From Bacteroidia bacterium (GTDB lineage Bacteria > Bacteroidota > Bacteroidia > UKL13-3): 61,380 bases of DNA. A program made the position numbers and the translations under genes. Under the pieces are notes generated by a model. That model was not told the DNA's origin and did no database searches. It worked only from the letters and a program-made list of their open reading frames with translations. The stretch spans positions 1-61,380 of the forward strand of contig JAIOYZ010000024.1 of the NCBI GenBank assembly GCA_021740845.1, given 5' to 3'. How positions within the stretch are numbered: position 1 is the stretch's first letter; each line of letters starts with the position of its first letter. Positions 1 to 61,380 of the stretch are shown piece by piece.

Positions 1-1813
1 CAGCTGTTCCGTTCCAGATAAATGGATTATAAGCTCCCAATCCAAAACTAGCTAAACTTGGTGCGCCACTTACATTAAAGGCAACAGTATAAGTTATTGG
101 ATTTGAAGTTGGCTCGCCAATCACAGTATTCCAACGACTGGTTTCTGCACGCATATTGTTAAAAATTACCAAAACTGCTTTGGTTTGACCCGCTTCTAAA
201 GTAGCACCAGTTACTCCACTTACAGAACTTCTGTTGATTGGAAATTGAACGGCAAAACCATTGTTAAAACTTCCACCTGTTGCACGTAAAACATAAGTTG
301 CTTCTACTCTAACTACATTGTTAGCTGCATTGGTTACTACATTATAAGTATAGTTTACAACTACATCGTTTAAATCGTAATCGCCTTTAAATGGCCACAA
401 ATCTTCAAAAGCAACCGTAGCGGTTCCATAAGCATTATTATAAGCTTTGTTAGGATCAGTTGGGTAATCGTCGCTTGAATCTTCTACTCCGTCACCATCT
501 GTATCATTAGAAGGAGTTGGAATAGTTCCGTTACCATCAGGATTGCAAGAACTAACTGGAATATACAAACTACAACCTGCGCTAGCACCACTAGTTAAAA
601 CACTAGATGAAAAAGAAGAAGGAAAACAAACTTCCACCAAACCACTCACTCTTGCATCGGAATTAATGCTTCCACCATTGGTTACTTTCAACAAACTAGT
701 TGCACTTCCAGAACCAGCAGTTCCAATAATTTTACCTTCTTGAAAATCGATAGTTTTGGTTTTAAACATAGCACCACTTGTTAATGTCATGGAAGCTTTA
801 TCATTAATATTAGAGTTATCGCCAACTCTTAAATAACCATTATTAAAAAACACTGGGCTATTAACATTATCTCCATTTATTTCCCAATTGTCCTTTACCC
901 AGAAATAACAATTATTAGTAGTTGAACCTTTGTCTGTTTGATGATCGTTATCAACAATTAAAGTTCCGTTATTTATTATAGTTCCGTTAGATTTTGTTTT
1001 CAAGTCATTACCAACAGTTAAAGTTCCATTATTAGTAAAGGTTCCATTATTAGCTTCAAAATCTTGGTTGGTTTCAATAGTTCCGTAATTGGTAAAATCT
1101 CCTTGGCTCGTAACTTTTTGATTGAAGGTTATGGATGCAGTGCTAGTAATAATTAAAGTTGAACTTGAATTAAGTGTTAAATTATTTATGGTACCTGTAC
1201 CACATATTTTAACTGTTGCTCCATTTGCAATTGTTAAATTACCATTGATATTTAAATTGGTTATACAAATTGTACCGCTTGATGCTGTATAGGTTCCAGA
1301 GGTTAGGTTGATGGTTGAAGTACAACCTGTTGAACAATCTGGTCCACTAGTCTTATTTAATTTTACTGGAGGAGCAACAGCAATATTTATATTAACTGCA
1401 TTATTCTGAATTTTAACTTTCTCCATCGATTGAGATTGGTCTGGAGCATGCTTCACTAAAAAATATTCTTGAATGGTACTTGCGGTATTAATGGTAGCCT
1501 CAAAAGCTTTAACACTACTAACAGAACCATTAGCTAATAATATTCCACCTTGGTTTGGATCAGCACTATAAATAGCTATTGTATGTATAGCATTTCCAAA
1601 ACGAACATCACTGGTTGTAATTTTTAAACTTACATCTCTAGAGGTTTCCCATTTAAATCCAGCAGGCACTTTAATTTCGCTCATCTTGTTTGCAGAAACG
1701 ATAGTGCTACCTGTAGCTGTCTTTTGGTTTTCTAAGAATTTATCCTCTAAATTCTTTTTGCAAGAAGTTAACGCTAATCCGGCGGTAACTGCTAAAATGA
1801 TTAATTTTTTCAT
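1..1813 (-). CDS. LruC-domain (DUF4842) lipoprotein, C-terminus cut by window edge
   Basis: Probable exported lipoprotein of the LruC family, with 604 residues visible. The start is ATG with a lysine-rich n-region, a hydrophobic core and a lipobox ending LTSC (Cys18), followed by KKN. A segment MSEIKVPAGFKW near residue 45 is shared with the downstream paralogue. A middle region of about 170 residues is a run of short Asn/Gly/Thr-rich beta repeats (for example NNGTLTVGN and NNGTLIVDN), suggesting a parallel beta-helix. It is followed by an Asp-rich calcium-binding motif (DTDGDGVEDSSDDYPTD) and then the LruC core beginning FEDLWPFKGDYDLNDVVVNY. Compared with the paralogue, about 95 C-terminal residues lie outside the window. 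The role is unknown; surface or outer-membrane lipoprotein is inferred from the lipobox and family. Confidence 0.8.
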   Translation of the reverse strand, partial: MKKLIILAVTAGLALTSCKKNLEDKFLENQKTATGSTIVSANKMSEIKVPAGFKWETSRDVSLKITTSDVRFGNAIHTIAIYSADPNQGGILLANGSVSSVKAFEATINTASTIQEYFLVKHAPDQSQSMEKVKIQNNAVNINIAVAPPVKLNKTSGPDCSTGCTSTINLTSGTYTASSGTICITNLNINGNLTIANGATVKICGTGTINNLTLNSSSTLIITSTASITFNQKVTSQGDFTNYGTIETNQDFEANNGTFTNNGTLTVGNDLKTKSNGTIINNGTLIVDNDHQTDKGSTTNNCYFWVKDNWEINGDNVNSPVFFNNGYLRVGDNSNINDKASMTLTSGAMFKTKTIDFQEGKIIGTAGSGSATSLLKVTNGGSINSDARVSGLVEVCFPSSFSSSVLTSGASAGCSLYIPVSSCNPDGNGTIPTPSNDTDGDGVEDSSDDYPTDPNKAYNNAYGTATVAFEDLWPFKGDYDLNDVVVNYTYNVVTNAANNVVRVEATYVLRATGGSFNNGFAVQFPINRSSVSGVTGATLEAGQTKAVLVIFNNMRAETSRWNTVIGEPTSNPITYTVAFNVSGAPSLASFGLGAYNPFIWNGTA

Positions 1814-1992
1814 GGTTTTTTGGTGTGGCCATATTTATTACACCTATTGTGCCAAACACCTAAAACACAATAAATCAAAATCTTACGATTTTAACACAAT
1901 TTTTAAATCGACTCAAAATGGGAATAATTTTTCATTTTAAACCAACATTATTAAAACAACCTAGTTTAAGTATTCGGTTTGAACCAAAAAAA

Positions 1993-2022
1993 AAACTCCG
2001 ACAATTTTCATTGCCGGAGTTT
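1993..2022 (-). terminator. Intrinsic terminator of the second LruC gene
   Basis: Inverted repeat with arms AAACTCCG and CGGAGTTT around a GC-poor loop. Read on the minus strand, it runs into a T-tract about 30 bases past the stop codon. A GGTTTGAACC motif (1976-1985) sits directly after the T-tract. Confidence 0.75.
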
Positions 2023-2053
2023 CCTTGATTTTAGATTTTATTTAAAACAAGTA

Positions 2054-4111
2054 TTAATATATTTTTTCAGCATCACGGTAACCGCTTCCATTGGTATACC
2101 AATCTGCATAAGAGTTTCCGCCACTATTTACCCAAGTTGCAAATTTCAAATAAGCAGTATTGATATCTGATTTTTCAATTGGATAATCAAAGCTAACTGG
2201 AATATTAATACCCCAAGGGAATCTTCCGTTTTTGCTTACATAAGTATCGCCAGTTCCTATATTGGTATTATCCATTGAAGTTCCAAATAATGCTGTATTA
2301 GCTAAATCTGTAGGCAATCCACCAGGTAAATGAATTTCATAACCTCTTCCAAAACCAGCAGTACCATTATATATAAATGGATTGTAATAACTCAAACCAA
2401 ATGCTTCTAAAGTTGGTCCATCAGAAATATTAAACGAAACATTGTAAGTTACAGTTGAACTTGGAGCAACTCCAGGTTTTGTATTCCACATATTCATTTC
2501 GGAACGCATATTTGTAAACATAACTAAAACCGCTTTGGTTTGATTAGCCTCTAAAGTAGCACCCACCACGCTTGTAACTTTACTACGATCCACAGGGAAT
2601 TGAACTCCAAAACCATTTTGATAAGAACCACCAGTTGCACGTAAAGTATAGGTAGCTTCAACACGAGTTACTTTATTATCTGCATTTGTTTTAACAGTAT
2701 AATTGTAATTAACAACCACATCGTTCATATCGTAATCACCTTGAACTGGCCACATATCTTCAAAAGCCAAAGTACCTGTTCCATAAGTATTGCAAGAAGC
2801 AACATTTGCATTTGAAGGCTCACAATCATCATTGTCACAAACACCATCATTATCTGTATCTGTACAAGATCCTGGTAATACAGGAACATCATTATCGTCT
2901 ATCGCAGTAAAAGGATTAGCTGTTGTATAAAACAACACATCGTTAAAATCTTGGTCACAATCGTTATTATCTCTTCTAATATCTTCAAAACCCATTATGA
3001 ATCTGTGATTGGTAACATCATTCAATAAAACCATATGCTCTTTTAAATTGCTATTTGATTCTGGGTTTAACTCTTTTGAACCAAACACCAACCAGTTTCC
3101 ATTAGTTACACCATTAAATCCATTAGAACCACCTTTCCAACCATCAGCTGCAACACCATAACCAATTACAGTCCCAGCTGGGAAATTGCCCAATTTTACC
3201 TTGTTTCCCGAAATTAATCCACCACCAGAACCTGAAGCGAAGGAAGCATTAGGGAAAATAACATGGTAATCTTCAATATCTGAAAGGGAACTTGGAGGAT
3301 TAGAAACATTATAAGTATAATAAAACAATGCATTTCTATACCCTGCACCTTCAGAAACAAAGGTCACAAAAACCTCTGCAGAATCAACTAATTTAATAAC
3401 TCTAACATGGCTTGGGTCTATTAAAGGATTAGATGCAGACATTGCAACACCTTCTGGTAAAGCACTATTAATTTGACTTAATGTTGTTGAAGAAATTACA
3501 TCGTTGGTAGCTTCCAAATAATTAGGCACACCTCTATTAATTGAATAATAAGAATTACTGCTATTAGTCCAAGTTCTAGTGCTTGGCAAAACATCAAATT
3601 TAGTTCCTGATTTACCCATAAATCCAGAAGTATTTGAGGCATCTCCATCGGTAGTTCTATTATCTGCAGGTACACTTCCTCCTAAAACCAATGCCGATGT
3701 GGCTGCATTTAAATCTAAAATAACATTTTTAGGTACAGCTAAATAATTGGTATTAACCAATACTTCTTTGATGGTAGTTGGAACTTCCATTACCAATTGA
3801 AACTCTCCTTTAGAATTAGTAAAACCTGCAGCTAATGTTTGTCCTGCCTTGTTGTTTAAAATAGTTGAAACAACAACCTTCTGCTTTTCTACAGGGTTAT
3901 CTCTATTGTCTTTTAAGCTTACTTTAATTAAACGCTTTTCAGTTGTTTTCCAGTTAAATCCTGCAGGAACTTTAATGTCCGACATTTTTTCAACAGATAA
4001 ACTAGTTTCGGGATTACTTGGGTTAGAAGAATTGTATTTGTCTTCTAAAGATTTTTTGCATGAAGCCATCGTTATTGCAGCTCCTAATAAAATGATACTT
4101 ATCTTTTTCAT
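2054..4111 (-). CDS. LruC-domain lipoprotein with DUF4114-like segment
   Basis: Paralogue of the gene immediately downstream; 685 residues. The start is the internal ATG giving MKKISIILLGAAITMASC, a signal peptide with lipobox Cys18. The longer upstream reading would put 35 residues with another hydrophobic stretch before it and is unlikely. Seen in order: the shared MSDIKVPAGFNW segment, a beta-rich middle, a DUF4114-like stretch ending GFEDIRRDNNDCDQDFNDVL near residue 375-395, a thrombospondin type 3-like calcium motif (DTDNDGVCDNDD) near 417, and a LruC/DUF4842 domain from about residue 450 (FEDMWPVQGDYDMNDVVVNY) to the end. The acidic loops suggest calcium binding. Function is not known. 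The tandem arrangement with a homologous neighbour suggests duplication followed by divergence of the middle region. Confidence 0.8.
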   Translation of the reverse strand: MKKISIILLGAAITMASCKKSLEDKYNSSNPSNPETSLSVEKMSDIKVPAGFNWKTTEKRLIKVSLKDNRDNPVEKQKVVVSTILNNKAGQTLAAGFTNSKGEFQLVMEVPTTIKEVLVNTNYLAVPKNVILDLNAATSALVLGGSVPADNRTTDGDASNTSGFMGKSGTKFDVLPSTRTWTNSSNSYYSINRGVPNYLEATNDVISSTTLSQINSALPEGVAMSASNPLIDPSHVRVIKLVDSAEVFVTFVSEGAGYRNALFYYTYNVSNPPSSLSDIEDYHVIFPNASFASGSGGGLISGNKVKLGNFPAGTVIGYGVAADGWKGGSNGFNGVTNGNWLVFGSKELNPESNSNLKEHMVLLNDVTNHRFIMGFEDIRRDNNDCDQDFNDVLFYTTANPFTAIDDNDVPVLPGSCTDTDNDGVCDNDDCEPSNANVASCNTYGTGTLAFEDMWPVQGDYDMNDVVVNYNYTVKTNADNKVTRVEATYTLRATGGSYQNGFGVQFPVDRSKVTSVVGATLEANQTKAVLVMFTNMRSEMNMWNTKPGVAPSSTVTYNVSFNISDGPTLEAFGLSYYNPFIYNGTAGFGRGYEIHLPGGLPTDLANTALFGTSMDNTNIGTGDTYVSKNGRFPWGINIPVSFDYPIEKSDINTAYLKFATWVNSGGNSYADWYTNGSGYRDAEKIY

Positions 4112-4240
4112 GGTTATTTTGTTTTTCTTACATATTGCACACAGAATACCAAAAACCAAAACAATGATAATCAATATATTATACAAAAAAAGAATCAAGA
4201 AAAAATCCCAAAACAAACCACTTTCCCAAAAAGAAACAAA

Positions 4241-4268
4241 AAAAGGCGAGTAAATTTACCCGCCTTTT
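4241..4268 (-). terminator. Intrinsic terminator of htpG
   Basis: Near-perfect dyad: outer arms AAAAGGCG and CGCCTTTT, one mismatch, then inner GTAAA/TTTAC. It lies about 20 bases after the htpG stop and gives a T-rich tract on the minus strand. Confidence 0.75.
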
Positions 4269-4290
4269 ACTAATTATTCATAGAACTGGC

Positions 4291-6108
4291 TTATGCCAAC
4301 TGATTCAAATTTCTTTGAATAAACTGAGTCAACTCTTCACCTTGCAAAAGGTTTTGAGAAAGCTTAGATAATTCAAATGCCTGTTTCATCAATTGAACTT
4401 TAGCATCTCCTTCAGCAATTTTGCTCAATTTAACCGCTAAGGCATGGTTGGTATTAATTACAACCTGATACGAATCTGGCATTGAACCAAAAATATCCAT
4501 TCCCATCCCTTGCATTTTTTGCATTTCTTTCATTCTTCTCTCCCACTCAGGCTTCACCAAGGTTAAGAAAGAATCGTCTGGAGCCAAAGCTTCTGTTGCA
4601 AATTTAAACTGACCATTATTTGCAAATTCTTTTTCAAATGTTTCTTGAATCGCCTTTTGATCGTCGTCGCTCAAAACACTTTCCTTCTTCAAATCTTTGT
4701 CGATAATTTTATCTACACTATCACTATCCACTCGCTTCCAAGAAACACCTTCAAATTTATGCTCTAAATTACTAATAAAATGGTTATCCAAAACGCCATC
4801 CATTTTTAAAACATCATAACCTCTTTTTTCAACAGCATTAATAAAGCTGTTTTGGGCTATCAAATCATTGCTATACAACAATACAATTTTACTATCCTTA
4901 TCAGTTTGGGTCGAACCAACTTTTTCTTTGTATTCTTCTATAGTAAAGTAATCGTTGGCTTTATTTTGAAGTAAACAAAACTTATTGGCACGTTCGTAGA
5001 ATTTCTCTTCGCTAATCATACCGTATTTAACAAAGGTGCCAATGCTCTCCCATTTATTATTAAACTCAACACGGTCTTGCTTAAAGATTTCTTCCAATTT
5101 ATCCGCTACCTTTTTGGTAATGTGATTGTTGATTTTCTTTACATTGGCATCGCTTTGTAAATAACTTCTACTAACGTTCAATGGAATATCTGGTGAATCA
5201 ATTACACCGTGCAATAACATTAAAAATTCAGGCACAATGTCTTGAACCGAATCCGTTACAAATACTTGGTTGCTGTATAATTGAATCTTATTACGAGTAG
5301 GCTCAAACTCATTTTTAATTTTTGGGAAATACAGGATACCTGTTAATTTAAATGGATAGTCTACATTTAAATGTATCCAAAACAAAGGTGTTTCGCTAAA
5401 TGGATACAACTCTTTATAAAACGCTTCATATTCTTCTTTCGTGCAATCTGCAGGTGCTTTTGTCCAAAGAGGAGAAGGATTATTTAATACCTTTTCTTCA
5501 AACTCAATTTCAACTGGTAAAAACTTACAATACTTATCTAAAATAGATTTAATCCTAAACGTATCGTTGAATTCCATAGAATCTTCAGCCAAATGAAGAA
5601 TCACTTCTGTTCCTCTTTCAATCTTATCCGATTCACTTATTTCAAATTCGGTGCTGCCATCACAAGTCCATTTTACAGCAGTTGAACCTTCTTTGTAAGA
5701 TTTTGTAATCAACTCCACTTGGTGGGCCACCATAAATGCAGAATAGAAACCCAATCCAAAATGTCCAATAACTTGTGCACCTTTGTCTTTGTACTTTTCT
5801 AGAAATTCTTCTGCACTGCTAAATGCTAATTGGTTAATGTATTTACCAACTTCCTCTTCTGTCATACCAATTCCCTTATCAATAATATGTAGGGTTTTGG
5901 CTTCTTTGTCAACTTTAACCGTGATTTTTAAATCACCTAATTCGCCTTTTGCTTCACCACTTCCAGAAAGAGTTTTCAACTTTTGGGTAGCATCTACTGC
6001 ATTGCTCACCAATTCACGTAAGAAAATTTCGTGATCAGAATAAAGAAACTTTTTAATAATTGGAAAAATGTTCTCGGTATGAACACTTATTGTACCTTTT
6101 GTTGCCAT
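4291..6108 (-). CDS. htpG: Molecular chaperone HtpG (Hsp90 family)
   Basis: Bacterial Hsp90, a cytosolic ATP-dependent dimeric chaperone. The 605 residues match the usual length of about 600. The GHKL ATPase motifs are intact: ELVSNAVDA near residues 32-40, DKGIGMT near 77-83, and GHFGLGFYSAF near 115-125. The middle domain carries FEPTRNKIQLYSNQVFV and a conserved LNVSRSYLQ segment (DIPLNVSRSYLQSD). The C-terminal dimerisation region is short and ends in NLNQLA, without a eukaryotic MEEVD tail. It is a stand-alone gene with its own terminator, divergent from porQ. No heat-shock operator was recognised in the 139-base gap upstream. Confidence 0.97.
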   Translation of the reverse strand: MATKGTISVHTENIFPIIKKFLYSDHEIFLRELVSNAVDATQKLKTLSGSGEAKGELGDLKITVKVDKEAKTLHIIDKGIGMTEEEVGKYINQLAFSSAEEFLEKYKDKGAQVIGHFGLGFYSAFMVAHQVELITKSYKEGSTAVKWTCDGSTEFEISESDKIERGTEVILHLAEDSMEFNDTFRIKSILDKYCKFLPVEIEFEEKVLNNPSPLWTKAPADCTKEEYEAFYKELYPFSETPLFWIHLNVDYPFKLTGILYFPKIKNEFEPTRNKIQLYSNQVFVTDSVQDIVPEFLMLLHGVIDSPDIPLNVSRSYLQSDANVKKINNHITKKVADKLEEIFKQDRVEFNNKWESIGTFVKYGMISEEKFYERANKFCLLQNKANDYFTIEEYKEKVGSTQTDKDSKIVLLYSNDLIAQNSFINAVEKRGYDVLKMDGVLDNHFISNLEHKFEGVSWKRVDSDSVDKIIDKDLKKESVLSDDDQKAIQETFEKEFANNGQFKFATEALAPDDSFLTLVKPEWERRMKEMQKMQGMGMDIFGSMPDSYQVVINTNHALAVKLSKIAEGDAKVQLMKQAFELSKLSQNLLQGEELTQFIQRNLNQLA

Positions 6109-6232
6109 AGTAGTTAGTTAGATAATTTACCTTTGGTTAACAAAATATGTTCCATTGGGTTTATTCTGTCAAATTGTCCTTGAACCTAGATAATTGCTGC
6201 AATTTTAGACATAGAAATTACGTTGAAAAGCA

Positions 6233-6240
6233 TATTTTTG
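6233..6240 (+). promoter_or_regulatory. Putative Bacteroidota -7 element for porQ-cmk
   Basis: TATTTTTG matches TAnnTTTG. It ends only 7 bases before the porQ ATG, so a transcript would be nearly leaderless. No good -33 TTTG is visible at the usual spacing. Confidence 0.4.
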
Positions 6241-6247
6241 AAACGAT

Positions 6248-7294
6248 ATGAAAATTAGATTGGCATTCTTATTATTGGTACTTTCCAAAATCACTGTTGC
6301 TCAGATAGGTGGAATGGGAACTTATCAATTTCTAAATGTTTCCCCAAATGCAAGAATTGCCGCCTTAGGAGGCAATGCCATTTCTACTCCCGATGCCGAT
6401 GTAAATTTGGTAAGTTTTAATCCTGCCTTACTCACCAAAAAGAATCACCATCAAATTGGCTTAAACTATATCAATTACTTTTCAGACATTACCGCTGGAG
6501 AAGCCAATTATGCTCATCATTTTGATTCTATTGCCACCAATTTTGCAGCTGGAATTCAATACCTCAATTACGGCAACTTTACCAAAACATCGCCAGACGG
6601 ACAAGTTCTTGGAACCTTTACTGCAGGCGAATATAATTTTCATATTACTGCTGCTAGAACTTACCAAAGGTTTAATTATGGTGCAACCCTAAAATTTATT
6701 AACTCCAATTTAGAAAGCTATAATTCATTTGGCTTAGCAATGGATTTGGGTGGTTCTTGGACCAGTCCAGATAATTTGGTTTTGCTTACAGCTGTGGTAA
6801 ATAATATTGGAACCCAGCTAAAAAGTTATACCAACGACAATTACGAAAGCATCCCTTATAATGTTCAATTTGGTTTTTCCAAAAAGTTTGAGCACAACCC
6901 ATTTCGAATTGGCGTGATTGCGCATAACCTGCAAAGTCCAGGTAAATTGCTTTACCAAATTGATAGCAGAAACAACAGAAATATAAGTTTAGAAACGGGC
7001 TTACCAATTCAAGAAGATTTCACAATTTTGCAACAAACCATGAGTCATTTGATTTTCAATACTGAAATGATTTTAGGTAAATCCTTAAATATCCGTTTTG
7101 GTTACAATACTTTGAGAAAAAGAGAAATGAGCTTAAACAATATCAGAGGATTTAATGGCTTTTCTTGGGGATTTGGAATAAAAATAAATCGCTTTCAATT
7201 TTCTTATGGAAATGGAGGCTATATGCCTGGAAGAAACACCAATGCATTTACAATCATTACTAACCTCGACAATTTTAAGCGAGCAAAAAAATAA
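6248..7294 (+). CDS. porQ: Type IX secretion system protein PorQ
   Basis: 348 residues with a signal peptide ending ITVAQ, followed by the PorQ/PorV-like start IGGMGTYQFLNVSPNARIAALGG and an outer-membrane beta-barrel pattern of alternating aromatic strands through to the C-terminus. PorQ is an outer-membrane component linked to type IX secretion in Bacteroidota. The window also holds substrates with type A and type B sorting domains, which fits an active T9SS. cmk follows 6 bases downstream, a pairing I recall from other Bacteroidota. A predicted -7 box lies directly upstream. It differs from PorV in being shorter and in the IGGMGTYQFL start, so the PorQ assignment is preferred. Confidence 0.85.
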   Translation: MKIRLAFLLLVLSKITVAQIGGMGTYQFLNVSPNARIAALGGNAISTPDADVNLVSFNPALLTKKNHHQIGLNYINYFSDITAGEANYAHHFDSIATNFAAGIQYLNYGNFTKTSPDGQVLGTFTAGEYNFHITAARTYQRFNYGATLKFINSNLESYNSFGLAMDLGGSWTSPDNLVLLTAVVNNIGTQLKSYTNDNYESIPYNVQFGFSKKFEHNPFRIGVIAHNLQSPGKLLYQIDSRNNRNISLETGLPIQEDFTILQQTMSHLIFNTEMILGKSLNIRFGYNTLRKREMSLNNIRGFNGFSWGFGIKINRFQFSYGNGGYMPGRNTNAFTIITNLDNFKRAKK

Positions 7295-7300
7295 ACCGTT

Positions 7301-7990
7301 TTGAAAAAAATTATCATTGCCATCGATGGCTATTCTTCTTGTGGTAAAAGCACCTTGGCTCGTCAGTTAGCAAACCAACTTAACTACCATTATGTAGATA
7401 CGGGTGCTATGTACCGTGCAGTTACATTGTATTTATTCCAGAATCAAATTGATGTTCACCACCCAGAAATGGTTTCGGAGGCATTACCTCAAATAGATAT
7501 TTCTTTTGGCTTCGACGAGGCTACACAAACACAAATCACTTTATTGAACGGAGAGAATATTGAAAACGAAATCCGGATCAATCCTCGTGTGGCAAGTGCG
7601 GTTAGTGATGTTAGTTCAATTAGCGAAGTGCGCAGGTTTTTGGTTAAACAACAACAAACTTTGGGTCAAAACAAAGGAATTGTAATGGATGGCAGAGATA
7701 TTGGAACCGTGGTTTTTCCTCAAGCAGAGTTAAAATTATTTATTACGGCTGAACCAAAAATAAGAGCACAAAGAAGGTTAGACGAATTGCAAGAAAAAGG
7801 CCAAAACACCACGTTTGAAGAAGTATTAGCCAACCTAGAAAAACGCGATCACCTAGACACCACACGCGCCGATAGTCCTTTACTAAAAGCCGAAGACGCA
7901 ATAGAAATAGACAATTCTTACCTAAGTAGAGAAGAACAATTAAACCAAGTACTTCAATTGGTAAATGGCCTGCAAATGGGTGGGAATTAA
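7301..7990 (+). CDS. cmk: (d)CMP kinase
   Basis: Phosphorylates CMP and dCMP with ATP in pyrimidine nucleotide synthesis; cytosolic. 229 residues, the normal size. The P-loop is IDGYSSCGKSTLAR (residues 7-20), followed by YVDTGAMYRAVT, and the substrate motif MDGRDIGTVVFPQAELKLF lies near residue 129. The initiation codon is TTG: the P-loop begins only seven residues in and no ATG is available upstream within the spacer. The 6-base gap to porQ implies co-transcription and probably translational coupling. No sequence oddities apart from the start codon. Confidence 0.95.
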   Translation: MKKIIIAIDGYSSCGKSTLARQLANQLNYHYVDTGAMYRAVTLYLFQNQIDVHHPEMVSEALPQIDISFGFDEATQTQITLLNGENIENEIRINPRVASAVSDVSSISEVRRFLVKQQQTLGQNKGIVMDGRDIGTVVFPQAELKLFITAEPKIRAQRRLDELQEKGQNTTFEEVLANLEKRDHLDTTRADSPLLKAEDAIEIDNSYLSREEQLNQVLQLVNGLQMGGN

Positions 7991-8063
7991 TTTCTCACCT
8001 CATCAATAAAACACTAACATGAGGCTTTACTGCCTGACCGCAAAGGCTTTTCCCTTGAACCAA

Positions 8064-8088
8064 AAACTTAAAACTTAACACTTAACAC
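8064..8088. repeat. Heptamer tandem repeat (AAACTTA/ACACTTA)
   Basis: Three full 7-bp units plus four bases in register: AAACTTA twice, then ACACTTA, then ACAC. The same two units, reverse-complemented, occur in the serC-serA gap at 52483-52545. Confidence 0.7.
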
Positions 8089-8152
8089 GATCTCCCCCTC
8101 CTGTCCAATATTCCCATAATTATTGAACACGTTCTCTTGGAAATGCCAAAAA

Positions 8153-8179
8153 CTGAACACATATTTGTATCATGTTCAG
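8153..8179. promoter_or_regulatory. Operator-like dyad upstream of the Fic gene
   Basis: Perfect 7-bp arms CTGAACA and TGTTCAG separated by 13 bases. Between the arms is CATATTTG, a 5-of-6 match to the TAnnTTTG promoter element. A second GAACACGTTC near-palindrome lies about 20 bases upstream. The position over the presumed promoter suggests a repressor site; the winged helix of the Fic protein itself is a candidate binder. Confidence 0.5.
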
Positions 8180-8207
8180 ATTTTCAAATAAAATTGGACA
8201 CAACAGA

Positions 8208-9323
8208 ATGAAGCCATACGACAGAAATAGTCCTTATAATGATTTGCCACTTTTGCCTCCAAAAGCAAATTTATTAAGCACAGAGATTTTGTTATCTTGG
8301 GGAAAAGCAACTAGGTCTTTGGCAGAATTAAACAAAAACCTTTTCAGGCTTCCAAATCCTGCAATGCTCATCAATACCATTTCGATTCAGGAAGCTAAAA
8401 GTTCTTCCGAAATTGAAAATATTTTCACCACCGAAGACGAGCTATACAAAGCGATTTCTGATGATTTAAAGGAAGAAGGTTTAAACCCAAATACCAAAGA
8501 AGTATTGCGTTACAGAGAAGCCTTGTGGACGGGTTATTCTAATAAAGAAAAACTAGGAGAAATTTCTTTAAATACAATTATTGAAATAAACCAACAAGTA
8601 AAAAACAATCAACAAGGATTGCGCTCACCACAATCACAAATAGTTATTAAAAGAGGTCAAAGTGAATTTAGAGCAGGTGAAACAATTTATACACCTCCAA
8701 GAGGCAAAGGTATTGTTGAAAAGAAAATGGCTAATTTAATTGATTACCTCAACTCCAATTTGCCAGAAGAATTAGACCCTCTCTTAAAAATGGCAATTGC
8801 CCATTATCAATTTGAAGCCATCCACCCATTTAGCGATGGCAACGGAAGAACAGGTAGAATTTTAAACTTAATTTATCTAGTTAACCAAGGGCTTTTGGCT
8901 CAACCCGTTTTGTATTTTAGTAAATATATTATTGAACACAAAGACGATTACTACCATCATTTAGCAGCTGTTACTCAACGACAGGATTGGAAGAGTTGGC
9001 TCTTATTTATGCTGGAAGGTATGAGGCAAACTTCTAGTTTTACAAATAATTTAATTGACGAAATTCTCGCTCAAATGGAAGCAACTTTAGCTTATGGCAA
9101 AAAAGAATTTAAATGGTATTCAAAAGAACTCAATGAGGCTCTGTTTTCACAACCCTATATTAAACCTGCAGTTGTAAAGGATATCTTAGGTAAAAGTAGC
9201 CGAACTACCCTTACTAAATATATGCAAGACCTATGTTCAAGGAATATTCTTAGTCCAAAACAAATAGGCAAAGAAGTCTATTATCTGAACGATGATTTAA
9301 TTAGAATTTTAGCTCAAAAATAA
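8208..9323 (+). CDS. Fic family protein, class II, with C-terminal winged helix
   Basis: Fic domains usually transfer AMP from ATP to protein hydroxyl groups. The catalytic loop HPFSDGNGRTGRI (residues 206-218) keeps the His, the DGN and the second Arg needed for activity. An N-terminal inhibitory helix motif S-xxx-E-N (SSEIEN, residues 66-71) places it in class II, auto-inhibited in cis. The last ~60 residues look like a winged helix (VVKDILGKSSRTTLTKYMQDL). ATG 8208 gives 371 residues starting MKPYDRNSPYNDLPLLPP, typical of the family. An in-frame ATG 36 bases earlier would overlap the right arm of the dyad, so I prefer the later one. There is no separate antitoxin gene beside it. Confidence 0.85.
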   Translation: MKPYDRNSPYNDLPLLPPKANLLSTEILLSWGKATRSLAELNKNLFRLPNPAMLINTISIQEAKSSSEIENIFTTEDELYKAISDDLKEEGLNPNTKEVLRYREALWTGYSNKEKLGEISLNTIIEINQQVKNNQQGLRSPQSQIVIKRGQSEFRAGETIYTPPRGKGIVEKKMANLIDYLNSNLPEELDPLLKMAIAHYQFEAIHPFSDGNGRTGRILNLIYLVNQGLLAQPVLYFSKYIIEHKDDYYHHLAAVTQRQDWKSWLLFMLEGMRQTSSFTNNLIDEILAQMEATLAYGKKEFKWYSKELNEALFSQPYIKPAVVKDILGKSSRTTLTKYMQDLCSRNILSPKQIGKEVYYLNDDLIRILAQK

Positions 9324-9428
9324 CTTCCATATTCAATACGAAAACACAATTCTATAATTTCGGTTGGACTTTTAACTTCATCCAAAAGGCTAGACATTTA
9401 TCCCAATTTTATTTTAAAACAATTCCAT

Positions 9429-9436
9429 TAAATTTG
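9429..9436 (+). promoter_or_regulatory. Possible -7 element at the GH92 gene start
   Basis: TAAATTTG fits TAnnTTTG but ends only 3 bases before the preferred ATG. It may therefore be fortuitous, or the message may be leaderless. Confidence 0.25.
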
Positions 9437-9439
9437 GCC

Positions 9440-12406
9440 ATGCAAGCTTGTAAAAATTCCATCAAAGGATTCTTTCTTTTCTTCCTATTATTTTCTTTAA
9501 AAAGTGAATCCATTCATGCCCAAATCAATTATGCAAAACTCGTTAATCCATTTATTGGTACTGGCGGACATGGTCATACTTTCCCTGGACCAGTTATGCC
9601 TTTTGGGATGGTGCAAGTTGGGCCAGACACACGTGTAGATGGAAGTTGGGATGGTTGCAGTGGTTACCATTATTCAGATTCCATAATTTATGGGTTTAGC
9701 CATACCCATTTAAGTGGAACGGGTTGCAGCGATTACGGTGATATAATGCTTATGCCTATGAAGGGAAAACCCAGTTTCGAGCAAAAGGTATACAGCTCTA
9801 AATTTTCTCATGGTACAGAAGTAGCTAAAGCAGGTTATTATAAAGTAAACTTAAGTGATGATGATATTGATGTGGAATTAAGTGCCAGCAACCGTGTTGG
9901 AATCCATAAATACACCTTTAATGAAGCTGGAAACTATAATTTTATTCTCAACCTTTTGCATAGAGATAAATTACTAAATGGAGAAATTAAAATCATCAAC
10001 CAAAATTGCATTGAAGGATTTAGAAGCAGCGAGGCTTGGGCAAAAGACCAACGTGTTTATTTTAGAATTGAGTTTTCAAAACCTAACCAAACACATACAC
10101 TATATTCTGGCCAAGACAAACTAGAAACAGGTGCCGCTTTTGAATACCAAGTAAAAAAAGGTGAAACCATTTTTGTTAAAGTGAGTATTAGTCAGGTTGA
10201 CATTGAAGGTGCGAGAAAAAACATGTTAGCAGAAATGCCAACATGGGATTTTGAAGAAACAAAAAAAGCAGCAGAAACCGCTTGGAACAAAGAACTTTCT
10301 AAAATTGAGGTAAAGGGTGGAACAACAGAACAACAAATTGTATTTTATACTGCCTTATACCATTGCTTTATTCACCCAAGTTTAGCTAATGATGTAGATG
10401 GAAGATACTTGGGTAGAGACTTTAAAATTCATCAAACCGACGGCTTTAATTACTATACCGTATTTAGTCTTTGGGATACTTTTAGAGCTTTGCATCCTCT
10501 CTTTAATTTGGTTCAGCGCGAAAGAAATATTGATTTTATTAAAACCTTTTTATTGCAATACCAACAAGCAGGCAGAATGCCCATGTGGGAGTTAAGTAGC
10601 AACGAAACAGATTGCATGATTGGCTACCATTCATTGAGCATTATTGCAGATGCCTTGGCAAAAGGCAATAATCGGTTTGATCCAAAACTGGCTGTGGAAG
10701 CTGCTGAAAAAACAAGTAATTTCAAACACTATGGAATTCCAGAATTTCATAAAAAAGGATATTTATCGGTGGAAGATGAAAGCGAAAGTGTAAGCAAATC
10801 TTTAGAATATACTTACGACGATTGGTGCATGCAGCGCATCTACCAATTGCTCGACAATGATACAAATGATTACCGTGCTAATCTTCATGTTGATTATTTT
10901 AAGCAATTAAATTGGCAGAATGTATTCAACCCAAAAAATGGGTTTATGCAACCAAGAAGAAATGGTGGATGGTACGAACCATTTAATGCCAAAGAAGTCA
11001 ACAACAATTATACAGAAGCCAACTCTTGGCAATACTCCTTTTTTGTACCTCAAGATGTAAATGGATTAATAGCCGCTCATGGAGGCCGCGCTGCTTTTGA
11101 GAAAAAGTTAGATGAATTATTTGAAACATCAAGCAAAACCTCTGGCCGACAACAAGCCGATATTACTGGATTAATTGGTCAGTATGCCCATGGAAACGAA
11201 CCTAGTCACCACATGGCGTATTTGTATAATTACATTAACAAGCCCAATAAAACACAAGAAAAGGTGCAACAAATCATGCGCGAAATGTACCAAAATGCAC
11301 CTGATGGCTTGGCAGGCAACGAAGACTGCGGACAAATGAGTGCTTGGTATGTTTTTAGTGCAATGGGGTTTTATCCTGTTACACCGGGAATAAACGAATA
11401 CCAAATGGGTTCACCAATTTTTGATGAAGTGACTCTAATAACAGGCAAGCAAATCAATAAATTAATTTACCAAAGAACCTCAGATAAGGATATTTATTTT
11501 AAACTAAAAGACCAATCTCCTTCAAAAGATTTATCCCTTCTAACAGAGTTCTCGGAGAATATTACCCCTCCTAAAAAAGCCAATGTGTATGAATTTATTG
11601 GTTCAAACAAACCTTTTGAAACCATTGCAATTGCAGAAAAAGGTATTCATACAGGAGGCTTTTTGCCATCGCCAATTATCCAAACAAACTCCAATACTTT
11701 TACAGATAGTTTATTAGTAACTATCTACCCAAATTTTATTAATGAAGAAACAAGAGGAGAAAGCAAAATATACTACCGCATTCAAGGCGCAAACTCTTTG
11801 GTTCAAACCGAAGAAATAGAATATACCAAAGCTTTTTATATACATTCTTCTTGCACCATTGAAGCTTACTCTAGAATTGATATGGGAGAAAATTTGATGG
11901 GATTAATTGCATCCGGAAAGTTTTACAAAAGAGAAAATAATTGGGGCATCACTTTAAAAAATCCATTTAACAAACAATATACTGCTGGTGGTGCTGAAGG
12001 CTTAATCGATGGAATTTATGGAGATATAGATTGGAGAAAAGGTGGCTGGCAAGGCTACCAACCACAAGACTTTGAAGCGATAATCGACTTAAAGAAAACG
12101 CAACCTGTAAATAGCTTTTATGCAGATTTCCTTCAAGACCAACGCTCTTGGATTTTAATGCCCAAAGAGGTGGAGTTTTATATTTCTATGGATGGAATAA
12201 CCTATACAAGTGTTGGTTTAATTACGCATGATATTTCTGCTTATGAACAAGAGAAATTAACCAAAAAACTAGAATTAAAACTTAGCAAACCTAGCACTGC
12301 TCGCTATGTAAAAATTGTGGCTAGAAATTTTGGGAAACTTCCCAAAGGTCATATCAGCGAAGGAGAAGATGCCTTTATTTTTGTGGATGAAGTGGGTGTA
12401 AGATAA
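9440..12406 (+). CDS. Secreted GH92 family alpha-mannosidase with F5/8-type C-terminal module
   Basis: Calcium-dependent exo-alpha-mannosidase family that trims mannose from N-glycans or mannans; probably periplasmic or surface. 988 residues with a signal peptide ending SIHAQ. GH92 hallmarks: VNPFIGTGGHGHTFPGPVMP and GFSHTHLSGTGCSDYGDI near the N-terminus, MWELSSNETDCMIGYHS in the (alpha/alpha)6 domain, and GNEDCGQMSAWYVFSAMGFY near residue 630. After the catalytic part comes a chitobiase-C-like beta segment (about residues 745-830) and a discoidin/F5-8 type C-like carbohydrate-binding domain (last ~140 residues, ending IFVDEVGVR). ATG 9440 is preferred over the in-frame TTG six bases earlier. 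No SusC/SusD genes or other glycosidases lie nearby, so it is not in a visible polysaccharide-utilisation locus. Confidence 0.92.
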   Translation: MQACKNSIKGFFLFFLLFSLKSESIHAQINYAKLVNPFIGTGGHGHTFPGPVMPFGMVQVGPDTRVDGSWDGCSGYHYSDSIIYGFSHTHLSGTGCSDYGDIMLMPMKGKPSFEQKVYSSKFSHGTEVAKAGYYKVNLSDDDIDVELSASNRVGIHKYTFNEAGNYNFILNLLHRDKLLNGEIKIINQNCIEGFRSSEAWAKDQRVYFRIEFSKPNQTHTLYSGQDKLETGAAFEYQVKKGETIFVKVSISQVDIEGARKNMLAEMPTWDFEETKKAAETAWNKELSKIEVKGGTTEQQIVFYTALYHCFIHPSLANDVDGRYLGRDFKIHQTDGFNYYTVFSLWDTFRALHPLFNLVQRERNIDFIKTFLLQYQQAGRMPMWELSSNETDCMIGYHSLSIIADALAKGNNRFDPKLAVEAAEKTSNFKHYGIPEFHKKGYLSVEDESESVSKSLEYTYDDWCMQRIYQLLDNDTNDYRANLHVDYFKQLNWQNVFNPKNGFMQPRRNGGWYEPFNAKEVNNNYTEANSWQYSFFVPQDVNGLIAAHGGRAAFEKKLDELFETSSKTSGRQQADITGLIGQYAHGNEPSHHMAYLYNYINKPNKTQEKVQQIMREMYQNAPDGLAGNEDCGQMSAWYVFSAMGFYPVTPGINEYQMGSPIFDEVTLITGKQINKLIYQRTSDKDIYFKLKDQSPSKDLSLLTEFSENITPPKKANVYEFIGSNKPFETIAIAEKGIHTGGFLPSPIIQTNSNTFTDSLLVTIYPNFINEETRGESKIYYRIQGANSLVQTEEIEYTKAFYIHSSCTIEAYSRIDMGENLMGLIASGKFYKRENNWGITLKNPFNKQYTAGGAEGLIDGIYGDIDWRKGGWQGYQPQDFEAIIDLKKTQPVNSFYADFLQDQRSWILMPKEVEFYISMDGITYTSVGLITHDISAYEQEKLTKKLELKLSKPSTARYVKIVARNFGKLPKGHISEGEDAFIFVDEVGVR

Positions 12407-12687
12407 CTTACAAAATAGGCAAATGTCAATGTTCTTCTTCTACCCCATCTTGAGGTCACAAATTGTGACTTCAAGTCATCAAACTCCTTCTCATTTAACT
12501 GAAACATGAAATCCCATGGAAATCGAGAAATATTTCTTTTGACTGTCTGATTTAAAACTTTGGTGGGCACGCTATACAAAGCTGATAAATCGCTATCTAG
12601 CATTACCCTCCTATCTCTAATCAATAGGATTTTGCTAATTATTTGTTCTTCATGGATGGGGGTAGTTCCATTTATTTCTTTAGGCAT
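12349..12687 (-). pseudogene. Truncated ORF6N (KilA-N-like) domain gene
   Basis: The first ~80 residues match the ORF6N DNA-binding domain of phage and mobile-element proteins: IRDRRVMLDSDLSALYSVPT, then LNQTVKRNISRFPWDFMFQL, then a TSRWGRRRTL segment. Intact members continue with an FTEQGVAML helix and usually another 80 or more residues. Here the frame instead runs through an unrelated tail (SYLTPTSSTKIKASS) that is antisense to the last 58 bases of the GH92 gene. I read this as a 5' fragment left by deletion of the 3' half. The start is the ATG giving MPKEINGTTP; a 15-residue upstream extension is possible. It is probably non-functional, though the DNA-binding core is largely present. Confidence 0.7.
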
Positions 12688-12760
12688 AATAAAATCTTTA
12701 TACGAAAGTATTGCACCGCAATGAAAATGCAATTAAACAACATGTATTTAAATCCGGTTT

Positions 12761-13372
12761 TCAGGATTTCTTTTTCAACCTTAAGGGAAAAAACATGGGT
12801 ACTTTTTCTTGATAATCTTGATACTGTTTACCAAATTGCTGAACCAATTTTTTCTCCTCAAAAAGAGTTCCTATATATAGATAAATACAACCCATAGCAC
12901 TAAAAACTAAGGTTGAATAGTATGGCTTGTAAAGAAAATAAGCAATAAAAAAGAAGTAACTAGCAGTGTATAAGGGATGGCGCATCAATTGGTTCAAACC
13001 GCCAATTCTTAATTGCTCTCCTAAGGCAGAATTAAAACTTTTGGTACGCCACATTTCCATTCCAAAAAACTCTGATTTGCTATAATTTCTAAAGCTTACC
13101 ACCATAAAAGCCAACGAAAATCCTATCAATACTAATCCCAAATAGGAAAGCCAAACTACTCCTTCAAAAATTGGTTCAGCCACTAACTTTCTTTGAAAAT
13201 TAAAGGCCAAAGCAAATAACAATAAAGAAACTAAATTGTATAAAAAACGGTAAGGACCAACCCAAAAAGGCAAGGTGGTTTGAACCCAAATTTTAAGCTG
13301 ACTAGAGGCCATTAAACTATGCACTCCATAAAACAGCAACCAATAAAGAAAAAGGATAAAATAAACGTTCAT
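12761..13372 (-). CDS. Membrane methyltransferase-like protein (NnrU/isoprenylcysteine methyltransferase fold)
   Basis: 203 residues with about five hydrophobic helices. The C-terminal half carries the PEMT/ICMT-like signature: RHPLYTASYFFF near residue 133 and EEKKLVQQFGKQYQDYQEKVPMFFP near the end, which in the superfamily binds S-adenosylmethionine at the membrane interface. The substrate cannot be assigned. The start codon directly follows the stop of the upstream MBL hydrolase gene (TAAATG), so the two are almost certainly translationally coupled. It carries GGTTTGAACC motifs at 12991 and 13277. Confidence 0.75.
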   Translation of the reverse strand: MNVYFILFLYWLLFYGVHSLMASSQLKIWVQTTLPFWVGPYRFLYNLVSLLLFALAFNFQRKLVAEPIFEGVVWLSYLGLVLIGFSLAFMVVSFRNYSKSEFFGMEMWRTKSFNSALGEQLRIGGLNQLMRHPLYTASYFFFIAYFLYKPYYSTLVFSAMGCIYLYIGTLFEEKKLVQQFGKQYQDYQEKVPMFFPLRLKKKS

Positions 13373-14203
13373 TTACAATTTTACTTGCTCCAATAAACGA
13401 ATACCTTTTTCGGTTTGGTGAACCGTGCAAGCTTCGTTAAATGGGTCGTGTTCAAAATACAAAACATCGCCGTTCTCTGCCGCCGATTTTAGAATACTTG
13501 TTTTTTCTTTCATTGTTTCTAAAGGACGAACATCATAACCCATTACATACGCCGTTGGAATATGTGCTTGAGTTGGAATAACATCTGCCAAATAAATCAA
13601 TTTCTTTCCTTGGTATGGTATCACAGGATGCATCATTTGTTGTGTATGTCCGTATGAATACAACAAGCCAATTTCTGGATGAAACTGCTCTCCTTCTTTC
13701 AATAATTTCAACTGTCCGCTTTCTTGAATTGGCAATAAATTTTCCTTTAAAAAACTCGCTTTTTCTCGTGGGTTGGGAGCCTGACTTTCATTCCAATGTT
13801 CTTCTGCCACCCAGTACTGAGCGTTAGGAAAAGCCGTTCTGTATTTGCTTCTATCCTCGTTCCACTCAATGCTTCCACCGCAATGATCAAAATGCAAATG
13901 GGTTAAAACCATATCGGTAATATCTGCTTTTGTAAAGCCTTTTTGGTTCAAAGATTTCTCTAAACTTTCTTCACCATGCAAGAAATAATGTCCAAAAAAT
14001 TTATCGTCTTGTTTGGTTCCAATTCCATTGTCTATTAATATCAATCTATTTCCGGTTTGAACCAAAAGACAACGCATAGCCAAACGGATCATATTATTTT
14101 CATCAGCTGGATTTGCCTTGTTCCAAATGCTTTTAGGCACCACACCAAACATAGCACCACCGTCTAATTTAAAATAGCCTGTATCAATAGTGAATAATTC
14201 CAT
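13373..14203 (-). CDS. MBL-fold metallo-hydrolase
   Basis: 276-residue metallo-beta-lactamase-fold hydrolase without a signal peptide, so cytosolic. The metal-binding HxHxDH motif is LTHLHFDHCGG (about residues 103-113). Later ligands are visible as YSYGHTQQMM and YLADVIPTQAH. Overall it resembles the N-acyl-homoserine lactonase-like branch, but substrate range in this fold is wide and no lactonase activity can be claimed. It is first gene of a two-gene unit with the membrane methyltransferase-like protein. A GGTTTGAACC motif lies at 14054. Confidence 0.85.
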   Translation of the reverse strand: MELFTIDTGYFKLDGGAMFGVVPKSIWNKANPADENNMIRLAMRCLLVQTGNRLILIDNGIGTKQDDKFFGHYFLHGEESLEKSLNQKGFTKADITDMVLTHLHFDHCGGSIEWNEDRSKYRTAFPNAQYWVAEEHWNESQAPNPREKASFLKENLLPIQESGQLKLLKEGEQFHPEIGLLYSYGHTQQMMHPVIPYQGKKLIYLADVIPTQAHIPTAYVMGYDVRPLETMKEKTSILKSAAENGDVLYFEHDPFNEACTVHQTEKGIRLLEQVKL

Positions 14204-14275
14204 GGAACAAGTTTAAGAAAAATTAGGAAGGATAGCAGAGAAAAGTGCTTATTATTGTAAGTAAAGTTATAAAAC

Positions 14276-14716
14276 ATGAAATCTTATCTAATTAAATTTA
14301 GCTGCTTTATTCTTCTTTTTATTTCATTCAATACCTTATTTGCTCAAATCACAGAAGAAAAAGCACAATCATCCCTCGAAAAATCAGACTCTTCTGTTTC
14401 TAAAATAATGACCTATGTAGAAGAAATGCCCGAATTTCCTGGAGGCACAAATGCATTATATACCTATATTACAACCAATTTGGTTTACCCAAAAGAGATG
14501 CAAGAACTAAAAAAAGAGACCAGAGTTATTGCCACTTTTGTCATTACCAAGGAAGGTAAAATAACTCAAGCCGTTGTGTCTAATTCTGTTCCAGAACCTT
14601 TTGCAGTGGAAAGTTTGCGACTAATTAATTCTATGCCAGATTGGAAGCCAGGAAAACAAAATGGCAAACCTGTTAATGTAAAATTTACCCTACCCATACG
14701 ATTTAAGTTAAATTAA
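14276..14716 (+). CDS. Secreted single-domain TonB C-terminal protein
   Basis: 146 residues: a signal peptide ending NTLFAQ, a short linker, then one TonB C-terminal domain (EEMPEFPGGTNALYTYI through KPGKQNGKPVNVKFTLPIRF). There is no N-terminal transmembrane anchor and no proline-rich spacer, so it cannot act as a standard energy transducer by itself. It may bind an outer-membrane partner or act in the periplasm. The domain closely resembles the C-terminus of the TonB at 32969-33775. A homologous gene follows after 8 bases, so the two form a tandem pair. Confidence 0.8.
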   Translation: MKSYLIKFSCFILLFISFNTLFAQITEEKAQSSLEKSDSSVSKIMTYVEEMPEFPGGTNALYTYITTNLVYPKEMQELKKETRVIATFVITKEGKITQAVVSNSVPEPFAVESLRLINSMPDWKPGKQNGKPVNVKFTLPIRFKLN

Positions 14717-14724
14717 CCATAAAA

Positions 14725-15138
14725 ATGAAACCCTTAGTTCCATTACTTTTCTTTTTTACTTTATTCGGTTTGAACCAAAATAAAGCAATTGCGCAGAGTT
14801 ATATGGATTCTATTCCTAAAAAAACTGCGCTCTATTTTGCCGATAAAATGCCTGAATTTCCTGGAGGCAGAATTGCCATGGAAACCTTTATTAGAAAGAA
14901 CTTACAATACCCTACGGAAGCAAAAGAAAACATTATTCAAGGAAAGGTATTTGTTAAATTTATTGTGAACTCAGATGGCTCCATCAGCGATATTTTGAGT
15001 TTAAGAAGAATGGGATATGGTTTGGATGAAGAGGCCATAAGATTGGTCCGCTCCATGCCAAATTGGATTCCAGGCAAACAAAATGGAATAGCTGTAAATG
15101 TTTACATGACCATCCCAATCAAATTTGTACTCAATTAA
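14725..15138 (+). CDS. Second secreted single-domain TonB C-terminal protein
   Basis: 137 residues with a signal peptide ending KAIAQ and one TonB C-terminal domain (DKMPEFPGGRIAMETFI through NWIPGKQNGIAVNVYMTIPIKF). It is paralogous to the preceding gene, from which it is separated by 8 bases, so a tandem duplication and shared transcript are likely. It likewise lacks a membrane anchor and proline spacer. A GGTTTGAACC motif at 14767 lies inside the signal-peptide coding region and encodes GLNQ. Precise function unknown. Confidence 0.8.
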   Translation: MKPLVPLLFFFTLFGLNQNKAIAQSYMDSIPKKTALYFADKMPEFPGGRIAMETFIRKNLQYPTEAKENIIQGKVFVKFIVNSDGSISDILSLRRMGYGLDEEAIRLVRSMPNWIPGKQNGIAVNVYMTIPIKFVLN

Positions 15139-15159
15139 CTATTAGCCCTAGGGGATAAT

Positions 15160-18100
15160 CTATCTGAGTAAAGTTACATTTCCTTTAATGGTTGTAAATT
15201 TTCCTTTGCGACCATAGCCTGTGGCAATATAAACATAGACATCCGATGGAGCTGGAGCTCCATTATAATTGCCATCCCAAGCGGCATTCATATCATCTGT
15301 TTCGTAAACCGTCTCTCCCCAACGATTGAATATCTGCAACTCAAACTTTTTCACAAATACGCCCTGTATCAAAAAGCCATCGTTTAACTTATCTTGGTTG
15401 CAGGTAAATGCATTTGGTGCATACATTCTTGGCGCTGTATTCATGCAAGCAATATTCGACCAACTCATAATCCAATTGCTATCTTTTTGGTAGGCTACAA
15501 CTTGGTAACAATAATCATCTTGGTCGTAACTCAAATACTCATGTTTAGATGCCAGTGTATCACCTGAATATTTTGTGGCTATTAATTCATTTATCCCCAA
15601 ACTATCATTCTTAAAATAGAGCTCGTAACGTTCTATTCCAGATGCCCATTCTTGATAAGGATTCCAAGACAAAACAGGGTTCTCCAATAACTTGTCGTTT
15701 TTCTCCACATCCAAATTTAACAATATGGTTTTTGCCATATTAGATGGCTCTCCAAGTCCTCCGCAGGCATCCTCAATATAAACCACATATTGGTAAGAAT
15801 ATTTTTGGACATCCACATTTTTATCAATGTAAAAGGTATCATTTTCACCCAATACAATTTGCTCAAAACCATGCTTTGGATCAGAACTACTTTTTTCTAT
15901 GACGAAATTATAGGGAAATTTATGGGTTCTTTTATACCATTGAACCAAAACATTTTTATTGTTTTCTACCGTGGCACGTACAGTTCTCGTTTGAGGTGTG
16001 GTAGCCAGAAATAAAGGAATCGCTGCTGCAGTATCACTAAAAGAAACTATCCCTTGAAAACTAGCCATTACTTTATAGGTAGAAATCTTATGGCAATACA
16101 CTTGGGTATCAACAAAGGATAAAATTTCACCTCCAATTTTCCCAATTTTATCAAACTGTTTGCTTTCATCGTTCAAACGAAAAATGGTATAATTAGTAAC
16201 CGAATCCCAACCCAAATATGGCGACCAATCCAATTGAATAGCATTAACAAGCCCTTTGGCTTTTAGCTCCATAGTGGTATGTGTCTTACTTGGTAGAGAA
16301 TAATTATTACAAACATCCACTGCTTGCATTTGGTAGGAATAGGTAAAATAACGAGTCGACAAGTTTTCGAAAAACTGAACCGTATCCTGGATATCTGAAA
16401 GTGTTCTGGTTTGGTTAAATGCTGAACCATTCCAATCGTAATGAATTAGGTAAAAATCCAAATCAGATTCTTTGTTCTCCGAAAAATTAAAGGATACAGC
16501 CTCATCTGTCTCCACACTTGCCCTATAGGCAAAAGGTTGGTTTGGTGCAAGACTATCTTTGAAAACACTTATAGCCAACGAATCAAATTTCTTACCAATA
16601 CAACCTTGGTCGTCTGTAACCTCAAACATAACAGGAATATCTCCTACCCGATTGCAATTGTAAACATGTGGCCCTAATGTGGAAAAGGTATTTCCATCTA
16701 TACTCCATTTATAAATTTGTATAGGACTGCTATGAATAACTTCACCTGTTAGGCTTACCGATGCTCCTAAACAATTCTTCTTTTTGCTTACAAAAAAATC
16801 AACTTGAGGATTTGCCAAAACCTCAATAGAATCTATAGGCGGCAAACCTATTTTACATCCTGCCGAATCCGTTAAAGTTAAATTAGGGATATACCGCCCA
16901 GGCCTTGTATAGGTATGAAAGGTATTGGCATTTGTATCAATAGTTCCATCTCCCATATCCCACTCATATTTTACCACATTGGTAGCTAAAGCACCAAATT
17001 CAACTTTTAGTGGGGCACAACCAAAATTTGGAAACAAAGCGTAATTCCCATCTGGACCTCCAATTACCACCATATCCGGAATGGTTTTGGAGGAAGTACA
17101 ACCAATGCTATCAGTGAGAGTTAACATTACCGAATAGGTACCTGGCAATAAGTAAATTCTTGTAGGATTTTGCAAATTGGAAATACCTCCATCACCAAAT
17201 TCCCATTTCCATTCTTTTATCGGAGTAGAACCTGGTGTGGAATAATCTGTAAAATATATTGGCGGGCCAGGACAATTGATTTTCTTAGGCATAGCGTCAA
17301 AATCAATTTTGGGTGGACCCGTAATTATTTTCACTGTTTTAACCATAGAATCAATACAACCATAAACATCCGATGCAATTAACTTGACTAAAACGGAAGT
17401 ATCTCCATAATACAACTTTTTTAGTATTCGGCTTGAGGATACTTCATTGTTAATTTTCCAATAAAAAGAAACAGGAGTTAATCCAATTAAATCGTCGGCA
17501 ATGGGTTTAAAAATAAAGGTATCTGCTAGGCAAGTTCTTAGTTGTGTGACTGTAAAATCAGGCTTCGGTCTTGATATATATAGTTTTCTATTCATAAAAA
17601 ACCTACATCCCATGGAATCTTCAATCACTAATTTTAAGGTATAACCCCCATTTTGATAAGCAGGTGGTTGCTGGTAAACATATCTCGAATTAATGGAATC
17701 CTTATGTGTGTATACTGTTGAATCCCCGGTTCCCCAATACCAAATTCTTTTACTAATTGGCAAATCAGCTTTTGATGAATCTCTAACATGCATCAACAAA
17801 GGAGAACAACCAAATTCTGGAGTGGAAGTATATTTTAAATAAGCGCCATTTACCAAAATAGAATCCTCCTTGGTAATGGAATACACACAATTGAGTTTGT
17901 CTGTCAAAATCATCTTCACTGTGTATTTCCCGGGGTTATACAACAAGGCACTTACTACATTCCCTGTGTACACATCAGACCCAACTTCAAATCTACAATG
18001 GATGAAATCTGATAAAGGTTCGGTGGTATTGGTAAGTATAGCGGTAAGTGGCATGCACCCCACTTTGGAGGAAATGGTAAAGTTGGGTGTCACTCCTCTT

Positions 18101-20172
18101 AAAATAGTCTGGGGCAAAGTGTAAACAGAAGTACAACCTGTTATCGTATCTATGGCTGTTAGTGTGAGCAAAAAGGTTCCACTCGAATCGTAATTATGAC
18201 TTGTAACTTGGCCAACTTTTGAAGAACCATCACCAAAATCCCAAATAAACTTATTTCCTCCTTTGCTGGTATTTTGAATTTGAATTTGAGATTTTGAGCA
18301 GCCAAAGTAGCTCGTTTTAAATTCAGCAATGGGACCCATTACCCTTATATAATTTGCCCTTGAAAAATTGGTAGAACAACCATTGTGTATGGCTAATAAT
18401 CCAATATTAAAAGTACCTGTATCTTTAAAAAAGACTTTGTTACCAGCTTCCCATAAAATATCGCTGGTATCTCCATAAACATACTTAAAGCTTAGGTTGG
18501 GCACATTGGAGGTGGTGGTATTGGTGAAAATTATAGGTTGTTCACTGTAACAATAAACCCTTTTCTCTGCAAAAAAATCTGGCGTCACATGCATTCCAAC
18601 AATGAGGGTATCATGTTGCTGAGAATAACAACCTTCGGCATTAGTGGCTGTTAAGGTTATTACATAAGTACCCGTATCGTTATAGGTATGGTATGCCACG
18701 GAGGTATTTGCCCCAGCACCTGCCTTGCCAAAATTCCAGGTAAAATTGGTAAATCGAGAAAAATTTGTATCCGTTACAGAAAAAGTAACTGGTAATGGCA
18801 CACATCCATATTTGGGTATGATTACTGGAATAATACTACCTGGATTAATTTTGATATAGGCAGTTTTCACCATGGTGTCCTTACACCCATTTACATGAGA
18901 AGTAATTAGTCTTACCGTATAATTTCCATTTTGAGTATAGATATTGCTTGGGTTCTTTTGGTTAGAAGTTTGCCCATTGCCAAAATCCCAATTCCAAGAG
19001 GTAGCATTGGTGCTAGAATCCCTAAAATGAACCGTAGCTGGTGCTTTACAAAAAAACCATTTATCTGCATCAAAATTACTTTTAGAGGAGGCTTGAACCG
19101 AGAAAAATGAAGATTTCAAAGCAGATACCACACAACTTCCAATCTTGACTTTGAGCTCTAAAGAATAGGTACCAATAGGTAAATTAGTCAATTTAGGATG
19201 TTTAAAATTAGAAACCAAAACCCCATTTAAATACCATTCGTAAACAATTCCAAAAGTGTCAAAATTGGTGGTATTAATAATAGAAACATTACCCGGTGCA
19301 CACAAGTCTGGAGTACCACTTATATTAAAATTTGGAACCACATCCGCAATTTTAATATAGGCTGGTTTCACCAACGAAACTGTGCATTGTGCAGAGGTTA
19401 CAACCTGCAATGAAACAGAATAATTCCCTTTAGTAGAATAATTTGCCGTTGGGTTACTAAGTGTGCTTTGTGTTCCATTGCCAAAATCCCACTTGTAGGA
19501 ATAGGTCCCAGCTGGTGAAACAAGGGGTGTAAAAGGAGTAGAAAATGGAAGGCCACAACCAAAAAAAGAACTCGCCTTAAAATCAAGGGTGGGTTTGGTT
19601 TGAACCAAAACTAAATTATTTTTAATCAATGAATTTCTGCAACCATTTCCATCTGTAACTTGTAAACTAACAGAAAAAGAATTGGAGGCATAATAGGTAT
19701 TGTTTGGATTCTTACTAGTGGAAATTGCACCGTCCCCAAAATCCCATGCCCAGCTCACAATACTGCTTAATGGAGATGAACTTGAGTCCTGAAAGGAAAC
19801 GAGTAAGGGTGCACAACCTTTATTTGGGTTGGTTCCAAATGCTACACTAGGCAAAGGGTAAACAGTAATATAATCAACCAAAGTTTTAGTGTTTGAACCT
19901 AAGGAATTTGAAACAGTTAATTTAACTGCAAACTTGCCAGCAACTACATAGGAGGCGGAAGGGTTCTGTAAGGTGGATGTATTTCCGTTTCCAAAATCCC
20001 ATAAATAAGTAGTTGGACTATTGGTGGACAGACTTGTAAATTGAACCAATAAGGGCGCACATCCTTGGGTGTGATTGGCAGAAAAATTAGCAATGGGTTG
20101 TGCATACCCATTTAAAGAAAATAAAAGGGTAGAAAAAATAAGGTATTTATTTAAGCTTATAGGCACAATCAA
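15160..20172 (-). CDS. Giant PKD-repeat surface protein with T9SS type B (gliding-type) sorting domain
   Basis: 1670 residues. After a signal peptide ending NGYAQ come about fourteen PKD-like units, several with clear WDFGDG/WDFGNG cores followed by NP and a YxxxG turn; others are degenerate (for example EVGSDVYTG). Then come two or three fibronectin-III-like segments (about residues 1270-1560) and a CHU_C/type B C-terminal domain (APNAFTCNQDKLNDGF, then FNRWGETVYETDD). Such domains direct export through type IX secretion and are common on gliding-associated adhesins. No enzymatic domain is seen. There is no ATG: a stop precedes TTG (20172), and an in-frame GTG lies 6 bases later; either could initiate. 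Unpaired downstream of the TonB-like pair and convergent with it. Confidence 0.88.
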   Translation of the reverse strand: MIVPISLNKYLIFSTLLFSLNGYAQPIANFSANHTQGCAPLLVQFTSLSTNSPTTYLWDFGNGNTSTLQNPSASYVVAGKFAVKLTVSNSLGSNTKTLVDYITVYPLPSVAFGTNPNKGCAPLLVSFQDSSSSPLSSIVSWAWDFGDGAISTSKNPNNTYYASNSFSVSLQVTDGNGCRNSLIKNNLVLVQTKPTLDFKASSFFGCGLPFSTPFTPLVSPAGTYSYKWDFGNGTQSTLSNPTANYSTKGNYSVSLQVVTSAQCTVSLVKPAYIKIADVVPNFNISGTPDLCAPGNVSIINTTNFDTFGIVYEWYLNGVLVSNFKHPKLTNLPIGTYSLELKVKIGSCVVSALKSSFFSVQASSKSNFDADKWFFCKAPATVHFRDSSTNATSWNWDFGNGQTSNQKNPSNIYTQNGNYTVRLITSHVNGCKDTMVKTAYIKINPGSIIPVIIPKYGCVPLPVTFSVTDTNFSRFTNFTWNFGKAGAGANTSVAYHTYNDTGTYVITLTATNAEGCYSQQHDTLIVGMHVTPDFFAEKRVYCYSEQPIIFTNTTTSNVPNLSFKYVYGDTSDILWEAGNKVFFKDTGTFNIGLLAIHNGCSTNFSRANYIRVMGPIAEFKTSYFGCSKSQIQIQNTSKGGNKFIWDFGDGSSKVGQVTSHNYDSSGTFLLTLTAIDTITGCTSVYTLPQTILRGVTPNFTISSKVGCMPLTAILTNTTEPLSDFIHCRFEVGSDVYTGNVVSALLYNPGKYTVKMILTDKLNCVYSITKEDSILVNGAYLKYTSTPEFGCSPLLMHVRDSSKADLPISKRIWYWGTGDSTVYTHKDSINSRYVYQQPPAYQNGGYTLKLVIEDSMGCRFFMNRKLYISRPKPDFTVTQLRTCLADTFIFKPIADDLIGLTPVSFYWKINNEVSSSRILKKLYYGDTSVLVKLIASDVYGCIDSMVKTVKIITGPPKIDFDAMPKKINCPGPPIYFTDYSTPGSTPIKEWKWEFGDGGISNLQNPTRIYLLPGTYSVMLTLTDSIGCTSSKTIPDMVVIGGPDGNYALFPNFGCAPLKVEFGALATNVVKYEWDMGDGTIDTNANTFHTYTRPGRYIPNLTLTDSAGCKIGLPPIDSIEVLANPQVDFFVSKKKNCLGASVSLTGEVIHSSPIQIYKWSIDGNTFSTLGPHVYNCNRVGDIPVMFEVTDDQGCIGKKFDSLAISVFKDSLAPNQPFAYRASVETDEAVSFNFSENKESDLDFYLIHYDWNGSAFNQTRTLSDIQDTVQFFENLSTRYFTYSYQMQAVDVCNNYSLPSKTHTTMELKAKGLVNAIQLDWSPYLGWDSVTNYTIFRLNDESKQFDKIGKIGGEILSFVDTQVYCHKISTYKVMASFQGIVSFSDTAAAIPLFLATTPQTRTVRATVENNKNVLVQWYKRTHKFPYNFVIEKSSSDPKHGFEQIVLGENDTFYIDKNVDVQKYSYQYVVYIEDACGGLGEPSNMAKTILLNLDVEKNDKLLENPVLSWNPYQEWASGIERYELYFKNDSLGINELIATKYSGDTLASKHEYLSYDQDDYCYQVVAYQKDSNWIMSWSNIACMNTAPRMYAPNAFTCNQDKLNDGFLIQGVFVKKFELQIFNRWGETVYETDDMNAAWDGNYNGAPAPSDVYVYIATGYGRKGKFTTIKGNVTLLR

Positions 20173-20514
20173 CTAATTGTAAGCAATTTAATATTTTAAT
20201 TTCGATTTAATTAAAAGCCATAAAAAATTAATAAAATATTTATTAATCTTGTTTGCTTTTTATATTCAAACATCTCCTTTTCATGTTTTATGGTTTGGTT
20301 CGAACCAACTAATAAATAAAGGAATTATGGCTATTTTTAAAACTAAAAAAAAGTATAAGTACTTAAAGAAAAAATGCTTAAAAAAAAATTTTCTTTGTGG
20401 TCATAATGAGAGTAGATCAAATGGATTTTTTTAAGAAAATGAATTGCAATTAGAGAGTTTAAAATTAAAAATTATTAAGAGGTTTATATCGAACCTAATC
20501 CAAAAATAAAATAC
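20173..20514. other. 342-base divergent intergenic region
   Basis: Very AT-rich gap between the PKD gene and the Mur ligase gene. It contains a GGTTCGAACC palindrome (20297-20306) and a possible small reading frame (20327-20434). No convincing TAnnTTTG promoter, riboswitch or structured RNA was recognised. Confidence 0.5.
20327..20434 (+). CDS. Possible 35-residue basic small protein
   Basis: An ATG preceded by AAAGGA at Shine-Dalgarno distance opens a 35-codon frame. The product is very lysine-rich (MAIFKTKKKYKYLKKK at the start) and ends RSNGFF. It lies about 80 bases upstream of the Mur ligase gene on the same strand. I recognise no family. In such AT-rich DNA a short Lys-rich frame can occur by chance, so this rests only on the ribosome-binding site. 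Confidence 0.25.
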   Translation: MAIFKTKKKYKYLKKKCLKKNFLCGHNESRSNGFF

Positions 20515-21861
20515 ATGCGTATACACTTTATATCTATCGGCGGTGCTGTAATGCACAATATGGCTATTGCCTTACATAAAAAAGGTTACCAAGTAACTGG
20601 TACCGATGATGAAATTTACGAACCAGCTTTATCGAGGTTGAAAAATTACGATTTACTTCCCAATCAATTTGGTTGGCAACCAAATCTTATTACACAAGAT
20701 ATTGATGCCATTATTTTAGGTATGCATGCTCGCAAAGACAATCCAGAATTGGCTCGCGCACAAGAATTAGGTTTGAAAATATATTCTTTTCCCGAATACA
20801 TGTATGAGCAAACCAAAGACAAATTAAGAATTGTTGTAGGAGGTAGTCATGGCAAAACAACTACTACTGCCATGATACTTCATGTATTGAATTACCATAA
20901 CCTCGAATTTGATTATTTGGTAGGTTCTCAATTAGCAGGTTTTGAAACCATGGTTGGGTTCAGCCATACTTCTAAAATTGCCGTTTTTGAAGGAGACGAA
21001 TACTTAACTTCCGCCTTAGATTTACGACCAAAGTTTCATGTATATCAAGCAAATATTGGCATCATCACAGGCATTGCATGGGATCATATCAATGTGTTTC
21101 CAACATATGAAAACTATTTATTTCAATTCGAAAAATTCATCAAAGACATTTCAAAAGATGGTTCTATCATTTATTGTGAATCCGATCCAGAGGTGAAAAA
21201 ATTATTGGATCAAACCGAAACTGTTTGCGAAAAAATACCGTATACCACTCCCCTATTTTCAGTTGAAAACGGACATTTTATTTTGCCAACTTCTGTAACG
21301 GGAGAAGAAAATCCAGTTAGCTTATCTTTCTTTGGCACACACAATTTGCAAAACATGATGGCTGCTAAACATGCTTGTTTAAAGGCCGGTTTGAACCAAG
21401 CGCAGTTTTACGAAGCCATTCAAGGTTTTAAAGGAACAGCAAAAAGATTGGAGACTATCAAAGAAACGGAACATAGTTTGGTATTACGTGATTTTGCACA
21501 TGCACCTTCTAAATTGAAAGCTACCGTAAATGCTGTTAGAGAATTGTATCCCGATAGAAAACTAATAGCTGCCTATGAACTTCATACTTACAGCAGCTTA
21601 AATAAAGACTTCTTACCACATTACCACAACACTTTAGAAAAGGCAGATGTTCGTGCTGTATTATTTAGCAAACATGCTTTAGAAATAAAGAAAATGCCCA
21701 TGCTTGACCCAAGTGAAGTGGCAGCAGGTTTTGGAGAAGACGTAAGGGTGTTTACCGACAAAAATGAACTGCGCGCATTTCTTGAACAATACTATACAGG
21801 CAATGAAAATCTTTTGCTAATGAGCAGCGGAACTTTTGATGGAATGAGTTTGGAGTTTTAA
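20515..21861 (+). CDS. mpl: Mur ligase family, probable murein tripeptide ligase Mpl
   Basis: 448 residues. The Mpl enzyme attaches recycled L-Ala-gamma-D-Glu-meso-DAP tripeptide to UDP-MurNAc. The N-terminal UDP-binding Rossmann motif is MRIHFISIGGAVMHNMA, the ATP-binding motif is VVGGSHGKTTTTAMI (about residues 106-120), and the central domain has GITGIAWDHINVFPTYENY, as expected for MurC/Mpl. The C-terminal domain has VLRDFAHAPSKLKATV. The absence of the usual MurC sequence GIGGxGMSG and the SIGGAVMHNMA start favour Mpl over MurC. It is a single gene, not in a division-cell wall cluster. A GGTTTGAACC motif at 21388 encodes GLNQ. Confidence 0.78.
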   Translation: MRIHFISIGGAVMHNMAIALHKKGYQVTGTDDEIYEPALSRLKNYDLLPNQFGWQPNLITQDIDAIILGMHARKDNPELARAQELGLKIYSFPEYMYEQTKDKLRIVVGGSHGKTTTTAMILHVLNYHNLEFDYLVGSQLAGFETMVGFSHTSKIAVFEGDEYLTSALDLRPKFHVYQANIGIITGIAWDHINVFPTYENYLFQFEKFIKDISKDGSIIYCESDPEVKKLLDQTETVCEKIPYTTPLFSVENGHFILPTSVTGEENPVSLSFFGTHNLQNMMAAKHACLKAGLNQAQFYEAIQGFKGTAKRLETIKETEHSLVLRDFAHAPSKLKATVNAVRELYPDRKLIAAYELHTYSSLNKDFLPHYHNTLEKADVRAVLFSKHALEIKKMPMLDPSEVAAGFGEDVRVFTDKNELRAFLEQYYTGNENLLLMSSGTFDGMSLEF

Positions 21862-21935
21862 TTTTTAAGCCACCTAAATCAGGTCTACTTTTTTTAGGAC
21901 TAGGTAAACTCGGTAGTTTATTTAATTTAAAAATT

Positions 21936-23078
21936 TCAAATTATTTCCCCTGCCCATAGCCTTTCCAAAAATATTTTCCAAGGCAAAACCATAACATTGT
22001 CGATAAGTCGAGGCAGTGGCTCATTGCAAACCAAAATCAATTGTTTTGTTTCATATTCTTCTGAAAAACTTTTAAGTCCCTTTAAATGTCTGGCATTAAT
22101 ATTTGAAGAGGACTTAACTTCAATGGCCACCTCATTTTCGCCCAATATGAAATCAACTTCTATTTGCGATGCAGTTCTCCAATAAGAAATCAGGTACTCA
22201 TTACCAGAATATTTACTATGTGCAAATATTTCTTGATAAATTAAATGTTCGAAGGCATTACCAAATATTTCACTTCCCTGCTGGATTTCACCTCTTTTGA
22301 GTAAATAATTAACAATACCAATATCGAAAAAATAAAACTTTGGGGCAGAAATAACCCTTCTCTTTGGTTTTTTCTGAAAAGAAGGTAGGAACCTCCCAAT
22401 TAATGTATCTTCTAAAATTTGAAAATACTCCTTCACGGTAGGAGGAGAAACCCCACAATCAGCAGCAATATTGGCATAATTCACCATTTCTCCGTTGCTA
22501 AATGCAGCTGCTTCAAGAAATCTTGAAAAGGATTGTATGTTTCTGATTTTTGCTTCGGCCGCAATTTCATCTTTCAAGTAATTACCAATATAAGCCGATA
22601 TTTTTTTCTTAGCATTTGTGGCCAAATAATGTTTTGGTATTAATCCATTATTCAAGGCTTTTAGTAAATCAAATTCAGGAATCTCACTACTTACCAAAGG
22701 GTAAAGTTCATATCTGAGGGCCCTTCCACCAAGAAGATTTGAACCACCACGAATAATTTTACGAGGACTAGATCCACTTAATATAAATTGAACCTTATGA
22801 TTTGTAATAAGCCAATGAACTTCATTTAGCAATTCAGGAATTCTTTGAACTTCGTCAATAACTACTATTCTATTTTCATTGTCAGCCAAAACAGTTTCTC
22901 TCAAGATTGATGGCTGTTTAGATAATCTTTCAAAAACATCAGATAATAACAAATCAAACCACAATGCATTCGGATAAAGTCTTTTTAGCAAAGTGCTCTT
23001 TCCTGTTTGTCTTGCACCCCACAAAAACAAACTTTCACCCTCAGAATCAATTAATACTTGTTTTCTATCGAACTCCAT
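21936..23078 (-). CDS. AAA ATPase with DUF4143 C-terminal domain
   Basis: 380 residues. The N-terminal AAA_14-type ATPase has Walker A GARQTGKSTLL (about residues 21-31), Walker B RIVVIDEVQRIPEL and a sensor LSGSSPRK. The C-terminal DUF4143 domain contains a helix-turn-helix-like stretch (NYANIAADCGVSPPTVKEYF) and a nuclease-like EVDFILGENEVAIEVKSS motif, resembling the D-ExK core of restriction-like folds, although activity in this family is not established. Such genes are widespread, often single, and of unknown role. Two TTATCATG half-sites lie in the promoter. AT content and isolation suit an accessory gene. Confidence 0.85.
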   Translation of the reverse strand: MEFDRKQVLIDSEGESLFLWGARQTGKSTLLKRLYPNALWFDLLLSDVFERLSKQPSILRETVLADNENRIVVIDEVQRIPELLNEVHWLITNHKVQFILSGSSPRKIIRGGSNLLGGRALRYELYPLVSSEIPEFDLLKALNNGLIPKHYLATNAKKKISAYIGNYLKDEIAAEAKIRNIQSFSRFLEAAAFSNGEMVNYANIAADCGVSPPTVKEYFQILEDTLIGRFLPSFQKKPKRRVISAPKFYFFDIGIVNYLLKRGEIQQGSEIFGNAFEHLIYQEIFAHSKYSGNEYLISYWRTASQIEVDFILGENEVAIEVKSSSNINARHLKGLKSFSEEYETKQLILVCNEPLPRLIDNVMVLPWKIFLERLWAGEII

Positions 23079-23096
23079 TCAACAAATCTACTTTAT

Positions 23097-23136
23097 TTTA
23101 TCATGATAAACAAAAGTATTACTTTATATTATCATG
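23097..23136. promoter_or_regulatory. Promoter with TTTATCATGATAAA palindrome and second TTATCATG site
   Basis: A 14-bp perfect palindrome lies 19-32 bases before the DUF4143 gene, and a second TTATCATG starts 31 bases after the first. Between them the minus strand has TACTTTTG (23111-23118), a full match to TAnnTTTG. Sites on both sides of the -7 box, three helical turns apart, look like a repressor operator. Confidence 0.5.
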
Positions 23137-23252
23137 TAATTAATAGAGTACTTAGACACCCTAAATCAAATATGAGAATGCAAATACTTTGGGTATTTGA
23201 TTTATTTTTGGCATTTCTTTCAAACTAAAAAATCTTTTGGTACTTTTATTTT

Positions 23253-23939
23253 ATGAAACTTATTAGCCTATTACTCCTTTTGCCAAGCTTGTGTTTTGGA
23301 CAAGATACTTTTAGAAAAGTAAACCTAAAAGAAATAGAGAAAACTCTCTCAAACCAAACAGAATACAATTATCCAAAACTTATGGAAAGGTATTTAGATA
23401 AGGATACCACCCTAACTGGGGACGAGTTTTTTTATTTATACTATGGTCAGGCAATACAAGAAAAATATAGCCCTTATGGCGGTGGCGACGATAAAAAATT
23501 AAAAGAAATCCTTAACAAAAAAGAAGAACATTCGGATAAAGAATTGGAGAAAATTATTAGTTTGAGTGAGAAAATCTTAAAAGACGTTCCCTTTGATTTG
23601 GATTATTGGCTTTATATTACCTATGCCAATAAAATGTTAAACAGAGAAAGCGAAAGGCAAAAATCCATCTTCATGTACCAAGGAATATTAAATACTATAT
23701 ACTCAACTGGAGATGGCAAAACAGAAGAAACTGCATTTTGGGTAATTAAAGTTGATAATGAATATACCATGCTTCGTTGGCTCGATTTGAAATTTGGGGG
23801 TAAACAAGCACTTACTGCTAATCGTTGCGATAGGCTAAGTCTAAAAAAGAACGATCAAGATTTGGATGCCTTGTATTTTAATGTTTCCATCCTCTTTGAA
23901 AGCATGAGTAAATTATTTAACAAGGGAAATAAGAAATAA
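23253..23939 (+). CDS. DUF4919 family secreted protein
   Basis: 228 residues with a signal peptide ending SLCFGQ. The mature part matches DUF4919 as I know it: YPKLMERYLDKDTTLTGDEFFYLYYG and QEKYSPYGG near the start, then helical repeats, AFWVIKVDNEYTMLRW and CDRLSL. Function unknown; found in Bacteroidota, probably periplasmic. The last 107 bases, including the stop, are duplicated about 1 kb downstream, beyond the nucleotidyltransferase pair. The upstream region has only a weak TACTTTTA promoter-like match near the ATG. Confidence 0.8.
   Translation: MKLISLLLLLPSLCFGQDTFRKVNLKEIEKTLSNQTEYNYPKLMERYLDKDTTLTGDEFFYLYYGQAIQEKYSPYGGGDDKKLKEILNKKEEHSDKELEKIISLSEKILKDVPFDLDYWLYITYANKMLNRESERQKSIFMYQGILNTIYSTGDGKTEETAFWVIKVDNEYTMLRWLDLKFGGKQALTANRCDRLSLKKNDQDLDALYFNVSILFESMSKLFNKGNKK
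23833..23939 (+). repeat. Direct repeat, copy 1 (3' end of the DUF4919 gene)
   Basis: 107 bases repeated at 24860-24966 with four mismatches, all in the first 40 bases; then 64 consecutive identical bases to the end of the reading frame. The two copies bracket the nucleotidyltransferase module. Confidence 0.9.
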
Positions 23940-24020
23940 AAAGAGAGTGAGAAACTTCGAGTAGCAACCTCTTACCACGTAAAAAAAAATCAAGAAGACT
24001 GGAATAAAAAACTAGGAGGT

Positions 24021-24491
24021 TTACCTTTTAGAATTTATCCTTTGTAATTCATCAACGTCCATTTTATCTTTTAATCGGCTTGTGGTTATTTTCGATAGAA
24101 TCAAATGATTCAATTGGATAAACGGAATTGGAATTCCATCCAATTCCGAAATTAATTTTTCATTGAAAGCCTCATCGAATTTTACACCAGAAATATGTGT
24201 CATGAAATCAATTTTATAAGGTTCAACCCCATCTACAAAAACTACTGGTTTTGAAAAATCCAATTTTCTTAATTGATCAATCATTTCCAACGAAACGCCT
24301 AAATTCAATAAGCAATCTAAAATCCGATCTTTATTTAGTCCATTATCAGGCTTTATCCATAAATCAATATCTCCCGTTGTTCTTCTATATCCATGGTAAT
24401 TGACAGCATATCCACCTACAACCAAATACTCAACTTCATTTTGATTTAATTCCTTAATTAAGCTATAAGTATATGCATCAAAAATATTCAT
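24021..24491 (-). CDS. Nucleotidyltransferase-fold protein, toxin-like partner of a two-gene module
   Basis: 156 residues with the nucleotidyltransferase signature VGGYAVNYHGYRRTTGDIDL (residues 21-40): the GG pair and the DxD metal site. It continues with LNLGVSLEMIDQLRK and VDGVEPYKIDFMTHISGV, where KIDF supplies the third acidic residue. The family includes MNT- and AbiEii-like proteins of toxin-antitoxin modules, but many members have unknown targets. The ATG overlaps the stop of the 78-residue partner by 4 bases, so the two are coupled. The pair is antisense to, and flanked by, the DUF4919 direct repeat, which suggests recent insertion. Confidence 0.8.
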   Translation of the reverse strand: MNIFDAYTYSLIKELNQNEVEYLVVGGYAVNYHGYRRTTGDIDLWIKPDNGLNKDRILDCLLNLGVSLEMIDQLRKLDFSKPVVFVDGVEPYKIDFMTHISGVKFDEAFNEKLISELDGIPIPFIQLNHLILSKITTSRLKDKMDVDELQRINSKR

Positions 24492-24724
24492 AAAAGTATT
24501 TTAACTGAATGAATAGTTGGTAAATTATTAGGATCATATCCATGCATACCGTAGGCAATATTTATGAATTTCCTCATTTGCATCAACCTCTCAGTGGGTG
24601 TTAATCGACTCATTTGACCCAATTCATACTCTTCTTGTTCCTCAAAAGTGGCAAAAATTCTAAACTCCCTCTTCGGACTATCTGTGGGTTCCTTTGCAAA
24701 AAAATTTAAATCTTTCTCAGTCAT
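24488..24724 (-). CDS. Small partner protein of the nucleotidyltransferase
   Basis: 78 residues, hydrophilic, with an acidic N-terminal half (MTEKDLNFFAKEPTDSPK, then FEEQEEYELGQMSRLTP) and a helical LTPTERLMQMRKFINIAYG stretch. No DNA-binding motif is evident. It is translated first and overlaps the nucleotidyltransferase gene by 4 bases, as expected for an antitoxin or regulatory partner. A TACATTTG promoter element (24735-24742, minus strand) lies 10 bases upstream. I know this kind of small gene only as the usual neighbour of such nucleotidyltransferases; its function is inferred from context. Confidence 0.65.
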   Translation of the reverse strand: MTEKDLNFFAKEPTDSPKREFRIFATFEEQEEYELGQMSRLTPTERLMQMRKFINIAYGMHGYDPNNLPTIHSVKILL

Positions 24725-24734
24725 TTTCTTATTT

Positions 24735-24742
24735 CAAATGTA
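24735..24742 (-). promoter_or_regulatory. -7 element of the nucleotidyltransferase module
   Basis: TACATTTG on the minus strand matches TAnnTTTG and ends 10 bases before the first ATG of the pair, giving a very short leader. Confidence 0.4.
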
Positions 24743-24859
24743 CTTTTTATAGTTCACATTTTTACCCCGATTCTTCAAATAAAACCTATCAATGATTTTC
24801 AACCCCAATACCTTTTGAACGGCCTTTCTATTATTTTATTTATCCTTAAAATAAGTAAA

Positions 24860-24966
24860 GGCTAAGCCTTAAAAAGAACGATTAAGATTTGGATGCCATG
24901 TATTTTAATGTTTCCATCCTCTTTGAAAGCATGAGTAAATTATTTAACAAGGGAAATAAGAATAAA
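24860..24966 (+). pseudogene. Direct repeat, copy 2: decayed 3' fragment of a DUF4919 gene
   Basis: About 96% identical to the end of the complete DUF4919 gene. A C-to-T change makes an in-frame TAA (24883-24885) and there is no upstream coding sequence, so it is a remnant. It abuts the shared terminator before valS, which suggests this was the original 3' junction of the gene. The 118 bases between it and the module promoter show no DUF4919 homology. Confidence 0.85.
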
Positions 24967-25003
24967 AAAAGGGGACTCCAATCATTTGTTGGAATCCCCT
25001 TTT
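24967..25003. terminator. Bidirectional terminator between the DUF4919 fragment and valS
   Basis: Arms AAAAGGGGACTCCA and TGGAATCCCCTTTT pair with one mismatch around a 9-base loop, with A and T tracts on both sides. Confidence 0.8.
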
Positions 25004-25034
25004 ATGTTTATTAAGTAATTTAAGGCTAGCGGAT

Positions 25035-27671
25035 TTAATTCAAACTCTTCCTTAATACATCAAGTTTTGCTTCAGCATCGGCCTTCTTCTGGCGTTCTTT
25101 TTCAACCAATTCAGGTTTGGCATTGGCCACAAATTTTTCATTGCTCAATTTGGCATCTACAGATTTCATGAAGCCTTGCAAATACTCAATTTCCTTTTCA
25201 ATTTTCTCACGCTCTGCAACTTCATCTACTTGTAGGTTCAAAACTATAAACAACTCATCCGTATCTACAGGCAATAAGGTTGTGCCTGCTGGTTGCTCCT
25301 CAACAAAGTTAATGCTACTAACATTTGCAAGTTTCTTTAGCAAGAAAAGGTATGGCTGGTAGAAAATTTGATCCTTTGCTTTTATTGAAATTTCAAAGGC
25401 TTCTTTTGGACTAATTCCTTTGGCATTTCTTAAATTACGTATTTGTTGAATGGCTTCAAAAACTCTTGATAAATCAGGTGTTACTGCCATGCTTGCAATT
25501 GGATACGCTTCTATACAAATCGAATTTCCTTCTTCGCGCTCGCGCATATTTTGCCAAATTTCTTCGGTAATAAATGGCATGAATGGATGCAAAACTTTCA
25601 TCAATTCCTCAAAGAATCCGATAGTTGTTTGGTAGGTGCTTTCATTCATAGGTTCACCAAAAACTGGCTTTACCATTTCCAAATACCATGCACAGAAATC
25701 ATCCCAAATCAATTTGTAAATACTCATGAGTGCTTCACTCAATCTGTATCCTTTGTATTTCTCTTCTATCTCTACCAAAGCAGCAGAAAGTCTTCCTGCA
25801 AACCAATCTGCATTGAGTTTATTTGCGTCCAAAATTTCTGGGTTAAAACCCTCGTCTGGCTTAACTTCCCAACCTTTTACCAATCGGAAAGCATTCCAAA
25901 TTTTATTGCCAAAGTTTCTACCTTGTTCAACCTGACTATCATCAAACAAAATATCATTTCCAGCAGGAGAACAAAGTAACATTCCCATGCGCACACCATC
26001 CGCACCATATTGAGCAATTAAGTCTAATGGATCTGGAGAATTGCCCAATGACTTACTCATTTTCCTACGTTGCTTATCGCGAACAATACCGGTATAATAA
26101 ACATTTTTAAATGGCTTCTCTCCTCTCCATTCGTAACCAGCCATGATCATTCTAAACACCCAAAAAAACATAATTTCAGGAGCAGTTACCAAATCATTGG
26201 TTGGGTAAAAATGTTTGATATCTGGATTCTCAGGATTTTCAAATCCATCGAAAACAGAAATTGGCCATAACCAAGAACTAAACCAAGTATCCAATACATC
26301 TTCATCCTGGTGTAAGCCATTAGCTGTTAGCCCTTGGTTTTTAGCTATTAGTTGTGCTTCTGCTTCAGTTTTTGCTACGGCTACAAATTGGTTGTTTTCA
26401 TCGTACCAAGCAGGTATGCGTTGTCCCCACCATAACTGTCTGCTAATACACCAATCTTTAATATTGTCGATCCAATGCTTGTAGGTGTTTTTCATTTTGG
26501 CAGGATGAAACTGAATTTCATCCGACATAACCGCATCCAAAACTTCTGGATTGCGTTCCATGAATTTCTTCATGTCAACCCACCATTGCAAACTCAAGCG
26601 AGGCTCAATAACAGCACCGGTTCTTTCGCTAGTTCCAACTTGGTTTTTATATTCTTCAATTTTGAGAATATGTCCTGCTTCCTCTAAATCAATAGCAATT
26701 TGTTTTCTTACAGCAAATCTATCTTTACCAATATAGCGCTCGTCTTTGGCTTCTGCGTTTAAGAATCCACTTTCGTCTAAAATATCAATAACAGGCAAAC
26801 TGTATTTCTGACCCAATGCATAATCGTTTACATCGTGGGCAGGGGTTACTTTCAAGCAACCTGTACCAAAATCTACAGCAACATATTCATCTGCAATAAT
26901 TGGAATTTCTCTATTCAAAAACGGAACTAAGGCTTTCTTTCCAACTAAATGCTTAAATCGTTCATCACTTGGATTAACGCAAATAGCCACATCTGCAAGA
27001 ATAGTCTCTGGACGAGTGGTGGCAATGGTTACAAATTCCTCACTTCCATCCGCCATAAAGTACTTGATATAATACAATTTGGATTGAACCTCCTTGTGTA
27101 TTACCTCTTCATCACTCAAAGCGGTTTTACCTTGAGGATCCCAATTTACCATGCGTAATCCTCGGTAGATTAAACCTTTATTGTACAAATCAATAAATAC
27201 CTCAATTACAGCTTCGCTTAGCTTAGGCTCCATGGTAAAACGAGTTCTATCCCAATCGCAGCTAGCTCCTAATTTCTTTAATTGCTCAAGAATAATACCT
27301 CCGTATTTTTCTTTCCAATTCCAAGCATGTTTTAAAAAATCTTCCCTGCTTAAATCCGATTTTTTAATCCCTTGCTCGCGCAATAATTGAACAACCTTTG
27401 CTTCTGTTGCAATGGAAGCATGATCAGTTCCAGGAACCCAACAAGCATTCTTTCCTTCCATGCGGGCTTTCCTTACCAAAACATCCTGAATGGTATTATT
27501 TAACATATGGCCCATATGTAAAACTCCAGTTACATTGGGTGGTGGAATTACAATAGTATACGGTTCCTTTTCAGGATTTGGTTCAGCATGAAATAATTTC
27601 TTTTCTAACCAATATTGGTACCACTTGTCCTCAAAATCCTGAGGACTATATGTCTTTGCTAGTTCGGTCAT
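25035..27671 (-). CDS. valS: Valine--tRNA ligase
   Basis: 878-residue class I aminoacyl-tRNA synthetase charging tRNA-Val. The HIGH-type motif lies in PPPNVTGVLHMGHMLNNT (about residues 44-61), and KMSKSLGNSPDPLDLI carries KMSKS. The editing (CP1) domain has TIATTRPETILADVAICVNP and a VTPAHDVNDYALGQ segment typical of ValRS. The anticodon-binding region and a C-terminal coiled coil (REKIEKEIEYLQGFMKSVDAKL) are complete. It is transcribed alone and shares its terminator with the opposite strand. A TATTTTTG box on the minus strand lies about 90 bases upstream. Confidence 0.97.
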   Translation of the reverse strand: MTELAKTYSPQDFEDKWYQYWLEKKLFHAEPNPEKEPYTIVIPPPNVTGVLHMGHMLNNTIQDVLVRKARMEGKNACWVPGTDHASIATEAKVVQLLREQGIKKSDLSREDFLKHAWNWKEKYGGIILEQLKKLGASCDWDRTRFTMEPKLSEAVIEVFIDLYNKGLIYRGLRMVNWDPQGKTALSDEEVIHKEVQSKLYYIKYFMADGSEEFVTIATTRPETILADVAICVNPSDERFKHLVGKKALVPFLNREIPIIADEYVAVDFGTGCLKVTPAHDVNDYALGQKYSLPVIDILDESGFLNAEAKDERYIGKDRFAVRKQIAIDLEEAGHILKIEEYKNQVGTSERTGAVIEPRLSLQWWVDMKKFMERNPEVLDAVMSDEIQFHPAKMKNTYKHWIDNIKDWCISRQLWWGQRIPAWYDENNQFVAVAKTEAEAQLIAKNQGLTANGLHQDEDVLDTWFSSWLWPISVFDGFENPENPDIKHFYPTNDLVTAPEIMFFWVFRMIMAGYEWRGEKPFKNVYYTGIVRDKQRRKMSKSLGNSPDPLDLIAQYGADGVRMGMLLCSPAGNDILFDDSQVEQGRNFGNKIWNAFRLVKGWEVKPDEGFNPEILDANKLNADWFAGRLSAALVEIEEKYKGYRLSEALMSIYKLIWDDFCAWYLEMVKPVFGEPMNESTYQTTIGFFEELMKVLHPFMPFITEEIWQNMREREEGNSICIEAYPIASMAVTPDLSRVFEAIQQIRNLRNAKGISPKEAFEISIKAKDQIFYQPYLFLLKKLANVSSINFVEEQPAGTTLLPVDTDELFIVLNLQVDEVAEREKIEKEIEYLQGFMKSVDAKLSNEKFVANAKPELVEKERQKKADAEAKLDVLRKSLN

Positions 27672-27760
27672 GTTATTTTTAATCTATGGCGGTTGGCCTT
27701 ATGCCAATTGAAAATTGCTACAGGCTGTTCCCTTTAGTTGTTAGTAATTCATTAATTTTT

Positions 27761-27768
27761 CAAAAATA
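27761..27768 (-). promoter_or_regulatory. Candidate -7 element for valS
   Basis: TATTTTTG on the minus strand fits TAnnTTTG, about 90 bases before the valS ATG. No clear -33 TTTG. Confidence 0.35.
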
Positions 27769-27844
27769 TAGAATTCTTAATTTGGTTGAAGACTATATAC
27801 TAATAATAGTAAATTTATTTAAATCCTTGTCAACATTAAGTTGC

Positions 27845-27886
27845 TGCTGGCTGCTAGCTTCTGGCTTCTGGCATCTAGCTGCTGGC
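27845..27886. repeat. Heptamer tandem repeat, NNCTRGC family (6 units)
   Basis: Six consecutive 7-bp units in perfect register: TGCTGGC, TGCTAGC, TTCTGGC, TTCTGGC, ATCTAGC, TGCTGGC. The first two positions vary while CTRGC is fixed. Confidence 0.8.
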
Positions 27887-27894
27887 TTTGTCAA

Positions 27895-27912
27895 CCTAAG
27901 CTTTAGCGTAGG
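27895..27912. repeat. REP-like dyad copy
   Basis: CCTAAGCTTTAGCGTAGG: the short-arm member of the GCTAAAGC hairpin family that recurs three times near 58 kb. Confidence 0.55.
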
Positions 27913-27948
27913 AAGAGCTCTTGGCTCCTATGTTGCTAAAGTCAAAAA

Positions 27949-27997
27949 GCTAGTTGCTAGTTGCTAGTTGCTAGTTGCTAGTTGCTAGTTGCTAGTT
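27949..27997. repeat. Heptamer tandem repeat, seven perfect GCTAGTT units
   Basis: Seven identical copies of GCTAGTT. On the other strand this is AACTAGC, so it belongs to the same NNCTRGC family as 27845-27886, inverted. Confidence 0.9.
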
Positions 27998-28071
27998 GCT
28001 TTCCCCCAAATGAGCTTTCCAAAAATTAGCATAACGCAGCCAAAGGGCTCGAAAAGCCTCTGAAAACAAAA

Positions 28072-28099
28072 ACCCCGACCCAAATGAATGAGCCGGGGT
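28072..28099 (-). terminator. Intrinsic terminator of rplS
   Basis: Arms ACCCCG and CGGGGT flank a loop 24 bases after the rplS stop; a T-rich tract follows on the minus strand. Confidence 0.7.
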
Positions 28100-28122
28100 C
28101 CTTTGCTTAAGTTATGAAATTT

Positions 28123-28470
28123 TTACCCTCTTCTTTCTTTTACTTTTGCATTCTTACCCTTAGCTTCACGCAAGTAGAACAAACGAGCTCTGCGGACTTT
28201 TCCACGTCCGACTAATTCAATTTTATCAATGTTTTGGCTATATAAAGGAAAAATCCTTTCTACACCTACACCATTAGATATCTTACGAACAGTAAGAGTT
28301 GCGCTCAAACCTGCATTTCTGCGTTGAATCACAATTCCTTGATACTGCTGAATACGCTCTTTGGCGCCTTCACGGATCTTATAATGAATGTTTACGGTAT
28401 CACCGGCAGCGAATTCAGGGAAGGTTTTTCCTTGTGTAAATTCTTGCTCTACAAATTTTATTGCGTCCAT
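28123..28470 (-). CDS. rplS: 50S ribosomal protein L19
   Basis: 115 residues from the ATG giving [11 protein letters not shown], the normal L19 start and length. A 16-residue in-frame upstream extension is rejected because the family starts here. The L19 core is complete: [26 protein letters not shown], then [29 protein letters not shown], with a basic C-terminus [17 protein letters not shown]. The protein sits at the interface of the ribosomal subunits. TACTTTTG (28526-28533, minus strand) is a promoter candidate giving a leader of about 50 bases. trmD lies upstream on the same strand, the common trmD-rplS order, but about 200 bases separate them. Confidence 0.97.
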
Positions 28471-28525
28471 TTTGCTATACTTTTCTAAAAATCGGACTGC
28501 GAAAATAGGCTTTTCCATCTAATTT

Positions 28526-28533
28526 CAAAAGTA
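28526..28533 (-). promoter_or_regulatory. Candidate -7 element for rplS
   Basis: TACTTTTG on the minus strand matches TAnnTTTG. It indicates that rplS can be transcribed independently of trmD. Confidence 0.4.
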
Positions 28534-28673
28534 GGCGAGAAAAAATATTTTTTTTCTTTTCAACTAGTGTTGAATTTATCCTTTGTTAATTGTCAATTAG
28601 GCTCCCTTATTCTTTTCCAATACAATACAATACAATACAAAAGACTAAAGACCAATACCCAAATAACCTTCCG

Positions 28674-29348
28674 CTACTGTCCTAAATTCGGTCTTCTTTC
28701 TTTGGTTCGAACCAAACTTTGTTCATGCCTCCATTCATCTATTTTGGCTTGATGACCAGACAATAAAACATCAGGAACCTTCCATCCTTTATATTCTGCA
28801 GGACGGGTATAAACGGGCGGACTAATTAAATCATCTTGAAAGGAATCGCTTAAGGCTGAGGTTTCATCATTTAAAGCACCTGGCAAAAGGCGTACAATTG
28901 CGTCTACCATAGTTGCTGCAGCTAACTCACCTCCTGTTAATACGAAGTCGCCCAAACTAAGTTCTCGCGTAACCAAATTTTCGCGAACCCTTTCGTCTAC
29001 ACCTTTGTAGTGGCCACATAAAAACACCAAATTCTTTTTTGTTGAAAGTTCATTGGCAATTTTTTGGGTGAAAGGTTCACCATCCGGACTCATATAAATA
29101 ATTTCGTCGTAAGTATAATTTTCTTTTAAAGCTGCCAAACACCTGTCAATAGGCTCAATATTCATAACCATTCCTGCCCCACCACCGTAAGGATAATCGT
29201 CTACATTCTTATGTTTGGAGAGCGAATAGTCCCTTATATTATGTAAATCTATTTGAACCAAGCCTCTTTCCATCGCCCTTTTTAGGATAGATTCTGTAAA
29301 TGGTCCTTCAAAAATTTGGGGAAATAAGGTTAAAATGTCAATTTGCAT
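28674..29348 (-). CDS. trmD: tRNA (guanine-N1)-methyltransferase TrmD
   Basis: Makes m1G37 in tRNAs read at the 3' side of the anticodon, preventing +1 frameshifts; a SPOUT-class, SAM-dependent dimer. 224 residues, complete. Family motifs: [17 protein letters not shown] at the start, [16 protein letters not shown] (about residues 53-68), [13 protein letters not shown] for SAM-binding knot residues, and [20 protein letters not shown]. The end [17 protein letters not shown] is typical, and its codons include a GGTTCGAACC palindrome (28704). A TATTTTTG element ends only 8 bases before the ATG. Confidence 0.97.
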
Positions 29349-29356
29349 ATGAATCG

Positions 29357-29364
29357 CAAAAATA
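29357..29364 (-). promoter_or_regulatory. Candidate -7 element for trmD
   Basis: TATTTTTG on the minus strand; ends 8 bases before the ATG, predicting an almost leaderless message. Confidence 0.4.
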
Positions 29365-29398
29365 AGCGTTTTACCCTAACCAAGGAGTCAAAATAATT

Positions 29399-30025
29399 AT
29401 GAGAAAATTAGCAGTAGTTTTTGCCACTTTAATCCTACCTTTTTTAAGTTTGGGTCAAGGCAATTCTTTTCATTCACAAACCCTTCCTACATCAAATAAA
29501 GGCAAGCCTGTTGTTTACAATGCTTTTGGAATGGGCGTTTACCCAAATGATCAATTAATGGTGGGTGGCAATCACATTAGTTACCGCAAGTTTGGTTTTG
29601 GTGTGAGTTGGCGGGTAGGTATAAACAATATTCTAATTTTACGTGATGGTTTGAGTTTTACAAATTATGATACAGCTGTAAAAAATAATTGGCAAACAGG
29701 GAATACAAAAAAGGCGTATTCATTTGGAGTTGGATTAAACATGGTAGTGCCTATAACAAAAAAAATCCCTCTTTATTTTGGGATTGGAACAGTTAGAGAA
29801 AGAATTTTCTCTGAATTACAAACTCCTTACAAAAATCCCGGTGAAACCGAATGGGTAATCAACACTGATGAAACAAAATTCAAGCTTAATTTTGGAGGTG
29901 GTGTATTTATTCCACTAACAAATAGAATCATTTTGAACCTAGGGTATGATCACCTACCACAAACTTTTTTTGTTGGAATTGGAATTTCTGGACCCTTCAA
30001 TTATGAAGACATAGATATGTGGTAA
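29399..30025 (+). CDS. Secreted beta-barrel-like protein of unknown function
   Basis: 208 residues with a signal peptide ending LSLGQ. The mature part alternates polar and aromatic residues in strand-length blocks separated by turns (FGFGVSWRVGINNILIL, AYSFGVGLNMVVPI, LYFGIGTVRE, LNFGGGVFIPL), ending in a Phe/Trp-rich C-terminus. This suggests a small outer-membrane beta-barrel. AAGGAG lies 12 bases before the ATG, a strong Shine-Dalgarno for this phylum. It diverges from trmD, with only 50 bases between starts. I do not recognise a named family. Confidence 0.65.
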   Translation: MRKLAVVFATLILPFLSLGQGNSFHSQTLPTSNKGKPVVYNAFGMGVYPNDQLMVGGNHISYRKFGFGVSWRVGINNILILRDGLSFTNYDTAVKNNWQTGNTKKAYSFGVGLNMVVPITKKIPLYFGIGTVRERIFSELQTPYKNPGETEWVINTDETKFKLNFGGGVFIPLTNRIILNLGYDHLPQTFFVGIGISGPFNYEDIDMW

Positions 30026-30039
30026 TACTTAACCATAAA

Positions 30040-30068
30040 AAAAGCCACCCTGTTTTAAGGTGGCTTTT
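30040..30068. terminator. Bidirectional terminator between convergent genes
   Basis: Perfect 10-bp arms AAAAGCCACC and GGTGGCTTTT around a 9-base loop. It serves both the beta-barrel gene and the TPR gene. A GGTTTGAACC motif follows at 30076. Confidence 0.85.
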
Positions 30069-30091
30069 AAATTTCGGTTTGAACCAAAAAA

Positions 30092-31729
30092 CTATTTCAA
30101 TTCGCCTAAAACAGTTTTTGCTTTAACATTATTTGGATCCAATTCAAATACTTTTTTATAGTATTCCTTGGCTTCTGCTTTTTTGTCCTTGTTTAGGTAA
30201 TAAAAGCCTAAGTAACCATAAGCATTTATTAATCCTGATTTATTTTTAATCTTTAGTGTAGATTCAAACTTTTCTGGATCTGCAGTTAACAACTCAATAT
30301 ATTTTTCGTAATGTCCTTTTGCAAAATCTGATTCAAAATCTGGGTCCATTGCAGAATTACAGTTTCCTCTCCATAAATAGGCATCAGGATATTCTGGACG
30401 CATTTCATTTACTTTCAAAAATGCTGAATCGGATTTCGAATAACTCTTAGCATAATATAAAGATTTGCCTAATAAATAATAATCGGCGGCAGTTACTTTT
30501 TGAGCCAAACCAATATAGGTTTCATAACTTGCTGCTGCACTATCAAACATCCTCATCTTATTAAAGATTTTCGCCATTTCTGTGTAGTTATCTACCAAAT
30601 ATGGATTCATCTCTATAGCTTTTCTTAGGTTCAAAATGGCTAAAGAATCCTTATCACCAGTTTTAGATTGCAGTTTCCCTAAATATTGATAATCCGAAGA
30701 AGTCAACTTTTTAGGCTCTTGCTTTTGCATATAGTATTCCAAAGAAGTTAAACCACTTTTTGCCTGCTCAGGATCATTTTTGGTCTCTAAAATTTCAGCA
30801 ATTGAGAATCCACGTAATCTGTATAGTAATAAGGTGGTTTTATCTATTTTTTGAATTTCATCAATTTTCTCTAATGCATCCTCATAAGCTTTACTTAAAA
30901 ACAATATTCTTGAGAAACGAATTTGATTTGCTAAACTTGGTTCAGAATTATTTAAGTAAGTGGCATATGCTTCTTTTGCTTTTGCAAATTTACGCTGGGC
31001 GTAATACAATTCTGCTTGGTACTTCCATGCTGGTGCATAATTTGGATCTTTTTCAAAAGCACGGTTTAAATCAGATTGTGCAGTTTCATAATTCCTAACA
31101 CGAATCCAAATTACAGAAACACGCGAATATGCTTTTGGTCTAGCTGGATTTACAGCAATCGCTCTTTCATAAAAAGTTGCAGCGTTTCCTCCATCGTTTT
31201 TCTCTAAATAAACATCACCTGCAGCAACCAAGAAATCATAGTTCTTTTTATCTTGCTCGTAGCCCATTTTCACTAATTCTTCAGCCTCATCCAACATTTT
31301 CACAACTGCGTTATTTACCATGCTCGAAGCAACCACAGTTATTGCATTTATATCAGTTACAATTCCTGATCTAGTTTTACTAAAAGACAAGGCTTTATCA
31401 AAATACTCTTTAGCCTTAACTTTATTCTCCTCTAATAATTCTAACTCCCCTAACCCTGCATAATTACTAGGAGTAGCGGGTGCTATTTTTATTCCTTGAT
31501 TATAACTAAGGGTAGCTGAATCAATATTTAATAAATTCAAATAGGATTGACCCAAATGGTAATAATATTCCCCATTGGTAGGTTCCTTTGCAATTAATGC
31601 TTTAAAAATATCTCGAGAAGACTCATACTTTTCAAAATCAATGGCTCTTAAACCATCTGCAAGGCTTTGAGCTTGGGTAAACCCTACAATCAACAAAGCA
31701 CTTACTAAACTCATTATTCTATTTTTCAT
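30092..31729 (-). CDS. Secreted TPR-repeat protein
   Basis: 545 residues with a signal peptide ending GFTQAQ, then about twelve tetratricopeptide-type helical pairs (for example GEYYYHLGQSYLNLLNIDSA, APAWKYQAELYYAQRKFAKA and NAYGYLGFYYLNKDKKAEA). TPR arrays are protein-binding scaffolds; here it would be periplasmic. It is last in a unidirectional cluster after ExbB-ExbD-ExbD-TonB and a PstS-like lipoprotein, with only 5 bases to the latter, so it likely works with that complex. No enzymatic domain is seen. Confidence 0.82.
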   Translation of the reverse strand: MKNRIMSLVSALLIVGFTQAQSLADGLRAIDFEKYESSRDIFKALIAKEPTNGEYYYHLGQSYLNLLNIDSATLSYNQGIKIAPATPSNYAGLGELELLEENKVKAKEYFDKALSFSKTRSGIVTDINAITVVASSMVNNAVVKMLDEAEELVKMGYEQDKKNYDFLVAAGDVYLEKNDGGNAATFYERAIAVNPARPKAYSRVSVIWIRVRNYETAQSDLNRAFEKDPNYAPAWKYQAELYYAQRKFAKAKEAYATYLNNSEPSLANQIRFSRILFLSKAYEDALEKIDEIQKIDKTTLLLYRLRGFSIAEILETKNDPEQAKSGLTSLEYYMQKQEPKKLTSSDYQYLGKLQSKTGDKDSLAILNLRKAIEMNPYLVDNYTEMAKIFNKMRMFDSAAASYETYIGLAQKVTAADYYLLGKSLYYAKSYSKSDSAFLKVNEMRPEYPDAYLWRGNCNSAMDPDFESDFAKGHYEKYIELLTADPEKFESTLKIKNKSGLINAYGYLGFYYLNKDKKAEAKEYYKKVFELDPNNVKAKTVLGELK

Positions 31730-31734
31730 GTATC

Positions 31735-32667
31735 CTAATTTAAATTTATGGTTCTAATTGAAGATCGGAATGGAACCAATCCTCCTTTTAATATAATTTT
31801 TTGTCCTGGCTCACTTTCCATAAAGCTGGCAAAGCCCGTGCCAAGCCCTACACGCATTTCCCTACTCGCAATTTTTATTTGCCTCCAATATGGATATTGT
31901 TTTAAGGCAATATTTCCTTGAATTGGTTTATTTGTAATTCCTGCAACACGCATTAAAATGGGTTCAACTTCTGCAACTTTAATATTATTCAAAAAATATT
32001 TGGTTTGAACATCATCCGTATCGCTAATCCAACTCACCCCAATAATGCCAATTGCGTTTTTATTTGCCTTTACATATTCTATCACATCAGGATTGCTTTT
32101 TAAAGCAAAGCAATTTTTACCAAGAGGCAAACCTTTTAAAACACTATCCTCCAACAATCGAATAGCGCCAGATTTGGGACTATCGAATACAATTTGGATT
32201 TCGCCTAAATTGCTTTTAGGGTTTATATCTTTCCAATTATTCAATTCCCCACTCAACAATTGCTTAATCTGTTTCAATGAAAAACTAGTATCGGTATTGG
32301 CTGGGTTCAAAATAAATGCAACTGCATCGTATCCTATTTTATGATAATTGGCCCTGCTAATTTTTTGTTCTTTTAGTTGATCCAATTCGCCCTGAGTTAA
32401 CTCACGAGTAACAATAGCCATCCTTGCACTATCAGTCACCATCATTTGAATAGCATCGTATTCACTTACATAAACCATATTGATTTTAGCATTGGTATAC
32501 AATTCTTCAAAAACCATTTTCTCTGCATCCATAATAGGCTGCAAACTTTCATCACATGCAACTGTGATTTCGCCGCTTGTTGGGGAATCTAAAGGTGTGG
32601 TTTGTGTGTTTGAATTTCCACACGACAATAAAAAAAGAGAAAAGAATAGTGCTATGCTAAATTTCAT
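31735..32667 (-). CDS. PstS-like substrate-binding lipoprotein
   Basis: 310 residues from the ATG giving MKFSIALFFSLFLLSCGN, a lipoprotein signal with Cys at 16. The rest has the two-lobe PBP-like fold of phosphate-binding PstS proteins: GEITVACDESLQPIMDAE, IVTRELTQGELDQLK, and YDAVAFILNPAN, KQIKQLLSGELNNWKD and VFDSPKSGA. PBP-like proteins beside ExbBD/TonB in Bacteroidota need not bind phosphate, and no pstCAB genes are present here. The chosen ATG overlaps the stop of the preceding small membrane protein by 4 bases (ATGA), which supports it over an ATG 18 bases upstream. Confidence 0.8.
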   Translation of the reverse strand: MKFSIALFFSLFLLSCGNSNTQTTPLDSPTSGEITVACDESLQPIMDAEKMVFEELYTNAKINMVYVSEYDAIQMMVTDSARMAIVTRELTQGELDQLKEQKISRANYHKIGYDAVAFILNPANTDTSFSLKQIKQLLSGELNNWKDINPKSNLGEIQIVFDSPKSGAIRLLEDSVLKGLPLGKNCFALKSNPDVIEYVKANKNAIGIIGVSWISDTDDVQTKYFLNNIKVAEVEPILMRVAGITNKPIQGNIALKQYPYWRQIKIASREMRVGLGTGFASFMESEPGQKIILKGGLVPFRSSIRTINLN

Positions 32668-32885
32668 GAATTCCATGCCCTCCATAAGCGAAAAAAACCG
32701 TATAAAAACAGAACAAGGCTTATACTAATTTTTGCCCATGCTTCAATGTTTTCTAGAAAAGGAAACAAGTAAAAGATAACTCCCATTACCATATAGAACA
32801 CACCCATAATGAGGCTGAAATATTTGAATATTCCAGCAACTTTTTCTTTGCGTTCGTCTCTTATATCTTCTAAATTTTGATTCAT
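32664..32885 (-). CDS. Small two-helix membrane protein
   Basis: 73 residues. A charged N-terminus (MNQNLEDIRDERKEKVAG) is followed by two hydrophobic helices (about residues 23-44 and 50-68) with a short FLENIEAWAK loop. No recognised family. It is translationally coupled to the PstS-like lipoprotein and follows the tonB gene, so it is probably a minor part of the same envelope system. An 8-bp inverted repeat lies between it and tonB. Confidence 0.65.
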   Translation of the reverse strand: MNQNLEDIRDERKEKVAGIFKYFSLIMGVFYMVMGVIFYLFPFLENIEAWAKISISLVLFLYGFFRLWRAWNS

Positions 32886-32900
32886 TTTTTATAAAAAATA

Positions 32901-32959
32901 AGGCCTGAACCTACCTGGCAACATGTACTAGAACAAATTGCAGGATAGAAATCAGGCCT
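32901..32959. repeat. Inverted repeat AGGCCTGA/TCAGGCCT between tonB and the membrane-protein gene
   Basis: Perfect 8-bp arms 43 bases apart in the 83-base spacer. It may form an mRNA-processing or attenuating hairpin that reduces expression of the downstream three genes relative to exbBD-tonB. There is no T-tract, so it is not a standard terminator. Confidence 0.5.
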
Positions 32960-32968
32960 CAATCAATA

Positions 32969-33775
32969 TTAATTTAATTGGAAACGGATAGGCAAAGTAA
33001 ACTTCACAGTTACCGCTTTACCATTTTGTTTTCCAGGAGTCCATTTCGGCATGTTTTTTACAACACGAATAGCTTCCTCGTCACAATTCCAACCCAATTT
33101 TTTACCTACTTGTTCTATTTGAGAAATCTTTCCATCGGCACCAACCACAAAGGTTAACACCACTTTTCCTTCAACACTATTTTCTCTAGCTAATGGCGGA
33201 TATTGTATGTTCTTACTTAAGAATTTATACATTTCTTCAACTCCACCAGCAAACTCAGGCATTTGTTCAGCGAAAGTTAGAATTTCAGGGGCATCCCCAT
33301 CACCTTCTCCACCTTCAGTTAAACTAGCATCCACACCATTTGCATCACCTTCCACAGTTGCAACGCCAGCATCCTTATCTTTCATTTCTTCTTGAATTGG
33401 AGGTGGTTCATCATCTGGAACCTCTTCATCAGGTTTAATTTCTGGAGGCGTAAACTTTACCGTACTTTTTAAAGGTGGCGGTGGTTCTGCCGGAGGAGGC
33501 GGTGGTGGTTCGTTTTTATCAATTGGAGGTGGTTCCTCCAAGGTAGTTACATCGGTTACTTTAACCTCGTTTTCTTTGGGAATTTGAGACTTAATATAAT
33601 TTACTATAACAGGAGCCGAAATACTTGCAGTAAATAAAACTACTGCGAAAATGATTCCTTTAATGGTGTATTCATCGCCTTTTTTACGCAATACATAAGC
33701 ACCATAAGCCTTGTTCCTACCAGTAAATATCAGCTCAACCCATTTGCTATCAAAAATATCTAGTTTTGCTGCCAT
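32969..33775 (-). CDS. Energy transducer TonB
   Basis: 268 residues spanning inner membrane and periplasm. A cytoplasmic N-terminus (FTGRNKAYGAYVLRKKGDEY) is followed by one transmembrane helix (about residues 38-60), a proline-rich spacer (PPPPPAEPPPPLK) and a C-terminal TonB domain (AEQMPEFAGGVEEMYKFLSK through TPGKQNGKAVTVKFTLP). It transmits proton-motive energy from ExbB/ExbD to outer-membrane receptors. It follows the second exbD by one base, so it is clearly in the operon. The C-terminal domain resembles the two secreted single-domain proteins near 14.5 kb. Confidence 0.92.
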   Translation of the reverse strand: MAAKLDIFDSKWVELIFTGRNKAYGAYVLRKKGDEYTIKGIIFAVVLFTASISAPVIVNYIKSQIPKENEVKVTDVTTLEEPPPIDKNEPPPPPPAEPPPPLKSTVKFTPPEIKPDEEVPDDEPPPIQEEMKDKDAGVATVEGDANGVDASLTEGGEGDGDAPEILTFAEQMPEFAGGVEEMYKFLSKNIQYPPLARENSVEGKVVLTFVVGADGKISQIEQVGKKLGWNCDEEAIRVVKNMPKWTPGKQNGKAVTVKFTLPIRFQLN

Positions 33776-33776
33776 G

Positions 33777-34448
33777 TTATTTAGGAGTTACGGGTGAGTT
33801 AGAGGTGGCCATTGCAGTTTTAATTAAATCAGCTTCCAATGGAGAAATATCAACAATTGCATATCTACCGATATTGCAAATCAACATTTCATCCAAAATA
33901 TCCACCAAGTTTTTATACTTGGCTTTGTCATCTGCCTTAATAACTACAATTAATGCATCCTTGTTAGATTTAATGCCAGCAATTCTACTTTTCATTTCAT
34001 CTTCCTTAATCTGATTGGTTTTATACATTTCCCTCAGAATTGGAATAGAATCGTAGTTATTGTTATTGGCCTTATCTAATAATTCTTTGTTCTTAGAAAG
34101 TAAGGTAGCACGTATACCTCCCTTACTGAAATTAGTAATCACTGGTGTTTCTGGTTCACCAGTTTGTTCGTTGATGAAATAATACACAATTTCATCATTT
34201 TCTGCCAAGAGTAAAGTAATTGCCTGAGAAGCCTTAACTTTTTGTTTTTCTTCCTCAGTAACTTCCTTCACTGGCATATTAATTTCCATGGTTTTTGGCT
34301 TATTCATGGAAGTAGTTAACATAAAGAAGGTAATGAGCAAAAAGCCCAAATCCACCATTGGCGTAAAGTCAACGCGAGTCGACATTTTCTTACCTTTTGG
34401 TTTCCCACCTTTCTTATGACCACCGCCACCGCCTTCTATTTCTGCCAT
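33777..34448 (-). CDS. ExbD/TolR family biopolymer transport protein (second copy)
   Basis: 223 residues. A Gly/Lys-rich cytoplasmic start (GGGGGHKKGGKPKGKK), then TRVDFTPMVDLGFLLITFFMLTTSMNKP with the conserved membrane Asp (about residue 32) needed for proton movement, and a periplasmic domain ending in DALIVVIKADDKAKYKNLVDILDEM. It is longer than classical ExbD (about 140 residues), as is usual for the paired ExbD proteins of Bacteroidota. It lies between the first exbD and tonB with tiny gaps. The two ExbD copies differ substantially, suggesting a heteromeric motor. Confidence 0.9.
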   Translation of the reverse strand: MAEIEGGGGGHKKGGKPKGKKMSTRVDFTPMVDLGFLLITFFMLTTSMNKPKTMEINMPVKEVTEEEKQKVKASQAITLLLAENDEIVYYFINEQTGEPETPVITNFSKGGIRATLLSKNKELLDKANNNNYDSIPILREMYKTNQIKEDEMKSRIAGIKSNKDALIVVIKADDKAKYKNLVDILDEMLICNIGRYAIVDISPLEADLIKTAMATSNSPVTPK

Positions 34449-34457
34449 AATCTTATT

Positions 34458-35063
34458 TTATTTTTCAACCGACTCCGTAGTAAGGTTGGTGATGAAATTA
34501 AATCGATTCACTTTTTTATCCTGTAATGTTGCAATTACTTGCTTCACCACTGGGAAATTAGCGTCTTGATCGCCTTTGATGGCAACACGAACTTTGTTAT
34601 TACTCAAACGAGCTTGCCAAATCCAATCTGCTAATTCATTATTAGTAGAATCAGAAGGAATACCTGATTGATTAAACTTAGCCCTTTCTTCAGACTTTTC
34701 AGCTAAAAGTTCTTTTAACTGACTAAAAGGAACTCCAAAACTCGACATTAATGAAAATTCTTTAATCTCTTTTTCAGAGAAAGGAACCTGCTTAATAGCA
34801 CTCATTTTACGAATCAATTCCTCTTTATACTGTTGCCCTTCCATTGAGAAAAACACACGACCATCATTACTAATAGTAATGGTCATAATGTCTACATCTG
34901 GAAGTGGCACCTCAGCCACAGATGAAGGCGCATTAACTGTCACCGGCTCATCAGGCTTGAATTGTGTAGCCAACATAAAGAACGTCAACAGTAGAAACGC
35001 AACGTCCGTCATGGCCGTCATGTCCACCGAAGTGCTCTTCCTTGGTACTTTAACCTTTGGCAT
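34458..35063 (-). CDS. ExbD/TolR family biopolymer transport protein (first copy)
   Basis: 201 residues: a short basic N-terminus (MPKVKVPRKSTSVDM), then the transmembrane segment TAMTDVAFLLLTFFMLATQF with the conserved Asp at about residue 19, then a periplasmic domain (PVTVNAPSSVAEVPLPD through KVRVAIKGDQDANFPVVKQV). It is a partner of ExbB in a proton-driven motor for TonB. It lies 9 bases upstream of the second exbD, co-oriented in the operon. It is closer to typical ExbD than the second copy in its DMTAMTDVAFLL membrane motif. Confidence 0.92.
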   Translation of the reverse strand: MPKVKVPRKSTSVDMTAMTDVAFLLLTFFMLATQFKPDEPVTVNAPSSVAEVPLPDVDIMTITISNDGRVFFSMEGQQYKEELIRKMSAIKQVPFSEKEIKEFSLMSSFGVPFSQLKELLAEKSEERAKFNQSGIPSDSTNNELADWIWQARLSNNKVRVAIKGDQDANFPVVKQVIATLQDKKVNRFNFITNLTTESVEK

Positions 35064-35127
35064 ATTGTTGTACTTAAATTTTAAAACTCAAAATCAATAT
35101 CAAAATCGAATGGGTAAAAACCCAATC

Positions 35128-35952
35128 TTATTTATGCTTTTCAGCAAATGTTTGTACGATGCTATATCCAGCTTCATCAATCGTAAAGGTAATCTTATCG
35201 ATTTTTGTAGTGAATACGTTGTACATAATGATAGCGATAGCTGAGTTACCAATACCTAAAGCTGTGTTGATCAAAGCTTCAGAAATACCATTTGCCAAAC
35301 CAACTGAATCTGGTGCTCCACCAGTACCCAAAGCCGAGAACGCACGAATCATACCTAATACCGTTCCTAATAGAGCGATCAAAGTAGAAACTGAAGCCAT
35401 GGTTGCGATAATTACCAAGTTCTTTTCTAACATAGGCAATTCTAAAGTAGTAGCTTCTTCCAATTCTTTTTGGATAGCTAAAACTTTTTGTTCTTTGTCC
35501 ATTCCTTGAACACCTTCCATCTCTTTGTACTTAACCAAAGCAGATCTTACGATGTTGGCAACAGAACCTTGTTGTTTGTCACACTCAGCCATAGCAGCAT
35601 CAACGCTGTTAGCAGTTAAATGACCTTGCACTTTGCGAACAAATGCTTCTGCACTTCCATTTCCTTGAGCTTTAGCGATAGTTAAAAAACGTTCAATTGA
35701 AAAAGTGATACTCATTAATACCAAAGATAAAAGGATTGGTACGATGAATCCACCTTTGTAAATTAAACCTAACACGTGGCCGATGCCTTCTTGTACTGGG
35801 TGATTTTTTGAATCGCCACCTTCAAAGTTTGAAGGATTACCCAAAACAAACATGTAAATCAAAATACCGGTAATTACCAGAATAGGAATTGTGAAAGCTG
35901 CAAAATTGCTTTTCAATGAGCTTTCTTTTTTAGGTGTTGCTACCTTGTTCAT
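35128..35952 (-). CDS. MotA/TolQ/ExbB proton channel family protein
   Basis: 274 residues with three transmembrane regions: one near residue 20-37, one at about 65-88 (GFIVPILLSLVLMSITFSIERFL) and a pair in the C-terminal half (NLVIIATMASVSTLIALLGTVLGMIRAFSAL, GISEALINTALGIGNSAIAIIMYNVF), the ExbB channel core. It forms the pentameric channel around ExbD. First gene of the seven-gene cluster ending in the TPR protein. An extra N-terminal helix compared with E. coli ExbB is usual for this phylum. The 122-base gap before nuoN shows no obvious promoter consensus. Confidence 0.92.
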   Translation of the reverse strand: MNKVATPKKESSLKSNFAAFTIPILVITGILIYMFVLGNPSNFEGGDSKNHPVQEGIGHVLGLIYKGGFIVPILLSLVLMSITFSIERFLTIAKAQGNGSAEAFVRKVQGHLTANSVDAAMAECDKQQGSVANIVRSALVKYKEMEGVQGMDKEQKVLAIQKELEEATTLELPMLEKNLVIIATMASVSTLIALLGTVLGMIRAFSALGTGGAPDSVGLANGISEALINTALGIGNSAIAIIMYNVFTTKIDKITFTIDEAGYSIVQTFAEKHK

Positions 35953-36074
35953 GAGAATAATTGTTTATAGTTTAATAGTTACAAAAAAAGTCAATATTTA
36001 GGAATATGCAAGTTGCATCACATATTAATTAATTGTGAAGCCGAATTGCAATATACTTGAAAACGCTTTTTATC

Positions 36075-37451
36075 CTAAAATATGTTTAGGATTGGAGCTG
36101 GATAAAGCCCGAAAAACAAGCTTAATGCTATACATAACCATAATACTAGGTTATAATTAAAGGAATTGCCCATTTCTACTTCGTTTGCAGGCTTTCCATA
36201 CATGGCCAAAATCACCTTAAAATAATAGTAAACACCTATCATTGAAGCGAATATTGCAGTAAGGGTTGTATAAAAGAAACCACTTTGTAAAGCTTCGGTA
36301 AAAATGTAATATTTACCTAAAAATCCTGCAAATGGCGGTATTCCTGCAAGTCCTAACATGGCCATACTCATGGCAGCTGCAGCTAATGGTTTTTTCTTAG
36401 CTAGGCCATTAAATGCACTTATTTCTTCTGAACCGGCTGCCTTAAAAATAGGAATAGCAATTGCAAATGCGGCCAAAGTACTTAAAGAATAAGCCAAAGA
36501 ATAATAGAATAAGGCACCTGCTGGTTGATTTTTAGCACTAATTATAATCAACATAAGGTATCCAGCATGTGAAATTCCGGAGTATGCTAATAGTCGTTTA
36601 AAATTGGTTTGAGCCAAAGCCATTAAATTACCAACGGCCAAGGTTAATATAGCTGCTGCATTCAAAATGATTTCAGCTTTCCAGGAAGTATAAAAGAAAG
36701 TAGCACTCATTAATTTGTAGAATGCACCAAATGCGGCAATTTTCACCAAAGTACTCATATAGGCGGTAACCAATGCTGGCGAACCTTCATACACATCTGG
36801 AGCCCAAAAATGAAATGGAGCTGCTGAAACTTTAAATAACATGGCAAATACAACCATTACCATTCCTGTATAAAATAAGGGTGAAATGTTTTGTTGGTTT
36901 TGAATAGTGTACTCTGTAATCTTAGCAATATCAAAAGTTCCGGTTGAACCATAGATAAGTGCTATACCAAACAATAAGAAACAAGATGCAAAAGATCCCA
37001 TCAAGAAATATTTAAATCCAGCTTCGTTGGATCGAACATCAAATCTCTTGCTTCCTGCCATAACATATAAAGCAATGGATAAAGTTTCAATACCTAAAAA
37101 CAACATGGTTAAATTAGCATAACTAAACATCATCAAGGCTCCAACCAAAACAAAGGTTAGAATCGACATATAATCACTCAAGTGGTTTTGATCTTCTGCA
37201 TAAAAATCAGTAGAAAGAATAAAAACCAATAAGGTTACAAAAATTGCCAAGCCGCCAAATGCTACAGAGAAGTTATCTACCTTCACCATATTGTTAAAAA
37301 AAGCTTGATTGCTATTCCAATCGTTTAGGTTCAAACCGAAAATAACTGCTAAACCCAATACCAGAACTGGTACAATAAGTTTTCTAAAATTGAAGATTTC
37401 TGCTATCATACAGAAGAATCCCAATACCGATGTATAAATAATTGTATTCAC
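36075..37451 (-). CDS. nuoN: NADH-quinone oxidoreductase subunit N
   Basis: Antiporter-like membrane subunit of complex I, taking part in proton pumping in the inner membrane. 458 residues with about 14 hydrophobic helices. The conserved Lys/Glu region is visible in FLGIETLSIALYVMAG and KVSAAPFHFWAPDVYEGSP, and the broken helix in FKRLLAYSGISHAGYLM. Final gene of the nuo operon, 9 bases after nuoM. A GGTTTGAACC motif (37328) falls in the region coding FGLNLND. Confidence 0.95.
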   Translation of the reverse strand: MNTIIYTSVLGFFCMIAEIFNFRKLIVPVLVLGLAVIFGLNLNDWNSNQAFFNNMVKVDNFSVAFGGLAIFVTLLVFILSTDFYAEDQNHLSDYMSILTFVLVGALMMFSYANLTMLFLGIETLSIALYVMAGSKRFDVRSNEAGFKYFLMGSFASCFLLFGIALIYGSTGTFDIAKITEYTIQNQQNISPLFYTGMVMVVFAMLFKVSAAPFHFWAPDVYEGSPALVTAYMSTLVKIAAFGAFYKLMSATFFYTSWKAEIILNAAAILTLAVGNLMALAQTNFKRLLAYSGISHAGYLMLIIISAKNQPAGALFYYSLAYSLSTLAAFAIAIPIFKAAGSEEISAFNGLAKKKPLAAAAMSMAMLGLAGIPPFAGFLGKYYIFTEALQSGFFYTTLTAIFASMIGVYYYFKVILAMYGKPANEVEMGNSFNYNLVLWLCIALSLFFGLYPAPILNIF

Positions 37452-37460
37452 GTGTTCCTT

Positions 37461-38894
37461 TTATTTAGTAATGGTTTTCAAAAATGGTTCGGTTAGTTCG
37501 ATGATTGTATTTGGGAAAATACCAAAAAAGAAAATGAGGATTCCAATAGAAATTAAGACCACTTTCTCGTTCCAATATAAATCAGGGAATACCATATTCT
37601 CCATGATAGGTTCACCCAAAACCACCTTTTGATACATGCGTAACATATAAACTGCACCAAGAATAATAGTTAATCCTGCAAAAACACTCAACCAAGTATT
37701 GTATTCGTAAACTCCAAATAACAACATAAACTCACCCACAAATCCGTTGGTAAGTGGTAAGGCTACAGAACCTAAAATAATTACCATAAACCAAGTTGCA
37801 AATTTAGGTGCTACTAATCGTATACCTCCCAAGCCTTCCACGTTTGGATTTTGAGTTCTATTAAAAATAATATCAGCGCAGAAAAACAAACCTACCACAT
37901 TAATACCGTGAGCAAACATTTGAATCAAACTTCCTTGCATACCAGTTAGGTTCATGGCAAAAATACCTGCACTAATTAACCCAACGTGAGCAATAGATGA
38001 ATAGGCTAGTAATCGTTTTAAATCACTTTGCATGATGGCAATAATAGATGCATAAACAATTCCTGCAACGCTTAAACCTATGGCAATATATTGCCATTCT
38101 TTTACCCCTTCAGGAACTACAGGAATCAACCAACGAATTAAACTATAGGTACCCATTTTAAGCATGATACCAGATAATAACATAGTTCCTTGTGTGGGAG
38201 CTGTTTTATAGGTATCAGGTTGCCATGTGTGGAAAGGAACAATTGGAATTTTAATAGCAAATGCAATAAAGAATAGCCAAAACAACCATGTTTGATTGCA
38301 AGCGCATGCCTTATTGGAAATTAATACTGCCCAATCTAAAGAATGAGTTGGAGTGCCATTGTATAAGAACAAGAAAGCAAACAACATTAATAAACTACCT
38401 GCTAAGGTATAAATGAAAAATTTTAAGGTAACCTGAGTTCTATTTTGACCACCCCAATTAAAGGAAATAAAATAGATTGGAATTAAAGCCAACTCCCAGA
38501 AAATATAATAAATAAAACCATCAAATGCGATGAAAACGCCATTTAATGCAAACTGCATAAACAACATTAGGCTATAAAAAATATGTGGCCTTTCTATTTC
38601 TCTATTATAACCACTTAAAACAATAAGTGGCAAGAGTAAATTGGTTAAAATAACCATCAACAAACTCATTCCATCCATAGAAAAATGGACATTTATGAAT
38701 GGTTTTGCCGACCAATTTCTTAGGAAATCAAATGGCACTGCGCCTTCTGCATTAAAAACAGTATAAGCATAGGCCGTAAAACCTAATTGAACTAAGGTTA
38801 AAACCAAAGCAAGGTTTCGGCTCAAACCGCCTCTACTAAAAAGTAAAAGTAAAGATGCGGCAAGCGGTATAAATAAAAGAGTTAAGCTAAGCAT
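37461..38894 (-). CDS. nuoM: NADH-quinone oxidoreductase subunit M
   Basis: Antiporter-like membrane subunit of complex I. I choose the ATG giving MLSLTLLFIPLAASLLLLF, 2 bases after the nuoL stop, for 477 residues; a longer frame would run 41 residues back into nuoL and is not family-like. Conserved elements: YFISFNWGGQNRTQVTLKFF, IKIPIVPFHTWQPDTYKTAP (the key Lys), and LKRLLAYSSIAHVGLI. Tightly packed between nuoL and nuoN, so co-transcribed. Confidence 0.95.
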   Translation of the reverse strand: MLSLTLLFIPLAASLLLLFSRGGLSRNLALVLTLVQLGFTAYAYTVFNAEGAVPFDFLRNWSAKPFINVHFSMDGMSLLMVILTNLLLPLIVLSGYNREIERPHIFYSLMLFMQFALNGVFIAFDGFIYYIFWELALIPIYFISFNWGGQNRTQVTLKFFIYTLAGSLLMLFAFLFLYNGTPTHSLDWAVLISNKACACNQTWLFWLFFIAFAIKIPIVPFHTWQPDTYKTAPTQGTMLLSGIMLKMGTYSLIRWLIPVVPEGVKEWQYIAIGLSVAGIVYASIIAIMQSDLKRLLAYSSIAHVGLISAGIFAMNLTGMQGSLIQMFAHGINVVGLFFCADIIFNRTQNPNVEGLGGIRLVAPKFATWFMVIILGSVALPLTNGFVGEFMLLFGVYEYNTWLSVFAGLTIILGAVYMLRMYQKVVLGEPIMENMVFPDLYWNEKVVLISIGILIFFFGIFPNTIIELTEPFLKTITK

Positions 38895-38896
38895 TT

Positions 38897-40813
38897 TTAA
38901 TACACCAATTGAATAAACATTAATACCATCATTCCTATAACCATCGCAAATATGTAAAAACCAGTATTTCCGGTTTGAACCAAACGCAATGTTCTTCCAG
39001 TAAAACCAACAATCCAAGCTGCTGCCATTACTATTAAATCAACAACCAATTTATCAACTAATACAAATAGGATATCGCTAATTACCATGATTGGTTTAAC
39101 AATAATTGTATTGTATAATTCGTCGATATAAAATTTATTGGCAACCCATTTAGAAAGACCTTGTGGCTCATCCTCTGGAATTTGATTTTTAGAAACATAA
39201 AAACTCCAAGCCAAGCCAATGCTAATTGCTGCAGCAGATAAGGCAATTCCAATTAGCATTAATTCTGTTCCATGATCTGCATGGTGGTGTTCTGTAATTA
39301 GGCTTTTCGAGCCTTCGAAAACTGGAGCCAAATATTGTGAGAAATAATGTGTTGAACTCATAACTGCTGGCATTCCTAAAAATCCAGCACCTACAGAAAA
39401 TATTGCCAATACAATTAAAGGTAAAGTCATTGTCCAAGGCGACTCATGCAAATGATGCTTTTGCTCTTCTGTTCCCCTAAAGCTTTTGCTAAAGGTTAAG
39501 AAGAATAAACGGAACATATAAAACACGGTCATCATAGAACTGATGCTTAATAATATCCAAACTGTTTTATTAGCACCAAAGGATGCAGCTAAAATTTCAT
39601 CTTTTGAAAAGAAACCAGCAAATGGGAAAATACCTGAAATTGCTAATGTTCCAATTAAGAAAGTAAGCCAGGTAATGCGAATATATTTTCCTAATCCACC
39701 CATATAGCGCATATCTTGTTCTCCGCCCATAGCATGAATTACACTACCAGCACCTAAAAACAATAAGGCTTTAAAGAAAGCATGTGTTACCACATGAAAC
39801 ATTCCACTTTCAAAAGCTCCAATGCCAAGAGCTGCAAACATTAACCCTAATTGAGAAACGGTAGAATAAGCCAATACCTTTTTAATATCTGTTTGCTTAA
39901 TACCTATGATAGCTGCAAAAATGGAAGTAATAACACCTACCCACATTACAACTTCCATGGTAAATGGAGCTAAGGCAAAAATCAAGTTAGAACGAGCAAT
40001 CATATAAATACCAGCTGTTACCATGGTTGCAGCATGAATTAATGCTGAAACAGGTGTTGGACCAGCCATTGCATCTGGCAACCAAGTATACAAAGGTATT
40101 TGAGCACTTTTACCCATTGCACCTACAAATAACAATAAGGTAATTGCAACTAATAAGGAACTTCCTGCTGGGTAATTAATGGCATTTGCATTAACGGTTT
40201 CAAAATCTAAACCTCCCAAATAGAATAACATAAAGAACATCCCAATCAAGAACCCAAGATCGCCCACACGGTTCATAATAAATGCCTTTTTAGCGGCATC
40301 GTTATAAGAATCATTTTTGAACCAAAAGCCAATTAACAGATACGAACACAATCCAACTCCCTCCCAGCCGATGAACATTATTAAATAACTATTACCCATA
40401 ACGAGTAATAGCATAAAGAAAATAAATAGGTTCAAATAGGAAAAGAATCTGCTAAAGCCTTCATCGTGGTGCATGTAGCCGATAGAATACAAATGAATTA
40501 AGAATCCAATACCTGTAACTACTAAGAGCATTACCAATGAAAGAGGATCTATTAAAAAACCAAAGGCAAGGTTAATATTCCCCCATTTAATCCAATTGAA
40601 TAAATTGAAATTTAAGGATTGATTGGCAGGTAGGTTCAAAAATAAATGAAGTGCTAAGCCAAATGACAAAAGAATCATGGCACTTGCAAACCAACCACTA
40701 AAGTGTTTAAGTTGTTTGCCAAATAAGGCAGTTATAAAAAAACCCAGCAGCGGAAACAAGGGAATCAGGCTTGCTGGTGTAATTAATTGAGTGAGATTTA
40801 TAAAGTTATCCAT
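38897..40813 (-). CDS. nuoL: NADH-quinone oxidoreductase subunit L
   Basis: Largest antiporter-like subunit of complex I (638 residues, about 16 helices) with the long lateral helix near the C-terminus. Typical motifs: MFIGWEGVGLCSYLLIGFW, KSAQIPLYTWLPDAMAGPTP, HAATMVTAGIYMIAR and IKKVLAYSTVSQLGLMFAA. It carries the GGTTTGAACC word at 38972, encoding VQTG near the end. Located 24 bases after nuoK. Confidence 0.96.
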   Translation of the reverse strand: MDNFINLTQLITPASLIPLFPLLGFFITALFGKQLKHFSGWFASAMILLSFGLALHLFLNLPANQSLNFNLFNWIKWGNINLAFGFLIDPLSLVMLLVVTGIGFLIHLYSIGYMHHDEGFSRFFSYLNLFIFFMLLLVMGNSYLIMFIGWEGVGLCSYLLIGFWFKNDSYNDAAKKAFIMNRVGDLGFLIGMFFMLFYLGGLDFETVNANAINYPAGSSLLVAITLLLFVGAMGKSAQIPLYTWLPDAMAGPTPVSALIHAATMVTAGIYMIARSNLIFALAPFTMEVVMWVGVITSIFAAIIGIKQTDIKKVLAYSTVSQLGLMFAALGIGAFESGMFHVVTHAFFKALLFLGAGSVIHAMGGEQDMRYMGGLGKYIRITWLTFLIGTLAISGIFPFAGFFSKDEILAASFGANKTVWILLSISSMMTVFYMFRLFFLTFSKSFRGTEEQKHHLHESPWTMTLPLIVLAIFSVGAGFLGMPAVMSSTHYFSQYLAPVFEGSKSLITEHHHADHGTELMLIGIALSAAAISIGLAWSFYVSKNQIPEDEPQGLSKWVANKFYIDELYNTIIVKPIMVISDILFVLVDKLVVDLIVMAAAWIVGFTGRTLRLVQTGNTGFYIFAMVIGMMVLMFIQLVY

Positions 40814-40837
40814 TATAATTTTTATCTAAGGATTGCC

Positions 40838-41161
40838 TTACCATTTTAATTTACTTAATATATTGATATCGGTGCTGGCAAGGTTGCGATATATACTAAC
40901 CAATAAAGCCAAACCAACTGCTACCTCTGCGGCTGCTACCACCATGATAAAGAAAACAAATACTTGACCCTCTGTATTTCCGGAATATGCAGAAAAACTT
41001 ACCAGTAACAAATTAACAGAGTTGAGCATTAATTCAACACACATCAAAATTATGAGTCCGTTTCTGCGAAATAAAACGCCCATCACTCCTATCGAAAACA
41101 AAATGGTACTTAAAACCAAATACCAATTTTGTGGGTTTCCATGTTCTACTAGTTCATTCAT
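40838..41161 (-). CDS. nuoK: NADH-quinone oxidoreductase subunit K
   Basis: 107 residues, three transmembrane helices, complex I membrane arm. Motifs YLVLSTILFSIGVMGVLFRRN and the Glu-containing helices CVELMLNSVNLLLVSFS and VAAAEVAVGLALLVSIYRN are intact; these glutamates line the proton path. Its ATG overlaps the nuoJ stop by one base (TAATG), indicating coupled translation. Confidence 0.96.
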   Translation of the reverse strand: MNELVEHGNPQNWYLVLSTILFSIGVMGVLFRRNGLIILMCVELMLNSVNLLLVSFSAYSGNTEGQVFVFFIMVVAAAEVAVGLALLVSIYRNLASTDINILSKLKW

Positions 41162-41661
41162 TAGTGTTTCTCCTTTTTAGCTAAAACTACAGCTCCAATC
41201 ATGGCTGCTATAAATAATACGGAAGTCATTTCAAATGGCAGCATGAAATCGGTAAATAATTTCATTCCTACATTTTGAACAAATCCAGTTTCCATTCTTT
41301 CAGGTGCCACATAGGTTGTTAATTCTGTTGAGCGCATGGCAGCTAACAAAACCAGCATTAGCATACCTCCTGTTATTATTGCTGCAAATTTTATCAAGTT
41401 TGTTTTATGAGGTTCTGTTTCCTTATTTAAATTTAGGAGCATCACTGTAAACAACATCAATACCATAATTGCACCTGCATAAACAATGATATGTACAATT
41501 GCCAAAAACTGGGCATTCAAAACCACATAATGGCCGGCAATTGAGAAAAAACAAACGATTAACCATAAAACACTATAAATAGGGCTTCTGGAAAACACTA
41601 CAAACAGCGCACTAATAATAGAAAGCGCTGCAAGCATAAAAAATATTAACTGACTACTCAT
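41161..41661 (-). CDS. nuoJ: NADH-quinone oxidoreductase subunit J
   Basis: 166 residues, five helices, complex I membrane arm. Conserved AALSIISALFVVFSRSPIYSV, then AQFLAIVHIIVYAGAIMVLMLFTVMLLN (the pi-bulge helix, with YAGA), and an acidic C-terminal helix before KKEKH. It overlaps nuoK by a single base. The gap to nuoI is 57 bases and contains no terminator. Confidence 0.95.
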   Translation of the reverse strand: MSSQLIFFMLAALSIISALFVVFSRSPIYSVLWLIVCFFSIAGHYVVLNAQFLAIVHIIVYAGAIMVLMLFTVMLLNLNKETEPHKTNLIKFAAIITGGMLMLVLLAAMRSTELTTYVAPERMETGFVQNVGMKLFTDFMLPFEMTSVLFIAAMIGAVVLAKKEKH

Positions 41662-41718
41662 TACAGGGTTCTTGTTCTTTTAAGGTTTAAATCAAAATTC
41701 AATTTTAAAACAAATCAC

Positions 41719-42249
41719 TTATGAGGTGTATTGCTTTTTCCTTTTACTTACATCTATCCTATCGTCCATTTTTTCACCTAACATATCTTTACCAAAAATA
41801 AATCCGCCTCTGGTAAAATCGCTTGGTACAATTCTATCGGTTAAATAAATGGCATCTTTAGGACAAGCTTCTTCGCATAATCCGCAATAGATGCAACGCA
41901 ACATGTTTATTTCATATTTATCTGCATATTTCTCTTCGCGGTACAAATGCTCTTCGCCTTTTTTACGTTCTGCAGCATCCATGGTAATGGCTTCGGCAGG
42001 ACAAGAAACTGCGCACAAACCACAAGCGGTGCAATTCTCTCTTCCTTGTTCGTCTTTTTTAAGAACGTGCATTCCTCTGTAAACAGGAGCAAATTCGCGC
42101 GTAACTTCAGGGTACCTCAAAGTGGCTTTTTTTCTAAAAAGATGTTTGATGGTAATACTTAATCCAGAAAAGATAGCAGGCAAATACATGCGCTCCATCC
42201 AGGTCATTTCTGGTTTAGTTACTACTTTAGATCTATTTGTTAGTTGCAT
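41719..42249 (-). CDS. nuoI: NADH-quinone oxidoreductase subunit I
   Basis: 176 residues, binds two [4Fe-4S] clusters (N6a/N6b) in the connecting arm. The two ferredoxin motifs are CTACGLCAVSCP and CIYCGLCEEACP. A membrane-surface helix precedes them (AIFSGLSITIKHLFRK). Lies 20 bases after nuoH. The C-terminal tail ends RKKQYTS, with no known extra role. Confidence 0.96.
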   Translation of the reverse strand: MQLTNRSKVVTKPEMTWMERMYLPAIFSGLSITIKHLFRKKATLRYPEVTREFAPVYRGMHVLKKDEQGRENCTACGLCAVSCPAEAITMDAAERKKGEEHLYREEKYADKYEINMLRCIYCGLCEEACPKDAIYLTDRIVPSDFTRGGFIFGKDMLGEKMDDRIDVSKRKKQYTS

Positions 42250-42269
42250 AAAAGCGATTGTTCAATTAG

Positions 42270-43334
42270 TTAGTTTCCAAAAAATATAATGACAGCACCT
42301 GTAATTAATACATTTATGATAGCAATAGGCATTAACATTTGCCAACCTAAACGCATTAATTGGTCGTAACGGAATCTTGGAAGAGTCCAACGAACCCACA
42401 TAAAGAAAAAGATGAAAAAGAAGATTTTGCCAAACAAAGCAGCCACACTAATTAAACTTACCACATTAGCAGGCAATACAGTTGAAGCATATTCAATACC
42501 AGGAAAATTATATCCGCCAAAGAATAAACAAGCAATTACTGTTGATGAAATAAACATATTGATGTATTCAGCAAAAAGGTATAATCCCAATTTCATTGAA
42601 GAATATTCTGTATGAAAACCTCCGATTAATTCAGAATCTGCTTCAGGTAAATCGAAAGGAGTACGGTTACATTCTGCAAAAGCACAGACTAAGAAAATAA
42701 TAAAGGCCGCAGGTTGGTAAAATACATTCCAGTTGATACCGGAAACATTTATAAAACCATATAATTTACCAGTACCTTGACTTTCAACAATTGCGTTCAA
42801 ACTTAAAGAGCCATTGGTCATTAATAAAACGGCAATCACACTCATACCCATAGCCAATTCATAGCTAATCATTTGGCTACTTGCTCTAACAGCACCCAAA
42901 AGTGCAAATTTGTTATTAGATGCCCAACCACCAATCATAATGCCATAAACACCTAAGGAAACTACGCCCATGATGTATAAAATTCCAATATTGATATCGG
43001 CAACTTGTAGGTTATAAGTTACACCACCAAATTCCAATGGTTTTCCCCAAGGAATAACTGCTGATGTCATTAATGCGGTAAGCATAAACATGCTTGGGCC
43101 AAGGATAAATAGTAACTTATCGGAAACTGTTGGGATGATTTCTTCTTTCAAAAACATTTTCACACCATCGGCAATTGGTTGTAATAAACCAAAAGGCCCT
43201 GCTCTATCCGGACCAATACGATCTTGCAAAAATGCGGCAATTTTACGTTCGGCATAGGTACTATAAGCAGCAATGCCTAAACTTACCAAGAATAAAACTA
43301 AAACTAAAATTCCTTTAAACATTAAGATACTCAT
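42270..43334 (-). CDS. nuoH: NADH-quinone oxidoreductase subunit H
   Basis: 354 residues, eight or more helices. It forms the quinone-binding chamber with NuoB and NuoD. Motifs: YAERKIAAFLQDRIGPDRAG, then PIADGVKMFLKEEIIP, AECNRTPFDLPEADSELIGG (conserved Glu loop) and FFFMWVRWTLPRFRYDQLM. The start overlaps the nuoG stop by 4 bases (ATGA). No oddities. Confidence 0.96.
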   Translation of the reverse strand: MSILMFKGILVLVLFLVSLGIAAYSTYAERKIAAFLQDRIGPDRAGPFGLLQPIADGVKMFLKEEIIPTVSDKLLFILGPSMFMLTALMTSAVIPWGKPLEFGGVTYNLQVADINIGILYIMGVVSLGVYGIMIGGWASNNKFALLGAVRASSQMISYELAMGMSVIAVLLMTNGSLSLNAIVESQGTGKLYGFINVSGINWNVFYQPAAFIIFLVCAFAECNRTPFDLPEADSELIGGFHTEYSSMKLGLYLFAEYINMFISSTVIACLFFGGYNFPGIEYASTVLPANVVSLISVAALFGKIFFFIFFFMWVRWTLPRFRYDQLMRLGWQMLMPIAIINVLITGAVIIFFGN

Positions 43335-44314
43335 GATTTGCTGCCCTCCTCAATTTTTAAAGGTTTGATATCATTTAATTTGAACTCAGTTGGCTTTTTG
43401 AAAACCTCATAATGGTTGGCAGAAATTACAGATTGGTTGCTTATATGAGCTGGTCCTTCGAGTGTCCAATCACTAGTATTTTTCTTATCAAAACGACAAG
43501 TATTGCAAATGAATTCTTCTACCTCTCCCCACTGATCTTTTCTTCCTGTAACACGTAAAACCTCTTCACCTTTGTACCAAAGATTTACTTTACCAGAGCA
43601 TTTTTCACAGTCGCGGTGGGCAGTAACTGGCTTGGTGAACCAAACCCTGCTTTTGAATCGGAAAGTTTTATCTGTTAAAGCACCTACAGGACAAACATCT
43701 ATCATGTTTCCTGAGAAATCGTTGTCAACGGCCTGTTCTATATAAGTTGAAATTTCTGAATGATCTCCCCGGTTCAAAACGCCATGAACCCTACCATCTG
43801 TAATTTGATCTGCCACTTTAACGCAACGGTAACAAAGAATACAGCGAGTCATATGCAATTGAATTTTATCTCCAATATCTATTTTCTCGAACGTTCTACG
43901 TTCAAAATCTGTTCTAGTTTTGGAAGAACCATGCTCGTAGGATAAATCCTGAAGATGGCATTCTCCAGCTTGGTCGCAAATAGGGCAATCTAATGGATGG
44001 TTCAATAAAAGAAACTCAACCACACCTTTTCTTGCCTCAATAACTTTAGGAGAAGTTTGGTTACCCACTTCCATTCCATCCATAACTGTAGTTCTGCAAG
44101 AAGCTACCAATTTAGGCATGGGTCTTGGGTCTTTTTCTGAACCTTTGGTTACTTCTACCAAACAGGTTCTGCAATACCCTCCACTTGTTTTTAATTTGCT
44201 ATGATAGCACATGGTAGGAGGCGCCACTTCTGGTCCTATCATTCTTGCAGCTTGCAGAATGGTGGTTCCATCTGGAACCTCTATTGACCTACCGTCTATT
44301 GTTACTTTTGCCAT
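43331..44314 (-). CDS. nuoG: Short NuoG-like iron-sulfur subunit of complex I
   Basis: 327 residues, against about 680-900 for full NuoG. It has the N-terminal [2Fe-2S] ferredoxin (CYHSKLKTSGGYCRTCLVEV), the His-Cys [4Fe-4S] motif HPLDCPICDQAGECHLQD, and CILCYRCVKVADQ ending in DVCPVGALTDKTF. The protein stops just after CEKCSGKVNL and CNTCRFDKKN, the first part of the molybdopterin-oxidoreductase-like region; the large C-terminal domain is missing. There is no frameshift: the stop overlaps nuoH cleanly, and short NuoG is, as I recall, common in Bacteroidota. The electron path clusters N1b, N4 and N5 are retained. Confidence 0.88.
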   Translation of the reverse strand: MAKVTIDGRSIEVPDGTTILQAARMIGPEVAPPTMCYHSKLKTSGGYCRTCLVEVTKGSEKDPRPMPKLVASCRTTVMDGMEVGNQTSPKVIEARKGVVEFLLLNHPLDCPICDQAGECHLQDLSYEHGSSKTRTDFERRTFEKIDIGDKIQLHMTRCILCYRCVKVADQITDGRVHGVLNRGDHSEISTYIEQAVDNDFSGNMIDVCPVGALTDKTFRFKSRVWFTKPVTAHRDCEKCSGKVNLWYKGEEVLRVTGRKDQWGEVEEFICNTCRFDKKNTSDWTLEGPAHISNQSVISANHYEVFKKPTEFKLNDIKPLKIEEGSKS

Positions 44315-44369
44315 TTTTATCTATCTTGAAACAAGATTCAAAATCTGTTAATTTTTTACTATTAATTGC

Positions 44370-45704
44370 CTACGCATTTTGCATGGCATCGTAATGCCTT
44401 ACTACTTTTACACTCTTTGGATTTGAAACATATTCTTCAAACTCCGAACGAAAATGTCTGATGGCACTGGCCACTGGCCAAGCAGCAGCATCGCCCAAAG
44501 GACAAATGGTATTTCCTTCAATTTTAGCTTGAATTTCCCAAAGCAAATCAATGTCGGCTAAGGTTCCATGACCATCCATAATTTTATGAAGAATTTTCTC
44601 CATCCAAGCAGTACCCTCTCTACAAGGGCTACATTGGCCACAACTTTCGTGGTGATAGAAACGAGCAAAGGTGAATAGATTTTCTACAATGCTTGTAGTT
44701 TCATCCATTACAATAAAACCACCAGAACCCAACATAGTACCACCACCAAAACCGCCGTCAGATAAACTTTCATACGACATCAATCGTTTTTCGCCGTTGG
44801 CTAGAGTTAAGATTTTATCGGCAGGTAAAATTGGAACGGAAGAACCACCAGCCACAACAGCTTTCAATTTTTTACCATTCTTAATACCACCACAATATTC
44901 ATCACTATAAATAAAATCTTCAACGGTAATGCCCATTTCAATTTCGTAAACACCAGGCTTATTGATATGGCCTGAAGCAGAAATTAACTTGGTACCAGCA
45001 GATTTTCCAATACCAATTTGAGCGTATGCATCTCCACCTTGGTTTACAATAGGAACAACTGCAGCAATGGTTTCTACATTATTTACCACAGTTGGGCAAC
45101 CATATAAACCAGCTATCGCGGGAAATGGAGGTTTGATCCTAGGATTACCACGCTTACCTTCTAAACTCTCTAATAAAGCTGTTTCTTCACCACAGATATA
45201 AGCACCTGCACCCACCTGAACGTGTAAGTCTAAATTATATCCTGAGCCCAAAATATTTTTACCTAAAAAACCATTTGCATAAGCTTCTGCGATGGCATTT
45301 TCAAGAATTCTTACGATATAATAATACTCACCTCGGATATAAATGAAAGCCGTATTTACTCCTAAAGCAAAGCTAGAAGTAATCATTCCTTCAACTAATA
45401 GGTGAGGAATACGACTCATTAAATAACGGTCTTTGAAAGTACCTGGTTCACTTTCATCTGCATTGCACACTAAATAGCGAGCAACACCTTCTGGTTTGGC
45501 AAGGAAACTCCATTTCATTCCCGTAGGGAAACCAGCTCCACCTCTGCCTCTTAATCCAGACTTTTTAACTTCTTCAACTATGGCCTCAGGACTCATAGTT
45601 TTTACAGCTTTTTCAACGGATTGGTAACCGCCATGCTGACGATAAACTTCATACCCTTGTATGCCAGGCACGTGATCGTGTTCAAGTAATAACTTTTTGC
45701 CCAT
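44370..45704 (-). CDS. nuoF: NADH-quinone oxidoreductase subunit F
   Basis: The NADH- and FMN-binding subunit, 444 residues. NADH/FMN motifs GRGGAGFPTGMKWSF (about residue 50) and GAGAYICGEETALLESLEG are present, and the [4Fe-4S] N3 ligands are ESCGQCSPCREGT plus a downstream Cys in NTICPLGDAAAWP. I use the ATG giving MGKKLLLEHDHVPG, 4 bases after the nuoE stop; an in-frame ATG 18 bases earlier would overlap nuoE. A full NuoF-E pair implies NADH, not only ferredoxin, as electron donor. Confidence 0.95.
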   Translation of the reverse strand: MGKKLLLEHDHVPGIQGYEVYRQHGGYQSVEKAVKTMSPEAIVEEVKKSGLRGRGGAGFPTGMKWSFLAKPEGVARYLVCNADESEPGTFKDRYLMSRIPHLLVEGMITSSFALGVNTAFIYIRGEYYYIVRILENAIAEAYANGFLGKNILGSGYNLDLHVQVGAGAYICGEETALLESLEGKRGNPRIKPPFPAIAGLYGCPTVVNNVETIAAVVPIVNQGGDAYAQIGIGKSAGTKLISASGHINKPGVYEIEMGITVEDFIYSDEYCGGIKNGKKLKAVVAGGSSVPILPADKILTLANGEKRLMSYESLSDGGFGGGTMLGSGGFIVMDETTSIVENLFTFARFYHHESCGQCSPCREGTAWMEKILHKIMDGHGTLADIDLLWEIQAKIEGNTICPLGDAAAWPVASAIRHFRSEFEEYVSNPKSVKVVRHYDAMQNA

Positions 45705-45708
45705 GGGT

Positions 45709-46257
45709 TTAATATTTGTCAATCACAACTTTATCTAAATACGTTTTTCTAGAACCATCTGTTTTGCATTGTTCTAAAACCTTATCTACCTTTTCGTAGG
45801 TAAGATTTTCGTGGTATTGAGCACCAATCATCATCATTGGAGCGGTACCACAACTTCCCAAACACTCAACAGTTTTTAAGGTAAACATACCATCGGTGGT
45901 AGTTTCACCTTCTTTAATTCCCAATTTTTTCTCAATGTGTTCCACAATTTCATTGGAGCCACGCAACCAACAGCTGCTGGTTCTGCAAACTTCAATTAAG
46001 CATTTACCAACAGGCTTTAAGTTAAACATTGAGTAAAATGAAGCTACTTCATAAGCTTCAATTGGTTTTATATGGAGCAAAGAAGCCACATAATCCATGG
46101 CCTCAGGACTAAGCCAGCCTTCAAATTCGGCTTGAGCCAAATGAAGAAGCGGAATTAGCGCCGACTTTTGCTTACCTTCTGGATATCGAGCAATTATTTT
46201 ATTTGCAACTGCCAGGGTATCCTCACTAAACTTAATTTCCATACTTAATTTATTCAA
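45709..46257 (-). CDS. nuoE: NADH-quinone oxidoreductase subunit E
   Basis: 182 residues, thioredoxin-like fold with a [2Fe-2S] cluster (N1a). Ligands are in CRTSSC and, after the intervening helix, CLGSC (VECLGSCGTAPMM). Conserved YPEGKQKSALIPLLHLAQ at the start and VASFYSMFNLKPVGK before the first Cys. An ATG 15 bases further in (MEIKFSEDT) is an alternative start. Lies 15 bases after nuoD. Confidence 0.94.
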   Translation of the reverse strand: MNKLSMEIKFSEDTLAVANKIIARYPEGKQKSALIPLLHLAQAEFEGWLSPEAMDYVASLLHIKPIEAYEVASFYSMFNLKPVGKCLIEVCRTSSCWLRGSNEIVEHIEKKLGIKEGETTTDGMFTLKTVECLGSCGTAPMMMIGAQYHENLTYEKVDKVLEQCKTDGSRKTYLDKVVIDKY

Positions 46258-46272
46258 TCGTAAATCAATATT

Positions 46273-47469
46273 TTATGCATCTAATTCTCCAGCAATAACA
46301 TTCATGCTACTCATGGTAACAATTGCATCGCTCAAGGTTGTACCTTTTATCATTTCGGGATAACCTTGGTAATAAATAAAACAAGGGCGACGGAAATGCA
46401 ACCTATAAGCCGATCTTCCTCCATCACTTACCAAGTAAAATCCAAGTTCACCATTTCCACCTTCCACGCTATGGTAAACTTCTCCCTTAGGAACCTCAGA
46501 CTCGCCCATAACAATTTTGAAATGCCAGATTAAGGCTTCCATATTATTATATACATCGTCTTTTGGAGGCAAGTAAAACTCTGGCACTTCTGCATAGAAT
46601 TTTCCTGCTGGCAAGTTTTCTAAGGCTTGTGTAATAATTTTCAAACTCTCCCACATTTCTTGCTGACGAACCATGAATCTATCATAAGTATCGCCGCTAA
46701 TTCCCACAGGGATAGTAAAATCAAAATCTTGGTAAGAGCTATATGGGTTCATTACGCGAACATCATAATCTAAACCAGTTGCTCTTAAATTAGGGCCTGT
46801 AAAACCATAATGCAAGGCACGCTCTGTATTTATTGGACAAACACCAACGGTTCTATCCATAAAGATTCTATTGCGCTCTAATAAATTGGTGAATTCGGTA
46901 AATGCAGCAGGAAAATCTTTTATAAAATCACGTATTTTTTGAATGCAGGCAGGAGAGAAATCTCTTTCTAAACCTCCAATTCTACCAATATTAGTTGTAA
47001 GTCGGGCGCCACATATTTCTTCAAAAATATCGTAGATTTTTTCGCGCCATTGGAATACATAAGTAAAGCCTGTTAAAGCACCTGTGTCTACACCAATTAC
47101 CGAATTACAAACCAAATGGTCAGAAATTCTAGCCAATTCCATGATGATAACACGCATGTAATCCACTCTTTTTGGCAATTCCAATCCCAATAACTTTTCT
47201 ACCGTCATGTGCCAACCCATATTGTTAATGGGTGATGAGCAATAGTTAAGTCTATCAGTTAAAGGAGTTATTTGATAAAAAGGGCGGTGTTCTGCAATTT
47301 TCTCAAATGCTCTATGAATATATCCAACTGTTTGTTCTGCCTCAACAATAATTTCACCATCCATTGTAAGGATGTTCTGAAAAATACCGTGTGTTGCAGG
47401 GTGAGTTGGACCAAGATTTAACTTAGTGTATTCGGTAGATGGGTCAAATTCTGTTAACGTATTTTCCAT
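46273..47469 (-). CDS. nuoD: NADH-quinone oxidoreductase subunit D
   Basis: 398 residues, the 49-kDa quinone-site subunit related to [NiFe] hydrogenase large subunits. Motifs: LNLGPTHPATHGIFQN, GYIHRAFEKIAEHRPF and NRIFMDRTVGVCPI, ending SDAIVTMSSMNVIAGELDA. It is separate from nuoC, unlike the NuoCD fusion of enterobacteria. The ATG 4 bases after the nuoC stop is used; a start 15 bases earlier overlaps nuoC. Confidence 0.95.
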   Translation of the reverse strand: MENTLTEFDPSTEYTKLNLGPTHPATHGIFQNILTMDGEIIVEAEQTVGYIHRAFEKIAEHRPFYQITPLTDRLNYCSSPINNMGWHMTVEKLLGLELPKRVDYMRVIIMELARISDHLVCNSVIGVDTGALTGFTYVFQWREKIYDIFEEICGARLTTNIGRIGGLERDFSPACIQKIRDFIKDFPAAFTEFTNLLERNRIFMDRTVGVCPINTERALHYGFTGPNLRATGLDYDVRVMNPYSSYQDFDFTIPVGISGDTYDRFMVRQQEMWESLKIITQALENLPAGKFYAEVPEFYLPPKDDVYNNMEALIWHFKIVMGESEVPKGEVYHSVEGGNGELGFYLVSDGGRSAYRLHFRRPCFIYYQGYPEMIKGTTLSDAIVTMSSMNVIAGELDA

Positions 47470-47473
47470 GCTT

Positions 47474-47980
47474 TTACCTTCCAAAATAGTTGTCGTTTTT
47501 ATCTGTACGCGTTTGGTCTTCTAAAGGATATTCTTTGCGCAATGGGTGGTAATCCATTTCGTCAACATTTAAAATCCTTGTTAGATTTGGGTGACCGATG
47601 AATTCAATACCATAGAAATCCCAAGTTTCTCTTTCTTGCCAATTTGCGGCACCATAGATGCTTGTAATGGTATCTATTTTAGGTTCATCATTTGGCATAA
47701 AACATTTGATACGAAGACGAATGTTTTCTGTAAAACTATGCAAATGATAGATGACGCCTAATTCTTTTCCTTTGTTTTCTGGATAATGAATACCGCATAA
47801 ATCGGTAAGGAAATTCATGTGAATAATTGGATGAACCTTAAGAAAATTAAGTACAGGAATAATTTGCTTTGGATCCAACTCAATAGTTAATAAACCATAT
47901 GGTTCATCTGCGCTGTAAATGGAATCTGCAAATTGAAATTGCAGTTCATTTAACAAAAAGGTATTGTTTACTTCGCTCAT
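47474..47980 (-). CDS. nuoC: NADH-quinone oxidoreductase subunit C
   Basis: 168 residues, the 30-kDa subunit of complex I. Conserved middle FLTDLCGIHYPENKGKELGVIYHLHS, then the signature ERETWDFYGIEFIGHPNLTRIL and a PLRKEYPLEDQTR end. One-base overlap with nuoB (TAATG). Nothing unusual. Confidence 0.95.
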   Translation of the reverse strand: MSEVNNTFLLNELQFQFADSIYSADEPYGLLTIELDPKQIIPVLNFLKVHPIIHMNFLTDLCGIHYPENKGKELGVIYHLHSFTENIRLRIKCFMPNDEPKIDTITSIYGAANWQERETWDFYGIEFIGHPNLTRILNVDEMDYHPLRKEYPLEDQTRTDKNDNYFGR

Positions 47981-48522
47981 TATTCTATTCCGTAACTGGC
48001 CAATAATGCTTTATATTCAGGAGAATTACGACGTCTCAAAGGTTCGTTTTTAACCAACTCTTGAATCTTGGTAATTCCATCAATTATTTGTTCTGGACGA
48101 GGAGGGCAACCTGGAACGTAAACGTCTACAGGAATAACCTTATCTACACCTTGCAAAACCGAGTAAGTATCAAAAATACCACCGCTAGAAGCGCAGGCAC
48201 CAACTGCAATTACCCATCTTGGTTCAGCCATTTGTAGATAAACTTGACGTAAAACTGGACCCATTTTTTTTGCTATGGTTCCCATTACCATCAATAAATC
48301 TGCTTGGCGAGGTGAGAAGGAAATACGTTCTGCACCAAATCTACCTAAATCGTAATTGGATGCCATGGTAGCCATGAACTCTATACCACAACAAGAAGTT
48401 GCAAAAGGTAGAGGCCAAATTGAATTGGCACGAGCCAAACCAACAGCTTTCTCAAAATTGGTTGCAAAAAATCCCTGACCTTCTAGTCCGGGAGGAGTTG
48501 TTACTATTTGTAAGTTTGACAT
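47980..48522 (-). CDS. nuoB: NADH-quinone oxidoreductase subunit B
   Basis: 180 residues, carries the terminal [4Fe-4S] cluster N2 that reduces quinone. Tandem-cysteine motif [12 protein letters not shown] (about residues 40-51), then [15 protein letters not shown] and [17 protein letters not shown] supply the other ligands. Starts 31 bases after nuoA. Confidence 0.97.
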
Positions 48523-48553
48523 AAATCGTTTTTCTTTTTAATTTAAACTGGAA

Positions 48554-48916
48554 TTACTCCCACTTTAATGCTCCCTTTTTTAGGATGTAAACAAAACCAA
48601 GCAATAAAGTGCTGGCAAATAATAACATTTCAATGAAGCCATTTGTTCCCAAAGCTCTAAAATTTACAGCCCAAGGATACATAAAAATTACTTCCACATC
48701 AAACATCACAAAGAGAATGGCCGTTAAGAAATAGCGGATTGAAAATGGCATACGCGCATTTCCAGTTGAATCAATTCCACATTCAAAAACTTCCAATTTT
48801 TCATTGGTCTTCCTTTTTGGTCCCGCCATGTGAGAAACTACCATGGCAAAAACTACAAATCCCATCGCCACCAAAAATTGGAGGAAAATGGCTAAATAAT
48901 CAATTGATGTTGACAT
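48554..48916 (-). CDS. nuoA: NADH-quinone oxidoreductase subunit A
   Basis: 120 residues, three helices. Motif KLEVFECGIDSTGNARMPFSIRYFLTAILFVMFDVE in the loop and second helix is the NuoA signature. First gene of a 14-gene unit in the order A-B-C-D-E-F-G-H-I-J-K-L-M-N. The leader would be about 85 bases from the TATATTTG element at 49004-49011. Confidence 0.96.
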   Translation of the reverse strand: MSTSIDYLAIFLQFLVAMGFVVFAMVVSHMAGPKRKTNEKLEVFECGIDSTGNARMPFSIRYFLTAILFVMFDVEVIFMYPWAVNFRALGTNGFIEMLLFASTLLLGFVYILKKGALKWE

Positions 48917-49003
48917 ACGGTTATATTGAAAAGCCTCGCAAAAATAGATTTTTACCCCTAAACCCGACTGATTTTCCTCAGTTTTTATTGTAATTTATTT
49001 CAA

Positions 49004-49011
49004 CAAATATA
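49004..49011 (-). promoter_or_regulatory. Candidate -7 element of the nuo operon
   Basis: TATATTTG on the minus strand matches TAnnTTTG, 88 bases before the nuoA ATG. The -33 element is weak. Confidence 0.4.
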
Positions 49012-49144
49012 AAGCTATGAAATAGAGTTTATTACGACTAAAAAATGTGCATTTCAAGCAATTTTGTGCATAGTATTTACATTTTGCAATGCAAATTTGA
49101 CAATTCAATGTGGCATTTCATTAAAAAAGCAATCTTAAAAATTC

Positions 49145-49404
49145 GGTTTGAACCAAATTAAATTCGGGTGTCAATTCTGGAGAAAATTGCTTGAAATTTT
49201 GACTCACAATTTTCAAAAATAATCAAGCACCATTTCCTAAAAATAAGGTCTATTTTATTAAAAAATTGGGCCAAAAATAAAAGCATTAAAATTCGGTTTG
49301 AACCAAACTTATTTCATAAAATATCAAGGTATTTGAAATAAAGGAATGTCCTATTTCAATTCTAGGTTTTCGATAAAATTTAAGAAAATTAATTGGTTCA
49401 AACC
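49145..49404. repeat. Cluster of three GGTTTGAACC sites
   Basis: Sites at 49145-49154 and 49295-49304 in the same orientation and 49395-49404 inverted. Starts are exactly 150 and 100 bp apart. The first two share the flank AATTCGGTTTGAACCAAA; the third reads, on its own strand, TTCGGTTTGAACCAATT. Confidence 0.9.
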
Positions 49405-49451
49405 GAACCTAAAATACAAACGGCGATAATAAATCTGAAATAGAAAGGACT

Positions 49452-50228
49452 TTATTTACCCTTAGCTTCATTCCAGATAGCGTCCATTTCTACCAATGAC
49501 ATATCTGTTAAACTCTTGTTGAGTTGTTTTGCTCTATCCTCAATAAACATAAAGCGTTTCAAAAACTTTTGGTTAGTATGTTCTAGCGCATCGTCTGGGT
49601 TCAAACCAGATTTTCTAGCTACATTGATAAGTGCAAAAAGCAAATCACCAAACTCTTGTTCACTCTTTTTGATATTATTGGGTTCAGCCAATTCGTGCCT
49701 AAGCTCACCAATTTCTTCGTAAACCTTATCCCAAACTTGGTCGGCAGTTTCCCAATCAAAGCCAACCTGGGCGGCTTTATCTTGCATGCGCAGGGCTTTA
49801 ACAATGGAAGGAGCACCTTTAGAAACCCCACTCAAAACAGATTTATTGCCTTCTTTTAATTTAATTTGTTCCCAATTTTCTTTAACTTGTTGTTCTGTTT
49901 CGGCCTTCACATCGCCGTAAATATGAGGATGGCGAACGATTAATTTTTCGCAAAGAGTATGTATGATATCAGCGATATCGTATTCACCCATTTCGCTGGT
50001 TATTTTAGCGTAGAAAACTATGTGTAAAAGAACATCGCCAATTTCCTTTTTTAGCTCCGTTAAATCATTTTTGATGATTGCATCGGTTAGTTCATAGGTT
50101 TCCTCAATGGTTAAATGCCTAAGGCTATCGAGCGTTTGCTTTTTATCCCAAGGGCATTTCTCCCTCAAATCATCCATGATATCTAAAAGACGAGAAAAGG
50201 CTTCTAATTTTTGTTCTTTGGTATTCAC
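49452..50228 (-). CDS. mazG: Nucleoside triphosphate pyrophosphohydrolase MazG
   Basis: 258 residues, all-alpha NTP pyrophosphatase with tandem MazG domains. It hydrolyses NTPs to NMP and pyrophosphate, probably a house-cleaning role. Motifs: CPWDKKQTLDSLRHLTIEETYEL (residues 25-47), EIGDVLLHIVFYAKI, then a second EIGELRHEL with EFGDLLFALINVARKSGLNPDDAL. Metal-binding EExxE/ExxD residues are present. Last gene of the serC-serA-DUF1015-mazG run (1 base after DUF1015). A GGTTTGAACC motif at 49598 encodes GLN. Confidence 0.93.
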   Translation of the reverse strand: MNTKEQKLEAFSRLLDIMDDLREKCPWDKKQTLDSLRHLTIEETYELTDAIIKNDLTELKKEIGDVLLHIVFYAKITSEMGEYDIADIIHTLCEKLIVRHPHIYGDVKAETEQQVKENWEQIKLKEGNKSVLSGVSKGAPSIVKALRMQDKAAQVGFDWETADQVWDKVYEEIGELRHELAEPNNIKKSEQEFGDLLFALINVARKSGLNPDDALEHTNQKFLKRFMFIEDRAKQLNKSLTDMSLVEMDAIWNEAKGK

Positions 50229-50229
50229 C

Positions 50230-51477
50230 TTAATTGTGGTCTAAAATTATCAATCCCGTTCTAATTTTTGGTTCAATCCAAGTTGATTTAGGAGGCATGA
50301 TTAAATTTTCTTCCGCCACTTGTTTCACCTCTTCTATACTGGTTGGGTAAAGTGTAATGGCCAAATCAAATTCTCCATTATCTACTAATTCTTGAAGGTG
50401 ACCTATTCCTTTCCCGCCATCTAAGAAACTTAAGCGGTGATCGGTTTTGCTATCCTTAATATTAAAAATATTTTGAAGAATATATTTTTCTACGATACTC
50501 ACATCTAATAAATCTAAAGTACCTTCTAAACTTGCATCAATTTCTGGTTTAAGTTGAAGTAGATAGGCTTTACCATGGAAATAAATTCCAAACTCCCTTT
50601 GATTTAAAGGTTGAACAGGCAAATGCCCGCTTGGAATGGCATCAAAATACACCTTAATTTTTTCTAGAAAATGGGTGTCGTTAACAATGGCTTTGTCTCT
50701 CACCAAACGGTGGTATTCAAAAATGGTTAACTTACTAAATGGGATCAAACAAACTGGAAAATAATTGAATGTTTCTTCGCCTGTATAATTTGGATTCTCT
50801 TTTCTTTTTATCTCGCAAAAAGCAGCAGAACCAGCAGTCCGGTGGTGCCCATCTGCAATATAAAGTTTCTCAATGGCCTCAAAGCGAGTTTCCAATAATT
50901 CAATATCCTTTTCTTCCGTAACCACCCATAAATTGTGCTTCACCTGATCCTTACTAATAAAATTGTATTCAGGAATATGCTTCATGATATATTGGTTCAA
51001 CAATTTATCTATGGATTCATCATCAGGATAAGTTAAAAGAACGGGGTTACCTAAATTATTGTAAAATTGAATATGCTCAGCAATTTCATTTTGCTTTTCG
51101 GTAAGTGTATTTTCATGCTTGAGGATATTATTATTATAATAATCATCCACACTTGCCATGGCAATAATGCCTGCATAGGCCTGATGGCCTTTAATTAAAC
51201 GATAGATATAAAAAGAAGGTTTTGGATCTTTAATTAACAAACCTTGTTCGATAAATTTCTTTAGGTAATCTAAGCCTATTGGAAAATGCTTTTCGGGATT
51301 TTTCTTTTCTCCTTTGAAATGCAAATAAGGTTTAACCACATGCAAATAAGAATTTGGATTGTGGGTAACCTCATAATATGCCTGTTCCTTCGAACTAGAA
51401 TCGAAAGGAGGAGCACTAACTTCGCCCGCTTTATCTTTGTTGGGGCGCAGTGCCGAAAAGGGTTTTACTTTGGCCAT
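50230..51477 (-). CDS. DUF1015 family protein
   Basis: 415 residues matching DUF1015: a start MAKVKPFSALRPNKD with SAPPFDSSS, then YEVTHNPNSYLHVVKP, and the signature YIADGHHRTAGSAAF near residue 210. Function is not firmly known. Its place 19 bases after serA and 1 base before mazG, in a run beginning with serC, points to serine or phosphoserine metabolism, as inference only. Cytosolic, no signal peptide. Confidence 0.88.
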   Translation of the reverse strand: MAKVKPFSALRPNKDKAGEVSAPPFDSSSKEQAYYEVTHNPNSYLHVVKPYLHFKGEKKNPEKHFPIGLDYLKKFIEQGLLIKDPKPSFYIYRLIKGHQAYAGIIAMASVDDYYNNNILKHENTLTEKQNEIAEHIQFYNNLGNPVLLTYPDDESIDKLLNQYIMKHIPEYNFISKDQVKHNLWVVTEEKDIELLETRFEAIEKLYIADGHHRTAGSAAFCEIKRKENPNYTGEETFNYFPVCLIPFSKLTIFEYHRLVRDKAIVNDTHFLEKIKVYFDAIPSGHLPVQPLNQREFGIYFHGKAYLLQLKPEIDASLEGTLDLLDVSIVEKYILQNIFNIKDSKTDHRLSFLDGGKGIGHLQELVDNGEFDLAITLYPTSIEEVKQVAEENLIMPPKSTWIEPKIRTGLIILDHN

Positions 51478-51496
51478 TAATTCCTTATCAAGAAAA

Positions 51497-52462
51497 TTAT
51501 TTCTTAAAAAATTCGATTACTTTTTCTGCAAGCTCGATGCTAATTCTGTTTTGCGCTTCTTTGGTGCTACCACCAATATGCGGGCTAACAGAAACATGAG
51601 GATGTTGTAAAATGCTTAAATTTACTGGAGGTTCTTTTTCAAAAACGTCTAAACCAGCAAATGAAACCTGACCAGAATTTAAAGCTTCTAACAAATCAGA
51701 TTCGCTAATAACACCACCACGAGAGCAATTGATTAGGCCAACTCCTTTTTTCATTTTAGCTATTTTGGCTGCATCAATTGGAGCCTTATCGCCTTCGCTA
51801 AATGGAATATGGAAAGTTATAAAATCACTTTGAGCTATTACGGATTGTTCGCTAACGGTATTTATACTCACCTTAACACGAGAATGAGCACCTAACATGG
51901 GTAGGTTTAATATTATATCAACCGTATCAACATAAGGGTCAAAAGCTAAAACTTTCATGCCTAAACCAATAGCAATTTTTGCCGCTTCTTGACCAATTCT
52001 TCCAAAGCCATAAATACCCATGGTTTTGCCTTGCAGTTCTATTCCGTTTGAACCGATTTTTTTCATTTCAGCAAAACGTGTATCGCCTTCAGCAGGCATT
52101 ACTCTATTTGTTTGTTGTAAAAAACGAATGCCACTAAATAGATGGGCAAATACTAATTCGGCAACACTTATAGAAGAAGAGGCAGGTGTATTAATAACTC
52201 GAATGCCTTTTTGTTTGGCATGATCCAAATCAATATTATCCATACCAACGCCACCCCTACCAATTAACTTAAGGTTAGGGCAAGCATCCATTAAATCTTT
52301 TCTAACTTTTGTTGCTGAGCGAACCAAAATGGCATCAAAATTTTGAAGGGCAACAGGCAATTGATCTTGAGCAACCTTTTCGGTTACAACTTCAAAACCT
52401 GCAGCTTCTAAAATTTCTTTTCCGTTGGTATCAATTCCATCGTTTGCTAATATTCTTATCAT
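51497..52462 (-). CDS. serA: D-2-hydroxyacid dehydrogenase, probable D-3-phosphoglycerate dehydrogenase
   Basis: 321 residues, short form without a regulatory ACT domain. NAD-binding Rossmann motif GIYGFGRIGQEAAKIAIGLG (about residues 147-166), substrate-site GRGGVGMDNIDLD, catalytic His in SPHIGGSTKEAQ and Arg in NCSRGGVI. With serC next door, the role is the first step of serine synthesis, oxidising 3-phosphoglycerate. Separated from serC by 88 bases that consist mostly of heptamer repeats. Confidence 0.88.
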   Translation of the reverse strand: MIRILANDGIDTNGKEILEAAGFEVVTEKVAQDQLPVALQNFDAILVRSATKVRKDLMDACPNLKLIGRGGVGMDNIDLDHAKQKGIRVINTPASSSISVAELVFAHLFSGIRFLQQTNRVMPAEGDTRFAEMKKIGSNGIELQGKTMGIYGFGRIGQEAAKIAIGLGMKVLAFDPYVDTVDIILNLPMLGAHSRVKVSINTVSEQSVIAQSDFITFHIPFSEGDKAPIDAAKIAKMKKGVGLINCSRGGVISESDLLEALNSGQVSFAGLDVFEKEPPVNLSILQHPHVSVSPHIGGSTKEAQNRISIELAEKVIEFFKK

Positions 52463-52482
52463 TTATGGGGGGAGTTATGAAG

Positions 52483-52545
52483 TTTTAAGTGTTAAGTTTT
52501 AAGTGTTAAGTTTTGGGTTTTGGGTTTTGGGTTTTGGGTTTTGGG
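52483..52545. repeat. Nine-unit heptamer tandem repeat in the serC-serA gap
   Basis: Nine 7-bp units in unbroken register: TTTTAAG, TGTTAAG, TTTTAAG, TGTTAAG, then TTTTGGG five times. It begins 21 bases before the serA start and ends 6 bases after the serC stop, so it would lie within the shared transcript. Confidence 0.9.
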
Positions 52546-52550
52546 TTTGG

Positions 52551-53621
52551 TTAGGAGTTGGCTTTTTCGAATTCTTGCATGGCATCTACTAGGGCTTGAA
52601 CACTTTCTATTGGTAGGGCATTATAAAGAGAGGCACGTAAACCACCTACGGAGCGATGACCTTTTAGGCCGCTAAGGTTTTTCTCTTTGCAATACTTAAG
52701 GAACGACTCTTCTAAATCTTTGTTGGTAAGTACAAAATTTACATTCATGCGGCTTCTATCTTCAGCAGCAACGGTTCCAACAAATAATGGATTGCGATCT
52801 ATTTCTGTATATAATAAATCTGCTTTTGCTTTGTTGCGAACTTCCATAGCCTCTAACCCCATAGATTTAATCCAACGCAAAGTATGCATGCAAACAAAAA
52901 TGGCAAATACACTTGGAGTATTATACATACTGCCATTATCTATATGCACTTTATAATTAAGCATGGTTGGCACTTTGGCATTTGCTTTTTCTAGCAAAGA
53001 CTTTTTAATAATCACCAAAGTAGTTCCAGCAGGACCCATATTTTTTTGAGCACCCGCATAAATCATATCAAACTGGTTGGCATCAAATGGGCGACTAAAA
53101 ATATCAGAACTCATGTCGCAAATAAGCGGCACATTTGTTTTAGGGAATGAAAATAACTCTGTTCCGTATATGGTATTGTTGCTAGTACAATGGAAATAAG
53201 CCAAATCTTCTGGGATTGCGTAATCTTTAGGAATATAGCTGTAATTTTTATCTTCACTACTTGCTAAAACATTTACATCGCCAAACATTTTTGCTTCTTT
53301 AACAGCTCTACCAGCCCAAACACCTGTATTTACATAACCCGCAGTTTTACCAGCAGGCAAGAAATTCATAGGAATCATATCAAATTGAAGGCTGGCGCCA
53401 CCTTGTAAAAAAACTACCTCGTAATCTGCACTTAGGTTAAGAATATCTTTTACCAATTGTACAGCCTCAGCCACCACAGCCTCGTACTCTTTACTTCTGT
53501 GTGAAACCTCAATTAAAGAAAGGCCTGTTCCCGAAAAATTTTGTAGCGCCTCAACGCTTGCATCTATGGCAGATTGAGGTAAAATTGCTGGACCAGCAGA
53601 AAAATTATGTATTTTGCTCAT
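52551..53621 (-). CDS. serC: Phosphoserine aminotransferase
   Basis: 356 residues, PLP-dependent class V aminotransferase converting 3-phosphohydroxypyruvate to phosphoserine. Motifs: HNFSAGPAILPQSAI at the start, SLIEVSHRSKEYEAV, PLP-lysine region YAGAQKNMGPAGTTLVI (Lys about residue 192), and a C-terminal GLKGHRSVGGLRASLYNA. First gene of the serine cluster; no promoter consensus was seen in the 72-base gap upstream. Confidence 0.96.
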   Translation of the reverse strand: MSKIHNFSAGPAILPQSAIDASVEALQNFSGTGLSLIEVSHRSKEYEAVVAEAVQLVKDILNLSADYEVVFLQGGASLQFDMIPMNFLPAGKTAGYVNTGVWAGRAVKEAKMFGDVNVLASSEDKNYSYIPKDYAIPEDLAYFHCTSNNTIYGTELFSFPKTNVPLICDMSSDIFSRPFDANQFDMIYAGAQKNMGPAGTTLVIIKKSLLEKANAKVPTMLNYKVHIDNGSMYNTPSVFAIFVCMHTLRWIKSMGLEAMEVRNKAKADLLYTEIDRNPLFVGTVAAEDRSRMNVNFVLTNKDLEESFLKYCKEKNLSGLKGHRSVGGLRASLYNALPIESVQALVDAMQEFEKANS

Positions 53622-53687
53622 GTTTTTTACGTTAATAGCAGTGCGAATTAATAAAACCTTCTTTTAATTTTATCCATATTATTCATT

Positions 53688-53695
53688 TATTTTTG
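53688..53695 (+). promoter_or_regulatory. -7 element for the beta-barrel gene at 53.7 kb
   Basis: TATTTTTG fits TAnnTTTG and ends 6 bases before the ATG, so the transcript would be nearly leaderless. Confidence 0.4.
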
Positions 53696-53701
53696 CCCAA
53701 T

Positions 53702-54280
53702 ATGAAAAAACATTCCATTCTACTATTCATTTTAACTCTTGCCACCTTTTCTAGTTTTGGCCAAAGAAAGTTACAACAATTGGATGAAGAGGAGGCAAAA
53801 AAGCAAGAACAACTAAAGGCTTACGAAAAAAAAGACAATAAGTTTGATACGGATAAATTGGTTTATGGCGGCAATGTAGGTATTTCTTTTAGCGGAGGTG
53901 GAACTTATATTTTGGCCCAGCCAATGGTTGGTTATAAAGTTCTTCCCAAAACTATTTTAGGAACAGGCTTTACCTATGTTTACCAAAGCATTACCTTTAA
54001 TAACGTGAAATATTCTACAAGTGCTTATGGCCCCATTTTATTTGCTAGGCAAAATCTTTTTGGGCAAATTTTTGCGCATGGAGAATACCAACCTATCAAT
54101 TATGAAAGAACCAGTTCTGCATCTTTAAAAAGCGAAAGAATTTGGTCGAACCAATTATTTGTTGGAGGAGGTTTAGGAGGAAATGGAGTACAAGTTTATG
54201 TGCTGTACAACTTACTTTATGATGAAAATAGTTTTTATTCTACCAGTCCTTGGTATATTCGAGTAGGTTTTATGTTTTAG
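53702..54280 (+). CDS. Secreted beta-barrel-like protein of unknown function
   Basis: 192 residues from the ATG giving MKKHSILLFILTLATFSSFGQ (signal peptide). An in-frame TTG 9 bases earlier lies inside the promoter element and is rejected. An acidic/Gln-rich helix follows (LQQLDEEEAKKQEQLKAYEKK), then alternating strands (YGGNVGISFSGGGTYILAQP, LGTGFTYVYQSITF, NQLFVGGGLGGNGVQVYVLY) ending in RVGFMF, a C-terminal Phe typical of outer-membrane barrels. No family recognised. It overlaps the convergent rhomboid gene by 4 bases. Confidence 0.7.
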   Translation: MKKHSILLFILTLATFSSFGQRKLQQLDEEEAKKQEQLKAYEKKDNKFDTDKLVYGGNVGISFSGGGTYILAQPMVGYKVLPKTILGTGFTYVYQSITFNNVKYSTSAYGPILFARQNLFGQIFAHGEYQPINYERTSSASLKSERIWSNQLFVGGGLGGNGVQVYVLYNLLYDENSFYSTSPWYIRVGFMF

Positions 54281-54885
54281 AATTGGTTCAAAAAGAATTT
54301 AAAAACAGCAGGCTTAAAAACCAAGGTAAACACTATTCCGTAAATGGCTCCATAAAAATGGGCATCGTGATTTATATTATCCCTACCTTTTTGGGCAGCG
54401 TATTGCGAATAAACTAAATATAGAATTCCTGCTATATAGCCTGGTATTCCAATGATTCCGTATAAATAAATTTTGGCAGTAGGTTGAAATAAAATAGAAG
54501 CAAAAACCACTGCCGAAACTGCGCCTGATGCCCCTAAAGCATTGTAGGCAGGATTGTTTTGTTGTTTGTAATATGTGGTAGCATTTGCGGCAAAAATTCC
54601 GCTTAGGTAAAGCAATAAATACATCCAATTTCCGGCTGAACCAAAAAAGTATTTGTAATAATGCTGAACCACATTACCGAAGCTATAAAGTACGAACATA
54701 TTTATGATTAGGTGCAACCAATCTCCATGTAAAAAACCCGATGTAACAAAACGATACCATTGGTTTCTTTGTTTGATTACAAATGGATTGAAAATAAGAT
54801 TGTTCATTACTTGTGTTTGGCTGAAAGCCTGAATACTTATAATTGCAGTAATAACAATGATTACGAGTGTTAGGTCTGAAAACAT
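54277..54885 (-). CDS. Rhomboid-family intramembrane serine protease
   Basis: 202 residues, about six helices. The catalytic serine is in LGASGAVSAVVFASI (GxSG, about residue 118), and the histidine is probably in NHDAHFYGAIYGIVF near the C-terminus. The N-terminal half has RFVTSGFLHGDWLHLIINMFVLYSFG, the conserved HxxxxHxxxN surroundings (His, Asn). It cleaves transmembrane proteins within the membrane; substrates unknown. Convergent with the beta-barrel gene and divergent from the phosphoesterase. Confidence 0.9.
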   Translation of the reverse strand: MFSDLTLVIIVITAIISIQAFSQTQVMNNLIFNPFVIKQRNQWYRFVTSGFLHGDWLHLIINMFVLYSFGNVVQHYYKYFFGSAGNWMYLLLYLSGIFAANATTYYKQQNNPAYNALGASGAVSAVVFASILFQPTAKIYLYGIIGIPGYIAGILYLVYSQYAAQKGRDNINHDAHFYGAIYGIVFTLVFKPAVFKFFLNQF

Positions 54886-54917
54886 GGGTCAAATAAACAA
54901 TTTTTAAAGCAAAAAAT

Positions 54918-55412
54918 ATGAAGCAAATTGGAATCATGAGTGATACCCATGGATTTTTAAATCCTTCTTTATTCGAATTCTTTAAAAACTGTGATGAAAT
55001 TTGGCATGCAGGAGATTGGGGAGATATTACTGTTTATGAGCAATTGGTTCGGTTCAAACCGCTAAAAGGTGTTTATGGAAATATTGATAGCCAAGAAATG
55101 CGCCTACTTTTCCCAGAACATTTGTATTTTGAGATAGAAGGGATAAAAGTTTTTATGATCCATATCGGAGGATATCCAGAACATTATTCGCCAGGATTTA
55201 AAAAAATTATGCACCAACAGAAAATTGATTTGATGATTTGTGGACATTCTCATATCCTAAAAGTTATGCGCGACCCCAAAAATAATTGGATGCATATGAA
55301 CCCTGGAGCCTGCGGAAAACATGGTTTTCAGAAAGTTAATACCGCAATTAGGCTGAGGATAGAAAATGGCAAAATGAGTAATTTGGAAGTTTGGGAACAA
55401 AAAAGAGATTGA
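54918..55412 (+). CDS. YfcE/MJ0936-type metallophosphoesterase
   Basis: 164 residues, calcineurin-like phosphoesterase fold. Metal ligands visible: MSDTHG (residues 7-12), HAGDWGD, VYGNIDS, CGHSHI and MNPGACGKH. The family hydrolyses phosphodiesters such as cAMP analogues in vitro; the physiological substrate is unknown. Starts 32 bases from the divergent rhomboid gene. A GGTTTGAACC motif in reverse (55051) encodes VRFKPL, the only coding copy using that reading frame. Confidence 0.88.
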   Translation: MKQIGIMSDTHGFLNPSLFEFFKNCDEIWHAGDWGDITVYEQLVRFKPLKGVYGNIDSQEMRLLFPEHLYFEIEGIKVFMIHIGGYPEHYSPGFKKIMHQQKIDLMICGHSHILKVMRDPKNNWMHMNPGACGKHGFQKVNTAIRLRIENGKMSNLEVWEQKRD

Positions 55413-55517
55413 TTTGACGCAACCCCACCAAATATTGAATTGACTTATTTAAATAAATTATTATTTTGCTCACCCAAACGAATTCTACTTTTAGGGTAAA
55501 TTATGCCTTTTTTAGAT

Positions 55518-55525
55518 TAAATTTG
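55518..55525 (+). promoter_or_regulatory. Candidate -7 element for the M43 protease gene
   Basis: TAAATTTG fits TAnnTTTG, 30 bases before the ATG. Confidence 0.4.
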
Positions 55526-55555
55526 GATTAGAACTAAAACAAAAAGAACACATAT

Positions 55556-57805
55556 ATGAAAAAGTTATTACTAATTGGATCTTTGTTTTTTATGGGTTTA
55601 ATGGCCAATGCGCAAAATGGCAACACCAATTCGTGTGGAACGGATCAGCATTTAGCGGAGCAAATAAAAAACAACCCTTCTTTAAAAGCGGCCAAAGAAA
55701 ACTACGAAGCCAATTTAAAGGAGTTGATGAAAAACTATAATCCGAACGATTATAGAACCAAAGCTGGACAACAAAAAAAGGCTACCATTAAATATATTAT
55801 TCCAGTAGTGGTGCATGTATTCCATAACAATGGAAGCGAGAATATCAGTGAAGCTCAGGTGAAAAGTGAAATTGATTTCTTAAACAAAAGTTTCAGAAAT
55901 TTAAACTCTGATACCATTAATAGAAGAGCTGGAATGTTTATTACGCCTAGTGGCGATACCAACTATTACGACAATAAATCTTTGGCTGCTGATATTGAAG
56001 TAGAATTTAGATTGGCAAAAAAAGACCCTCAAGGTAATTGCACCAATGGTATTGTAAGAATATTTACTCCATTAACCAATAAAGGAAACGATGAGTTGAA
56101 AAAAATGAGTGTTTGGGATACCAAGCGTTATTATAATATCTGGGTAGTAAAACAAATTAACAGAGGAAATACAATTGGTATTGCTGGTTATGCTCAATTT
56201 CCATTTGGTTTTGGTGGCGGAGCTTCAACAGATGGTATCATGGTAATTCACAATGAATTTGGAAATGTTGGAACCTCACAACCTGGTCAAACACCTAATG
56301 TTACAACCTCAACTCACGAAACAGGACATTGGTTAGGTTTGTACCATCCGTTTCAAATTAGCTCAGACAGTTGCGGTACAGATGGAGACGGAGTATTTGA
56401 TACCCCTCCTACCTATTTTAGCCCTAACTCAACAGAGCCTTTGCGTAATAAATGTAGTAACAAGAGTTATAATACTTGTTCTACTGAAAAGCCAGACCTT
56501 CCAGATATGCAAGAAAACTATATGGATTATTTTATAGGCAATTGCGCTAGTAATATGTTTACTTTAGAGCAAAAAGCTAGAATTCATACAGTTTTAGAAA
56601 ATTTTCGTTTTACCTTATGGCAACCAGAAAATCTTGCCTTCACTGGTGTTGATGATTTGAGTCCTTCTACTTGCCCACCAGTTGCAGCATTTAATTCTCA
56701 AGCACCTTTTACTTGTGCAGGTAGCAAAGTATTGTTCTTAGATTATTCTTATGGCGGTACCATTAATACTTACGAGTGGACATTTGAAGGAGGAACTCCA
56801 GCAACTGCAACAGGCAAGGTACCCGGCCAAATTCAATATGATAACGCAGGAACTTATGATGTTACTTTAAAAGTAACTGGACCTAATGGAAGCAATACTA
56901 TTACACTTCCTGATTATGTTACTGTATTGCCAGCTTCAAGTAATTTGCCTGGTGGTTATTATACTGCTGATTGGTGGTATCAAAACAATTGGGAAGAAAA
57001 AGGATGGAGATTTGTTTATGAAAACGACCAAAATCAATTCAAAAGATTTGGCATTTCTTATAACCAAAATGCAAGTATGCGTTATTCACAAGATCCATTT
57101 AACCAATACAACTCAGTTGGAAGCATCAGTTCATTGATTTCGCCAAGTTTCGACTTTTCTGGCACTACTACGGCTTATTTCTCTTTTAATTATGCATTCG
57201 CTCAAGCAGTATTGTCATCAACAGTAGGTGGAGGAAATACAGCAGAGGAATTAAAAGTTTATACCTCTGTAGATTGTGGTAAAACATGGATAGTAAGAGA
57301 AACAATCAATAGCACCAATATTTCAACTATTGGTACTGGATCATCAGCAACTCTTTCAAGTGCAATTGACTTTATCCCTGCAGACCAAAGCAAATGGAAA
57401 ACAGTTACAGTAAGTGGAGCTAAAATTCCTTCCAACTCGAATGTTAGATTTAAAATTGAATTTAAATATTCTGGTGGTAATAACTTCTACTTAGATAATG
57501 TGAATGTAGGTTTAAGTACCGGTTTGAATCAAAATTTAGCTGATGCAATTCAGTTTAAAGCACAACCAAATCCATTTAATGTAAGCACTAATTTAATTTA
57601 CAATTTGGTATCTAGCGAAAATGTAGAAATCCATTTGTTCGATATCTTAGGAAAAGACCTTGGAACTGTATTTAGTGGAACTCAGGCAGCAGGTTCTCAA
57701 AATGTAGAAATTGAGAAAAACGCCTTCCATTTAACCCCAGGAATCTACTTAGTGAACATGAAAATTGGAAATTCTACCTTGAACCATAAAATAATTGTAG
57801 AATAA
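55556..57805 (+). CDS. Secreted M43 (pappalysin-like) zinc metalloprotease with PKD and T9SS type A domain
   Basis: 749 residues. Signal peptide ending LMANAQ, a propeptide-like segment, then the M43 domain with zinc motif HETGHWLGLYHPF (residues 254-266: HExxH plus a third His) and the Met-turn NYMDYF (about 321). A PKD domain follows (about residues 373-457), a jelly-roll-like beta region of roughly 200 residues, and a C-terminal type A sorting domain (AQPNPFNVSTNLIYNL through LTPGIYLVNMKIGN). Exported through type IX secretion and probably processed at the cell surface. It has its own promoter and terminator. Confidence 0.93.
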   Translation: MKKLLLIGSLFFMGLMANAQNGNTNSCGTDQHLAEQIKNNPSLKAAKENYEANLKELMKNYNPNDYRTKAGQQKKATIKYIIPVVVHVFHNNGSENISEAQVKSEIDFLNKSFRNLNSDTINRRAGMFITPSGDTNYYDNKSLAADIEVEFRLAKKDPQGNCTNGIVRIFTPLTNKGNDELKKMSVWDTKRYYNIWVVKQINRGNTIGIAGYAQFPFGFGGGASTDGIMVIHNEFGNVGTSQPGQTPNVTTSTHETGHWLGLYHPFQISSDSCGTDGDGVFDTPPTYFSPNSTEPLRNKCSNKSYNTCSTEKPDLPDMQENYMDYFIGNCASNMFTLEQKARIHTVLENFRFTLWQPENLAFTGVDDLSPSTCPPVAAFNSQAPFTCAGSKVLFLDYSYGGTINTYEWTFEGGTPATATGKVPGQIQYDNAGTYDVTLKVTGPNGSNTITLPDYVTVLPASSNLPGGYYTADWWYQNNWEEKGWRFVYENDQNQFKRFGISYNQNASMRYSQDPFNQYNSVGSISSLISPSFDFSGTTTAYFSFNYAFAQAVLSSTVGGGNTAEELKVYTSVDCGKTWIVRETINSTNISTIGTGSSATLSSAIDFIPADQSKWKTVTVSGAKIPSNSNVRFKIEFKYSGGNNFYLDNVNVGLSTGLNQNLADAIQFKAQPNPFNVSTNLIYNLVSSENVEIHLFDILGKDLGTVFSGTQAAGSQNVEIEKNAFHLTPGIYLVNMKIGNSTLNHKIIVE

Positions 57806-57823
57806 TTATCCTGATACTCAACA

Positions 57824-57860
57824 AAAAACCCTCGTAAACGAAAGTTTACGGGGGTTTTTT
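57824..57860 (+). terminator. Intrinsic terminator of the M43 protease gene
   Basis: Twelve-pair stem (AAACCC-T-CGTAAAC with GTTTACG-G-GGGTTT, one GU pair) capped by a GAAA tetraloop and followed by six T. Confidence 0.92.
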
Positions 57861-57906
57861 AATTTAACATTTGGAGTAAATAAGTCAGAAACCTACTTTT
57901 GCACCC

Positions 57907-57991
57907 GGAGAGTTGGCAGAGTGGTCGATTGCGGCAGTCTTGAAAACTGTTGTCTGTTACAGGACCTGGGGTTCGAATCCCTAACTCTCCG
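57907..57991 (+). tRNA. tRNA-Ser (anticodon UGA)
   Basis: Acceptor arms GGAGAGT and ACTCTCC, discriminator G, a D-arm with GGCAGAGTGGTCGA, anticodon stem-loop CAGTCTTGAAAACTG with anticodon TGA, a long class II variable arm (TTGTCTGTTACAGGA) and T-arm GGGGTTCGAATCCC. CCA is not encoded. The long variable arm and discriminator G fit serine. Confidence 0.97.
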
Positions 57992-57997
57992 CCGTCG

Positions 57998-58023
57998 CTC
58001 ACCGAAGTTTTAGCGTAGGTGAG
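57998..58023. repeat. REP-like dyad copy downstream of the tRNA
   Basis: Outer arms CTCACC/GGTGAG around the GCTAAA core of the family (read on the minus strand). A further CTTCGGTGAG at 58078 can pair with its left arm. Confidence 0.6.
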
Positions 58024-58034
58024 TATTTTGAAGA

Positions 58035-58066
58035 ACCGATCAGATTTACTTCTGGTCGGTTTTTTT
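58035..58066 (+). terminator. Intrinsic terminator of tRNA-Ser
   Basis: Nine-pair stem ACCGATCAG/CTGGTCGGT with one GT wobble, followed by seven T. Confidence 0.85.
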
Positions 58067-58121
58067 GTGCCCGATAGCTTCGGTGAGCTATGGCGGAGAA
58101 ACTCCGCCTAGATGCAGCGGG

Positions 58122-58388
58122 AATCAGTTTGAGTTGGGGTGTGGGCATACAGGAGTTGCCCTTCTTGCCTCTTGCTCAAACTGTATGCCTAATCAGTTGG
58201 AGTTTGGGCATACTGGAGTTATTACCTCTTGCTCCTATCTCAAACTGTATGCCTAATCAGTTTGAGTTGGGGTTTGAGCATACAGGAATTAATCCTCTTG
58301 CTCAAAACTCAAACTGTATGCTGATTTGGGGTGTGGGCATACGGGAGTTAATCCCTCTTGCTCGAAACTCAAACTGTATGCTGATTCA
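58122..58388. repeat. Tandem array of four ~60-69 bp hairpin units
   Basis: Four units (58122, 58191, 58255 and 58323, lengths 69, 64, 68, 60) plus a fragment. Each has GCATACAG near its start and CTGTATGC near its end, able to pair. Units 1 and 3 differ by a compensatory change (GGCATACAG/CTGTATGCC versus AGCATACAG/CTGTATGCT). A second arm pair CAGTTTGAG/CTCAAACTG overlaps the first, allowing alternative folds. Confidence 0.85.
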
Positions 58389-58421
58389 GAAGCCACCCCC
58401 TCAAGGGATCAGCGACGAAGG

Positions 58422-58581
58422 TGCTAATCCAAGCATGAAACGTATGAGCTAATCCAAGGATAATTTGCGTTCATTCATAAGTCCACCTTCGCTAAAGCTA
58501 CGGTGGACGAGGTAAGCTAATCCAAGCGTGATTTGCGTTCATTCATAAGTCCACCTTCGCCAAGGCTACGGTGGACGAGGG
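58422..58581. repeat. 67-bp tandem repeat carrying REP-like hairpins
   Basis: Two full copies (58448-58514, 58515-58581) and a 26-bp start of a third (58422). Each full copy contains a dyad with 7-bp arms GTCCACC/GGTGGAC. The inner core is GCTAAAGC in one and GCCAAGGC in the other, a paired change that keeps the dyad. Confidence 0.88.
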
Positions 58582-58921
58582 GAAATCATTCTTTTTTTTA
58601 GAATGCCCATTTCGGCAAATTCACCAAGGTATTTACTCGCGGTAATTTCGGCGTAAAAGTGCTTGTTGATTGGGTGTTTTACCTTAGTAAATGACTGAGT
58701 AAAAAGTGCATTAAAAAATATAGAATCTTAAGACTAGGTATATTTGTGACCATAAAATATCTACTTAAACATATGCTCACCTTAAATTTAATGTTTCTTC
58801 AAGGTTATCAGTTAATCTAAGCTCAATTGGATTGAAGTTATTAACTTTATAATTCTTAAAAACACATAGGATGCGAAGTGGAATTTTAAAATAACTTTGC
58901 ACTTCCATTTCAATTAAAACC
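58582..58921. other. 340-base gap before the unrecognised 400-residue gene
   Basis: AT-rich. Holds the downstream gene's promoter candidate (TAACTTTG, 58892-58899). Nothing else is recognised. Confidence 0.5.
58892..58899 (+). promoter_or_regulatory. Candidate -7 element
   Basis: TAACTTTG matches TAnnTTTG, 22 bases before the ATG at 58922. Confidence 0.4.
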
Positions 58922-60124
58922 ATGCGCAACTACGAAAGTATTAAACAAACCTGTAAAAATAATTCAAAAATAGCCGCTACGGTGATAGATGAATTTATCC
59001 TGTATTATGCGGCAGATAAAGACAAACTGCATCAAATTATCTTGGGTCATTTAAAAAAATATAAGGAGATTATTCAAGAAATCGGGCAGGAAACAACTAA
59101 CAAATTAATTGCCCAATACATGGCTCACAGGGTTTTTAAGGAAAACGGACTCATAAAAAAGTACCTAAATCATTCGGCTATTAAAAATCTGATACCAACA
59201 GAATACGCATTTCTAGAAGAGGAATCTAAATCAGCGTGGAAATACAGATACTCTGTGATTGTAGGCAATCCAGCTCCCGATTTTTATGAGATGTATGATG
59301 TATTTAGAGAAGAGGAATTTTTATTGTATTCGCCCGGAACTACTTTAACATTTGAAACTCAAAGTCCCATTCTATGGTTTAATTTAACCGCATTTAATGG
59401 CGAATGTTGGGCAACTTTTGGTCCTATTACTGGATATAATGGATTTAATGAGGATGATATTTTCTTTTTTGCTACCGAGCTTAATCCAGATATAGAAAGC
59501 GGTGAAGAGCTAATTGAAGAGTTAGAAAAAAATCCGATACCCTTTTCTATGCTGCTTAGCAATGCAAATGTACCTAGGGTAAAAAACTCTCAATCTGGCG
59601 AAGAAATACTTCTTCACCAAGCTATAGACCAGGTGGATTCATTAGATACCGAATCATTAAAAGAGAAGTTTAATATTGCTTGGAACAAAGATGTGTATCA
59701 ACTCAACCTAATCGGATTTTCGGAGGCACCACATAGTGCAATTGCCTATTACGATGAAGCCCAAAAACTACTCATGCGCACTTCGCTTACAGCCCATGGA
59801 TTTGATGCCCTAAGCAAAGCCTTACAACATTTACCTATAGAAAACTTGGCAGATGTGCTTGTTTCTTTACCAATGAAAACTTGCGCTGAGGAGATTTTAA
59901 ACAAAACCATCGACTTAATTCCCTATGAGCATTTATTTTCAAAAGAAATTTCTAGTAAAGAACAGCAAGAAATGGATGAATTAAATGACTTTTTGCACAT
60001 ACTTATACCCTATGTAAATGCAGGTGAGGAACCAGATTTACAAACCCTAGCCCAACAAGCCAAGCTCCCCTACCAAACTGCCCAAGACCTTTGGAGGATA
60101 GTAAGTAAACATAAGAAAAGCTAA
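58922..60124 (+). CDS. Uncharacterised cytosolic protein of 400 residues
   Basis: No family recognised. No signal peptide or membrane helix. The N-terminal ~110 residues are helical and charged; the middle (about 110-240) looks beta-rich and aromatic (SPILWFNLTAFNGECWATFGP, GFNEDDIFFFATELNPD). The C-terminal third is helical and acidic and ends in PDLQTLAQQAKLPYQTAQDL, which could be a small helix-turn-helix. It has its own promoter candidate and converges on the WYL regulator gene, between repeat-rich blocks on both sides. The frame is well supported by length and codon pattern. Confidence 0.6.
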   Translation: MRNYESIKQTCKNNSKIAATVIDEFILYYAADKDKLHQIILGHLKKYKEIIQEIGQETTNKLIAQYMAHRVFKENGLIKKYLNHSAIKNLIPTEYAFLEEESKSAWKYRYSVIVGNPAPDFYEMYDVFREEEFLLYSPGTTLTFETQSPILWFNLTAFNGECWATFGPITGYNGFNEDDIFFFATELNPDIESGEELIEELEKNPIPFSMLLSNANVPRVKNSQSGEEILLHQAIDQVDSLDTESLKEKFNIAWNKDVYQLNLIGFSEAPHSAIAYYDEAQKLLMRTSLTAHGFDALSKALQHLPIENLADVLVSLPMKTCAEEILNKTIDLIPYEHLFSKEISSKEQQEMDELNDFLHILIPYVNAGEEPDLQTLAQQAKLPYQTAQDLWRIVSKHKKS

Positions 60125-60169
60125 ATGGAGTGAAGATTCCTTAGGAATTTGCCATTTGGTGATAGACCC

Positions 60170-60190
60170 GCCAGCAGCCAGAGGCCAGTA
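60170..60190. repeat. Three heptamer units of the NNCTRGC family
   Basis: GCCAGCA, GCCAGAG, GCCAGTA in register, the reverse complement of the NNCTGGC units at 27845-27886. Lies between the two convergent stop codons. Confidence 0.6.
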
Positions 60191-60201
60191 GTATAAGCCA
60201 C

Positions 60202-61104
60202 CTACTTTTTATACAATTCCAAAGTAGACAAAAGGAGCTTTTTGACTTCAAAACGAAGGTTGGCTGGTGCGAGAACTTTTACTTGATCGCCCATGAGGAG
60301 GATTTGTTGGATTAGTTCATAGTTTGGAATTAGGTTCAAAACGAATATAACTGCATCTCTTGTTTCAGATTCTATGTATTGAGAGGAATGCAAGGGTGAA
60401 GCGTTTAAATATTTTGCTTGCAAGGGTGTGAGCTCCAAGCGTACTTTTTGCATTTCATTATCTGAATAATTTAAACCAATTATTTGTTCAAATTTCTTCC
60501 TTGCTTCTATGTTGTTCTTGGCTACAAATGTTTTTGTTTCCATATCCAAATCAGAAATTCGGTCGCAGCCAAAGGTTCTGTAATCTCCCTCTTTAATTTC
60601 ACCAATTACATACCAGCGATACTGGTATTGTTTCAATAATATTGGTTTGATCCGATAGGCTGTAATTTTATTGGTATGGTAATTTGTATGCTTAAAATTT
60701 ATATACCGCTTATTCTGTATGGCAAATAAAATATTTCTTAGGTTCTCAACTCCCTGCAAACGGAGCTTAGAATCAAACTGAACCAATTGCATCAGCTCTG
60801 CCATGCGTTTCTTCCCTCCTATTTCAATTCCTGTGGATTGAGATAGCTGCATAAAATTTAGAAAGAGTTCTACTTCAAAATCATTTGACTTCTCAAATAA
60901 ATATCCCTTTTCACTGGCATCATATATAATATCGAGCCCAAATTCATTGCGCATTTGTTCAATATACCTTGCTATGGTTCGATCCGATTTCCCCAATTCA
61001 TGCGATTCAAGAAAGGCTTTCAATTCTACTAATGAGGTGCTTTTTTGCCTACTCAATTTCTCTAGTATTAAAGCATAAATATGTAAGGTTGCATGTGTGG
61101 CCAT
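60202..61104 (-). CDS. WYL-domain transcriptional regulator
   Basis: 300 residues from the ATG giving MATHATLHIYALILEKL; an in-frame TTG 9 bases upstream is less likely. N-terminal helix-turn-helix (LVELKAFLESHELGKSDRTIARYIEQM), a YDASEKGYLFEK wing, and a WYL domain near residues 140-200 (INFKHTNYHTNKITAYRIKPILLKQYQYRWYVIGEI). WYL regulators sense nucleic-acid or nucleotide ligands and often control defence or DNA-damage genes. No defence gene is seen inside the window; the upstream side runs off its edge. Confidence 0.88.
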   Translation of the reverse strand: MATHATLHIYALILEKLSRQKSTSLVELKAFLESHELGKSDRTIARYIEQMRNEFGLDIIYDASEKGYLFEKSNDFEVELFLNFMQLSQSTGIEIGGKKRMAELMQLVQFDSKLRLQGVENLRNILFAIQNKRYINFKHTNYHTNKITAYRIKPILLKQYQYRWYVIGEIKEGDYRTFGCDRISDLDMETKTFVAKNNIEARKKFEQIIGLNYSDNEMQKVRLELTPLQAKYLNASPLHSSQYIESETRDAVIFVLNLIPNYELIQQILLMGDQVKVLAPANLRFEVKKLLLSTLELYKK

Positions 61105-61192
61105 GAAGGGCAAATTAGGGAAAGTTATTTAAACAGCCATTGAAGGTTACTTTCTGCTGCTTTGAAAAATCTGCCTTGAAAGGATGTTTTGT

Positions 61193-61214
61193 CCCTTTTT
61201 GCTTGATCAAAAAG
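61193..61214. repeat. Palindrome CCTTTTTG...CAAAAAGG
   Basis: Eight-bp arms around CTTGAT, followed by AACCAAAAAATCAAG. Similar dispersed sequences are, in my experience, frequent in Bacteroidota genomes near regulatory or mobile junctions. Function unknown. Confidence 0.5.
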
Positions 61215-61247
61215 GAACCAAAAAATCAAGACTTATTTCTGTACCTG

Positions 61248-61369
61248 GTCATTGTAAAAAATAAATAGCTGCTGCGCGACCCAAGCCGCAAGGCTGATTT
61301 TGCTTGAGTATAGCCTTGCTCGTGGGTCACTTTCACCGGCCAGCCGCACGTATTTATTTTAACAATGAC
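61248..61369. repeat. ~120-bp nested inverted-repeat element
   Basis: Outer imperfect arms GTCATTGTAAAAAATAAATA and TATTTATTTTAACAATGAC; inner pairs GACCCA/TGGGTC and AAGGCT/AGCCTT. The interior is more GC-rich than its surroundings. It could be a MITE-like element or a structured RNA; there is no reading frame. Confidence 0.55.
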
Positions 61370-61380
61370 TGGCGGTTCAG

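Follow-up and report, generated by a model that had tools for sequence, protein, structure and literature searches.

MITE-like elements (e.g., RUP, BOX, and RU-1/2/3) are short, non-coding, non-autonomous, dispersed elements with inverted ends. Hairpin DNA is also found at structured RNA genes, as in the intervening sequences of 23S rRNA, which adjoin an IVP ORF, and integron attC sites carry GTTRRRY/RYYYAAC cores and are accompanied by gene cassettes. REP, BIME, and REPIN repeats are described as small non-coding palindromes that form tandem and mosaic arrays and are mostly intergenic (PMC3733652). Among the free-standing GIY-YIG homing endonucleases, the phage enzyme SegB is reported to cut tRNA-containing DNA and so to cause tandem amplification via microhomologies (PMC13096335).

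Here we analyzed an array of palindromes behind a tRNA-Ser gene of a Bacteroidia bacterium. The window is the whole stretch of 61,380 nt (contig C7), and the genome to which it belongs comprises 4,088,294 bases in 66 contigs. A search by title and abstract opening, which mostly covered literature outside subscription, found no paper that dealt with these repeats or with GIY-YIG elements at the ends of bacterial tRNAs.

Results

The host RNA gene of the tail, tRNA-Ser with anticodon TGA, lies at 57907..57993 on the + strand (ARAGORN; Rfam tRNA, 55.1 bits), and all features of its tail are given on the + strand. Behind the gene come, in this order, the tail cassette F2, four units of a palindrome termed F1, the module F3, and two copies of the repeat F4. 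F2 (57986..58099 in the inverted-repeat listing) has two arms, at 57986-58007 and 58078-58099, which are 91% complementary, and the first arm overlaps the acceptor strand of tRNA-Ser. Sequence reading places a probable terminator inside F2 at 58034-58066, a site absent from the list of the consensus terminator scan. In 8 of 11 tails with F2, the far arm of the cassette complements the acceptor 3' strand of the RNA that hosts it (the window, L218, L223, L005, L014, L009, L019, and L012; not reported for L008, L018, and L030), with GGCGGAG(A) matching CTCCGCC at tRNA-Ser and GGTGGAG matching CTCCACC at tmRNA.

The first-pass annotation had described a tandem array of hairpin units behind tRNA-Ser, and this array was confirmed as four imperfect palindromes of 64 to 69 nt at 58122-58389, beginning about 130 nt 3' of tRNA-Ser(UGA). 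With R1, a sequence-only model, unit 1 (58122..58190; 69 nt) scored 63.1 bits at 58122-58188, and unit 2 (58191..58254; 64 nt), in which the left arm is altered, scored 56.5 bits at 58193-58252. Unit 3 (58255..58323; 69 nt), the nearest to the family consensus AATCAGTTTGAGTTGGAGTGTGAGCATACAG...CTCTTGCTCAATACTCAAACTGTATGCTGATT, scored 81.8 bits at 58255-58326, and unit 4 (58324..58389; 66 nt), which lacks the outer left arm, scored 58.1 bits at 58327-58386. TRF reported the array with a period of 64, 3.9 copies, and a score of 250, the top of 11 rows for the window. F3 (58388..58430; CCCCC...GGGATCAGCG...CTAATCC), recognized by sequence reading and by a pattern match at 58396-58414, stands 3' of the array in the window and precedes the array in some relatives. 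F4 is a 68-nt repeat present twice at 58447..58580 (direct-repeat listing; TRF score, 233), each copy with the hairpin CCACCTTCGC...GCTACGGTGG.

Altogether, 408 of the 600 nt 3' of tRNA-Ser are self-repetitive, while 603 control stretches reach at most 102. The repeat listing for 57600-59000 contained no second tRNA-Ser 3' end near the array, and the ORF list for 52000-61380 contained no GIY-YIG or IVP ORF near it. Two ORFs across the array (63 and 120 aa) were set aside on reading as mere translations of the repeats. Elsewhere in the window, perfect 7-nt tandem repeats were observed, with 7.4 copies of GCTAGTT at 27949-28000 and 5.6 copies of GTTTTGG at 52510-52548.

We then analyzed the pairing within the units. 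The dyad GCATACAG/CTGTATGC, which had been attributed to each unit, is exact in units 1 and 3 and inexact in units 2 and 4, where unit 2 carries GCATACTG (one mismatch) and unit 4 carries GCATACGG (one G-U). Units 1 and 3 also have the complete second arm, CAGTTTGAG; unit 2 has the changed form CAGTTGGAG, and unit 4 lacks this arm. The left arm of the palindrome reads AATCAG-TTTGAG-...-CATACAG, and the right arm, in its complement pattern, reads AATCAG-CATACAG-TTTGAG. The proposal of two exclusive structures stands insofar as the dyads overlap and are unable to coexist; as structures, they are alternative foldings on paper only. Compared with shuffled sequences, units 1 to 4 gave z scores of -4.6, -1.5, -5.0, and -2.1 for RNA folding and -3.7, -1.6, -5.9, and -1.8 for DNA folding. 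Units 1 and 3 fold strongly relative to shuffles, while the folding of units 2 and 4 is modest and not clearly exceptional.

The swap from G-C to A-T, which the first-pass annotation regarded as direct evidence for selection or biased copying, does exist at one pair beside a unit junction, where G-C is found in units 1 and 2, A-T in unit 3, and G-T in unit 4. Since R1 is a model of sequence only, the copies it retrieves were not selected for structure. It gave 22 copies from four genomes (21 distinct rows), which were aligned as A4; in this alignment, the column of the swap holds gaps for units 1 and 2. In A4, the first dyad was paired in 91.6% of the cells and had no two-sided pair change, a count that all 500 of 500 shuffles at least equaled. 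The second dyad with the inner stem had two double changes, which 65 of 500 shuffles matched; its 92.1% of paired cells exceeded all slid versions, as with any true palindrome. The outer ends AATCAG...CTGATT were paired in 96.3% of 54 cells and showed no two-sided change, with covariation not beyond shuffles. RNAalifold retained four pairs, one of which had a single double change. Covariation was rejected for all three helices (the first dyad, the second with the inner stem, and the outer ends), as none clearly exceeded the shuffled controls.

The loss of the swap as compensatory evidence upon alignment of more units had been named beforehand, together with an absence of other copies, as the outcome that would speak against it. 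This loss was found with the 21 distinct copies; the other half of the condition is false, since F1 does have further copies. Because the swap is one junction-side pair, units 1 and 2 are gapped, and covariation is absent, direct evidence for selection is unsupported. The swap was thus a false lead: when neighboring tandem copies differ by such an exchange of a base pair, this is not evidence for a selected structure, since duplication and junction effects can yield an identical picture.

As the first-pass annotation had anticipated, F1 has copies elsewhere, and they were found in relatives. In the R1 searches, 150 or 77 candidates per genome were scored, so weak copies may be missed. Of the 19 genomes of the genus, at least four (G000, G002, G011, and G013) have near-full copies with E < 1e-14. 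Among the candidates scored in 64 genomes of the order, matches with E <= 1e-4 occurred in five genomes, all in the genus, and the fifth (G003) has longer relatives only. No F1 was found in the best 80 serC-relative loci (best E, 0.11). Among the candidates scored in the 64 genomes, F1 is by these matches a genus-restricted palindromic repeat, predicted to be non-coding. The exact F3 pattern was present in 5 of the 19 genomes, including all four with F1. The other near-full F1 of the window's own genome is on contig C57 behind tRNA-Ser(GCT) with the same F2 cassette, at 91% identity over 142 nt.

The arrays have grown by units and half-units. In G011 and G013, the left half-unit forms head-to-tail runs with a 34-nt period, and at a locus shared by these two genomes (L007/L021) the number and order of half-units differ, while the 400-nt flank behind the array agrees at 394 positions. 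F1 copies of one genome resemble each other: the distance was 0.108 within the same genome and 0.180 between genomes, a difference reached in 0 of 2,000 permutations. Copies at one locus were not closer (0.111) than copies at different loci of one genome (0.106). The within-genome likeness and the 34-nt half-unit runs in sister species argue for array growth by local duplication, and local duplication together with exchange between loci would fit the F1 distances. At the isolated copy L017, the right flank was found in other genomes and the left flank was not; neither a clean empty site nor a target duplication was found at this locus, where only the right flank matched elsewhere.

The tails of one and the same tRNA vary widely among relatives. 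Of 23 tRNA-Ser(TGA) tails found, seven under 600 nt were dropped, including L075 and L108 with repeats visible by eye. At least 60 self-repetitive nt were present in 3 of the 16 full tails and in 13 of 603 controls, and two of the 16 were above all controls. A general repeat hotspot behind tRNA-Ser(TGA) was set aside as weak on these counts. At the syntenic tRNA-Ser(TGA) place of other species, unrelated repeats were observed, namely, GCTTCCGAAGGAAGC hairpins (L108) and a repeated long hairpin module (L112).

Longer palindromes that share the ends AATCAG...CTGATT with F1 were reached through weak R1 matches and the word TTTGAGTTGGAGTGTGAG. The word had 68 matches in 11 of the 19 genomes of the genus, compared with 6 for the reversed control word. 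This wider family is tied to RNA 3' ends: in 11 of 29 clusters, the 3' end of an intact or displaced tRNA or tmRNA precedes the palindrome by no more than 300 nt, against 0 of 30 RAYT loci (Fisher, 0.00012) and 18 of 1,880 random places (Fisher, 3e-14); for the remaining 18 clusters, no such end lies within this distance. The 29 clusters were counted in 29 sources chosen for this purpose, in which orthologous loci were entered separately; two of the sources (L022 and L216) have no match to the word. Outside the count were G013:C61, C130, and C169; G012:C173 and C179; G011:C40; and L217, at which the palindrome sits 5' of tRNA-Arg.

The distance from the end of the RNA to the start of the palindrome is exactly 2 nt for five tmRNAs and 3 nt for one tRNA-Met. 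At L212 (G013) and L213 (G011), the tmRNA gene is intact, and the array leads on to an IVP ORF; at L214, L216, and L279, ARAGORN gives no whole tmRNA gene for the 3' end that the palindrome follows. On contig C47 of the window's own genome (L311), two copies of the palindrome follow tRNA-Met, and a truncated GIY-YIG frame comes after them. The word TTTGAGTTGGAGTGTGAG starts about 10 nt behind tRNA-Asn or a fragment of it at L313 and L218. On contig C49 of the same genome (L310), half a palindrome lies behind tRNA-Ala and a degenerate copy of tRNA-Ala; the nearest listed RNA end there, assigned to tRNA-Arg and 59 nt away, is probably a terminator matched by chance, and the locus was still counted because the true tRNA-Ala copy ends 77 nt away. 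The suggestion that the tRNA 3' side serves as an integration target thus agrees with the wider family, with its 11 of 29 clusters and six loci at 2 to 3 nt. For integration of the window array at tRNA-Ser it found no counterpart, as no second tRNA end lies near the array.

GIY-YIG domains were present in all 19 genomes of the genus, with UvrC and other long proteins counted, and the genomes with F1 are not those richest in GIY-YIG. Among 20 small GIY-YIG places, a fetched subset of those listed (L311 excluded; L227 and L245 are one place), an RNA 3' end or fragment was found in 13, and a second one in 9 of these 13. At five loci, a small GIY-YIG ORF separates a tRNA gene from an additional copy of its 3' end, and each copy has its own terminator. 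These ORFs are at tRNA-Asn (L252, 1383-1838), tRNA-Leu (L247, 1346-1858), tRNA-Arg (L249, 1362-1781), tRNA-Ala with several copies (L250, 1298-2087), and tRNA-Ser (L107, 223-594). L107 is the syntenic tRNA-Ser(TGA) place of another species, where another tRNA-Ser 3' end comes after the frame, which on reading is GIY-YIG-like.

In the window's own genome, contig C57 has a GIY-YIG ORF (L218, 318-602; 50.1 bits) preceded by two 3' fragments of tRNA-Asn; the 3' end of this ORF overlaps an F1 unit that belongs to the tail of the opposite tRNA-Ser(GCT). The truncated frame at L311 scored 22.3 bits, with a cut-off of 22.6. On contig C40 (L223, 794-2647), the tail of tmRNA consists of a long array in which a hairpin unrelated to F1 (CTCACCTACGC...GCTTCGGTGAG) recurs, then a GIY-YIG ORF and a truncated IVP ORF. 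ORFs of the 23S-IVP (four-helix) type (Pfam PF05635) were found within about 1 kb of the palindrome arrays L210, L212, L213, and L214; they belong to one subfamily (MFDFEKLxVYQKAK), and three of these four arrays are behind tmRNA or a tmRNA fragment.

Discussion

Our preferred reading, to which we assign a probability of about 0.5, is that F1 is a tandem repeat and a branch of the wider family at RNA 3' ends, and that its arrays arose by duplication and nuclease-promoted repair growth with the palindromes as passengers. The wider family would settle behind tRNA and tmRNA 3' ends or displaced copies of them, at several places beside a GIY-YIG or 23S-IVP ORF. The second dyad may have arisen once, when a template switch copied CATACAG next to AATCAG in the right arm. 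Breaks at the ends of RNA genes, mended through short homologies, would account for growth and spread; GIY-YIG nucleases acting nearby or in trans would promote these events, with the palindromes carried along. By analogy with SegB, GIY-YIG cutting is a plausible driver of tail duplication, and it perhaps promoted the enlargement of the F1 arrays. Since the window array has neither a GIY-YIG ORF nor a second tRNA end, this driver is one that we infer for the locus. Several findings weigh against the preferred reading: the 18 clusters away from RNA 3' ends, the palindrome 5' of tRNA-Arg at L217, the lack of a GIY-YIG or IVP ORF in the list for the window array, copies at one locus that are no closer than those at different loci of a genome, the missing clean empty site at L017, and the F1 genomes not being the richest in GIY-YIG. 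A function of F1 as RNA is not supported.

A more far-reaching view, which we regard as doubtful, is that a chromosomal mobile system of Bacteroidota targets tRNA and tmRNA 3' ends and has in the palindromes its cis-acting, non-coding component. GIY-YIG proteins, and perhaps IVP, would cut or bind, tails would be copied from gene to gene, and the arrays would be ORF-less derivatives. If the link to GIY-YIG is true, these palindromes would be small residents of the genome that land at the ends of essential RNA genes, and GIY-YIG cutting with short-homology repair would be a testable cause for how fast the tails of tRNA and tmRNA genes change within one genus.

Ordinary slippage and drift, in which terminator hairpins duplicate by slippage and template switching and the debris is kept with neither nuclease nor mobile element, is possible but somewhat unlikely. 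It would account for the wide differences between relatives in the tail of the same tRNA, for the unrelated-hairpin array in the tmRNA tail of the window's own genome (L223), and for the 34-nt half-unit runs, and it agrees with the missing target duplication at L017, where the right flank alone was matched elsewhere. However, one palindrome occurs 2 to 3 nt behind tmRNA and tRNA-Met, near tRNA-Asn, and also at intergenic places in several genomes; some form of spread is needed because the same palindrome stands behind different RNA genes and in intergenic DNA. Spread of the REP/BIME type, moved by a RAYT (Y1) transposase, is suggested by the small palindromes in tandem mosaic arrays and by the RAYT-type genes in 15 of the 19 genomes of the genus. 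We nevertheless consider it most unlikely, as none of the 30 fetched RAYT loci had an F1 match at E <= 0.05, the loci read (L054 and L044) bear different palindromes, few F1 copies occur per genome, and neither tag word, GTAG or CGTC, nor its complement is present within 58122-58389 on either strand.

That the array is a functional structured RNA or a back-up terminator array, with two alternative foldings acting on the tRNA transcript, is improbable. Units 1 and 3 do fold better than shuffles, the dyads overlap, and by reading the wider family could act as a terminator at tmRNA genes, but covariation is absent, the arms are broken in units 2 and 4, and the consensus scan found no terminator-like site inside the array. 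Over the locus, Rfam gave tRNA alone at the gathering threshold; MIR7533, mir-988, and ST7-OT3_4 appeared in the array with E up to 5, far below gathering, and were rejected. An integron attC array or a CRISPR-like array can hardly be meant by the tandem imperfect palindromes and the regular 34-nt repeats of relatives, since reading of the array showed no GTTRRRY core with a partner, no cassettes, and no spacers between units.

The preferred reading, growth by duplication and nuclease-promoted repair, can be set beside the described systems. F1 shares its small palindromes and tandem, mosaic arrays with the REP repeats, but it differs from them (PMC3733652) in its length of about 60 to 100 nt instead of 20 to 40, its few copies, and its tie to RNA-gene 3' ends. 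Like the MITE-like elements, F1 has inverted terminal sequences (AATCAG...CTGATT), although the target duplication was not found at L017, with its single matched flank. The 23S rRNA intervening sequences adjoin an IVP ORF within 23S rRNA, while the IVP-linked arrays described here are behind tmRNA or a fragment of it. With the SegB kind, the genus has in common GIY-YIG ORFs beside tRNA genes and tandem duplication of tRNA-containing DNA (PMC13096335). It differs in that bacterial chromosomes are concerned, that the places are tRNA and tmRNA 3' ends with displaced 3' fragments of putative GIY-YIG elements, and that the window array itself has no such ORF. Among these systems, F1 is best described, by its sequence features, as a small palindromic interspersed repeat, with the unusual trait that its family is linked to RNA 3' ends.
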